Shown in pieces: positions 1 through 40,254 of a DNA stretch of 40,254 bases. Location: assembly GCA_035629175.1 (NCBI GenBank), contig DASPIL010000040.1:1-40254 (forward strand). The letters run 5' to 3'. A model generated the notes under the pieces. That model searched no databases, was not told the DNA's origin, and saw only the letters and a list, made by a program, of their open reading frames with translations. The stretch is from Verrucomicrobiia bacterium (GTDB taxonomy: Bacteria; Verrucomicrobiota; Verrucomicrobiia; Limisphaerales; DASXHY01). The position numbers and the translations under genes were made by a program. Position 1 is the first letter of the stretch. Every line of letters starts with the position of its first letter.

Positions 1-111
1 TCGCCGCACGTGCTCCAGCGGCAAATCCTCCGCTTCAATCTTCTGCACAACGCCCATCTTGAACGCCTCGCTATACCGAATACCATGATTTTGCCCTGCT
101 CGTTTTGCCAT
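1..111 (-). CDS. IS3-type transposase OrfA, N-terminal part (runs off window)
   Basis: Reading the minus strand from an ATG at 111 gives 37 open codons to the window edge, so only the N-terminus is seen. It begins MAKRAGQNHGIRYSEAFK and continues with VVQKIEAEDLPLEHVRR. The RYSEAFK..VV..IE pattern is the first helix of the helix-turn-helix found in OrfA of IS3/IS911-type elements, which binds the terminal inverted repeats. If this is right, the element body lies to the left and its end falls somewhere in about 112-230. No Shine-Dalgarno is visible. It could also be a stand-alone domesticated HTH protein. The family call is inference from a short stretch. Confidence 0.55.
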   Translation of the reverse strand, partial: MAKRAGQNHGIRYSEAFKMGVVQKIEAEDLPLEHVRR

Positions 112-153
112 ATGAGTGACAACCTATTTCAGGACCGGACCCTGCGGATTCTG

Positions 154-177
154 CGGAGTTCCATTGATGTAACTCCG
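154..177. repeat. 7-bp inverted repeat between transposase fragment and rfbA
   Basis: CGGAGTT at 154-160 is matched by AACTCCG at 171-177, with a 10-nt loop. It lies in the divergent gap between the OrfA fragment and rfbA. It has no T-run, so it is not a clear terminator. It may belong to the end of the insertion element or be an operator. Chance is also possible. Confidence 0.3.
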
Positions 178-239
178 GAGGTCGCAAGCCCAATTGCATC
201 TTGCTCCGCGTCGTCGTCTCCGCGTAGTTTTTGCGCCGA

Positions 240-1124
240 ATGAAAGGCATTATCCTGGCTGGTGGCGCAGGCTCCCGGCTGTTTCCACTCACACTGGTTG
301 CGAGCAAGCAACTGCAACCCGTGTACGATAAACCGATGGTTTATTATCCGCTGACGACGCTCATCGAAGGCGGCATCCGCGAATTTTGCTTGATTTCGAC
401 CCCCCATGACCTGCCGCGTTTTCGGCAGTTGCTTGGGGACGGAAGCGCGTGGGGATTATCGATTGATTATCGCGAACAGTCGAAGCCGGAGGGTATTGCG
501 CAGGCGTTCCTGATCGCCGAATCTTTCATTGGCAATGACGCGGTGACTTTGATCCTCGGCGACAACGTGTTTTACGGCGGAGACAGTTTTCAACGGGCAT
601 TCAGCGAGTTCAAGCAGGGCGCGACGATTTTTGGATATCATGTCAACGATCCCGAGCGCTATGGCGTTGTGGAGTTTGATGCGAGCGGGCGCGCAATTTC
701 GATTGAGGAAAAGCCTCAGCAACCGAAAAGCAACTACGCCGTGCCAGGACTTTATATCTTCGACAACGAAGTCGTGGCGGTTACGAAGGCACTGAAGCCC
801 TCCGCGCGCGGCGAATTGGAAATCACTGACGTGAATGTCGAATACATGAAGCGGGGAAAACTCCGCGTGTGCCGCCTCAATCGCGGCTTCGCCTGGCTGG
901 ATGCCGGCACCAGCAGCAGCCTCCATGAGGCGTCAGCCTACGTGCAAACGATTGAGAAACGACAGGGCGTCAAGATTGGCTGCCCCGAGGAAGCTGCCTA
1001 TCGCCAGGGATTCTTGTCCCTCGCCAAACTGCAGGCGCTTACCGGGAAGCTCCCAAACTGCGAGTACCGCCATTACCTGGAGAATGTTATCAGCGAGGCG
1101 ACACGGCTCGCAGCAAATTCATGA
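240..1124 (+). CDS. rfbA: glucose-1-phosphate thymidylyltransferase RfbA
   Basis: This enzyme makes dTDP-glucose from glucose-1-phosphate and dTTP, the first step of dTDP-rhamnose synthesis in the cytoplasm. The 294-residue protein opens with MKGIILAGGAGSRLFPLT, the nucleotide-binding G-x-G-x-R loop. It then shows SKQLQPVYDKPMVYYPL, the LLGDGS segment, AQAF and LILGDNVFYG, all family signatures, and its length is normal. The ATG at 240 is preferred over an in-frame TTG at 231 because it places MKGIILAGG at the usual N-terminus. No Shine-Dalgarno is visible. The stop overlaps the next start by 4 nt (ATGA), which indicates translational coupling. The pathway continues in the next two genes. Confidence 0.95.
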   Translation: MKGIILAGGAGSRLFPLTLVASKQLQPVYDKPMVYYPLTTLIEGGIREFCLISTPHDLPRFRQLLGDGSAWGLSIDYREQSKPEGIAQAFLIAESFIGNDAVTLILGDNVFYGGDSFQRAFSEFKQGATIFGYHVNDPERYGVVEFDASGRAISIEEKPQQPKSNYAVPGLYIFDNEVVAVTKALKPSARGELEITDVNVEYMKRGKLRVCRLNRGFAWLDAGTSSSLHEASAYVQTIEKRQGVKIGCPEEAAYRQGFLSLAKLQALTGKLPNCEYRHYLENVISEATRLAANS

Positions 1125-2080
1125 GCTCAATTGTTGCACTCGCCGGCGCGACCGGCTATGTCGGCCAGGTTTTCGCCGCTGAACTCAAACGCCGCGGACA
1201 CACCTGTATTCCGCTGACCCGCAAGGAGGTCGATTACACCCGGTTCGATCGGCTCCTGAATTTCCTGCAGGAACGCAAACCGGATTTCCTGGTGAACGCC
1301 GCTGGATACACGGGAAAACCGAATGTCGATGCTTGCGAAACTGCAAAAGCCGACACCCTTGCCGGGAATACGCTGCTGCCGCAAACGATGGCGCACGCCT
1401 GCGCCGCCGCGGGCGTTCCCTGGGGACATGTGTCTTCAGGCTGCATTTATTCAGGAGCGAAGATCGTTGAAAACGGAAGCGTCCGCGCCGAAAAGGACCT
1501 CACCCTTCCCGTGCTGCGGCGCCTGGTTGAGCAATCCCCCGAAAAGGTCCGCGGGTTTACCGAGGACGACGCGCCCAACTTTTCCTTCCGCGACAGCCCA
1601 TGCAGTTTCTACAGCGGCACCAAGGCCCTGGGTGAAGAGGCCATGGCAAACACCGGCCAGAGCTACGTCTGGCGGCTGCGCATTCCCTTTGATGAGTTCG
1701 ACAGCCCCCGCAATTATCTCAGCAAGGTTCAGCGCTACTCCAAGGTTTACGACAACGTGAACTCGATCTCGCACCGGCTCGATTTCGTCCGAGCCTGCCT
1801 GGATACCTGGGAATTGCGCGCACCGTTTGGCACCTACAATGTCACCAATCCCGGATTCGTGACGACGCGACAGGTGGTTGAACTGCTGGAGAAAATCCTG
1901 AAGCCAGACCGCAAATTCGAGTTTTGGGAAAGCGATGAGGAATTCTACAAAGTCGCTGCCAAGACTCCGCGATCCAACTGCGTCCTCGACATTTCCAAGC
2001 TGTTGAACGCCGGCGTGAAGATACGCCCGGTCGTCGACGCCCTCGAGGATTCCCTGAATCGTTGGACCCCTGAGAAGTAA
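1121..2080 (+). CDS. NRS/ER-like dTDP-4-keto-6-deoxyhexose epimerase/reductase (RmlD superfamily)
   Basis: This is a 319-residue extended short-chain dehydrogenase of the RmlD superfamily. It has an N-terminal Rossmann loop (GATGYVGQ, residues 9-16) and the catalytic Tyr-x-x-x-Lys in FYSGTK. Several segments match the plant bifunctional 3,5-epimerase/4-reductase NRS/ER (UER1) better than ordinary RmlD as I recall them: NAAGYTGKPNVDACE, SSGCIY, SPRNYLSKVQRY, GTYNVTNPG and PRSNCVLD. It sits between rfbA and rfbB in one operon (4-nt overlap upstream, 27-nt gap downstream). No rfbC-type epimerase is present in the window, so this protein may carry out both last steps to dTDP-L-rhamnose. The bifunctional role is inference; a plain 4-reductase with rfbC elsewhere is the alternative. 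Confidence 0.75.
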   Translation: MSSIVALAGATGYVGQVFAAELKRRGHTCIPLTRKEVDYTRFDRLLNFLQERKPDFLVNAAGYTGKPNVDACETAKADTLAGNTLLPQTMAHACAAAGVPWGHVSSGCIYSGAKIVENGSVRAEKDLTLPVLRRLVEQSPEKVRGFTEDDAPNFSFRDSPCSFYSGTKALGEEAMANTGQSYVWRLRIPFDEFDSPRNYLSKVQRYSKVYDNVNSISHRLDFVRACLDTWELRAPFGTYNVTNPGFVTTRQVVELLEKILKPDRKFEFWESDEEFYKVAAKTPRSNCVLDISKLLNAGVKIRPVVDALEDSLNRWTPEK

Positions 2081-2107
2081 ACGGATCGCAAATTTCGCAG
2101 TTCTCCC

Positions 2108-3142
2108 ATGAACCTACTCATTACTGGTGGCGCCGGATTCATCGGTTCCAACCTGATTCATCACATCATCGACGACCCGGCCGTGACGCGCCTTGTCAAC
2201 CTGGATTGCCTCACCTACGCAGGCCATCTCGAAAATCTCGCAAACGTATCGAAGCATCCGAAATACGTTTTCGAAAAGGTTGACCTGCGGGACAAGGCGG
2301 CTGTCGCAGATGTGGTGCATCGACACAGGATCACGCACGTGATGCATCTCGCAGCGGAATCACACGTGGACCGCTCCATTTCCGGGCCTGGCGACTTCAT
2401 CCATACGAATGTCGTGGGGACATTCAACCTTCTGGAGGCATGCCGCGACCTTTGGTTTAGTGCGCAATCCGGAATCCGCGACCTGCAAACGGAATGCCGC
2501 TTTCACCACGTTTCAACAGACGAAGTCTACGGCAGCCTGGGAGCCACGGGTTATTTTACCGAATCGACGCCCTACGCTCCGAATTCCCCGTATTCTTCCA
2601 GCAAGGCTGGAAGTGACATGCTGGTCCGGGCTTATCATCACACGTACGGTATGCCGACGGTGATCACCAATTGCTCCAACAACTACGGGCCGTTTCAATT
2701 CCCGGAAAAGTTGATTCCTGTCGTGATTCAAAGCGTCCTCGCTCGCAAGCCTGTTCCGGTTTACGGCGATGGCATGAATGTCCGTGACTGGCTTTATGTG
2801 CGCGACCACGCTGAAGCCCTGTGGACCGTGATCCGTCGCGGCACACTCGGCGAAACCTACAATATCGGCGGACACAACGAATGGGCGAACATCAACATCG
2901 TTCGCCTGATCTGCGATCTGATCGATGAACTCGCGCCCCAAGTCGGCGGCACCTCACAAAGCCTCATCACATTTGTGAAAGATCGTCCAGGCCATGACCG
3001 TCGCTACGCGATTGATGCTTCGAAGATCGAAAGAGAACTTGGTTGGGTGCCCGCCCACACGTTTGAAAAAGGAATCCGCGAAACCGTGAAGTGGTACCTC
3101 GAAAACCAGCCTTGGGTGAACCAGGTGCTGAAGCGCGGATAA
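2108..3142 (+). CDS. rfbB: dTDP-glucose 4,6-dehydratase RfbB
   Basis: RfbB converts dTDP-glucose to dTDP-4-keto-6-deoxyglucose with bound NAD. The 344-residue protein starts [15 protein letters not shown], the GxxGxxG NAD site. It contains [12 protein letters not shown], the [10 protein letters not shown] catalytic segment with the Thr-Asp-Glu triad, and the YSSSKAGSD Tyr-x-x-x-Lys pair. It ends with the expected [11 protein letters not shown] and [11 protein letters not shown] motifs. Length and motif order are normal. It is the last gene of the rhamnose operon, 27 nt after the reductase. The operon order rfbA - reductase - rfbB is unusual compared with the rmlBDAC order of proteobacteria. 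Confidence 0.96.
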
Positions 3143-3152
3143 AAGCGAACGC

Positions 3153-3183
3153 CCTGTGCCGACGCGAAGCGCCTCAGCACAGG
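3153..3183. terminator. hairpin between rfbB and the convergent DCC gene
   Basis: CCTGTGC at 3153-3159 pairs with GCACAGG at 3177-3183 around a 17-nt loop. It lies 10 nt after the rfbB stop, in the 106-nt gap between convergent genes. There is no T-tract on either side, so it is only a weak candidate for a terminator or mRNA 3' end. Confidence 0.35.
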
Positions 3184-3248
3184 CATTGAAATGTGCGGGA
3201 GAAGGTCGCTCGACTCTCGCAAGGCTGACGGTGAAACAGTTGCAGCGT

Positions 3249-3632
3249 TCAGAATAGCTTCGACAGCCAGCTCCGATTCCGCGCGACAAAGCGATATCCC
3301 CAGTCCACGACAGCCGCAAACCATGGGAATCGTTGATACCAGCGCAACCATCTGGCGGCGGATCCCGAGTTTGACGAACCAAGCGACCGCAGCACCGCTT
3401 CAGCTCCCCGGCTCACCGAGCCGTCAATTGAGACCAGGTGCACAGCTTCGTCGAACTGGGCTGCGGGTATTTCCGGAAAGCGTTCGGCCACTTCCCTGCC
3501 CTGCGAAGGAAGGTAATCAACACCTGCCCCGGTTGCCCGACGCCAGCGTTGAATCCAGCGGCGGCAGAAACCGCATTCGCCATCGTAAATCAGGACGGGG
3601 CGGGAGGGCCGTTGCGCAACGTGACGGATCAT
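3249..3632 (-). CDS. DCC (DUF393) thiol-disulfide oxidoreductase-like protein
   Basis: This is a 127-residue protein with the hallmark of the DCC/DUF393 family: PVLIYDGECGFCRRWI near the N-terminus, with a CxxC redox pair at residues 20 and 23. The C-terminal part is rich in Arg and Trp (WLRWYQRFPWFAAVVDWGYRFVARNR), as usual in the family. Members are predicted thioredoxin-fold proteins of unknown substrate. The start at 3632 (MIRHVAQRPS) is chosen because the upstream in-frame stretch has no family resemblance and would run into rpiB. It is divergent from rpiB with 72 nt between the starts and convergent with rfbB. Specific function unknown. Confidence 0.8.
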   Translation of the reverse strand: MIRHVAQRPSRPVLIYDGECGFCRRWIQRWRRATGAGVDYLPSQGREVAERFPEIPAAQFDEAVHLVSIDGSVSRGAEAVLRSLGSSNSGSAARWLRWYQRFPWFAAVVDWGYRFVARNRSWLSKLF

Positions 3633-3704
3633 TTTCACTCTGAGATTACTGCGCACGGTACCTCTGGCCAAGAGGGTTTGAACGTGCCATTCTCTGCCAT
3701 CCTT

Positions 3705-4181
3705 ATGAAGATCGCGATTGGCTCCGATCATGCAGGTTTCCAATACAAGGAAGCCATCAAGCGCCAGCTAATATCCCGCGGCCATGCCGTTGACGATTTC
3801 GGATGCGACTCTGATGCGGTCCTGGTGGATTATCCCACCTTCATCCGCCCTGTGGCTGAAGCAGTGAAAAACGGAACAGCGGAGCGCGGGATTGTCCTCG
3901 GTGGGTCTGGAAACGGCGAAGCGATTACAGCCAATCGCGTCCAGGGAATCCGTTGCACGGTCTGCTGGAACCTGGAATCCGCGCGCCTGGCCCGCCAGCA
4001 CAATGACGCCAATGTTCTATCGCTCGGCCAGAGGATGATCTCGCTCGAAGCGGCGCTGGAGATTGTTCGAGTCTGGCTGGAAACGCCGTTTGAAGGCGGC
4101 CGTCACGTGCGGCGTATTCAACTTATCGACGAACCCAGCCTCGCAACCCCGGGATTTCCGGCCCATCGAGTTCAGAGTTGA
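3705..4181 (+). CDS. rpiB: ribose 5-phosphate isomerase B (RpiB/LacAB family)
   Basis: RpiB interconverts ribose-5-phosphate and ribulose-5-phosphate in the pentose phosphate pathway. From the ATG at 3705 the protein reads MKIAIGSDHAGFQYKEAIK, the canonical N-terminus with the substrate-binding DHAG. It has VDYP, the GxGNGE-type loop (GGSGNGEAITANRVQGIR), a later Cys in TVCWN and ARQHNDANVLSLGQRM. Length is 158 residues, normal. An in-frame GTG at 3684 has a good AGAGGG seven nucleotides upstream (3671-3676) and would add seven residues, so translation may begin there. The catalytic base, usually Cys in RpiB GTGIG/CGTG-type loops, reads GGSGNG here, as in actinobacterial-type enzymes. Confidence 0.9.
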   Translation: MKIAIGSDHAGFQYKEAIKRQLISRGHAVDDFGCDSDAVLVDYPTFIRPVAEAVKNGTAERGIVLGGSGNGEAITANRVQGIRCTVCWNLESARLARQHNDANVLSLGQRMISLEAALEIVRVWLETPFEGGRHVRRIQLIDEPSLATPGFPAHRVQS

Positions 4182-4197
4182 AAATCGCGGCGTCCGA

Positions 4198-4273
4198 ATC
4201 TGTGTTCATCCGTCTCCATCCGTGGTTAAACTTCCCCCCTTCAATTCGCGAAGATTAGCGTAATTCGCGTAAA
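4198..4273. repeat. intergenic repeat made of about 10-bp units
   Basis: In the 138-nt gap between the convergent rpiB and fumarase genes there are three near-identical decamers in a row at 4198-4227 (ATCTGTGTTC, ATCCGTCTCC, ATCCGTGGTT). About 15 nt later, at 4243-4273, there are three copies of an AATTCGCG/ATTAGCG-type unit. I recall similar ATCCGTGTTCATCCGTGG phrases as dispersed intergenic repeats in several bacterial phyla, including Verrucomicrobiota; that is memory, not a search. The period is close to one helical turn. Function unknown. Confidence 0.6.
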
Positions 4274-4319
4274 CCCGTTTTCCCCCTTACCGCTTTGGTT
4301 CCCGCTCTCCCGCGCTGTG

Positions 4320-4895
4320 TCAGACGTACTTCGCCAACTCAGCCTGGCTGGCCGCCAGCACTTCCTTATGCAGCGACTTGCCGTGAGAATCGATGGTCAC
4401 CACGGCCGGGAAGTTCTCGACTTCGAATTCCCAGATCGCTTCGGGCGCGCCGAATTCCTCCATCATGTAAACGTTCTTCACGCGTTTGATGCATTCAGCG
4501 AGCACCTGCGCCGCGCCGCCAATCGCGTGGAGATAGACCGCGCCGTAATCCCGGCAGGCCGCAAGCGTCTTGTCGCCCATGCCACCTTTTCCAATCACGC
4601 CGCGGAGGCCGAAATCACGGATGACCTGCCATTGATAAGGTTCTTCGCGGATCGAAGTTGTCGGACCCGCGGCAACGCACTTCCAGTTCCCCTGCTCGTC
4701 CTTGATGACGACGGGACCGCAATGATAAAGGATGCCTCCCTGCAGATTCACTTCGGGCGGGAGCTTGCCGCCTTCGTGCAGATATTTGTGAACGGCGTCG
4801 CGTCCTGTGAACACAGTTCCGCTGATGCCCACTTCATCGCCAAGTTTAAGGCTGCGAATGGCGGCTTCCGAAATTGGAGTGCCAAGGGAAATCAT
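4320..4895 (-). CDS. class I (Fe-S) fumarate hydratase, beta subunit
   Basis: This 191-residue protein is the C-terminal (beta) subunit of a two-subunit iron-sulfur hydro-lyase of the fumarase/tartrate dehydratase type, converting fumarate to malate in the TCA cycle. Seen are LKLGDEVGISGTVFTGRDAVHKYL, YHCGP, AAGPTTSIRE and GKGGMG, all family motifs; these lie in the beta swivel domain that closes on the active site. The start at 4895 (MISLGTPISE) is chosen because it follows the alpha-subunit stop by 32 nt and gives the standard N-terminus; the longer frame would overlap alpha. It is co-transcribed with the alpha gene. Tartrate dehydratase is the main alternative activity. Confidence 0.88.
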   Translation of the reverse strand: MISLGTPISEAAIRSLKLGDEVGISGTVFTGRDAVHKYLHEGGKLPPEVNLQGGILYHCGPVVIKDEQGNWKCVAAGPTTSIREEPYQWQVIRDFGLRGVIGKGGMGDKTLAACRDYGAVYLHAIGGAAQVLAECIKRVKNVYMMEEFGAPEAIWEFEVENFPAVVTIDSHGKSLHKEVLAASQAELAKYV

Positions 4896-4927
4896 AGTTT
4901 TGATGAATTCGGGTCGAGGCAGCGGGT

Positions 4928-5806
4928 TCAATACAACCAGTTTTGCACGGCGCCGTCGCCATTCAGCGAGACACCCTGCCTTCGATAGGCCCAGCACATG
5001 TAGCTGACGCTGACGAAGTACGAGGCAGGCACGCGGTTCAGAACGCCGATCTTCGCACCGAGCAGCGTTGTTTTGCCGCCGAAACCCATCGGTCCAATTC
5101 CCAGCTTGTTCGCGGTTGCCACGATTTCCTTTTCCATCTGGTCCAGCTCCCCATTGGGATTGGTGTCGTCCAGCTTGCGCAGCAGTTGCTGCTTGGAAGC
5201 TTCATAGCCCGTGGCGCGGTCTCCGCCAATGCAGATTCCAAGTATGCCGGGTCCGCAGCCCTTTCCCTGCGCCTGCAGGACTGCATCGAGAATCGCCTTC
5301 CGGCAGCCGTCCAGGTCGCGATTCGCCTTTATTTTTTCATTCGGCAAGGAGTATTGAGCGCCGACATTTTCGCAACCCCCACCCTTCAAAATAAGCCGCA
5401 CGCTGACTTCGGGGGAACGATGCTGGTGAAAATGCACGGTGGGTGCTCCCGGCCCGAGATTCGTCCCGTCATTCCTGCCCGTTATGGAATCCACGGAGTT
5501 CTGCCGCAGAAAGCCTTTTTTCGTCGCGAGCTTCACAGCTTCGCGTGCCGTGTCCTCAAACGCGATCTGATCAAATCCAATTGGACAATCGACGTAAAAA
5601 ATCACGCTGCCGGTATCCTGGCAGATCGGCTGCGACTTGTTCTTCGCCAGCGCAATGTTCTGCTCAATGATCTTGATCGCGCTTTCCGCAATCGTCCCTT
5701 TCTTCTCCTCCTCCAGCGAACGGGTTATCGCTTTGTGGACGTCTTCGGGGATTTCAGCAGAAGTTCGGCGGATCAGTTCGAGCAGGGAGTCTTGCAACGC
5801 GTTCAT
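4928..5806 (-). CDS. class I (Fe-S) fumarate hydratase, alpha subunit
   Basis: This 292-residue protein is the catalytic, [4Fe-4S]-carrying subunit partnered with the beta subunit just downstream. Motifs include ICQDTGSVIF (Cys62), SVRLILKGGGCENVG (Cys145) and GKGCGPGILGICIGGDR (Cys184, Cys192). The CQDTG and CGPG cysteines are expected cluster ligands. The N-terminus is helical, as usual. Single-chain class I fumarases fuse these two halves; the split form is common in anaerobes, archaea and deep-branching bacteria. The fumarate assignment over tartrate is based on the housekeeping setting and is an inference. The cluster would make the enzyme oxygen-sensitive. Confidence 0.9.
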   Translation of the reverse strand: MNALQDSLLELIRRTSAEIPEDVHKAITRSLEEEKKGTIAESAIKIIEQNIALAKNKSQPICQDTGSVIFYVDCPIGFDQIAFEDTAREAVKLATKKGFLRQNSVDSITGRNDGTNLGPGAPTVHFHQHRSPEVSVRLILKGGGCENVGAQYSLPNEKIKANRDLDGCRKAILDAVLQAQGKGCGPGILGICIGGDRATGYEASKQQLLRKLDDTNPNGELDQMEKEIVATANKLGIGPMGFGGKTTLLGAKIGVLNRVPASYFVSVSYMCWAYRRQGVSLNGDGAVQNWLY

Positions 5807-5875
5807 TACGAGCCCGGAAAGTAAGCATGGACCCGGGTCTAGTCAACTGAACCGCCTGTTTAACAGATTTCTGCA

Positions 5876-6241
5876 TCATCTGTTGAAGTATTGCTCAAAA
5901 GGCTGCAGAACCCCGAGCTTGAGAAGGACAACGATCCCGGCGGTGTAGACAAGGGAGATGCCAAGATCGCGGATCACACCCCGCCGGGTGAACTGTTTAT
6001 CCCCGGCCCACATGAGCTTCTGCACGCCCTTGTGCATCAGGAGAAATCCCACGACGTTTGTCAGCCAATAGCCCACGATCACGGAGGCTTCAGATGCCGG
6101 CGGATGAAGCAGGCTGATGACCCACGCGAAGCCGACCGCGATAGGAACATTGATGAGGAGATCGTTCCACCACGACAGCGGCGACAGCATGAATCCAAGC
6201 ACGGTGAGGATGCTTCCAACGATCTTCTGCCGGGCTCGCAT
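5876..6241 (-). CDS. small integral membrane protein, unknown function
   Basis: The 121-residue protein begins MRARQKIVGSILTVLGFMLSPLSWWNDLLIN. It has about three to four hydrophobic segments: residues 7-22, about 28-44, about 54-72 and about 96-115. Conserved-looking charged loops (HKGVQKLMWAGDKQFTRRG) lie between. I do not recognise a named family. The start at 6241 is fixed by a strong GGAGG seven nucleotides upstream at 6249-6253, better than the longer frame that starts at 6289. It lies between the SGNH esterase and fumarase genes on the same strand, 69 nt before the fumarase alpha start. No function can be assigned. Confidence 0.75.
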   Translation of the reverse strand: MRARQKIVGSILTVLGFMLSPLSWWNDLLINVPIAVGFAWVISLLHPPASEASVIVGYWLTNVVGFLLMHKGVQKLMWAGDKQFTRRGVIRDLGISLVYTAGIVVLLKLGVLQPFEQYFNR

Positions 6242-6248
6242 AAGGCAT

Positions 6249-6253
6249 CCTCC
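6249..6253 (-). promoter_or_regulatory. ribosome binding site deciding the 6241 start
   Basis: The minus strand reads GGAGG here, seven nucleotides before the ATG at 6241. It is one of the few strong Shine-Dalgarno sequences in the window and supports the shorter start for the small membrane protein. Confidence 0.7.
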
Positions 6254-6311
6254 CTCCCGCGTGCTCGCTTGGTCGGCGCTGCCACCCAAAGCGCCGCACC
6301 CTCCGTGTCGC

Positions 6312-7004
6312 TTAGCGAATCAGCTTTCGCAGAACGTTGAAGTAACGAACAGCGATTTTCTGTTCGCCCCTGACATTCGGGTGCACCCCGTCGATCGTGT
6401 CGCGCTTAACGCTGAAGCTGGCCGCGAGGTTCACAATCCCAACCCTGCCGCCGCTCCGTTTTTGAATTTTGCACGCACTCTTCACTGCTGCCTTTAGCAT
6501 CGACATGCCCCGCTTGCTTTGGCCCGCGTACGGGGTGGTTTGCGCAAGGAGCACGATCACGGCAGGATTCACCGCGCGCAATTCATCTATGATGCTGACA
6601 AGATTATTGCGCGTCTCGCTTGCAGGAATGCCCTCCAAAACATCATTCGAGCCGATGTCGAGCAGCACGATGTCGGGCACTGTCGCCGCAGCAATGGATT
6701 CAATGCTGAACAGCAGGTCACTGGTGGTCCAGCCCGGATGGCCTTCGTGGTGCTGGTCAAAATCAGTGTTCCCGGGTGAACCTCCCGCAACGCCCCACTG
6801 CGTTCCAACGAAATCCACATCGAACCCGCGTCGTGTCAGAATCGTCCACAGCCAGTAGCGATAACTTGAATTCGGGGCAAATGAGGATGTGACGGAGTCG
6901 CCGAGAGGCAGGATGCGCGTTTGACCGGCGAGGGAAGCTGGCAACAGGCAGACAACAGCAAGCGCGAGCAGAATGAATCTCTGAATCTTCATGGCGGCCA
7001 CCAT
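6312..7004 (-). CDS. exported SGNH/GDSL esterase (CE3-like)
   Basis: This 230-residue protein has a signal peptide (MVAAMKIQRFILLALAVVCL then LPASLAG) and an SGNH hydrolase fold. The block I Ser is in PLGDSVTS (Ser37). Later come GHPGWTT, the block III GSND, and the block V Asp-x-x-His in DGVHPN near the C-terminus. GHPGW and the overall length resemble carbohydrate esterase family 3 acetyl-xylan esterases, so it probably removes acetyl groups from polysaccharide outside the cytoplasm. The start at 7004 is supported by AGGGG six nucleotides upstream (7011-7015); an ATG at 6992 is the alternative. It is 70 nt upstream of the small membrane protein gene. Substrate is inference. Confidence 0.87.
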   Translation of the reverse strand: MVAAMKIQRFILLALAVVCLLPASLAGQTRILPLGDSVTSSFAPNSSYRYWLWTILTRRGFDVDFVGTQWGVAGGSPGNTDFDQHHEGHPGWTTSDLLFSIESIAAATVPDIVLLDIGSNDVLEGIPASETRNNLVSIIDELRAVNPAVIVLLAQTTPYAGQSKRGMSMLKAAVKSACKIQKRSGGRVGIVNLAASFSVKRDTIDGVHPNVRGEQKIAVRYFNVLRKLIR

Positions 7005-7010
7005 AAAAAA

Positions 7011-7015
7011 CCCCT
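7011..7015 (-). promoter_or_regulatory. ribosome binding site for the SGNH esterase
   Basis: The minus strand has AGGGG followed by six T residues and the ATG at 7004. This spacing favours the MVAAMKIQRF start over the internal ATG at 6992. Confidence 0.6.
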
Positions 7016-7251
7016 GTACCCCGGCCAATGGAGGGAATGCCCGAAGGGGGATAGGGTTGTCACCTGACGGAGTTCCTCTGAAGATTTCACTCCCGCGCGC
7101 ATCCGGCCGGTGCGCGATACCGACGGCGAAGTCTGCGGACAGATTGCAAAAAAGAAAAGCCAGGCGTTACGCGTCTGCCTTGTTGATTCAATGGGAACGA
7201 ACGCATTTGAATGGGAATCTGTTTAACCGGGCGAACTGTCAGACGCCTCGC

Positions 7252-8061
7252 TCATATCTGAAGCTTCTTCAAAATGGCTTCAGTGATCTCGCGTGCCTTT
7301 CTCCCACTGGCATCGCGCTCTCCTGTGATGCGGGTCGCGAAAAAGACAGACCGCTCTCCGTCCATCACGCAGCCAACAAACCATCCCAATCGCGCAATAT
7401 CCGCCTTGGCGTCGCCCGCAGTCCCGGTCTTGCCATAAAAGATTCGCCGGTCCCGGTTGCGTGACAGTTCGATCAAATTGCGTGTCGTTCGCTGTGCCTC
7501 CTTGCTCACGGGGAGGCGGTTGCCCCAAAGGCGTCGAAGAAACAACACCTGCTCGTCAGCAGAAATCAGCAAGGTGCTTTCCACCCAGAAATTGGTAAGG
7601 CCGCCGGTTATGTCCTGATTGCCATAATCCAAGCGGCGAACATGGTCGGCCATTCGCTCCGAGCCGATTCGCCGAGCGATTTCCTGGTAAAACCACAGGA
7701 CCGAATTGGACATGGCGCTTCGCATGGTATGGTCGCCGTTCCATGGCGTGATGGGCCTCATCACGCCATCCCACTTCAGAGAAAACTCCGGGCCCGTCAC
7801 CACCCCCGTGTTCAGGGCAATCAGTGAATTGGCAATTTTAAAAGTCGAACAGGGTGTGAATCGCTCAGCACAACCTCCCGGATTGTAACGGATGTAACTG
7901 TCCGACTGCGCATCGTATAGAACAAAGCAGCCCTCGCGGCCGCCAAAAAGCTCGGAGAAGTCACGATTTGTGACCGTAGTGCAGAATCCCGCAGCACCTC
8001 CAGCCAGCCAAAACAGCACAATGATCAAATACTGCCTGTGGCGGCTAGGTTTTGTGGTCAT
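7252..8061 (-). CDS. class D (OXA-type) beta-lactamase
   Basis: This 269-residue protein has an N-terminal hydrophobic export segment (YLIIVLFWLAGGAAGF) and all class D serine beta-lactamase motifs in order. These are the nucleophile S-T-F-K at 72-75 (Lys expected to be carboxylated), S-V-L at 120-122 (motif S-x-V/L), Y-G-N at 146-148 in LDYGNQDITGG, Trp159 in FWVES, and K-T-G-T at 211-214. The enzyme would open beta-lactams in the periplasm by forming a Ser72 acyl-enzyme. The motif set is intact, so an active enzyme is likely; spectrum cannot be read. No BlaR/BlaI-type regulator and no mobile element adjoin it, so it looks like an intrinsic chromosomal gene. A BlaR-like sensor domain is unlikely because there is no membrane protease part. 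Confidence 0.9.
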   Translation of the reverse strand: MTTKPSRHRQYLIIVLFWLAGGAAGFCTTVTNRDFSELFGGREGCFVLYDAQSDSYIRYNPGGCAERFTPCSTFKIANSLIALNTGVVTGPEFSLKWDGVMRPITPWNGDHTMRSAMSNSVLWFYQEIARRIGSERMADHVRRLDYGNQDITGGLTNFWVESTLLISADEQVLFLRRLWGNRLPVSKEAQRTTRNLIELSRNRDRRIFYGKTGTAGDAKADIARLGWFVGCVMDGERSVFFATRITGERDASGRKAREITEAILKKLQI

Positions 8062-8250
8062 GGCGCAATGACAACGGAAGTTCCAAGCCGATCAAGAAAA
8101 AAAGATGAGCGCAGCCGCCGAGAACGCATGTGACGAATATTGTCACCCACGATCCAGAATGCGACGCGCCAAGAAGTTTTAATCGCCCTATCTGGGCCCA
8201 ATGATTGACCCATCGAATTCACTGGTAACTTCGATCCGGCCGGTCGAGCA

Positions 8251-9663
8251 TTGCTCATCAACAAAACTTTAACCCCGAACCTGCTGCTCTCCGCATTAGT
8301 AGCAATCCTCGCTTTCGCACTGACCGATCGCGTTGCGGCTCAGCTGTTCACCAATCTGCATAATTTCACTGGCGCTGACGGAGCCTATCCCCAGGCTGGT
8401 TTGGTGTTATCGGAAGGCTACCTATACGGCACAACCTTTAGTGGCGTCACCTCCGGCAACGGCACCGTGTTCAAAATTAAAACCGATGGAACTGGCCTCG
8501 CGCTGCTGCATAGTTTTAGCGCCACGCCGTCTTCGGGACCTCCCTTCAACAGCGACGGCGCCAATCCGCAGGCCGGATTGGTATTGGCCGGCGACACCTT
8601 GTATGGAACGACGCGGAATGGCGGCACTTTCGGGAACGGCGCCGTGTTCAAAGTTAAGACGGATGGCACCGGTTATACGAACATGCATAGCTTCACATTG
8701 ATGTTCGCCGCCACCAACAGCGACGGCGCACATCCGTATGGCGGTCTCGTCTTATCAGGCGACTCATTATACGGAACCACCTATCATGGCGGCAGATCGG
8801 GTCGGGGAATTGTTTTCTCCATCAGCACCAACGGCACGGGATTCACGAACCTCCACAGCTTGACAGGAACCGATGGTTCCAACCCGGCATCCACCCTCGC
8901 TTCGTCGGGAAGCGTTCTATTTGGCACTACCGCTTTCGGCGGCGGTGCCGGCAACGGAACGGTTTTCGCCGTCAATGCCGATGGCAGCGGATTTACCAAT
9001 CTTCATGTTTTCTCGGCTGTTTTTGGCTCGAGTTTCACCAACACCGATGGAACGACGCTCTACACCGGATTGACTTTGTCAGGCAATGTTCTGTACGGGA
9101 CGGCGTATGCGGGCGGATTTTTCGGAAGGGGCACGGTGTTTGGCGTGGGTACCGATGGCTCAAATTTTACGAACCTGCATAACTTCGCGCAAAATGAGGG
9201 AGCATATCCATCCGGGGAATTGGTGATGAATGGCGGCGCACTATACGGAACAACCTATCAAGGTGGCAGTTTTGGCGATGGAACAGTGTTTGCACTGAAC
9301 ACGGATGGGTCGGCGTTTACGACCCTCCACAATCTGCAATCGAGCACGGATGGCGGCTTTCCATTGGCGGGCCTGGCTTTATCGGGCAGCGCACTCTACG
9401 GCACTGCCCAGGGAGGCAGCTTCGGTGTCGGCACGATCTTCTGCCTTTTCGTACTTCCACGGCTGGAAATCACGCGGTCGGAGGCAAATATCGTTTTGAG
9501 GTGGCCGGCAAACGCCACAGCATTCGCTCTGGAATCAACGACCAATCTGGTTCCGCCGGTAGTTTGGAATGCGGTTGCTCAGGAACCGATCGTCGTTGAG
9601 GGAGAGAACGTGACGACCGAATCCATTTCCGGTGAGCAAAGCTTTTTTCGATTGCGGCACTGA
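8251..9663 (+). CDS. exported GloVer tandem-repeat protein
   Basis: This 470-residue protein has a signal peptide (LLLSALVAILAFALTDRVAA) followed by seven repeats of about 50-60 residues. Each contains LYGTT..GG..G.GTVF...TDG...F..LH.F, the 'choice-of-anchor tandem repeat GloVer' signature known from Gloeobacter and Verrucomicrobia. The repeats probably form a beta-propeller. The last 65 residues (LEITRSEANIVLRWPANATAF... ending SFFRLRH) resemble a C-terminal domain common on verrucomicrobial exported proteins. No ATG lies between the in-frame stop at 8206 and the signal peptide, so the start is the TTG at 8251. It is divergent from the beta-lactamase with 189 nt between them. Location is extracellular or cell-surface; biochemical role unknown. 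Confidence 0.85.
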   Translation: MLINKTLTPNLLLSALVAILAFALTDRVAAQLFTNLHNFTGADGAYPQAGLVLSEGYLYGTTFSGVTSGNGTVFKIKTDGTGLALLHSFSATPSSGPPFNSDGANPQAGLVLAGDTLYGTTRNGGTFGNGAVFKVKTDGTGYTNMHSFTLMFAATNSDGAHPYGGLVLSGDSLYGTTYHGGRSGRGIVFSISTNGTGFTNLHSLTGTDGSNPASTLASSGSVLFGTTAFGGGAGNGTVFAVNADGSGFTNLHVFSAVFGSSFTNTDGTTLYTGLTLSGNVLYGTAYAGGFFGRGTVFGVGTDGSNFTNLHNFAQNEGAYPSGELVMNGGALYGTTYQGGSFGDGTVFALNTDGSAFTTLHNLQSSTDGGFPLAGLALSGSALYGTAQGGSFGVGTIFCLFVLPRLEITRSEANIVLRWPANATAFALESTTNLVPPVVWNAVAQEPIVVEGENVTTESISGEQSFFRLRH

Positions 9664-9773
9664 TTTGACGCGCGCAGTTGTGACTGCAACCAGGCGCGGG
9701 ATCTTACGAGGCAAGCAGGACTTCCATGTGCAGCTGAGTTCGACTGCCAAATCCCATTTGAATGAAATAAAAA

Positions 9774-9800
9774 GCGGGCGGCTCCTCAAAAGCCGCCCGC
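9774..9800 (-). terminator. strong intrinsic terminator of glnK-amt
   Basis: GCGGGCGGCT at 9774-9783 pairs perfectly with AGCCGCCCGC at 9791-9800 around a 7-nt loop. Read on the minus strand the 10-bp GC-rich stem is followed by TTTTTATT, a classic Rho-independent terminator, 19 nt after the amt stop. Confidence 0.9.
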
Positions 9801-9819
9801 GTGAATGTCCCGCTTTCGG

Positions 9820-11223
9820 TTATTTCTCAGCCATGGGCTGGAAATCCGGATAGGCGTGGTTGCCGTGCTCGCCGATATCGAGTCCTTCCATTTCTTCCTC
9901 TGCCGATACACGCAAGCCCATGACCATCTTGATCACGAAGAACGCAACGAAGGCGAAGATGAACGTGAACAGGCCGACGGCAATAATGCCTTTCAACTGG
10001 CTGATCAACTGGGCGCCTCCTGCTTTCGCACCAAAGATTCCAACAGCGAGGGTGCCCCAAATGCCGCACACCAGGTGAACCGAGAGAGCGCCCACAGGGT
10101 CGTCGAGTTTGACCTTGTCGAAGAACAACACCGAGAAGACGACAACGATTCCAGAAACCAGGCCTATGATCAGTGACGAGGTCATTGCCATCTGATCGGC
10201 TCCCGCTGTAATGCCAACCAGTCCCGCGAGGATGCCATTGAGGACCATTGATAGATCAGGTTTTTTAAGAACAACCCACGAGGTTATCATCGCGCCGATC
10301 GCACCTGCAGCTGCTGCGAGGCAGGTGGTCACAAGGGTGAGCGAAACGAGCGCGGGGTTCGCAGAAAGCACTGAACCGCCGTTGAAGCCAAACCAGCCGA
10401 GCCACAGCAAGAACACGCCGATGGTTGCGAGCGGCATGCTGTGACCGAGAATTGGCCGTACGCGGCCGCCCACATATTTTCCAAGTCGTGGTCCAAGGAT
10501 AATCACACCGGCGAGGGCGCCCCATCCGCCAACTGAGTGAACCAGGGTTGAACCGGCGAAGTCATAAAATCCCGCATCGTTCAACCAACCAAGTCCCCAT
10601 TTCCAGCTGCCCGTGATCGGATAGCTGATCGTGACGAACAGAATGGTGAACACGATGAACGAGCTGAGCTTGATACGCTCCGCCACCGCACCCGACACGA
10701 TTGTTGCCGCAGTAGCCGCGAACATTGCCTGGAAGAGGAAATCGGTCCAATACGTGTACCCTGCGTTGTATGAGTCGGTGAGTGCTGCGACGTCGTCGGC
10801 AACAGAAACGCCGAAACCTGCGAATCCAAACCACGAGCCGGACCCTTCCGCAAACCCGGGATACATCAGGTTGAAGCCGACAAACGCATACGTGACTATT
10901 CCAAGGCACGGAACGATCGCGTTTTTGAACATGATGTTAACGGCGTTCTTCGAACGGGTGAGGCCGGACTCCACGCACCCGAAGCCCAGATTCATAATGA
11001 AGACCAGCGCCGCGCAAAGCATCATCCAGAGGTTGTGCGCCGTGAAGATCGAATAACCCGGCGACGCAGCGAAGGCGTCGAGGTCGGCATATTTGGGAGC
11101 TTCCTCCGCGGTTGCGGCCGCCTCCGTGGCTGCTGCAATCACGTTTGTGTCCTGCGCCCATGCGCATGTAATCCCAGCGGTGATCAGCAGGATCAGCAGG
11201 GAAGTTTTAATCAGATATTTCAT
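9820..11223 (-). CDS. amt: ammonium transporter (Amt/AmtB)
   Basis: This 467-residue inner-membrane channel conducts ammonium/ammonia. It starts with a cleavable signal peptide (MKYLIKTSLLILLITAGITC, then AWAQ) and an Ala/Glu-rich periplasmic spacer, then 11 transmembrane segments. The twin pore histidines are His229 in TLVHSVGGW and His383 in SVHLVCGIWG. Other family marks are GCVESGLTRSKN, the FQAMFAATAATIVSGAVAER segment and NGILAGLVGITA. The C-terminal tail EEEMEGLDIGEHGNHAYPDF is the conserved cytoplasmic region that contacts PII. It is downstream of glnK (27-nt gap), the classic glnK-amt pair, and ends at a strong terminator. Confidence 0.95.
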   Translation of the reverse strand: MKYLIKTSLLILLITAGITCAWAQDTNVIAAATEAAATAEEAPKYADLDAFAASPGYSIFTAHNLWMMLCAALVFIMNLGFGCVESGLTRSKNAVNIMFKNAIVPCLGIVTYAFVGFNLMYPGFAEGSGSWFGFAGFGVSVADDVAALTDSYNAGYTYWTDFLFQAMFAATAATIVSGAVAERIKLSSFIVFTILFVTISYPITGSWKWGLGWLNDAGFYDFAGSTLVHSVGGWGALAGVIILGPRLGKYVGGRVRPILGHSMPLATIGVFLLWLGWFGFNGGSVLSANPALVSLTLVTTCLAAAAGAIGAMITSWVVLKKPDLSMVLNGILAGLVGITAGADQMAMTSSLIIGLVSGIVVVFSVLFFDKVKLDDPVGALSVHLVCGIWGTLAVGIFGAKAGGAQLISQLKGIIAVGLFTFIFAFVAFFVIKMVMGLRVSAEEEMEGLDIGEHGNHAYPDFQPMAEK

Positions 11224-11250
11224 AGTTGGTTTTAGGTTCTATTTTCAGAG

Positions 11251-11967
<717 letters not shown>

Positions 11968-12927
11968 ATGGAACTTCGTCTCTTGAAAGTGTTCAGCGCG
12001 ATTGCTGAAAGCGGAAGTCTCGTCACGGCGGCCAACAAGCTCCATCTCACCCCGTCGGCTATGAGCCACAGTCTGCGGGCGCTCGAGACGCACCTGGGTT
12101 GCAGGCTCTTTGAGCGTGTCGGAAAGCGAATGGTGTTGAACCAGGCAGGCGATCAGTTGCTGCTCGCCATCCGGCAGCCGCTCCGCGCCCTTGAGACTGC
12201 GGCCGATGACGTCAAGCAGCTGGGGAAATGGGGACAGTCGCGCCTGCGGCTTGGCGCTGATGCCGCGGCGTGTCAGTTCATCCTGCCCGGCGTGATTCGT
12301 GATCTCAAAAAATCGAATCCCTCGCTCGAACTTCAAATCAGTTCGGGTGACACGGATCATTTATTGGATTTGCTCCGCGGTGCAAAAATCGACGTTGCCT
12401 TGTGCCTTGAGCCGGAGAGCAGCACGGGGTTCGACGTGCGATTTGTTTTTCGCGACGAACTGCTGCTGGTTTATTCGCCGGAGCATCCCTGGTCTGCCGG
12501 ACGCCCCATTACACACGCCCAATTGTCTGAACAGGCGTTCATCGGATTTCCGCGGTCCACTCTCACGGCACGCATGCTGGCGGACTACCTGAAGGGGATG
12601 CAGGTCTCGCCGCGTTGGATTACCGAGGCCGACGACATCGGAATGATCGTGGAGTTCGTGAAACTTAATCTTGGAGTGGCGGCGCTGGCTCCCTGGACGA
12701 TAAGCCATGAATTGGTGCGTGGGCGCCTGATGGCACGGCCCATGGGACCGAAACCTCTAAAACGGGAATGGGCGATTGTATCGCTCGCAGTCCGCCCCAA
12801 AACTTACCTCGAGGAATCCTTTTGCCGGCTCTGCCGAACCCACACTGCGGGAATTCGGCTGGATCGAAAGGATCTTCAGGGAGTGAACGAAGCTGCCATA
12901 GTTGACGACGTCAGAGTTCTTCAATGA
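11968..12927 (+). CDS. LysR-family transcriptional regulator
   Basis: This is a 319-residue DNA-binding regulator. The N-terminal winged helix-turn-helix reads MELRLLKVFSAIAESGSLVT and then AANKLHLTPSAMSHSLRALE. A linker helix and a periplasmic-binding-protein-like effector domain follow (about residues 90-300). The ATG at 11968 puts the HTH at residue 1, as usual; upstream in-frame codons have no family resemblance. GAAGG ten nucleotides upstream is a moderate Shine-Dalgarno. It is divergent from glnK-amt, so control of nitrogen assimilation, as for NAC or NtcB, is a reasonable guess but not shown. Its 3' end overlaps the convergent secreted protein gene by 17 nt. Confidence 0.9.
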   Translation: MELRLLKVFSAIAESGSLVTAANKLHLTPSAMSHSLRALETHLGCRLFERVGKRMVLNQAGDQLLLAIRQPLRALETAADDVKQLGKWGQSRLRLGADAAACQFILPGVIRDLKKSNPSLELQISSGDTDHLLDLLRGAKIDVALCLEPESSTGFDVRFVFRDELLLVYSPEHPWSAGRPITHAQLSEQAFIGFPRSTLTARMLADYLKGMQVSPRWITEADDIGMIVEFVKLNLGVAALAPWTISHELVRGRLMARPMGPKPLKREWAIVSLAVRPKTYLEESFCRLCRTHTAGIRLDRKDLQGVNEAAIVDDVRVLQ

Positions 12928-13462
12928 ATCCCCTGGCGGTCAGGCCTGCCGTGAGCACGTCCATGGCGCTCAGGACATCGCGGCCCGCCTTGTTCGCTGC
13001 AGCAGTTGCTTTTGCATCGAACGTGAGCGTTCCTCGATAACTCGCAAACAAGGCGTCGGCGCCTTCTCCGGAAATCCAGTTGCCAGTGATATTCAACGTT
13101 TTCGCGATAAACATGTATTGGGTTCCCACGTTCACATTCACGGCGTTTCCCTTGAAGTAGACTCCGCCGATGTCTGAGAACGGCACCGTAAGGCACATCT
13201 GCTCCCTGCCACCACCCGCCTGCAGGTAATCGACCCAAAACGTGTCGTAGGACCAAATCGTGAATCGTTTACGCTTCGGAACGATGTCGAGCTGCCGGAA
13301 GGTTCCCTGCTGATCCAGGATGCAATAACCGTTGTATTGAGTTGTCTTCGTAGCGCCCAGACCCGTCAGCGTTTCAGTGTAGGCTTGTCGATAAATGACA
13401 ACCTGGGCGCGGGCGACGGTTGTAAGGGTCAATGCAATGATGACGGTGGCTAGGAATTTCAT
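12911..13462 (-). CDS. secreted protein of unknown function
   Basis: The 183-residue protein starts with a signal peptide (MKFLATVIIALTLTTVARAQ; cleavage probably after ARA). The mature part is soluble and rich in aromatic residues and beta-strand-like stretches (FTIWSYDTFWVDYLQAGG, GVYFKGNAVNVNVGTQYMF). It ends with a short Ala/Lys helix (FDAKATAAANKAGRDVLSAM). I do not recognise a family. Its stop lies inside the last codons of the convergent LysR gene. A tRNA gene lies 33 nt upstream on the same strand. A periplasmic or extracellular location is inferred from the signal peptide only. Confidence 0.75.
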   Translation of the reverse strand: MKFLATVIIALTLTTVARAQVVIYRQAYTETLTGLGATKTTQYNGYCILDQQGTFRQLDIVPKRKRFTIWSYDTFWVDYLQAGGGREQMCLTVPFSDIGGVYFKGNAVNVNVGTQYMFIAKTLNITGNWISGEGADALFASYRGTLTFDAKATAAANKAGRDVLSAMDVLTAGLTARGFIEEL

Positions 13463-13495
13463 GTGGCACGTGAGCGGACTCCATTGTTTAAGAAG

Positions 13496-13573
13496 TGGTC
13501 GGAGCGACAGGATTTGAACCTGCGACGTCTTGCTCCCAAAGCAAGTGCTCTAGCCAGGCTGAGCTACGCTCCG
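13496..13573 (-). tRNA. tRNA-Pro (anticodon UGG)
   Basis: The minus strand folds into a full cloverleaf. The acceptor CGGAGCG pairs with CGCTCCG. The D arm is GCTC/GAGC. The anticodon stem CTTGC/GCAAG closes the loop TTTGGGA, with anticodon TGG. The T arm is GCAGG/CCTGT with loop TTCAAAT, and the discriminator is A. The CCA end is encoded (13496-13498). UGG reads CCA/CCG proline codons and, with modification, others. Confidence 0.95.
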
Positions 13574-13586
13574 ATCAGGAGCGCTG

Positions 13587-13615
13587 AATATCCCCGGCCC
13601 CATCCGAATAAGCAA
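13587..13615 (-). promoter_or_regulatory. candidate sigma-70 promoter of tRNA-Pro
   Basis: On the minus strand TTGCTT (13615-13610) and GATATT (13592-13587) are separated by 17 nt, and GATATT lies 13 nt before the tRNA 5' end. The match to TTGACA/TATAAT is partial (3/6 and 4/6), but spacing and location fit. Confidence 0.4.
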
Positions 13616-13764
13616 TGACTTTCTCGAAATGTCTTTCCGACAAGCGATTCGGAGGACCCCGCCGGCAGCCGATCGTCGCAGGTCGGCGTCGACTTCCCGA
13701 AATGGGCGTGCCTTCGTTGCGGCTTTGGTCTCGACGGTTCAGCGCGTCGTGTTAACTTTCCGCC

Positions 13765-15000
13765 ATGTCAACCGAAGCGCCTCAGGCGCCGAAAAAGGTC
13801 AATTTGCGCCGTCCAGATATCATGGAAGCGGTGCAGGCGCAGGTCCTTTCGCATTATCGCAGCGAACTCGTGGAACGCATCCGCGCGAATGGCGGGGTGG
13901 TTTCCGCGGGCGAACTCACCATCAAGCTGGCGAAGGAATTCGGGTTTTGTTACGGGGTTGAGCGGGCCATTGACCTCGCCTACGCCGCGAAAAAATATTT
14001 CACTGAGAACGCTCCCGGCACCCCGATCTACCTCCTCGGCGAAATCATTCACAACCCCGAGGTGAACGACCAAATCCGGAAGATGGGAATCATCATCATC
14101 TCTCCCAAACCCACAGAGGAGGAGCTCTCGCGTTTGATGAAGGGTGACGTCGTCATCATTCCTGCCTTCGGAACCGAAGTGAGCACCCGGCGCAAACTCG
14201 AGGAAAAAGGATGCGTCCTGGTCGATACCACGTGCGGAGACGTCATGGGCGTGTGGAAGCGGGTGCACCAGTATTCCAAGGACTCCGTCACGAGCATCAT
14301 TCACGGAAAAGCCAAGCACGAGGAAACGAAGGCAACCACCTCCCAGGCCCGCGCCTACGGCAATGGCCATTACCTGGTGGTGTTCGACCTCGCAGAGACG
14401 GATTACGTCTGCAATTACATTCTCAATGGCGGAAACAAGCAGGAATTCCTCGAGAAGTTTAAAGGGGCGTATTCCGTGGGATTCGATCCCGAAGTGCATC
14501 TCACGGCCGTCGGTGTGGCCAATCAAACGACCATGCTGCGGGGCGAAACGGAAGAGGTGCAACGACGCATCCGCGCCGTGATGGAAAAGAAATACGGATC
14601 TGCAAGCCTGCCCACACACTTCCGGTTTTTTGACACCATTTGCGGCGCAACGCAGGATCGACAGGACGCATTGCAGAAGATGTTGAAAGAGCCGCTGGAT
14701 CTTCTGATCGTCGTCGGTGGATACAATTCCTCAAACACTTCTCACCTGGCCGAGATGGGTGAGAAAGTCCTGCCGACTTACTTCATCAAGAACGCCGCCA
14801 AGATGGTTTCCGAAAAGCTGATCGTGCATTACAACCAGCACCTGCACAGCGAAGTGGAAACACCGAACTGGCTTCCCGACCACCGAGTGACCGTCGGCAT
14901 CACGGCGGGCGCTTCGTGCCCAAACAGTTTGATCGAGGACAGCATCCGCCGGCTCTTCGAGCTGCGGGGGATATCCATCCAGCATCTGCTGGTGAATTAG
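13765..15000 (+). CDS. ispH: 4-hydroxy-3-methylbut-2-enyl diphosphate reductase IspH (long type)
   Basis: IspH makes isopentenyl and dimethylallyl diphosphate, the last step of the MEP isoprenoid pathway. At 411 residues this is the long, plant/cyanobacteria-like form, with an N-terminal extension of about 50 residues before the first catalytic motif. The three [4Fe-4S] cysteines are Cys62 (FGFCYGVERAI), Cys157 (VDTTCGDV) and Cys293 (FDTICGATQDRQDA). Substrate-binding motifs LGEIIHNPEVN, HGKAKHEE and GGYNSSNTSHL are present, the last being the SxN segment. It ends ITAGASCPNSLIEDSIRRLFEL. The dGTPase-like gene starts 34 nt downstream on the same strand, a possible two-gene unit. Confidence 0.94.
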   Translation: MSTEAPQAPKKVNLRRPDIMEAVQAQVLSHYRSELVERIRANGGVVSAGELTIKLAKEFGFCYGVERAIDLAYAAKKYFTENAPGTPIYLLGEIIHNPEVNDQIRKMGIIIISPKPTEEELSRLMKGDVVIIPAFGTEVSTRRKLEEKGCVLVDTTCGDVMGVWKRVHQYSKDSVTSIIHGKAKHEETKATTSQARAYGNGHYLVVFDLAETDYVCNYILNGGNKQEFLEKFKGAYSVGFDPEVHLTAVGVANQTTMLRGETEEVQRRIRAVMEKKYGSASLPTHFRFFDTICGATQDRQDALQKMLKEPLDLLIVVGGYNSSNTSHLAEMGEKVLPTYFIKNAAKMVSEKLIVHYNQHLHSEVETPNWLPDHRVTVGITAGASCPNSLIEDSIRRLFELRGISIQHLLVN

Positions 15001-15034
15001 CCGCCTCGCATCCTGCTGGCGAGCGCCACACCCG

Positions 15035-16186
15035 ATGCCGCGAACGCGAACTGAACTGGAGCAGCTGGAACGCACTTCGCTCGCGGCCTATGCGCAGTTC
15101 AGCGATGAAACGGGCGGCCGCAAGCATCGCGAGGAGCCTCCCGAATGGCGCACCCACTACCAACGCGACCGCGACCGGGTCATTCATTCGCGCGCGTTTC
15201 GACGGCTTGAATACAAGACGCAGGTGTTCCTGAACGGCACGGGGGATCACCTGCGCACGCGGCTGACGCACACAATGGAGGTCGCGGGAATCACGCGCAA
15301 CATTGCCCGCGCGCTCCGCCTGAACGAAGACCTCGCTGAGACGATCGCCCTCGCGCACGACCTGGGCCATTCGCCCTTCGGCCACAAGGGCGAGGCCGTT
15401 CTGAACGCGTTGATGAAAGGGCATGGCGGCTTTGAGCACAACCGGCACAGCCTTCGCATCGTAGAGGAACTGGAGCAGAAGTATCCCACGTTCCCAGGCC
15501 TGAACCTGACCTGGGAAGTACGCGAGGGATTGGTAAAACATTACACGGCATTCGACCATCCAGGCAGGCGCAAGGGATTCCAGGCGAAGAATTCCTCCCT
15601 CGAAGCACAGGTGGCGAATCTCGCAGACGAAATCACATATTACAGCCATGACCTCGACGACGGTCTGGATTCGGGTTTGTTGTCAGAACGCGATCTTGCC
15701 GCCAGCGTCCGTCTCTGGGCTGATGCAGCGAAACACGTGCGGGATGCGCATGGAAAGCTGCCAGACGAATGCCGCCGCTATTTCACGATCCGCACGCTGA
15801 TCGACATGCAGGTGCGGGATGTTGTGGAGACGAGCGAACGCCTGATTTCAAAAGCCGGTGTCCGATCCGCTGATGAGGTGCGCTTGTGCGCGCAACTCCT
15901 GGTGCGATACAGCCCGCCGCGCCGCGCGCTGAACGTGGAGTTGCGGAAGTATCTTTACAAGAACCTGTATTACAACGCAGTCGTCAACGAGCCTCACTTG
16001 CGAGCCAAACAGCTGTTGAAGGATCTCTTCGCGTACTACATCAAGCATCCTGAATCGATCGGCGATCAGAGTCGCAAAAGGCTGCGGCGCCTTGGTCGGC
16101 ATCGCGCCGTGTGTGATTACCTGGCGGGAATGACTGATCGTTATGCAATCCAGGAACACCAACGCATCTTCGCTGCCAAGCTGTAA
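15035..16186 (+). CDS. dgt: dGTPase-like deoxynucleoside triphosphate triphosphohydrolase
   Basis: This 383-residue HD-domain enzyme releases triphosphate from dNTPs. The signature region is HSRAFRRLEYKTQVF, followed by RLTHTMEV (His79) and ALAHDLGHSPFGHKGE (His108-Asp109), the metal-binding H...HD triad. A later Asp in YYSHDLDDGLDSG completes the site. Length fits the shorter 'dGTPase-like protein' group rather than the 505-residue E. coli Dgt, so substrate preference may be broader. The start ATG at 15035 follows ispH by 34 nt. The stop at 16186 is only 3 nt from the convergent neighbour's stop. The role is nucleotide-pool control and possibly defence; the latter is inference. Confidence 0.9.
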   Translation: MPRTRTELEQLERTSLAAYAQFSDETGGRKHREEPPEWRTHYQRDRDRVIHSRAFRRLEYKTQVFLNGTGDHLRTRLTHTMEVAGITRNIARALRLNEDLAETIALAHDLGHSPFGHKGEAVLNALMKGHGGFEHNRHSLRIVEELEQKYPTFPGLNLTWEVREGLVKHYTAFDHPGRRKGFQAKNSSLEAQVANLADEITYYSHDLDDGLDSGLLSERDLAASVRLWADAAKHVRDAHGKLPDECRRYFTIRTLIDMQVRDVVETSERLISKAGVRSADEVRLCAQLLVRYSPPRRALNVELRKYLYKNLYYNAVVNEPHLRAKQLLKDLFAYYIKHPESIGDQSRKRLRRLGRHRAVCDYLAGMTDRYAIQEHQRIFAAKL

Positions 16187-16189
16187 GAT

Positions 16190-16837
16190 TCAGGGGCGCG
16201 GGATGATCACCAACTCCCCGTCTTCCACCCGCACCGCCTCCATCCGTTCAATCACGGGCTTGGCCTCCGGATCCTGGTTCAGCTTGAACGCGAAGTTCTG
16301 CGGGCTGATGCGATTCATGAACGTTTCAGGCAACGGCTCCCCTTTGGATGAAAGCGATTGTGCGTTGATGTTCAAAAGCCCATTGCTGACACCGACGGTG
16401 AACACGCCTGAAGCGTTGACATAGCGGCCCACGAGCGGCTTCAAGCCCAGGTCTTCCGCGGGAATGCTGAACTGCGCGAGCACATTGCTGCCGTCGAAAT
16501 CGAAAACCACGGTGCCGCGAACGGTTCGCCAGTTTGTGCCGGAGGCAAACAGCGCGTTTGCCTCCGCCTCGGAAATCCGCAAGGGCGCCAGCGCTGTGCC
16601 CTCCTGAACGGAATGGATGAAGGTGGTAATCCGATCGTGCAATGCGTTCAGTTCTGATGCGGCCATTGCGGGCGCGGCCCGGACCGTGGGCTGCGTGTCC
16701 GTAAACTGAATGACCAAACCTTTTGCGTAACGATATCCCAGGTATGATGCCGCCACCAATACCAGCACCGAGATTGCGACGGCGACGCCCGCGTAAAAGA
16801 GGCAGCCTCGTCCAGCCGGTTTACCCTGCGGGTTCAT
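16190..16837 (-). CDS. membrane-anchored protein of unknown function
   Basis: The 215-residue protein has a short basic N-terminus (MNPQGKPAGRG) and one transmembrane helix (about residues 14-34, YAGVAVAISVLVLVAASYLG), then an exported domain. That domain has alternating hydrophobic strands (VRGTVVFDFDGSNVLAQFSI, NGLLNINAQSL) and ends DGELVIIPRP. I do not recognise a family. The start at 16837 is supported by GGAAG eight nucleotides upstream. It is the last of three minus-strand genes, 49 nt after the J-domain gene, so it may work with it in envelope protein handling. That link is only positional. Confidence 0.75.
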   Translation of the reverse strand: MNPQGKPAGRGCLFYAGVAVAISVLVLVAASYLGYRYAKGLVIQFTDTQPTVRAAPAMAASELNALHDRITTFIHSVQEGTALAPLRISEAEANALFASGTNWRTVRGTVVFDFDGSNVLAQFSIPAEDLGLKPLVGRYVNASGVFTVGVSNGLLNINAQSLSSKGEPLPETFMNRISPQNFAFKLNQDPEAKPVIERMEAVRVEDGELVIIPRP

Positions 16838-16886
16838 GCGCGTAACTTCCGGGGAACACACGGTTTTGGCAACACGGATCTCGGCA

Positions 16887-17747
16887 TCAGGACCGCAGCC
16901 GCGATTCCTCCAGGAGCGTGTGATATGCGGCGTTCAGGGACTTGGTCCATTCTTCCGCCAACAAGCGAGAACGTTCATCCATATGGGCGAAGCGGTCGGG
17001 ATGACACTCCTTGATCCGCACGCGATAGGCCGCCTTGATCTCCAATTCCGTTGCGCCAGCGCGGACGCCCAGAATCTCCGCGGGCGCAAGTTGTTGCGGC
17101 AAGACTGAAGGCGCCGGCTCGGGTTCCGGCTGGGTCTCCGGGCCAGCAACGCGAATGCGCTGGCGCCGCCGAAATTCCCTCAACTGCAGGCGCAACGGCA
17201 GGGTAAGCGAAACACGGGTTTCATCGGGTTGAAAGAAAATCACACCCGGAACCAGCCGCAGTTCGGATCGAAGCCGATCCCACTGAACTTCGGGAAAAAG
17301 GTTCTCCAATTCCATTCGCCTCACAGGCCGCTCGCGTGCCGCCAAAAACAGGAGAAGATTCGCATTCGCGGCGAGATCAAATTGCTTCCAGTTCCGCGCC
17401 CGCCGCAAATGCGGCAATCCCTCCAGCACAAGGCGAGGGCCGATGTGGACATATTCGCGGACCAGCCAGAGCGGCAGAAACGACATGTCATCGCGCGCGG
17501 CGTACATGGCGTCGAGCCAAAGCAAGCCGATGATTACAACGCCAATGAACGCACTCGCGAACGAGATCCAGCCGGCAAGCGGAAAGGCGGAAAGCAGAAC
17601 CAGCTTGGCTCCCATGAAGACGATCCAAAAGGTCAGCCCCATGAAAATCGAACCTCCCAGCAACGTCAGCGCAGCATACCCCGCTTCACCAACCATTCCC
17701 CGCCGCCGCCGGGATGCCAGCCACCGTTCGATCGTTGCTGATTTCAC
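16887..17747 (-). CDS. membrane protein with C-terminal DnaJ domain
   Basis: This 286-residue protein has two transmembrane segments near the N-terminus (about residues 24-50 and 55-80), a central cytosolic region and a C-terminal J domain (about residues 222-284). The J domain shows LAPAEILGVRAGATELEIKA, the HPD tripeptide in KECHPDRFAHM, and a final helix SLNAAYHTLLEE. J domains stimulate DnaK/Hsp70 ATPase, and HPD is intact. A membrane anchor with a C-terminal J domain resembles DjlA, whose middle is a TerB-like domain. Here a separate TerB-like gene lies 80 nt upstream, so the two may form a split DjlA. A Pro/Glu linker (GPETQPEPEPAPS) precedes the J domain. Confidence 0.85.
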   Translation of the reverse strand: MKSATIERWLASRRRRGMVGEAGYAALTLLGGSIFMGLTFWIVFMGAKLVLLSAFPLAGWISFASAFIGVVIIGLLWLDAMYAARDDMSFLPLWLVREYVHIGPRLVLEGLPHLRRARNWKQFDLAANANLLLFLAARERPVRRMELENLFPEVQWDRLRSELRLVPGVIFFQPDETRVSLTLPLRLQLREFRRRQRIRVAGPETQPEPEPAPSVLPQQLAPAEILGVRAGATELEIKAAYRVRIKECHPDRFAHMDERSRLLAEEWTKSLNAAYHTLLEESRLRS

Positions 17748-17827
17748 TGTTGAACGGACGCGAAATCCGGTTCCATCAAACCCCGATCACGAGTTTTTCT
17801 TTAGGATTCCAGCGGGCTGCGGCCGGC

Positions 17828-18214
17828 TTACGGCAGCGACGATCGCAGTTTGAATTCTTCGCGGACAATTCCCAACACTGCGCGTTCAGGCGCGGCGACG
17901 TTGTTGTCGCTGGAAATCATGCTGACGAGCAGGTTGAACGTGCGGCGCCTCAGGTCGGCGTCGGTGATCTTCCCGGCCACCTCTGCGACATAAGCTCTAA
18001 CAGCTTCGGGGGCGCTGCTGCGCTGGCGCGTTCGCGTGTAGGCGGCGTCGACGAAACGATTGCGGGCGTCGGGTGAACTGAAGTTCATGGTATCGAGTAG
18101 TTGCCCGATGCGGCGGTCTTCGACGGCTGATAGATTGCCGTCCAGGTACATCCCAAACAACAAGAGATCGAGGAGCACGGCTTTTTGCTCATCGGTATAA
18201 CCTGCGAAATCCAT
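17828..18214 (-). CDS. TerB-like helical protein
   Basis: This 128-residue all-helical protein begins MDFAGYTDEQKAVLLDLLLF. The features GMYLDGNLSAVEDRRI and a second FNLLVSMISSDNNVAAPERAVL look like the paired acidic helices of the TerB/DjlA-N fold, a putative metal-binding domain. The start at 18214 is fixed by AGGAG five nucleotides upstream (18220-18224). It is the first gene of a minus-strand trio and is followed by the membrane J-domain protein. TerB domains are also linked to tellurite resistance and envelope stress, but here the J-domain neighbour points to a DjlA-like role. The fold call is from motif reading and is moderately sure. Confidence 0.7.
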   Translation of the reverse strand: MDFAGYTDEQKAVLLDLLLFGMYLDGNLSAVEDRRIGQLLDTMNFSSPDARNRFVDAAYTRTRQRSSAPEAVRAYVAEVAGKITDADLRRRTFNLLVSMISSDNNVAAPERAVLGIVREEFKLRSSLP

Positions 18215-18219
18215 AATGG

Positions 18220-18224
18220 CTCCT
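18220..18224 (-). promoter_or_regulatory. ribosome binding site for the TerB-like gene
   Basis: AGGAG on the minus strand, five nucleotides before the ATG at 18214, decides the start of the TerB-like protein against a longer frame beginning at 18280. Confidence 0.7.
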
Positions 18225-18376
18225 GAGTCAACGCAGCCGTGCCGGGTTTTCCAGTTTCGCTGCGGTGCTTCAATGAACAAACATCAGAGCAATCCACGCA
18301 AGCACCAATTGCGACGGCCGCATGGCTGGAAACCATTTGCCCTTCCAGCCGTCTTACTCAAGAATTTCGAACCATT

Positions 18377-18778
18377 ATGAATCTGACAACACCTGTTCTG
18401 TTGGTGGCCTCAACGTTCTGCTATTTCGCAGTGGCCGCAGAGGCGCCCTCCCTGCCGCCGCCGGCGTCTCGTCAGGGCGTGAGTTTTGCCAAGGACATCC
18501 TGCCAGTCTTTGAGAAATCGTGCGTGAAGTGCCACAGCGGCGAACGTCCCAAGGCCAAACTGCGGCTCGATACCCTCGAAGGCACCTTGAAGGGAAGTTC
18601 TGAAGGCAAGGTTGTCGTTCCTGGCGACAGTGCCAAGAGCCAGCTGGTTCTTACGGTTGGCCATCAGGTCGACAAAGATCTTTGGATGCCGCCCCCCGGC
18701 AACAAACAGGGCATCAAACCGCTCGCTGCCGAGGAGATTTCCCTGATCCGAGCGTGGATTGACCAGGGCGCAAAGTAG
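18377..18778 (+). CDS. small exported c-type cytochrome, planctomycete/verrucomicrobial type
   Basis: This 133-residue protein has a signal peptide (MNLTTPVLLVASTFCYFAVA, ending AAEA) and one haem-attachment motif CVKCH in FEKSCVKCHSGERPKAKLRL. It follows the PSCyt1/'cytochrome c domain' pattern: SFAKDILPVFEKSC, LRLDTLEGTLKG, VVPGDSAKSQL, a distal Met in LWMPPPG, and EEISLIRAWIDQGA at the end. This domain usually forms the N-terminus of large DUF1549/DUF1553 proteins in Planctomycetes and Verrucomicrobia; here it stands alone. It would be a periplasmic electron carrier with unknown partner. The ATG at 18377 is chosen for the signal peptide; upstream codons look non-coding. A hairpin follows the stop. 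Confidence 0.88.
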   Translation: MNLTTPVLLVASTFCYFAVAAEAPSLPPPASRQGVSFAKDILPVFEKSCVKCHSGERPKAKLRLDTLEGTLKGSSEGKVVVPGDSAKSQLVLTVGHQVDKDLWMPPPGNKQGIKPLAAEEISLIRAWIDQGAK

Positions 18779-18796
18779 ATTTCATTTGCATCAAAA

Positions 18797-18830
18797 GGGG
18801 CGAGGCGTTCCGAATACGCCTGTAACCCCC
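18797..18830 (+). terminator. hairpin after the cytochrome c gene
   Basis: An inner stem AGGCGT (18803-18808) / ACGCCT (18816-18821) lies within outer GGGG (18797-18800) / CCCC (18826-18830). It starts 18 nt after the stop. There is no T-run after it, so it could be a terminator helped by Rho or an mRNA 3' stabiliser. Confidence 0.45.
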
Positions 18831-18867
18831 TGCTTCGTTCCTGGCTCTAAACGAGCAATTGGCTCCC

Positions 18868-18917
18868 AGGTTCCATCAGGATTCACGTTTGCAGCCGGAA
18901 CCTTGTGCTATTAGTAT
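18868..18917 (+). promoter_or_regulatory. candidate promoter with inverted repeat before the efflux operon
   Basis: AGGTTCC (18868-18874) is inverted at GGAACCT (18897-18903). TTGCAG (18889-18894) and TAGTAT (18912-18917), with a 17-nt spacer, form a weak sigma-70-like promoter whose spacer contains the right arm of the repeat. The ATG of the adaptor gene is 15 nt beyond the -10 box. An operator overlapping the promoter would fit a regulated efflux system, but chance cannot be excluded. Confidence 0.3.
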
Positions 18918-18932
18918 GGACGGCTTGATTCA

Positions 18933-20129
18933 ATGAAGAAGTGGATTTTTTTAATGGTTGCGCTGGCCGCCGGGACCGGCGGGTACGTATTTTGGTCGAA
19001 ACGGCCAGCGGCGTCGGTCTCCCGGACCGAAGCTTCGCCGCTGACCACCGCGGTCATTGAGAGCCGCAGCATCGTTCTGAGCGTCGGCGCAGCCGGGGAT
19101 ATCGGTCCGGATGAAATGGTATCAGTGCGGCCGGAAGTGAATGGGCGGATCGCTGAATTGCCCGTGAACATTGGCGACCAGGTAAAGGAGGGCGCCTTGC
19201 TCTGTGCGTTGGACGATCGGGATCTCCAAACCGAACGATCCTCGCGCGTCACGGAAATCGAGGGCGCACGCCTCCAGGTGCTGCAGGCGCAGCGGCTCTT
19301 TGAACGCAGCAAGCGGCTGTATGAGAGCAAGCTGATTTCGCAGGAAGCTTTCCAGGATACGGAAACGTCCTACGAACTCGCCAAGAACTCGCTCGAGCGC
19401 GCTGAAAAAGGTTTGAAAATAGTGGAGGACAAACTCGCCAAAACACGGATTGTCGCCCCATTCGATTGCACCGTCCTCACCCGCCCCGTAGCCATCGGCC
19501 AGGCCGTGTCGGGTTCGGGCGGATTCAACAGCGGCACCGATATCATGTCCATCGCCGACCTGCGCGAGATGATCATCACCGCGCACCTCAATCAGGCGGA
19601 TGTCATCCGGATCCGGCCCGGCCAGGAAGTCGAGATTTCGGTGGAGGCCGTGCCCGGCTTGAAGCTTAAGGGAGAGGTCGAACGCATTGCACCGCAGGCG
19701 ACAATCCGAAACAACATGAAGGGTTTCACCACGCAGGTGCGCCTCCGCAAGCTTGATGATCGCGTTCGTCCCGGGATGACCGCCAACATCAATATTCCGA
19801 TCCTTTCAGCGGATAACGTTCTCGCCATTCCGCTCGCGGCCGTATTTACAGAACAGGAAGAGCGTTTCGCCTACGTGAAAGTGGGCGCCGACATGTTTCA
19901 GCCGCGGCCCATCACGATTGGGGTGTCGGATTATCAGCACGCCCAGATCTTGCACGGGCTATCGAGCGGTGATGTTGTGTCGCTGATCAAGCCTGCAGCG
20001 GAAAAGCTCACGCCGGCCGTCGTCACCGGGCCGGGTTCGCAGAGCACGCAGGTGCCGACGCAAGATCGATCCGTAGCCTTGCTCAACCGCACAGCGGCCC
20101 CCACAAATTCTGCCGCGCAACTGCGCTAA
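18933..20129 (+). CDS. MacA/HlyD-type periplasmic adaptor of an efflux system
   Basis: This 398-residue membrane-fusion protein joins an inner-membrane transporter to an outer-membrane channel. It begins with a membrane anchor (MKKWIFLMVALAAGTGGYVF). It then has a lipoyl/barrel-sandwich domain (VRPEVNGRIAELPVNIGDQV, VAPFDCTVLTRPVAIGQAV), an alpha-helical hairpin (about residues 110-175) and a beta-barrel domain (RPGQEVEISVEAVPGLKLKG). A membrane-proximal domain with LAIPLAAVFTEQ follows, then a Pro/Thr/Ser-rich tail. With the ATPase 11 nt downstream and the permease behind it, the set is MacAB-like. The substrate may be a macrolide, peptide, lipopeptide or siderophore and cannot be read from sequence. 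No outer-membrane TolC gene lies in the window. Confidence 0.9.
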   Translation: MKKWIFLMVALAAGTGGYVFWSKRPAASVSRTEASPLTTAVIESRSIVLSVGAAGDIGPDEMVSVRPEVNGRIAELPVNIGDQVKEGALLCALDDRDLQTERSSRVTEIEGARLQVLQAQRLFERSKRLYESKLISQEAFQDTETSYELAKNSLERAEKGLKIVEDKLAKTRIVAPFDCTVLTRPVAIGQAVSGSGGFNSGTDIMSIADLREMIITAHLNQADVIRIRPGQEVEISVEAVPGLKLKGEVERIAPQATIRNNMKGFTTQVRLRKLDDRVRPGMTANINIPILSADNVLAIPLAAVFTEQEERFAYVKVGADMFQPRPITIGVSDYQHAQILHGLSSGDVVSLIKPAAEKLTPAVVTGPGSQSTQVPTQDRSVALLNRTAAPTNSAAQLR

Positions 20130-20140
20130 GCGTTGCAGCC

Positions 20141-20851
20141 ATGGCGCTCATCGAGCTTCGGAACATCAGCAAGATCTATCACCTTGGCGGTGAGGAAATC
20201 CGTGCGCTGGACAATGTCACGCTCGATATCGAAGCAGGCGAATTCATTTCGATCATTGGACCCTCCGGCAGCGGCAAATCGACGCTGATGCATATCCTGG
20301 GCTGCCTCGATTCTCCCACCCATGGCACATTGAAGCTGGACGGAATTGAGATCCAGGGAGCTTCCGCTTCAAGGCTGGCCCGGCTGCGGAACCAGAAGAT
20401 AGGGTTCGTGTTCCAGTTTTTCAATCTGCTGCCGAAGCTCAACGTTCTCCAGAACGTGGAGTTGCCAATGATTTACAGCGGGATTTCGGCGCGCGAGCGT
20501 CATGACCGCGCCATGGATGCGCTGAAGCTGGTTGGCCTCGATAAACGTTCCAAGCATCGGCCGATGCAGATTTCCGGCGGTCAACAGCAACGCGTCGCGA
20601 TTGCACGGGCGCTTGTGAACAATCCCCGGATTGTTTTTGCAGACGAGCCCACTGGGAACCTCGATTCCAACACGGGCGACGCGATTCTCGAACTCTTCCA
20701 CAAATTGAGCAGCGAAGGACGGACGATCGCCCTGGTGACGCATGATCCTGAGATTGCCGCACGCACGCCGCGGAAAATTGAGATTCGCGATGGCAAGGTG
20801 GCGCAAACCCTCACGCCTGAATTCATTGGGCAGAAAGCGACGGTGGCATGA
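20141..20851 (+). CDS. MacB/LolD-type ABC transporter ATP-binding protein
   Basis: This is a 236-residue ABC ATPase of the MacB/LolD/FtsE group. It shows ALDNVTLDIEAGEFISIIGP with Walker A GPSGSGKST (40-48), a Q-loop in FVFQFFNLLPKLNVLQNVEL, and the LSGGQ-type signature ISGGQQQRVAIARAL. Walker B with catalytic Glu is in FADEPTGNLDS and the H-loop His in VTHDPEIA. GEEIRALDNV and the FNLLP segment are typical of the mechanotransmission type. The gene lies 11 nt after the adaptor, and its stop overlaps the permease start by 4 nt (ATGA). It powers the permease from the cytoplasmic side. Confidence 0.95.
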   Translation: MALIELRNISKIYHLGGEEIRALDNVTLDIEAGEFISIIGPSGSGKSTLMHILGCLDSPTHGTLKLDGIEIQGASASRLARLRNQKIGFVFQFFNLLPKLNVLQNVELPMIYSGISARERHDRAMDALKLVGLDKRSKHRPMQISGGQQQRVAIARALVNNPRIVFADEPTGNLDSNTGDAILELFHKLSSEGRTIALVTHDPEIAARTPRKIEIRDGKVAQTLTPEFIGQKATVA

Positions 20852-22224
20852 ACCTGCTCAATGCGATCCTGGTGGGTTTCAAGGAAATCTGGGCGCATAA
20901 ATTCCGCTCCCTCCTGACAATGCTCGGGATCATCCTCGGTGTTTCCAGCCTCATTGGCATGTCGGCCCTGGTGAAGGGCATGGAGAACGGAATGCGCGAG
21001 GCCTTGGTTGCAATCGGCGGCGTCGAACGCGTTCGCATCCAGGAGAGCGACATTCCCCCGGAGCAACAGCATCGCGCCGACCAGGCGGTCGGCCTCACAA
21101 TGAACGATGTCTACGCCCTGCAGAAAAATGCGAGTCTCACGAAATTGATCCAACCTGAGATGCGCGTGCGCAACCTTGTCCTCACCCGCGGGGGCAGGAC
21201 GTCATCGCCATGGAATTTTCTGGGCACATGGCCCAGCGCTATGGAGATGAACGAGCATCGCATCGCGCACGGACGCATGTTCAATGAAATCGATGAGGAG
21301 ACCGCCCGCCCCGTCTGCGTAATCGGCACCCAGGTCCGCGACGAGTTGTTCGGTTCACCTGATGAAATCGGTTACGAATACATTCCCGTTGGCGAGCAGG
21401 TGACGATTCAAAACCAGGTCTTCACGATCATTGGAATGTTTCAGCATTACGAGAGCGAGCAGGACCGCAAGGCCCGCCTCCAGGAAGCGCTCGCGCGGGC
21501 ATCCGCCGGGACCAACTCCGCGGCCGGACCGAGCCGGGATCGCGGACGCAATCGCGGACGCGGCGGCGGGAGCTGGGTGTTTCGCATGAAGAATGACACG
21601 GTGTATATCCCGCTCAACACCATGTATCTGCGTTTTCGGGCCGCCTCGGGGACGAACTCCGCGCCCGACCCCCGGCTGACAGGCATGTCAATCAAGGTCT
21701 CCAGTGCCGATGCTCTGGAACCCGCAATAGAACAGGCGCACAAGGCGCTGTATCGAACTCACAACGGCATTGAGGATTTCGCTTTCGAAACGCAGGAAAC
21801 CTGGTCCGAGAACATCGCGGCCGCCATCAAGAACGCCCGAATGAGCGGCGGCATCATTGCGGCCATCAGCCTGATCGTCGGCGGCATTGGCATCATGAAT
21901 ATCATGCTTGCCAGCATCACGGAACGCATCCGCGAAATCGGCATTCGCAAGGCGATTGGAGCAACATCGCTCGATGTCTTCATTCAGATTCTTGTCGAGA
22001 GCGTCGTGATCGCGATCATTGGCGGCATCGCTGGACTCGCAGCGTCGCTCGGCCTCGTGAACCTGCTGACCTCCATTTCACCAACGGACAACACCCCGCA
22101 AATTACCGTGACCTCATGCATGATCGCGTTCGCGTTCAGTGTCTGTGTGGGGGTCGTTGCGGGGCTCATCCCGGCCTTCAAAGCGGCGAAACTCGATCCC
22201 ATCCAGGCATTGCGCTACGAATAG
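20848..22224 (+). CDS. MacB/FtsX-type ABC transporter permease
   Basis: This 458-residue permease has one N-terminal transmembrane helix (HKFRSLLTMLGIILGVSSLI), a large periplasmic MacB-core domain and three C-terminal helices (about residues 330-352, 384-408 and 423-447). It closes with the conserved IREIGIRKAIGATSLDVFIQ and GLIPAFKAAKLDPIQALRYE. Unlike E. coli MacB, the ATPase is a separate gene. The periplasmic domain carries a low-complexity Arg/Gly insertion (RDRGRNRGRGGG) and an Ala/Ser stretch around residues 213-240. It overlaps the ATPase gene by 4 nt. Mechanotransmission, not substrate passage through the membrane, is the expected mechanism for this group. Confidence 0.93.
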   Translation: MNLLNAILVGFKEIWAHKFRSLLTMLGIILGVSSLIGMSALVKGMENGMREALVAIGGVERVRIQESDIPPEQQHRADQAVGLTMNDVYALQKNASLTKLIQPEMRVRNLVLTRGGRTSSPWNFLGTWPSAMEMNEHRIAHGRMFNEIDEETARPVCVIGTQVRDELFGSPDEIGYEYIPVGEQVTIQNQVFTIIGMFQHYESEQDRKARLQEALARASAGTNSAAGPSRDRGRNRGRGGGSWVFRMKNDTVYIPLNTMYLRFRAASGTNSAPDPRLTGMSIKVSSADALEPAIEQAHKALYRTHNGIEDFAFETQETWSENIAAAIKNARMSGGIIAAISLIVGGIGIMNIMLASITERIREIGIRKAIGATSLDVFIQILVESVVIAIIGGIAGLAASLGLVNLLTSISPTDNTPQITVTSCMIAFAFSVCVGVVAGLIPAFKAAKLDPIQALRYE

Positions 22225-22297
22225 ACCTGTGACCTGGCGTGGAAATCGCGGAACGTTGTGAATGCGCCATCCGTTCAGCCGAACGAAAAACCGGCTT

Positions 22298-24499
22298 TCA
22301 AGCCTCCTGAACCTTCAATCCGTCAGGCACGAGCGGCAATGAGCGAAGTCGAATTCCTGACGCGGCAAAGATTGCGTTGCTGATCGCGGGGGCGATCCCT
22401 GCGATGGGTGTTTCACCTGCGCCTGCCGACGGGAGATCCTTGCGATCGACGAGCACCACGTCCATTTTCGGGACGTCGCTGAAGCGCGGCACGCGGTAGT
22501 CAGAGAACCGCCCATTCATCACTTTCCCGTTTTGAAACTCGATTGCCTCGAACAGCGCGCCACCCAATCCCTGGGCCACGCATCCTGCAATCTGATTCTT
22601 CAAATGTTCGGGATTCACCACGGCGCCGCATTCAAAGGCCGCAACGATGCGTGTGACCTGCACGGAACCGCTGTCGCGATCGGCGAGGACTTCCGCGCAT
22701 GTCGCCAGGAACCCGCCCTTTTCCATTCCGCACGCAATGCCGAACCCGCGATTGGGCCCCAGTTTCTCGCGCTTCCAGCCAAATGCATTTGCCGCAGCCT
22801 CCAGCACCGCGCGCAGTCTCGGCTCTTCCAGATTGCGCAACCGGAACGCGAGCGGATCCATCTTCAACTTGGCTGCCAGTTCATCGATATGAACTTCGCG
22901 CGCGAAGAAGTTTGCCACCGAAGCGAGCGCGCGATACGAACCCTGCCGCAACGGGGAGGCGCTCCGATGGAATTCCGTTCTCACATCCGACACCTCGTAA
23001 GGGCATCGGATTCCAGCCGTTCCCGAGTTGTAGTTGTGCAGGTGCCAGCGCGTAATGGTGCCGTCGCGGCGGACAGCGCTCTCAATATCGACAATGCCCG
23101 CGGGTCGAAAATAGGCCCAAGCAAATTCCTCCTCCCGCGTCCAAACCAGTTTCACCGGCTTTTTCGCCGCCCGCGCCAGACGCGCTGCTTCGATTGCTGC
23201 CTCGCCCGTATGTTTTCCGCCATAACCGGAACCGGTGTCGGGAACGATCACTCGTACATCCGCTTCGGAGATGCCAAACGCCTGGGCGAGTTCACTACGA
23301 ACTCCAAACGGCCTTTGCGTTCCCGTCCATACCGTCAATTTCTTTTCCTGCCATTCGGCCACGGCCGCGCGCGGTTCCAGTGGCGCGTGCGCGATGTAGG
23401 CAATCGTGTAGCTCTGCTTGAGCAGAATGTCCCTGGTTTGCCGCTCGCCTTCATTTGCGTCAGGTGCTCCTCGAGCGTGTTTTCGAAGATGCTCGAACAG
23501 GTCGTCGTTCGAAATCTGCGGGTTCGGAATCCATTCCACATGAATCGCATCCAGTGCCCGCGCCGCTAGCAATGGATCCGCTGCGGCGACGCCTATGAAG
23601 TTGCCATCGCGAACCACTGTGACGCCAGTCATCGCCTCCGCTGCTGTCACGTCCAGGGCGCCCAATGTTGCCTCCCACGCTGAAGGCCGGAGCACACGGC
23701 CATGCAGCATGCCTTCGCGTTTCATGTCGGACGTGTAACGATGCCGGCCCGTGACGAAATCCGCACCCCTCACTTTGGGTGCGGAGGTTCCCGCCACCTT
23801 CCAATCCGCGGCAGGTTTGAGCGGCACATCGTCCGTCACAGTGCGGACAAGCTGCTGTCCACGGGTCAATTGACCGAACGTCATTTCCTGTTTTCGATCC
23901 CGCGAAATCACCTTGCCATCGATTGCCGTCAACTGCGCGCGATCGACGTGAAACCGTTCAGCCGCCAAATCCAACAGCGCCTCCCGCGCAGCGGCGGCAG
24001 TTCGACGCAGGTGCAGCGCCATGTCAGGCGTGGTACGGCTTCCGAAGGTTCCCAAATCGTAAGGAGTTCGGTCAGTATCGGCCATGACCAGTTCGATGCG
24101 GTCGAGCGCCGCGGACAATTCTTCGGCGACCGCTTGCGCGAGCGAAGTGCGGATGTTTTGCCCCACCTCCGTTTTGCCGGTAAATACCGAAATGGTTTCG
24201 TCTTCGCCTATGTGCAGCCACGCCCCAAGCTCCGTCGGCCGCGAACCCCCTCGTCCACTTCGCGCGCTACCTCCGCCCGACTCCTGCGCAATCGCGGCCT
24301 CAACGAACAAAAGCACCACAACGCCAGCGCCAAGCACTTTGAAGAACTGGCGGCGATCCACATCGAATCTGTAAACGGGCGCCGCAGCGAGTTCGTAACG
24401 TTCCGGCTCGATATCCACGTGAACGGCTTGCCCCTTGAATCCCACGCGTGAGGTTGTGCCCTTGTGCATTGCCTTTCGCGGCTTCCGAAGCGCACTCAT
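22298..24499 (-). CDS. molybdenum hydroxylase large subunit (IorB-like, xanthine dehydrogenase family)
   Basis: This 733-residue molybdopterin-binding subunit resembles isoquinoline 1-oxidoreductase beta. A twin-arginine-type segment DRRQFFKVLGAGVVVLLFV lies at residues 48-66, after an unusual 48-residue leader. Downstream are GAWLHIGEDETISVFTGKTEVGQNIRTSLAQ, TGTQRPFGVRSELAQAFG and GGKHTGEAAIEAARLAR. The catalytic Glu is in SAGAGETPIAGIAPAISNAI near the C-terminus. The enzyme would hydroxylate an N-heterocycle or aldehyde using a molybdenum cytosine or similar dinucleotide cofactor. It is coupled to the 2Fe-2S subunit by a 4-nt ATGA overlap. There is no FAD subunit, as in other Ior-type enzymes, so a cytochrome probably accepts electrons. 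Substrate unknown. Confidence 0.9.
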   Translation of the reverse strand: MSALRKPRKAMHKGTTSRVGFKGQAVHVDIEPERYELAAAPVYRFDVDRRQFFKVLGAGVVVLLFVEAAIAQESGGGSARSGRGGSRPTELGAWLHIGEDETISVFTGKTEVGQNIRTSLAQAVAEELSAALDRIELVMADTDRTPYDLGTFGSRTTPDMALHLRRTAAAAREALLDLAAERFHVDRAQLTAIDGKVISRDRKQEMTFGQLTRGQQLVRTVTDDVPLKPAADWKVAGTSAPKVRGADFVTGRHRYTSDMKREGMLHGRVLRPSAWEATLGALDVTAAEAMTGVTVVRDGNFIGVAAADPLLAARALDAIHVEWIPNPQISNDDLFEHLRKHARGAPDANEGERQTRDILLKQSYTIAYIAHAPLEPRAAVAEWQEKKLTVWTGTQRPFGVRSELAQAFGISEADVRVIVPDTGSGYGGKHTGEAAIEAARLARAAKKPVKLVWTREEEFAWAYFRPAGIVDIESAVRRDGTITRWHLHNYNSGTAGIRCPYEVSDVRTEFHRSASPLRQGSYRALASVANFFAREVHIDELAAKLKMDPLAFRLRNLEEPRLRAVLEAAANAFGWKREKLGPNRGFGIACGMEKGGFLATCAEVLADRDSGSVQVTRIVAAFECGAVVNPEHLKNQIAGCVAQGLGGALFEAIEFQNGKVMNGRFSDYRVPRFSDVPKMDVVLVDRKDLPSAGAGETPIAGIAPAISNAIFAASGIRLRSLPLVPDGLKVQEA

Positions 24500-24972
24500 T
24501 TTGCCTCCTTCATCGCTTGGGCTCCTTCACGAATCGCGCAAAGGATGCGTCTGTACACGGCACAACGGCAGATGTTGCCGTTCATGGCGCGAACGATTTC
24601 AGCGTCGGATGGGTCGGGCTTTCGCTGGAGCAATGCGAAGGCACTCATGATCATCCCTGACGTGCAATAGCCGCACTGCAACGCGTCACATTTCAGAAAT
24701 GCTGCCTGCAACGGATGCAGGGCCCCTTTTTTCCCCAGGCCTTCGATGGTGGTGATCTTCCTTTTGCCAACACTCCCGAGATTCACAATGCACGAACGGG
24801 TGGCGATTCCATCCAGCAGGACCGTGCATGCGCCGCACTGCGCTTCACCGCAACCGTACTTGGTGCCGGTCAGGTCCAGGTCGTCCCGTAAAACGCTGAG
24901 GAGGGTTCTTTCCCCATCCGCGTCGAGCTTGACGGGGCTTCCGTTGACGTGCAATTCGGTCACTCTCGGCAT
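24496..24972 (-). CDS. 2Fe-2S subunit of molybdenum hydroxylase (IorA-like)
   Basis: This 158-residue small subunit carries two [2Fe-2S] clusters. The plant-type ferredoxin cluster is at YGCGEAQCGACTVLLDG with a fourth Cys in TRSCIVN. The helical-domain cluster is at LQCGYCTSGMI and NGNICRCAVYRRI. Length and order match IorA/CoxS-type subunits. It passes electrons from the molybdenum subunit encoded directly downstream (4-nt overlap). The usual Cys-x-Cys-Thr/Gly-Gly-Tyr reads CRCAVY here, a small variation seen in Ior-type proteins. The start ATG at 24972 has no visible Shine-Dalgarno. The promoter should lie in the 313-nt gap towards the sugar-transferase genes. Confidence 0.93.
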   Translation of the reverse strand: MPRVTELHVNGSPVKLDADGERTLLSVLRDDLDLTGTKYGCGEAQCGACTVLLDGIATRSCIVNLGSVGKRKITTIEGLGKKGALHPLQAAFLKCDALQCGYCTSGMIMSAFALLQRKPDPSDAEIVRAMNGNICRCAVYRRILCAIREGAQAMKEAK

Positions 24973-25160
24973 AGGCGATAACAGCTGAAACCCGCGCGCC
25001 AGAAGCGCCGCGAGGAGGTCCAGGGTTACGAGACTCAGGACGCGCAGTTTCCCGGCATGGTTTCAAGCCCAATATTAATGGGGTTTGTTGCTTAGGGTAT
25101 CAATACCGGGGCCTTGCTGCTTTCACCCACTGTGGAGGGAACACGAGCATCCGTAAGCTC
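24973..25160. other. divergent intergenic region between the Mo-hydroxylase and sugar-transferase operons
   Basis: The gap between the iorA-like start (24972) and the sugar-transferase start (25286) is 313 nt. Its left part, given here, shows no coding pattern and should hold both divergent promoters; I could not identify clear -35/-10 pairs. GTGGAGGGA at 25132-25140 is Shine-Dalgarno-like but too far from the following ATG codons. The right part (25161-25289) holds a small open frame listed separately. Confidence 0.4.
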
Positions 25161-25289
25161 ATGCGTGGAAATCGGCATCAGTATGTCACAGAAGTGTTGC
25201 GAAAAAATTACGCAGTCCGCGGACGAAAGTTCCGCGCGGCGGAGATTGCTGCGCAACGTGCCGGTCTCCGAAACCCTGTAAAGCTATGA
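25161..25289 (+). CDS. possible 42-residue leader peptide coupled to the sugar transferase
   Basis: An ATG at 25161 opens a frame of 42 codons whose TGA (25287-25289) overlaps the ATG of the next gene (25286-25288), the same ATGA coupling used elsewhere in the window. The peptide is basic and probably helical, starting MRGNRHQYVTEVLRKNYAV and ending AAEIAAQRAGLRNPVKL. No Shine-Dalgarno is close to the ATG, and I recognise no family. It may be a true small protein, a translational leader or a chance frame. The exact overlap is the only positive evidence. Confidence 0.35.
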   Translation: MRGNRHQYVTEVLRKNYAVRGRKFRAAEIAAQRAGLRNPVKL

Positions 25290-26014
25290 ATTCACACATC
25301 ACCCCCCTGTTAAGTGCGCAGGCTCCCGGAACGGCCGACGCGCTGTTGTATCGAGCCATGCTGACGTTCCTCTTTCAGGTGCAACGCATTCGTGCAATCT
25401 GGATCACAGGCAGCACAGCCACACTCAAACGCACAACTGACGTGGTGTGCAGCGCCCTGTTCCTAGTCCTGCTCAGCCCCGTGTTCCTGTTGATCGCGAT
25501 TCTTGTGAAGCTGGAGGACGGCGGCCCCGTCTTCTTTGCGCAGCGCCGCGTCGGACAGCACGGACGCGAATTCAAGATGTTCAAGATTCGTTCAATGTGC
25601 ATGAACGCCGAAGCGAAGATGAAGGAACTGCTCGACCAGAATCAGCACAAGGATGGCGTGACGTTCAAGATTAAAAACGATCCTCGCATCACCCGCGTCG
25701 GCCGCTGGCTCCGCAAATTTTCCCTCGATGAACTCCCCCAGTTCTACAATGTCCTTGTGGGCGACATGTCTCTCGTCGGCCCTCGCCCTCCTATTCCGAG
25801 CGAAGTTTCCAAGTACTCTCTGGTCCATCGCCGCCGGCTGGCCATCAAGCCCGGCATCACCTGCCTCTGGCAGATCAGCGGCCGCTCCGAGATTGATTTC
25901 TCCGGCCAGGTTCAATTGGACATTGATTACATCGAAAACCTCAGCTTCTGGATGGACGTAAAGATCCTGTTACGCACCGTTCCAGCGGTGATCTCAGGAA
26001 AGGGCGCTTATTGA
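25286..26014 (+). CDS. polyprenyl-phosphate sugar-1-phosphate transferase (bacterial sugar transferase family)
   Basis: This 242-residue phosphoglycosyl transferase loads the first sugar-phosphate onto undecaprenyl phosphate to start a surface polysaccharide. The family core begins LKRTTDVVCSALFLVLLSPV, a re-entrant membrane helix (about residues 55-76). It continues PVFFAQRRVGQHGREFKMFKIRSM, the Asp148-Glu149 catalytic dyad in KFSLDELPQFYNVL, GDMSLVGPRPP and KPGITCLWQISGR. It has the core and a short N-terminal extension but lacks the four-helix N-terminal part of full-length WcaJ/WbaP, so it is close to the minimal monotopic type. It overlaps the next gene by 1 nt (TGATG). The sugar cannot be predicted. 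Confidence 0.92.
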   Translation: MNSHITPLLSAQAPGTADALLYRAMLTFLFQVQRIRAIWITGSTATLKRTTDVVCSALFLVLLSPVFLLIAILVKLEDGGPVFFAQRRVGQHGREFKMFKIRSMCMNAEAKMKELLDQNQHKDGVTFKIKNDPRITRVGRWLRKFSLDELPQFYNVLVGDMSLVGPRPPIPSEVSKYSLVHRRRLAIKPGITCLWQISGRSEIDFSGQVQLDIDYIENLSFWMDVKILLRTVPAVISGKGAY

Positions 26015-26898
26015 TGAACGCCATTCTCATTTGTCCGTCAACCCGGCCGGGCGTCGAACATCTTTCGACCCTCGCACCTCTCGCGGCCCTACCCCTGCTC
26101 GGCCAGGGATTGGTTGAATACTGGCTCACGCACCTTGCCATCAATGGCGCGGAGGAAGTGCATATTCTCGCGAACGATCGCCCGCAGCATATTGCAGCGC
26201 TCGTGGGCAACGGTGCCCGCTGGGGTCTCAAGGCGGAAGTCATCCCCGAAACCCGCGAACTCACCCTCGCCCAGGCTCAGATCAAATTTGCTCGTGAGAT
26301 CACATCGGGCACGCACGAGATTGTGGTCCTGGACCACTTCCCGGGCTCAGTCCAGCCGCTGTTCACGAGCTACGCCGATCTCTTCGCCGGTGTGCTGGAA
26401 TGGATGCCGAAGGCGCTCACCCCGGATCGTCTCGGACTGCGCGAACTGCAGCCGGGCATCTGGGTGGGATTGCATTCCAAAATCTCTCCCGAGGCAAAAC
26501 TGCATGCGCCATGCTGGATCGGCCAGAATGTTTACGTCGGCGCGGGCGCTGTGATCGGCCCAATGGCTGTAGTTGAAGATCGCACTTTCATTGAACCCAA
26601 GGCCCAGGTGAACAGCTGCTTCGTCGGGCCGGACACATTTGTCGGACAACGCGCCGTGCTTCAGGAAGCGTTCGCGCTTGGCAGCTTGCTCATCAACTGG
26701 AAGACCAATGCCTTTCTCAAGGTGGCTGAGTCGTTCGTGCTGTCCGCGCTTCGCCGCCCGGGACTCGGCGGCGATCCCAGCCAGCTGATCGGGAAAGTGA
26801 CGCAGCTGTATGCGAAAAACAAAGAGGAGCTGCAAACCTTCTGGAAACACTTCCTGTTCGACAAGGAAGACAACGCTTCGACACACGACAAACTATAA
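26014..26898 (+). CDS. degenerate NDP-sugar nucleotidyltransferase with left-handed beta-helix
   Basis: The 294-residue protein has an N-terminal Rossmann-like nucleotidyltransferase region (about 1-135) and a hexapeptide-repeat beta-helix (about 150-220: SPEAKLHAPCWIGQNVYVGAG, AVIGPMAVVEDRTFIEP), then a helical tail. The architecture is that of GlmU/mannose-1-phosphate guanylyltransferases. However, the nucleotide loop (GxGTRL) reads CPSTRPGVEHL, and the metal-binding Asp motif is replaced by VLDHFPG. A catalytic nucleotidyltransferase is therefore unlikely; a regulatory or scaffold role is possible. ATG 26014 overlaps the preceding stop (TGATG), with AGGAAAGG upstream, so it is co-translated with the sugar transferase. 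Fold call is firm; role unknown. Confidence 0.78.
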   Translation: MNAILICPSTRPGVEHLSTLAPLAALPLLGQGLVEYWLTHLAINGAEEVHILANDRPQHIAALVGNGARWGLKAEVIPETRELTLAQAQIKFAREITSGTHEIVVLDHFPGSVQPLFTSYADLFAGVLEWMPKALTPDRLGLRELQPGIWVGLHSKISPEAKLHAPCWIGQNVYVGAGAVIGPMAVVEDRTFIEPKAQVNSCFVGPDTFVGQRAVLQEAFALGSLLINWKTNAFLKVAESFVLSALRRPGLGGDPSQLIGKVTQLYAKNKEELQTFWKHFLFDKEDNASTHDKL

Positions 26899-27014
26899 TA
26901 GGGTTGGGACCCCAGTTGTGAATTCACGCGTGGTTTGCAATTTTTCGTGCCGCGAAAAAGGGGTCTAAGGCCACAACGACCATGGCCTGCCTCCCGATTG
27001 CGAAATAACAATAG
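26894..27014 (+). other. gap before the KaiC operon with TATAAT box and inverted repeats
   Basis: A perfect TATAAT lies at 26894-26899, across the stop codon of the previous gene, but no TTGACA-like box is found 16-18 nt upstream. In the 116-nt gap TTTTTCG (26941-26947) pairs with CGAAAAA (26953-26959), enclosed by GACCCC (26908-26913) / GGGGTC (26960-26965). This could end transcription from the sugar-transferase operon or fold in the kaiC leader. No Shine-Dalgarno precedes the kaiC ATG. Confidence 0.35.
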
Positions 27015-28520
27015 ATGCAACCCGAATCGGAAAGCCGGTGCCCGCTGGGTGTCTCTGGCTTGGATGAAATCACAGGCGGCGGTATTCCCAGGAACCGGCT
27101 TTTCCTGATCCAAGGCGATCCTGGTGTCGGCAAAACGACACTGGCGCTTCTTTTTCTTCTCGAAGGAATTCGCAGAGGCGAGAAGGTCTTCTACATCACA
27201 CTTTCGGAAACCAAGGAAGAACTCCAGGAGGTGGCGGAATCACACGGGTGGTCCCTCGATCATCTCGAGGTGCTCGAACTCTCAACCATCGAGAAACACC
27301 TTCAAACCCTCGCGCCTGACACTTTGTTTCATCCGTCGGAAATCGAGCTGAACCGAACCACGGATTTCCTGACGCGGGAAATCGACCGCGTAAAACCTGC
27401 CCGGCTCGTCCTTGATTCCCTCGCGGAATTGAGGCTGATGTCCGAGACGCCGCTGCGATACCGGCGGCAGATGCTCGCCCTGAAACAATTCTTCGCCGGA
27501 CGCAAGGCTACGGTTTTGATGCTCGATGACATGACGGAGCAACGCGACCTGCAGGTGCAAAGCGTGGCGCACGGGGTTATCGGCATGGAGATGCTGTCGC
27601 TGGATTATGGGATGGAGCGGCGGCGCCTGAAGATCACCAAGATGCGCGGAGTTAATTTCCGCGGCGGTTACCACGACTTCGTCATTCGCCCGGGCGGGAT
27701 CGATGTCTTTCCCCGTCTTGTTGCAGCTGAATTCTCGGGCGAGTTCGAGCGCGACGCGATGCCGACCGGCATCGGGCAACTCGATGATCTGCTCGCTGGC
27801 GGCTTGGACCGCGGGACAAGCACTCTCATCGTCGGCCCTGCCGGCACTGGGAAATCGACCCTGGCACTTCAGTTCGCAGCAGCCTGTGCCGCGCGTCGCG
27901 AGAAGTCATCAGTGTTCACCTTCGATGAAAACGTCGGGACGCTGGCAAGCCGCGGGGACCGGCTCGGATTGAATCTTTCGAATCACGTCGAGTCAGGCAT
28001 GATCAAGGTCGCACAGGTCGATCCCGCCTCCCTCACCCCTGGCCAGTTTGTGCATCGGATCAAGCAGCAGGTGCTCAAGGAGGGCATCCGGGTTGTGGTC
28101 ATCGACAGTCTCAACGGCTACATGAACGCCGCGCCCAGTGAAAAATTTCTCAACATTCACCTTCATGAACTCCTGGCGTTTCTGAGTCACCAGGGTGTGA
28201 CCACGATTGTGACGGTTGCACAGATGGGGATGATGGGGCCGATGCAAGGGCCGGTGGATGTGACTTACCTGGCAGACACCGTGATCCTGCTGAGATTCTT
28301 CGAAGCAAAGGGCTCCGTCCGAAAAGCGATCTCCGTGATCAAGAAGCGCACGGGATGCCCCGAGGACACCATTCGCGAGTTCCGGATTGAGCCGGCTGGC
28401 ATTCGCGTGGGTGAGCCGTTGCGTGACTTTCACGGCGTGTTGACAGGCGTGCCCACGTTCACAGGCGATGCCGGCCAGATTTTGACAAACTCCCATGTCC
28501 GGAAAGGTGCCATCATTTGA
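27015..28520 (+). CDS. KaiC-like double-domain RecA-type ATPase
   Basis: This 501-residue protein has two tandem KaiC domains. CI has Walker A GDPGVGKT (34-41), S-E at 64-65 where KaiC has its catalytic Glu pair, and Walker B LVLDS (131-135). CII has GPAGTGKS (274-281), D-E at 304-305 and Walker B VVIDS (361-365). The CII segment VDVTYLADTVILL aligns with KaiC HISTITDTIILL as I recall it, so the Ser431/Thr432 phosphosites become Thr417/Tyr418. IREFRI near the C-terminus matches KaiC IREFMI. It probably assembles as a nucleotide-dependent hexamer and signals to the kinase encoded next (26-nt overlap). No kaiA or kaiB lies nearby, so clock function is doubtful; a KaiC-family signalling ATPase is the safer call. 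Confidence 0.88.
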   Translation: MQPESESRCPLGVSGLDEITGGGIPRNRLFLIQGDPGVGKTTLALLFLLEGIRRGEKVFYITLSETKEELQEVAESHGWSLDHLEVLELSTIEKHLQTLAPDTLFHPSEIELNRTTDFLTREIDRVKPARLVLDSLAELRLMSETPLRYRRQMLALKQFFAGRKATVLMLDDMTEQRDLQVQSVAHGVIGMEMLSLDYGMERRRLKITKMRGVNFRGGYHDFVIRPGGIDVFPRLVAAEFSGEFERDAMPTGIGQLDDLLAGGLDRGTSTLIVGPAGTGKSTLALQFAAACAARREKSSVFTFDENVGTLASRGDRLGLNLSNHVESGMIKVAQVDPASLTPGQFVHRIKQQVLKEGIRVVVIDSLNGYMNAAPSEKFLNIHLHELLAFLSHQGVTTIVTVAQMGMMGPMQGPVDVTYLADTVILLRFFEAKGSVRKAISVIKKRTGCPEDTIREFRIEPAGIRVGEPLRDFHGVLTGVPTFTGDAGQILTNSHVRKGAII

Positions 28521-29784
28521 AGAGCGGGTGCTTATAGTTGCGCCGACCGGCAACGATGCGGCCAATGCGGCGGAGGTTCTTGCAAAGGAAGGGATGGATT
28601 CCCGTGTCTGCAGTGATCTTCCAGAGCTATGCCAGCTGGCCCGCAGCGGCGTGGGAACGCTGCTTCTCACGCAGGAAAGCCTCACGACGCACAGCCTGAA
28701 CCATCTCGCCCTGCTGCTCGACGAGCAGCCCCCATGGTCTGACATTCCAGTCATTTTGCTGGCCAGCGGCGGCGAAGCTACGGCTCCCGGTTTGAACTCC
28801 CTGCGCGCCCTTGGATCCAGCAGCACGATCACTGTCCTGGAACGCCCCTTGCGCGTTGTCACCCTGGTCAGCGCCATCAAGACCGGCCTGCGCGCCCGCA
28901 GGCGGCAATACCAGGTCCGCGACCTCATCCACCAGCGCGAATTGATCATGGGCGAGCTCAGCGAACGGGCTAAATCGCTCGAATACAGCCAGCGTGAATT
29001 GTTGCAAGCGAAGGAGAAAATTTCACGCCACGCGGAGGAGCTTGAGAAGACTGTTGAGGAACGCACTGCCAAGCTGCGCGAGACGATCGCTCAATTGGAG
29101 GCTTTTTCGTACAGCATCTCACACGACATGCGCGGGCCGCTGCGGGCCATGCAGCAGTACTCGCAGATTCTCCTGGAGGAATGCCGCCCAGGACTCTCAA
29201 GCGACGCGTGTCATTACCTCGACCGGATCGCGCGCGGTGCGCAGCGGCTCGACAGGTTGATTCAAGACGTGCTTACGTATAGCCGTGTCGCCCGCGCTTC
29301 GATGCCGCTGGTCCCCATCAATCTCGACAAGCTGGTTCGTGACATCCTGCAACAGTATCCGTCGTTCCAGCCGCCACGCGCGAACGTCGAGGTGATCCAG
29401 CCGCTCCCCGTCGTGCTTGGGCATGAAGCGTCCCTCACCCAATGCATTTCGAACCTCATCGCCAACGCCGTCAAATTCGTGCCGCCTGACCGCCGGCCCA
29501 CCGTTCATGTGAAAACCGGAACCGCGAATGGATCGGTGCAGGTTTGGTTTGAAGACAATGGCATCGGGATTGCGCCCGAGAACCACCAGCGGATTTTCAA
29601 CATCTTCGAACGGGTAAACAGTGACGCGGAATTCGAAGGCACCGGCATTGGACTGTCCATCGTGAAAAAAACGATTGAACGCATGGGAGGCGAAGTGGGG
29701 GTGGAATCCGAGCTGGGACGCGGAAGCCGATTTTGGATACGACTGCCTACACCACACCATGAACAGCACAATACTCCTCGTTGA
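28495..29784 (+). CDS. hybrid-like sensor histidine kinase with degenerate receiver domain
   Basis: The 429-residue cytosolic kinase has four parts. Residues 10-130 look like a receiver fold (RVLIVAP at its start, SDIPVILLA, VLERPLR at the end), but no acidic pocket or phospho-Asp is evident (LLLTQES at the expected place). Residues 142-200 form a coiled coil. A HisKA dimerisation domain follows with phospho-His210 in SYSISHDMRGPLRAMQ, then a HATPase_c domain with N-box (SNLIANAVKF), DNGIGI and GTGIGLSIV. There is no transmembrane segment, so the input is cytoplasmic, plausibly the KaiC-like protein whose gene overlaps its start by 26 nt. It also overlaps the response regulator gene by 26 nt. 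In cyanobacteria SasA has a KaiB-like input instead. Confidence 0.9.
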   Translation: MSGKVPSFEERVLIVAPTGNDAANAAEVLAKEGMDSRVCSDLPELCQLARSGVGTLLLTQESLTTHSLNHLALLLDEQPPWSDIPVILLASGGEATAPGLNSLRALGSSSTITVLERPLRVVTLVSAIKTGLRARRRQYQVRDLIHQRELIMGELSERAKSLEYSQRELLQAKEKISRHAEELEKTVEERTAKLRETIAQLEAFSYSISHDMRGPLRAMQQYSQILLEECRPGLSSDACHYLDRIARGAQRLDRLIQDVLTYSRVARASMPLVPINLDKLVRDILQQYPSFQPPRANVEVIQPLPVVLGHEASLTQCISNLIANAVKFVPPDRRPTVHVKTGTANGSVQVWFEDNGIGIAPENHQRIFNIFERVNSDAEFEGTGIGLSIVKKTIERMGGEVGVESELGRGSRFWIRLPTPHHEQHNTPR

Positions 29785-30211
29785 AGACAGCCCGGACGAC
29801 GTGTTTTTTATGAAGCGGGCCTTCCGCCTTGCCGGCATCCAGGCGGAATTGCAGGTTGCCGAAGACGGCGAAAAGGCGCTCGACTACCTTGCGGGGAATG
29901 GAGTGTTCGGACGGCGGGCCGATTTCCCGCGGCCTGATATTGTTCTGCTCGACCTCCGATTGCCGCGTGTTCCGGGATTCGACGTTTTGAAATGGATGCG
30001 CGAACAGGATGCTTTCCACTGCGTGCCTGTCATTGTGCTGACTTCTTCGAAGGAAGACAGCGACATGCAACAGGCCTACGCGCTGGGCGCAAACTCGTTT
30101 CTCGTCAAACCTTCGGACGCAAATGAGCTCGCCGCAATGGTCCGGGCACTTGTCGATTACTGGCTGCGCTTCAACGCAGTTCCTTCGCCATGCACCGAGG
30201 CGTTGCCCTGA
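29759..30211 (+). CDS. single-domain response regulator (Rcp1-like)
   Basis: This is a 150-residue receiver domain without an output domain. It starts MNSTILLVEDSPDD, with acidic pocket Glu9/Asp10. The phosphoacceptor is Asp65 in PDIVLLDLRLPRVPGFDVL, the switch Thr/Ser is in VIVLTSSKED (Thr95/Ser96) and Lys117 is in SFLVKPSD. The insertion GNGVFGRRADFPRPD before strand 3 is typical of Rcp1/phytochrome-partner regulators (CheY-like). It begins inside the kinase gene with a 26-nt overlap and ends 4 nt from the convergent PagL gene, so it is the last gene of the KaiC operon. With no effector domain it must act through protein contact or a phosphorelay. Confidence 0.93.
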   Translation: MNSTILLVEDSPDDVFFMKRAFRLAGIQAELQVAEDGEKALDYLAGNGVFGRRADFPRPDIVLLDLRLPRVPGFDVLKWMREQDAFHCVPVIVLTSSKEDSDMQQAYALGANSFLVKPSDANELAAMVRALVDYWLRFNAVPSPCTEALP

Positions 30212-30215
30212 GGCC

Positions 30216-30752
30216 TCAGAACCGATATGACAAGGAAAGCATGTGAATGTTGACCCCGGGATTGCGCCTGTAAATTCCAGCGTTCGACATGTGCTGATAG
30301 CGGTATCCGAATCGAACGTGCCCCGTTACATCCCAGTTCAGCCCGGCATGGGTGGTGAATTGAAAAGGCCCCCCAAAGTCGCGGTTTCCAAAATGATGGC
30401 GGCTGATGTAGGTCGGGCTGCTTCCAGTTTCGAAAGAGAGCGGAAAGTCGTCGCGCGTCAGGAGGGCTGAAGGCCCCAGCGTTCCGACGAAACCATCCTG
30501 GCGTTCACCCTTGAGCCAGCCCGCACCAAGATCGCCACGGGACTGCAGCTGGAAACCCCGGCCGAGATCCCACCGCCAGGGAAGATCGTATTCCACGGCT
30601 CCCATTACCTGGCGGAATGTTTCCGTTCGATCGTTCAAGGACGTTCCGCCGCGCACGGCAACGCCCAGTCCTTTGATTTCCCCCGCTGCAACGGAGAACG
30701 CGGCGAAGAGAACGACAACACCCAGAAGTTTAAGAATGCACCTCATATTCAT
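30216..30752 (-). CDS. PagL-like lipid A 3-O-deacylase / acyloxyacyl hydrolase
   Basis: This 178-residue outer-membrane beta-barrel has a signal peptide (MNMRCILKLLGVVVLFAAFS, ending VAAG). PagL removes the 3-O acyl chain of lipid A. The C-terminus reads RFGYRYQHMSNAGIYRRNPG and ends MLSLSYRF with the terminal Phe of barrel proteins. The active-site His-x-Ser is in QHMSN. The third member, Glu140 of Pseudomonas PagL, lines up with an Asn in NPGVN; many homologues of this family share NPGxN. The start at 30752 (an ATG at 30746 is equally possible) gives the signal peptide. It is convergent with the response regulator gene. It implies an outer membrane with lipid A. Confidence 0.8.
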   Translation of the reverse strand: MNMRCILKLLGVVVLFAAFSVAAGEIKGLGVAVRGGTSLNDRTETFRQVMGAVEYDLPWRWDLGRGFQLQSRGDLGAGWLKGERQDGFVGTLGPSALLTRDDFPLSFETGSSPTYISRHHFGNRDFGGPFQFTTHAGLNWDVTGHVRFGYRYQHMSNAGIYRRNPGVNIHMLSLSYRF

Positions 30753-30857
30753 GATGGGATCAAGCAATCGATGGTGGCGATTGCGAGCGCAGGTTGCCAC
30801 CCCGCCTGCGGACTCGCAAGTAGGGCAATAGGGCAAAGGTCGTGGAGCCCCGCGGGA

Positions 30858-32714
30858 TTAAACCTCGACGAACCGGATGGACCGGCTTTTCTCCGCGCGC
30901 TTGCGTTGATTTTCGTCCAGGATTTTCTTTCTCAATCGCAGGTTCTTCGGTGTCGCCTCCACGTATTCATCGACGTCGATATACTCCAACGCGCGCTCCA
31001 GGCTGAGCTTCAGCGGCGCGTTCAGCTGGATCCCTTTTCCATCCCCCTGCGAGCGCATGTTCGTGAGCTTCTTCTCCTTTACGGGATTCACTGGAATGTC
31101 GTTCTCGCGCGCGTTCTCGCCCACGATCATTCCCACATAGACATTCTCACCAGGCTCGACCATCAGTCGTCCGCGTTCCTGAATCATGTTCAACGCGTAA
31201 GAAGTCGCCTCGCCGTTATCCATGCTGACAAGAGAACCGTTTTTCCGCGCTGCAATTTCACCGCGATCTGCGCCGTATTCATGAAACAGATGGCTCATGA
31301 CGCCCATGCCGCGGGTCATGTTCACGAGGTCGGTTTCGAATCCGATCAATCCCCGCATCGGAACAAGCGCCTCGATGGATACGATGCTGGCGACGTGGTT
31401 CATGTTCGTGATCTGGGCCTTTCGGAACGACAGGTTCTCCATCACTGCGCCAAGGCAATCATTCGGCACCTCAACAAACAGTTTTTCAATCGGCTCAAGC
31501 GATTCGCCGTTGTCGCCCTTCTTCCAAAGGACTTCGGGACGCGAAACGAGAACCTCGTATCCTTCACGCCGCATCTGCTCCACAAGAATGGCGATCTGCA
31601 TTTCTCCGCGTCCGCTCACTGCGAAAATTTTCGGATCGCTGGTCTGCGCGATGCGCAAGGCGACGTTCGTTCGGATCTCCTTCACGAGACGATCCCAAAT
31701 GTGCCGTGCTGTGACGAGCTTGCCATCCTGGCCGGCAAGCGGTCCGTCATTGACCGCGAACTCCATCTGAATCGTGGGGGGATCGATCGGGATATACGGC
31801 AGCGCGGGGCGAAGTTCGGAATCGCAGATCGTTTCACCGATGAAAACGTCCTCGAACCCAGTCAATCCGACGATATCACCTGCGTGCGCCTCCTGAATCT
31901 CTACCCGCTTCATGCCTTCAAAATGGAAGATCGCCGTGATTTTGCTCTTCGTGACTCGTCCGTCACCATGGCGGCAAATCGCAGGGTCACCGAGCTTGAC
32001 CTTGCCTTCATGAATTTTCCCGAAGGCGATACGCCCGAGGTAATCGCTGTAATCGAGATTCGCCACAAGAACCTGGAACCCGTCACCCGCATGCGCGCGG
32101 GGCGGCGGAATGAATTTCACGATCGCATCAAACAGCGGTTCCATCGTACCCGTGACATGTTCCAGCTCGGTCTTTGCATAGCCTCCCTTGGCCGAGCAAT
32201 AGATGAACGGGAAATCCAGCTGCTCATCGGTGGCGTTCAGCGACATGAACAGCTCGAACACCTGATCCAGCACCTTCTTGGGGTTCGCGTTCTCGCGATC
32301 GATCTTGTTGATCACCACGATCGGCTTTGCGCCGGCTTCGAGCGCCTTGCGCAGCACGAAGCGCGTCTGCGCCTGCGGGCCTTCAGCGGAATCGACCACC
32401 AGCAGCACGCCGTCAATCATGTTCATGATGCGCTCGACTTCGCCGCCAAAATCAGCGTGACCCGGTGTATCGACGATATTGATATGGAAATTCTTGTATT
32501 TGAACGCAGCATTCTTCGCGCGGATGGTGATGCCCTTTTCTTTTTCCAGGTCCATGGAGTCCATGAGACGTTCAGTCGAAGTCTCGACCTGGTTGGCGCG
32601 GAAGGTGCCGGACTGTTTGAGAAGGCAATCAACGAGCGTGGTTTTGCCGTGATCGACGTGCGCGATGATCGCGATGTTCCGAATGTGCTGCATATCGTAA
32701 ATAACCGGAGCCAT
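30858..32714 (-). CDS. typA: ribosome-associated GTPase TypA/BipA
   Basis: This 618-residue translational GTPase binds the ribosome and helps 50S assembly and stress or cold responses. The G domain motifs are G1 AHVDHGKTT (19-27), G2 KGITI, G3 DTPGH, G4 NKID and G5 SAK. Domains II and III follow, then the TypA-specific C-terminal domain with [23 protein letters not shown] and [21 protein letters not shown]. Length is normal. ATG 32714 is used; an internal ATG at 32693 ([13 protein letters not shown]) matches the typical family N-terminus and is a good alternative. No Shine-Dalgarno precedes either. It lies 105 nt upstream of pagL on the same strand, with its own region upstream. Confidence 0.95.
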
Positions 32715-32869
32715 TAAAATTGTCCGTTCGCGTCCAACAGGCGCAAACGGGAAACGCAGGGGAAAAATCCCGCAATTTTCAGTCAGGGCAGAACCGGGCC
32801 GTGTAAGATGACGTTTTGCGCCGAAACGTCAAGCCTGCCGTGCAGGGCGAAAATGCAAGAATTCGCGGC

Positions 32870-32917
32870 GCAGATTTGGAAACCCGCAATACAGCAGATT
32901 TGGAAATCTGCGCGCAT
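32870..32917. repeat. 24-bp tandem repeat with palindromic core
   Basis: GCAGATTTGGAAA occurs at 32870-32882 and again at 32894-32906, giving a 24-bp period. The second copy is part of an 18-nt near-perfect hairpin, GCAGATTT-GG-AAATCTGC (32894-32911). The first copy continues into AACCCGC instead. Similar 'GCAGATTTGGAAATCTGC' intergenic repeats are, from memory, common in verrucomicrobial genomes. Function unknown. Confidence 0.6.
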
Positions 32918-33017
32918 ACTGGGAGACCGGCTTGCCTCGCGCTCCTGCAGTCCCTCGGGTGTTCACCCCATTTCCTTCCGCCTCAGGGATCTTCATTCTG
33001 CGACCACTTCGACTCGA

Positions 33018-33188
33018 ATGAAGGACACGATAAATCTGACCAGCATGGCTGCCGAGAGCAGCGCGGCGCTAAAGAAATTGGCGGACGATCTTAGAGACCT
33101 TCGCCGAATGATTGAAGCCCGCACATCGCGCGAGAACGGACACCGCGCGCCGGCTCGCCCAACTCGCACTGCTGTCCTGTCCCGCTGA
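33018..33188 (+). CDS. possible 56-residue small protein
   Basis: An ATG at 33018 opens 56 codons, beginning MKDTINLTSMAAESSAALKK with a helical, charged middle (LADDLRDLRRMIEAR) and a basic Pro/Arg tail. The amphipathic helix looks protein-like, but no Shine-Dalgarno, family or coupled gene supports it. It lies between typA and mscS in the direction of mscS. It may be a chance frame. Confidence 0.3.
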   Translation: MKDTINLTSMAAESSAALKKLADDLRDLRRMIEARTSRENGHRAPARPTRTAVLSR

Positions 33189-33324
33189 GTCCCCCGTTTG
33201 CGTCCACCTTCCCGATCGTAATCCGGTTTGTTGAACAAGACGCTGTAGCGATACGGCGATTACCCCATCCCGCATTCTCCAAAGTACTTGTCTTGGGTTG
33301 TGCGCTTCGGCTTCATCTTCAAAC

Positions 33325-34854
33325 ATGCAATTTATGTCCTTGATCCCTTCGCGGCTTTTGGTTGCAGGGCTGCTTCTCCTGCTCGGGTCTGAGCGCGTGT
33401 TCGCTGCTGTACTTGGCTCAACACCCGAAATTCAAATCATCGAGCCGCAGCGCGGAACCCGCATTGCACCTGGCTCGCCGATTCGACTGACAGCTTCCGT
33501 CTCTGAAACCAATGCACTGGAGCGCGTCGAGTTTTTTGCTGATGAGCGCTTTATAGGATCGGCTTCGAACGCGCCCTTTTCGATCGTCTGGACCAATGTT
33601 CCCGAAGGCGTATATGACTTCTCGGCCCAATTGAACCGCGAGAACGCGCCCGTCGTCCGCTCCGACATTGTCACGATCCGGGTGACCCGCGGGATGGCTT
33701 CCCCGCAGTGGATTCAAAAGCTCTCCGTTGAGTATCCGTTCCTGCGATACCGCCTCTGGGGAAACGAGCTTTGGAAATACATCTTCTCGCTGGTTTATAT
33801 CTTCTTGGCGTTCTACGTCTCCAAATTCCTCGATTTCCTTACGCGAGTGTGGCTGAAGCGATGGGCCGCCAGGACAACCACTCAATTCGACGACCTGCTC
33901 CTGGAACTGCTCAACGGTCCAATCAAAGTCGTGGCATTCATCATCTTCCTGCGCGTCGGTTTGGACGTTTTCGATTGGCCAGCCCTGGTTCAACGCGTTC
34001 TCGCCAAGGCATTCACTATCGTCGTGGCGCTCAGCCTGACCTACATGGTGTTGAAATTTATCGATCTGCTGATGGGCTATTGGCGTGGCCGGGTGCGGCA
34101 TGATACGGATCGCCACTTCGACGAACAACTTTTCCCGATCATTCGCAAGAGCCTCAAGGTGTTCATCATCGTCGTTGCCGCGCTCGTCACGCTCGACAAC
34201 GTGGGGATCGACGTCACCGCCGCGATCGCGTCCCTCTCGATCGGCGGATTGGCTGTCGGCCTGGCCGCGCAGGATACCATCGCGAACCTGTTCGGCGCAG
34301 TTTCAGTATTCGTGGACAAGCCGTTCCGCGTCGGCGACTTCATCGACCTGGGCGGGACAAAGGGGAGCGTGGAGAGCATCGGATTGCGCAGCACGAGGCT
34401 GCGTCATCCCGATGGACACCTCATCACGGTGCCAAATAAAACGATGGGCAACTCCACGATCACAAACGTCACACGCCGTCCCAACATCAAGACCGAGCTT
34501 AACATTGGAATCACCTACGACACGTCGCCTGAAAAGGTGCGGCTGGCTTTGAAGATCCTCGAGGATGTTTATCGCGGCAATGCCGCAACGCACGATCTGA
34601 TGCTCAGCTTTAATCGCTTTGCCGATTCTGCATTGAACATCTCGGTCGTTCACTGGTGGAAAGGAACCGACTTTCGCGCGTATCTCGCGGGAATGCAGGA
34701 GATGAATCTCGCAATCAAACAGCGTTTCGATGCCGAAGGAATCAGCTTCGCCTTCCCTTCGCAGACGGTTTACTTGAAACAGGATTCGGAGTGGAAGCTG
34801 CAGGAGCGATCGCAGGACCAGGCAAAGACCGAACCTGGAACGGGCAAAGACTAG
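33325..34854 (+). CDS. MscS-family mechanosensitive channel with N-terminal Ig-like domain
   Basis: This 509-residue membrane protein has a signal peptide (LLVAGLLLLLGSERVFA). A periplasmic Ig-like domain of the Big_7 type follows (about residues 30-110: VEFFADERFIGSASNAPFSI, PEGVYDFSAQL). Next are transmembrane helices at about 142-160, 190-210, 220-245 and 270-290, and the MscS pore/beta region. The pore helix is DVTAAIASLSIGGLAVGLAAQDTIANLFG, followed by DKPFRVGDFIDLGGTKGSVESIGLRSTRL and the NKTMGNSTITN motif. It would release solutes on hypo-osmotic shock. Joining an Ig-like domain to MscS is unusual and may bind cell wall or polysaccharide. ATG 33325 is chosen, although ATG 33334 is also possible. 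It is convergent with argF, 20 nt apart. Confidence 0.92.
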   Translation: MQFMSLIPSRLLVAGLLLLLGSERVFAAVLGSTPEIQIIEPQRGTRIAPGSPIRLTASVSETNALERVEFFADERFIGSASNAPFSIVWTNVPEGVYDFSAQLNRENAPVVRSDIVTIRVTRGMASPQWIQKLSVEYPFLRYRLWGNELWKYIFSLVYIFLAFYVSKFLDFLTRVWLKRWAARTTTQFDDLLLELLNGPIKVVAFIIFLRVGLDVFDWPALVQRVLAKAFTIVVALSLTYMVLKFIDLLMGYWRGRVRHDTDRHFDEQLFPIIRKSLKVFIIVVAALVTLDNVGIDVTAAIASLSIGGLAVGLAAQDTIANLFGAVSVFVDKPFRVGDFIDLGGTKGSVESIGLRSTRLRHPDGHLITVPNKTMGNSTITNVTRRPNIKTELNIGITYDTSPEKVRLALKILEDVYRGNAATHDLMLSFNRFADSALNISVVHWWKGTDFRAYLAGMQEMNLAIKQRFDAEGISFAFPSQTVYLKQDSEWKLQERSQDQAKTEPGTGKD

Positions 34855-34874
34855 CCGATCCGCGCAAGCTTCGA

Positions 34875-35774
34875 CTAGCTGCGCACCGCCCAGCTTAGTA
34901 TCGATTTCTGCACGTGCAGCCGATTCTCGGCTTCGTCAAAAATCGTGCCGGCGTTTGCCTCGAACGTGGACTCGTCGATTTCTTTCCCCCTGTACGCAGG
35001 GAGGCAATGCATCACCAATGCGGCAGGCTTCGCTCGCTTCACCAGTGAGGCATTGATCTGGTAACCGCTCAGAATTTCCATCCGCTCGGCGGCTTCAGCT
35101 TCCTTGCCCATCGAAATCCATACATCAGTGTAAAGCAGGTCGGCGCCTTCCGCCGCAGCGTGAACATCGTCAGTGACGGAAATCGTGCCCCCTGCCCGCT
35201 TCAATAATTCAGGCGAAGGTTGGAACGCTCGGGGCGCCGCGATTCGCAATTCGAAACCGAACTTCGATGCCGCCCAAATCCAGGAATTGGCAACGTTGCA
35301 CGCCCCGTCCCCAATGAACGCCACTCGTTTCCCCTCAATCGATCCGCGTTTCTCCTGAAACGTGTGCACATCGGCAAGGATCTGGCAGGGATGCTCGTCA
35401 TCGGTCAACGCATTGATCGTAGGGATCCCGGAGTAATGGGCAAATTCCTCCACGTCCTGCTGGGCAAAGGTTCGGATCACCGCGCCATGAACCATGCGCC
35501 CGAGCACGCGCGCCGTGTCCTTGATCGGTTCGCCGCGCCCGAGCTGGATGTCATGCGCGCTGAGAAACATCACGTCGCCGCCCAGCTCGCGGATTCCGAC
35601 TTCAAACGACACGCGGGTCCGCGTGGAAGACTTGGCGAAGATCACTGCCCAGCTCTGCCCGGCCAGGGGTTGTGATTGATGATTTCCGCGTTCACGTTTG
35701 AGCGCGGCAGTGTTTGCCAGAATGGAATCCATCTCCGCGCGCGACAACGATTCAATACTCAGCAGATGTTTCAT
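34875..35774 (-). CDS. argF: ornithine carbamoyltransferase ArgF
   Basis: ArgF makes citrulline from ornithine and carbamoyl phosphate in arginine synthesis. The 299-residue protein shows the carbamoyl-phosphate loop STRTR (50-54) and HPCQ (128-131). The ornithine-specific DVWISMG loop (217-223) and HCLP (256-259), with its active-site Cys, follow. DVWISMG separates it from aspartate carbamoyltransferases. The start at 35774 (MKHLLSIESLS) is standard. It lies 37 nt after argD on the same strand, so argD-argF is an operon. Other arginine genes (argB, argC, argG) are not in the window. Confidence 0.96.
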   Translation of the reverse strand: MKHLLSIESLSRAEMDSILANTAALKRERGNHQSQPLAGQSWAVIFAKSSTRTRVSFEVGIRELGGDVMFLSAHDIQLGRGEPIKDTARVLGRMVHGAVIRTFAQQDVEEFAHYSGIPTINALTDDEHPCQILADVHTFQEKRGSIEGKRVAFIGDGACNVANSWIWAASKFGFELRIAAPRAFQPSPELLKRAGGTISVTDDVHAAAEGADLLYTDVWISMGKEAEAAERMEILSGYQINASLVKRAKPAALVMHCLPAYRGKEIDESTFEANAGTIFDEAENRLHVQKSILSWAVRS

Positions 35775-35811
35775 TTCCGAAAAGGGTGCAGTGTGCGAGG
35801 AACAGGGGAAA

Positions 35812-37104
35812 TTAACCAGCCAATTTGCTGGCCGTGGCTTCTATGATTCGCAACCCCTCCTCCGCTTCACCCGGCTTCAGATTCAATGCGGGCAACAGGC
35901 GGATGACGTGCAATCCAGCAGGAATGGCCAGCAATCCCGCCGCGTGCAACAGGTTCACAAACCGGATTGACTGCGGCTTCGACATATCACCCGCGAGACT
36001 TTGAATTCCGGCCGCCAGTTCAAATCCAAGAATCAAACCCAAACCGCGGGCTTCCCGAATCACTGTGGGATATTTTCGTGCGAGCTCCTTCAGCCCGTTC
36101 CGCAGGAATTCACCGGTGACGCGCACGTTGTCGATTAGGTTTTCGCTGCGGATCACTTCAAGGATTCGCAAGGCAACCGCGCAGCCAAGAGGTGTTCCAC
36201 CGAAGGTGGTTCCATGGGTGCCCGGTCCCAGAAGATCCTGGTAGGGTTGCCGAATCCAAAATGCGCCCATTGGGAAACCGCCACCAAGCGATTTTGCCAT
36301 CGACAGCCCATCAGGCAGAAAACCGCTTTGGCCCATGTCATCCTGCTCAAGAATCCGTTGAAACGCCTGGAATCGCCCGGTGCGGAAATGCCCATCTTGG
36401 ACACCATCCATCAGGAGCAACAGCTTGTGGTCATCGCAAATCTTTCGAAGTCCGAGCAGATATTCAGGCGTGGCTGGATTCAAGCCCCCCTCGCCCTGGA
36501 TGCACTCGATCAATATCGCGGCGGTCGCGGGCGAGATCGCCTGCCGTATGGCGTCGAGATCATTGTAGGGCACATGCCGGAAGCCTTCCACCATGGGCTC
36601 GAAACCCTTCTTCACCTTTTCCTGGCCTGTTGCTGAAATTCCAGCCAGCGTCCGCCCGTGAAATGAATTAATTGCGGTGATGATTTCGAACCGTCCTTCA
36701 TCGTGGCCGAATTTGCGGGCAAGCTTAAACAGGCCCTCATTGGCTTCCGCACCGCTGTTGCAGAAAAAAACTTTCCCGGGCGCAATCAGGCTCACGAGCT
36801 GTTGAGCCAACCGCCCCTGGGGCTCGTGAAAATAAAGGTTCGAAACGTGCACGAGCTTTCGAGATTGTTCGACCAGCGCTTCCGTGATTGCTGGATGCGC
36901 ATGCCCCAACGACGTGACCGCGATGCCTCCGCCAAAATCCAAATACCGGCGGCCAGCAACGTCGAACAGGTGACTGCCTGAGCCGTGGCTGAACGCGATG
37001 TCAAAGCGGCCGTAGGTCGGCGCGACATTCTGGTTAAACAGCGCCTGAACCGTCGCGAGGTCGTTCCGCACGATGGACGGCGGAGTTGGAACAATCTCTT
37101 TCAT
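35812..37104 (-). CDS. argD: acetylornithine aminotransferase ArgD (class III, altered DEVQ segment)
   Basis: ArgD transfers an amino group to N-acetylglutamate semialdehyde, using PLP. The 430-residue protein has the class III features FFCNSGAEANEGLFKLAR, NSFHGRTLAG, GEGGLNPATPEYL, and the PLP lysine Lys271 in LSMAKSLGGGFPMGAF followed by GTHGTTFGGTPLGCAVAL. The usual DEVQCGMGRTG reads DGVQDGHFRTG at 233-243. The PLP-binding Asp233, Val235 and Gln236 are kept, but Glu, Cys, Met and Gly are changed. Activity is probably retained, but sequencing error or local rearrangement should be excluded. The start at 37104 has no Shine-Dalgarno and lies next to an A/T run. It is followed by argF. Confidence 0.93.
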   Translation of the reverse strand: MKEIVPTPPSIVRNDLATVQALFNQNVAPTYGRFDIAFSHGSGSHLFDVAGRRYLDFGGGIAVTSLGHAHPAITEALVEQSRKLVHVSNLYFHEPQGRLAQQLVSLIAPGKVFFCNSGAEANEGLFKLARKFGHDEGRFEIITAINSFHGRTLAGISATGQEKVKKGFEPMVEGFRHVPYNDLDAIRQAISPATAAILIECIQGEGGLNPATPEYLLGLRKICDDHKLLLLMDGVQDGHFRTGRFQAFQRILEQDDMGQSGFLPDGLSMAKSLGGGFPMGAFWIRQPYQDLLGPGTHGTTFGGTPLGCAVALRILEVIRSENLIDNVRVTGEFLRNGLKELARKYPTVIREARGLGLILGFELAAGIQSLAGDMSKPQSIRFVNLLHAAGLLAIPAGLHVIRLLPALNLKPGEAEEGLRIIEATASKLAG

Positions 37105-37267
37105 TATTTTTTTTGAAACGGAAGAAATCTTTAGCAGGAGTAACCCCGGATGAAAGCGGAATGTTTTCCGGCGGCCGCCGCATGAGAACAGGCTCCCCGC
37201 TCAGCAAAGCGCACTTCTCACCAACCCTCCTACTTGAGGCTTGGCAGAATTGGCGATTCCCGCGCCT

Positions 37268-40132
37268 CTAATTCGGTTTGACCGCGCGAAAGAAGCGTTG
37301 GGCGCGATCAGCCGGGCCGGCGGTGATATCCAGCAGGCCCACGGCGGGAAGCGTGTTCGTCGCTACGGTCTCCCAATGGGAAAGATTTGTTGACGCCTGA
37401 ATCCAGTAGGTCGCCCAGGGCGCCCCGGTAATTTGAAAGCGAAAACCGCCCGGTCCATCTGAAATGGCGGACAGCGCCGGAGGGGCATTGGTGCTGACAA
37501 GAATTGAATTCATCGCGAAGGCGCGGCGTCCATCGGGCCACTGCACCTCGGCTTCGATCCAGTGCAAACCCTCCTGTTCGCCCGGCGTGAAGGTAAACGT
37601 CGTGTCCCCGAACGTTGGTTCTGCACCGCGTGCTTCCCAGATGATTTTGGTGCCTGTCAGGTTGGTGTCGGCAACCTGCAACGTCACGGTCACTGGCCGG
37701 CCTGGCGGGGTTGCGATCGAAGAAACCGAAAGCGCCGCATTTGTGGATCGCCAGGGCTGGTTTGTCAGTGCCGTTTTTGCAGCCAGCCACGCAGCAACGG
37801 CGAAGCTTCGCACAGTGTTCGCCGTCGATGCTTCCGTGCTGACGTTCCAGAAATCAGCCCACCGGTCGTAAAACGGATAGGGACCGGATTCAAGGCCGTC
37901 CGATGGCCAGGTTAATGCAGATAGTTCGCCGCCATACAGCCACGTCCACACAAACCCTTCCTGTATGTTCCCAATGGGCACGCCAATTTTCGGCAGCACG
38001 CGATGGTCGTTGGCCGAGTATTGATCCACTACTTCGCGCTGCCGTTTCCATCCGATCCCCGTGAGATAACTGACATTGACTGGATTACAGCCGGTCTCGA
38101 AGTTGATGTTGAGAAGGATCGCATCGAGATAATCGGATTGGGGTGCGAATTCGTGCGCAACGACGATGTCAAAGGCCTGCTCGGTTGAATAATACCAGCC
38201 AGCCTTCCGGATCGTTTTGTTGATTTCGGGGAAACTGCTTCCGTATGCGTGCTCGTGTGACCAGCGGAGATTATCCTCCGCGCAATCGGCGATCGCCTCG
38301 ATGCACTTTGCGTGATAGGCCAGATCGATTTGGTGGGTTTGCAATCGTCCACTGCGCACAGCAGCGGCGTACGATCGAACAGCGTTCCCGTACGCGGCAT
38401 ACATTTTCCACCAACCCCAACGCATCGTGGAGGGATCGAGCGGATCGGGAAATCGGGCCTTCAGAATGGTGTGATAATCAGGATCTCCTGTTGCGAGGAA
38501 CAACTCGCAAGCCGCCCACGCCAGATCGTCTCGATCAGTGAATGCATCATCGAAATGCATGATCCGCTGGTAAGCCCCCTCTTCGCCGTGAACGGCTAGG
38601 GCGTTGGTCAGGAACCGCCATCCGCGTTGTGCGCTCAAAAAGTAATTGCTGCTGGCCTGTGGATACGCGGCCTTGAACCTCGGAGATGACGCGCATTGGA
38701 CAAGCGCAGCGACGGCCGCCGCTGTCGTTGCCGTGTTCTTGGGCCAGACCACCTGCGGATCGCCGTGTTCCGGAAGCACGTCGAACTCATACTCCCGCTC
38801 CTGCGGATGGATCATGTAGTAAAAGCCGCCATCAGCGTCCTGCATTTTCACCAGGAAATCCGCCTCCCACTTCGCCTCCTGCAGCACATCGCTGATGCCA
38901 TCGCCACTCTCGGGAATTCCCAGGTTATCGAGGCTTGCAACACCTGGGAGCGCATCGACTGCAAACATCATGATGTGAATTAATTGGGCGCTGTTCCAGC
39001 CCGGCTTGCTGTAATTAGCGGCCTCAAAGTGGCCGCCGGAAACATCGACTGGGCCAGGATTCACGAATGGATAAAGCTGTGCGGCAGGACTTGTCAGGCG
39101 CGGCGCCAGCTGGGGCGGGTTGTCAAAATTCGTGAAGCTGGCGTAATCCGCTATGGTGTTCCACGTGAACGTGAATGGGCCGGATGCATTCGTGGCAACG
39201 GCTGCGGGTGCGGTGTGATCCGCTGCATGAGTGAAGCGCGTGAACGGCATTGAAACATCAAACCCGCTGCGCTGGTGAAACATTCCAAGTGCATACGTTC
39301 GCGCGAGCAACATCCCGAAACCTTCACTGATGCGGAAGGGAAGCGATGCCCCCATGCCGGGAACAGCGAGGCGATATTCACCTGGCGTGCTGAAGCTCCC
39401 GAAGTCGGCTTCATACACCTGCTGATAGGGAGCTGGCGAATACGTGAACCCGATCTCGGGCCGCTGCTGAAGAGATCCGTCGAACACTGGAAGGCCCGTC
39501 GCAGTTGAAATGATTTGGAACCGATTTGTCGGTATCATCAATTCCCCCAGGTTTCCTGCTGCGTACCCGACCATCGCCTTTTTTGGCAGCGCAGGAAGGT
39601 AGCCTTCATGATTCACGTGAATCGCCGGGTTCAGGCGCAGAGGGTGGGCAGTTGCAAAGAAGCTTAGGTTCGTGGGCCACAGGGTTCCATCGTTGACGAC
39701 CTGGACAACCTGCCCAGGATTCACCGGGTGCATGAGAACGAGATAAAGATGATTCGCGATGCGAAGGTCCCAATTGTTTAGCGGCGCATAAATGGGACGC
39801 CGCTTGAACCCTACGGTGCTGACGGTGTTGGTAATGCCGTCGACAATGACCCGAATGCTGGAAAGGTCGGGAGGAGCAAATTCATCTGCATCATTGATCC
39901 AGTTCCAGTTTTGAACGGGAGCCAACCCCGGCGGCTTCGTATTGACGCGAACCATCTCGAGCACCGTTGGAGAAAGTATTTCGAGCGCATGATCCCCGAT
40001 GGCAGGCATTTGGAGATTCGCGAACGTCTCGTTGATTGCAAGAACCCGCACCGGCACGATCGACAGCACAGCCAGAAGGCACCAACGAATGAAGATCGTT
40101 CCAAACTGCGGGACATCGAGACACGTGTTCAT
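37268..40132 (-). CDS. exported glycoside hydrolase family 9-like protein with altered catalytic motif
   Basis: This 954-residue protein has a signal segment (IFIRWCLLAVLSIVPVRVLA). An N-terminal domain of about 130 residues is followed by an Ig-like CelD_N domain (NHEGYLPALPKKAMVGY from residue 174). The (alpha/alpha)6 GH9 domain covers about 265-790, and C-terminal Ig-like/sandwich domains about 800-954, ending RFFRAVKPN. GH9 normally has DAGDY after VSGG; here it is VSGGHFEAANYSK (Glu370, Asn373), so the catalytic base Asp is Asn. Conserved-looking GH9 context includes PESGDGISDVLQEAKWEADFL, DADGGFYY, TGCNPVNVSYLTG and a candidate acid Glu767 in VSTEAS. It may bind glycan or use another mechanism. 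It appears monocistronic; nothing is seen at 40133-40254. Confidence 0.85.
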   Translation of the reverse strand: MNTCLDVPQFGTIFIRWCLLAVLSIVPVRVLAINETFANLQMPAIGDHALEILSPTVLEMVRVNTKPPGLAPVQNWNWINDADEFAPPDLSSIRVIVDGITNTVSTVGFKRRPIYAPLNNWDLRIANHLYLVLMHPVNPGQVVQVVNDGTLWPTNLSFFATAHPLRLNPAIHVNHEGYLPALPKKAMVGYAAGNLGELMIPTNRFQIISTATGLPVFDGSLQQRPEIGFTYSPAPYQQVYEADFGSFSTPGEYRLAVPGMGASLPFRISEGFGMLLARTYALGMFHQRSGFDVSMPFTRFTHAADHTAPAAVATNASGPFTFTWNTIADYASFTNFDNPPQLAPRLTSPAAQLYPFVNPGPVDVSGGHFEAANYSKPGWNSAQLIHIMMFAVDALPGVASLDNLGIPESGDGISDVLQEAKWEADFLVKMQDADGGFYYMIHPQEREYEFDVLPEHGDPQVVWPKNTATTAAAVAALVQCASSPRFKAAYPQASSNYFLSAQRGWRFLTNALAVHGEEGAYQRIMHFDDAFTDRDDLAWAACELFLATGDPDYHTILKARFPDPLDPSTMRWGWWKMYAAYGNAVRSYAAAVRSGRLQTHQIDLAYHAKCIEAIADCAEDNLRWSHEHAYGSSFPEINKTIRKAGWYYSTEQAFDIVVAHEFAPQSDYLDAILLNINFETGCNPVNVSYLTGIGWKRQREVVDQYSANDHRVLPKIGVPIGNIQEGFVWTWLYGGELSALTWPSDGLESGPYPFYDRWADFWNVSTEASTANTVRSFAVAAWLAAKTALTNQPWRSTNAALSVSSIATPPGRPVTVTLQVADTNLTGTKIIWEARGAEPTFGDTTFTFTPGEQEGLHWIEAEVQWPDGRRAFAMNSILVSTNAPPALSAISDGPGGFRFQITGAPWATYWIQASTNLSHWETVATNTLPAVGLLDITAGPADRAQRFFRAVKPN

Positions 40133-40254
40133 TCCGCCTGTTGTGGAGAGACATTACACTTGGGACAATCAGGAGAGCGCCCCACCCGGGACGAGAAAAC
40201 ACCGTAGCCGGGCAATCCCGTCAGGAACCTGCGTAAATCCACAGGCACAACAGG

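Follow-up and report, generated by a model that had tools for sequence, protein, structure and literature searches.

In GH9 glycoside hydrolases, the second Asp of the DAGD motif is the catalytic base, according to PMC6038386. The account given there of the enzyme J30 makes D147 the base, D144 and Y151 a water network in which D144 holds the nucleophilic water, and Y306 a residue of the -1 subsite. For Cel9A the base was likewise assigned to the second Asp, by azide rescue, as told in PMC4071793. The metal site of GH9 enzymes seems purely structural in the same account of J30 (PMC6038386): C98, C114 and H143 are the engineered zinc site of this enzyme, and the wild type, which has A98, G114 and Y143, is active without it. 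LC-CelG carries Asp at the second Cys position and is listed there with a homologous zinc site. By analogy, the closest natural counterpart of the change described below is found in another family, the GH45 enzymes of beetles (LDE9 and the xyloglucanases), where a base Asp became Asn and a stabilising Asp became Glu within one family (PMC6509783). According to that paper, LDE9 has Asn for its base and showed no detectable activity, although Tyr8 is also changed in this protein and the text once names the lost residue as the acid. The stabilising Asp-to-Glu change accompanies the shift from cellulose to xyloglucan in most leaf-beetle xyloglucanases (same source). Activity was measured in these beetle enzymes, whereas the protein that we describe is known from sequence alone.

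This protein is encoded in a stretch of 40,254 nucleotides from a Verrucomicrobiia bacterium, hereafter the window (Table 1). Its Pfam Glyco_hydro_9 score is 110 bits for a cut-off of 27.7, and the alignment extends its GH9 homology beyond the Pfam match, to about residue 790. The protein is probably exported, judging from its N-terminus. The C-terminal extra domain is alike in four relatives (L005, L034, L006 and L036) and absent from the open reading frame of a fifth, L035. Two AlphaFold models had mean pLDDT of 57 and 60, with the active-site loops, including the one bearing the altered motif, below 50; they were used for fold matching only, with TM-scores below 0.5 by query length. Foldseek gave 36 matches at E <= 0.001, all of which we take, by title or known identity, to be GH9 entries, and the best of them in VIA had a Z of 23.3 (1ut9, rmsd 11.7, 422 aligned residues, from the poor model with pLDDT 60). 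The predicted fold is thus (alpha/alpha)6, closest to GH9 structures. The matches include a xanthanase, presumably also of GH9, which acts on an exopolysaccharide (6fhj/6fhn, VIA Z 18). The GH9 endoglucanases with a CelD_N domain (CelD/CtCel9A, J30, 3x17, BoGH9A and CbhA) share with the window protein the domain order, the acid Glu and several aromatic subsite residues, and their fold matches the model with VIA Z of 21-23, but with rmsd of 10-12.

Table 1. Features of the GH9-like gene and its product, with positions in the window
Feature	Position	Strand	Basis
GH9-like ORF, 954 aa, ATG start	37268..40132	(-)	ORF translation and Pfam
Hydrophobic N-terminus, likely signal peptide, ~residues 1-32	40037..40132	(-)	by eye from translation
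CelD_N Ig-like domain, residues 168-261	39350..39631	(-)	Pfam PF02927, E 8e-13
S289, at first zinc Cys (J30 98)	39266..39268	(-)	multiple alignment
GH9 domain (Glyco_hydro_9), residues 298-709	38006..39241	(-)	Pfam PF00759, E 2e-31
D305, at second zinc Cys (J30 114)	39218..39220	(-)	multiple alignment
H306, third zinc ligand (J30 H115), kept	39215..39217	(-)	multiple alignment
F369, at fourth zinc ligand (J30 143), adjoining catalytic loop	39026..39028	(-)	multiple alignment
E370, at first Asp of DAGD (J30 D144), codon GAG	39023..39025	(-)	multiple alignment
N373, at catalytic base (J30 D147), codon AAT	39014..39016	(-)	multiple alignment
P377, at water-network Tyr (J30 Y151)	39002..39004	(-)	multiple alignment
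F527, at column taken as -1 subsite Tyr (J30 Y306)	38552..38554	(-)	multiple alignment
E767, catalytic acid (J30 E523), kept	37832..37834	(-)	Glu in all grouped rows that reach this position
C-terminal extra domain, ~residues 885-954	37271..37480	(-)	boundary by eye

The active site differs from that of these endoglucanases at several positions at once: the base Asp is Asn, the first Asp is Glu, three of the four zinc ligands are lost and the His/Arg pair of the +1 subsite is V/Q. Residues 364-377 read VSGGHFEAANYSKP (39002-39043, minus strand), so that the window protein has FEAAN where characterised GH9 enzymes have HDAGD, and profile alignments to solved GH9 enzymes place the motif on the DAGD of 3x17, CelD, J30 and BoGH9A. 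An earlier sequence-only reading had seen here a DAGD changed to EAAN, with the base Asp at N373 and the first Asp at E370, and the translation, the profile alignments and the alignment of relatives all bear it out. Our column counts use 53 rows, aligned before some members of the family were fetched (43 canonical, 2 HFDAGD, 6 EAGD and 2 EAAN). Position 373 is Asp in all 43 canonical, both HFDAGD and all six EAGD rows, and Asn in the two EAAN rows, which also share a change from Gly to Ala at position 372. Position 370 is Asp in 43/43 canonical and 2/2 HFDAGD rows, and Glu in 8/8 rows reading FEA (those with HFEAGD or HFEAAN). The neighbouring water-side positions changed too: Tyr 377, found in all 43 canonical rows, is Val in seven of the FEA rows and Pro in one, and Tyr 527, equally invariant in canonical rows, is Phe in all eight FEA rows and in one HFDAGD row (the match of F527 to J30 Y306 follows the multiple alignment, from which the pairwise profile alignment differs by one residue). 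The water-positioning and base Asp are thus both absent from the window protein, and the catalytic acid, which shares its column with a Glu in four ordinary GH9 rows, is present. H306, Y448, W574, W646, W758, D760 and E767 are all kept in the alignment.

The structural zinc site (Cys, Cys, His, His) has lost three of its four ligands in the whole clade of HFDAGD and FEA proteins, including the window protein. Cys 289, Cys 305 and His 369 are found in 43/43 canonical rows each, and are replaced in the ten clade rows by Ser or Gly, Asp, and Phe, respectively. Among 271 conserved columns, 18 are diagnostic, and six of these fall within the 12 catalytic or zinc columns (P 2.6e-5, an optimistic value, since these positions were partly picked after an earlier column analysis); the diagnostic changes cluster at zinc and water-side positions. 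The +1 subsite columns (J30 H467/R469) behave differently: His and Arg are found in ordinary GH9 rows, but the canonical members of this family already have V (42/43 rows, with one gap) and mostly Q (39/43), so the family substrate may differ from cellulose anyway.

The sequence-only reading had further suggested a family of exported GH9 relatives that bind glycan, use another residue or act on an unusual substrate. The family exists, it is apparently exported and part of it has an altered DAGD, but EAAN is not its rule. Among 71 distinct members with the motif, from 167 loci fetched, 60 read HHDAGD, one HMDAGD (L041), two HFDAGD (L071 and L075), six HFEAGD (L005, L034, L069, L006, L036 and L090) and only two HFEAAN, the window protein and L035 (from genome G705), a protein 64% identical to it. 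The six HFEAGD members keep the base. Close homologues with DAGD, which that reading named as a refutation pointing to decay or error, are scarce and refute it only in part: one HFDAGD protein is 61% identical to the window protein, and HHDAGD relatives reach at most 56% over long matches and 57-63% only over partial ones (L021, for example, which has an internal stop, matches residues 342-496 at 63% identity). Identity to the window protein is 57-64% in the remaining seven FEA proteins, which read EAAN or EAGD. The window genome has three GH9 genes, of which the other two read HHDAGDY, and G705 similarly has two HHDAGD paralogs beside L035. The alignment excluded the short L020 and L030, and L021 is in no alignment; the group counts omit the ordinary GH9 rows as well as L018 (HHDAGD), L019 and L041 (HMDAGD), and one of the 43 canonical rows, L052, has no C-terminal part.

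Among 320 genomes from the order, 45 contained the family at E <= 1e-100 in a protein search, which scored only two candidates per genome and therefore undercounts paralogs. FEA proteins occur in at least seven of these 320 genomes (six by pattern, plus G008), and also in G705. We looked for further EAAN in the order with the pattern G-H-x-x-A-[AG]-N-Y, its first x restricted to codons ending in pyrimidine. It matched 27 places in 26/320 genomes; among the 20 places with loci only the window locus was GH9, and at the other seven the letters encode neither Asp nor Glu at the tested position. A GHNHAGNY motif recurs in 12 loci of the order (L155-L161 and L163-L167), unrelated to the GH9 query and perhaps belonging, by eye, to a metallophosphoesterase. 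In a sample of the phylum the FEA pattern was found in 3/387 genomes, one of them that of the window and the other two hits not GH9, and among relatives of the L035 genome the family was present at E <= 1e-100 in 3/95, with EAAN only in the L035 genome itself. In the open-licence literature searched, neither this family nor EAAN was found to be described, and a search of an anti-phage library gave no match.

Decay or sequencing error might produce such a motif. This explanation could draw on the absence of the base from only 2 of the 71 members, and on the number of deviations at 121 near-invariant GH9 positions, where the window protein, with 17, exceeds its nine clade mates (L035 has 11, the EAGD proteins 9-14 and the HFDAGD proteins 6 and 12; the median of canonical proteins is 1, with a range of 0-10). 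By these counts, constraint on L035 equals that on the EAGD proteins, which still have the base, and is somewhat weaker on the window protein. Yet EAAN is found in two genomes, in long intact open reading frames, and dN is far below dS: the window gene has dN of 0.29-0.38 and dS of at least 1.7 with the seven other FEA genes, and dN of 0.29 and dS of about 2 with L035, with dS near or at saturation (pairwise values with L058 were out of register and were disregarded). The window gene is under purifying selection. Since a relative as distant as L035 shares EAAN and dN is so low, we regard error or decay as extremely improbable.

A tree of 60 rows indicates how the motif arose. It was built by a quick method with SH-aLRT support and a midpoint root, with the ordinary GH9 rows outside, leaving out L018, L019, L029, L052 and the second L076 fragment. 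The two HFDAGD proteins branch outside the eight FEA proteins, with support of 80 for the clade of ten, 99 for L071 with the FEA proteins, 98 for the latter, 83 for the six EAGD proteins and 63 for the EAAN pair. A single origin of EAAN is likely, although not firm given this last value. The order indicated by the tree is loss of zinc ligands, then D370E, then D373N.

An inverting hydrolase that loses its carboxylate base should be crippled, and since this residue was replaced, stepwise in relatives, the protein may do no more than bind glycans, or may cleave them by a rearranged mechanism. Our best explanation, which we put forward tentatively and at just short of even confidence, is an exported GH9 protein that binds glycans and is impaired in hydrolysis. 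This protein of GH9 fold, from a Pedosphaera-like member of the Verrucomicrobiota, would descend from an inverting beta-glycanase that contained zinc. The first phase, probably coupled to a change of substrate, would have removed the structural zinc site and altered the -1 subsite on the side that holds the water (D370E, Y377V/P, Y527F), and in a second phase, on the EAAN branch, the base would have disappeared (D373N, G372A). The glycan chain is most likely still held in the conserved cleft, where W574, W646, Y448 and E767 are kept. Hydrolysis would be poor or nil, and the protein may have a glycan-binding or accessory role beside the two canonical, presumably active, paralogs of the same genome. 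From its sequence, we infer that it is exported, binds glycan, is impaired in hydrolysis and has shifted in substrate. Some observations speak against this explanation: both EAAN proteins retain E370 as well as the acid, E767, the 11 deviations of L035 lie within the range of the EAGD proteins and would also fit an active enzyme, and there are only two EAAN sequences among 71 members.

In the main alternative, the retained Glu might instead have taken over the lost function. E370, one carbon longer than Asp, would have become the water-activating base, freeing D373 to become Asn; the protein would still be an active inverting glycosidase, but its base would have shifted and its substrate changed. 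The presence of Glu in every FEA row, the precedence of D-to-E over D-to-N on the tree and the retention of the acid and several subsite residues are consistent with such a handover. According to PMC6038386, moreover, the first GH9 Asp is already one of the residues hydrogen-bonded around the attacking water, and for VC0615, another GH9 enzyme, the authors of PMC6096475 postulate that the earlier of two Asp, Asp140, is the base and that Asp144 coordinates the water (in VC0615 numbering). But the water-assisting Tyr (J30 Y151) was lost too, and the azide rescue of Cel9A, as told in PMC4071793, assigns the base to the second Asp. We find the handover rather unlikely and favour the hydrolysis-impaired binder over it. 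A fuller version, in which E370 replaces the second Asp as a relocated GH9 base, the zinc-free EAGD proteins are living intermediates, and the product is an enzyme that is active and has a new specificity, perhaps for exopolysaccharide, seems unlikely to us.

Another chemistry can be imagined, in which N373 would position the 2-acetamido group of a HexNAc glycan, with E767 as the acid, or another nucleophile would be used. In GH85 an Asn positions the 2-acetamido group, and such a mechanism would need just this combination, an Asn in place of the base and a kept acid. However, the catalytic spacing of inverting enzymes suits water rather than intramolecular attack, and no HexNAc link was found among the window neighbours tested. 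Some GH9 members do act on chitosan-derived oligosaccharides (PMC6096475), and still we consider substrate assistance improbable.

The neighbourhood of the gene offers other leads. On one side are genes for a class III aminotransferase and an ornithine carbamoyltransferase, and on the other, just beyond the window, a divergent ZnuA-type metal transporter operon. Elsewhere in the window, two long open reading frames of 648 aa (+) and 618 aa (-) overlap on opposite strands (30771-32717). In the operon (L091:328-5421, on contig C40 from 40327), one membrane subunit carries a fused C-terminal domain of the iron-dependent-repressor type, and a TTAG-N6-CTAA sequence precedes ZnuA, by eye. The position of this metal-uptake operon, 194 bases upstream of the window gene, might suggest that the zinc site was lost so that a secreted glycanase could work without zinc, the active-site changes being secondary. 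The ligands are indeed altered in 10/10 clade rows, before D370E and D373N on the tree, and J30 is a natural zinc-free active GH9 enzyme (PMC6038386), one that, unlike the window protein, keeps D144 and D147. Yet no ZnuA-like gene was found in the fetched flanks, several of them short, of the seven other FEA genes, so we draw no conclusion from the ZnuA neighbourhood, and zinc sparing leaves the loss of the base unexplained. We hold it to be very improbable.

Export, glycosyltransferase or sugar-transferase genes lie beside family genes in G075, G050, G072, G150 and G008, and on contig C84 of the window genome; such genes were not seen, by eye, around the family gene on its contig C20. Polysaccharide-export genes are thus close to some canonical paralogs, including one of the two in the window genome, and an exopolysaccharide may therefore be the target. 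In a further 20 loci from 19 genomes (19 HHDAGD and 1 HFDAGD), export or transfer genes were present at 3/20, against 0/20 control stretches, taken from contigs picked by number in the same 19 genomes and that of the window, with a shorter total (283 vs 342 kb). Only one of the eight FEA loci has such genes, and an exopolysaccharide is weakly suggested as target of the window protein. LuxR-type regulators were found at six of these 20 loci and two of the 20 controls. In three genomes a response regulator lies near canonical paralogs of about 890 aa (L102:8200-8874, L104:8993-9733 and L054:10410-11093), of LuxR type by Pfam in L102 and by eye in L104 and L054. The canonical paralog on C84 (L057:5467-12309, 2280 aa) includes, towards its N-terminus, a stretch resembling Peptidase_C25, and its gene follows two genes for polysaccharide export (SLBB), downstream of them; in G075 a separate C25-like protein (L094:266-2284) is found beside export genes.

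Overall, these proteins would form an ordered natural series within one cellulase subfamily, from zinc loss to a water-side Asp replaced by Glu to a base Asp replaced by Asn. With four existing kinds of proteins, the series makes it testable whether the base of an inverting glycosidase can be moved or lost while the protein stays under selection. For the bacteria that encode them, annotation as GH9 need not mean cellulase activity.
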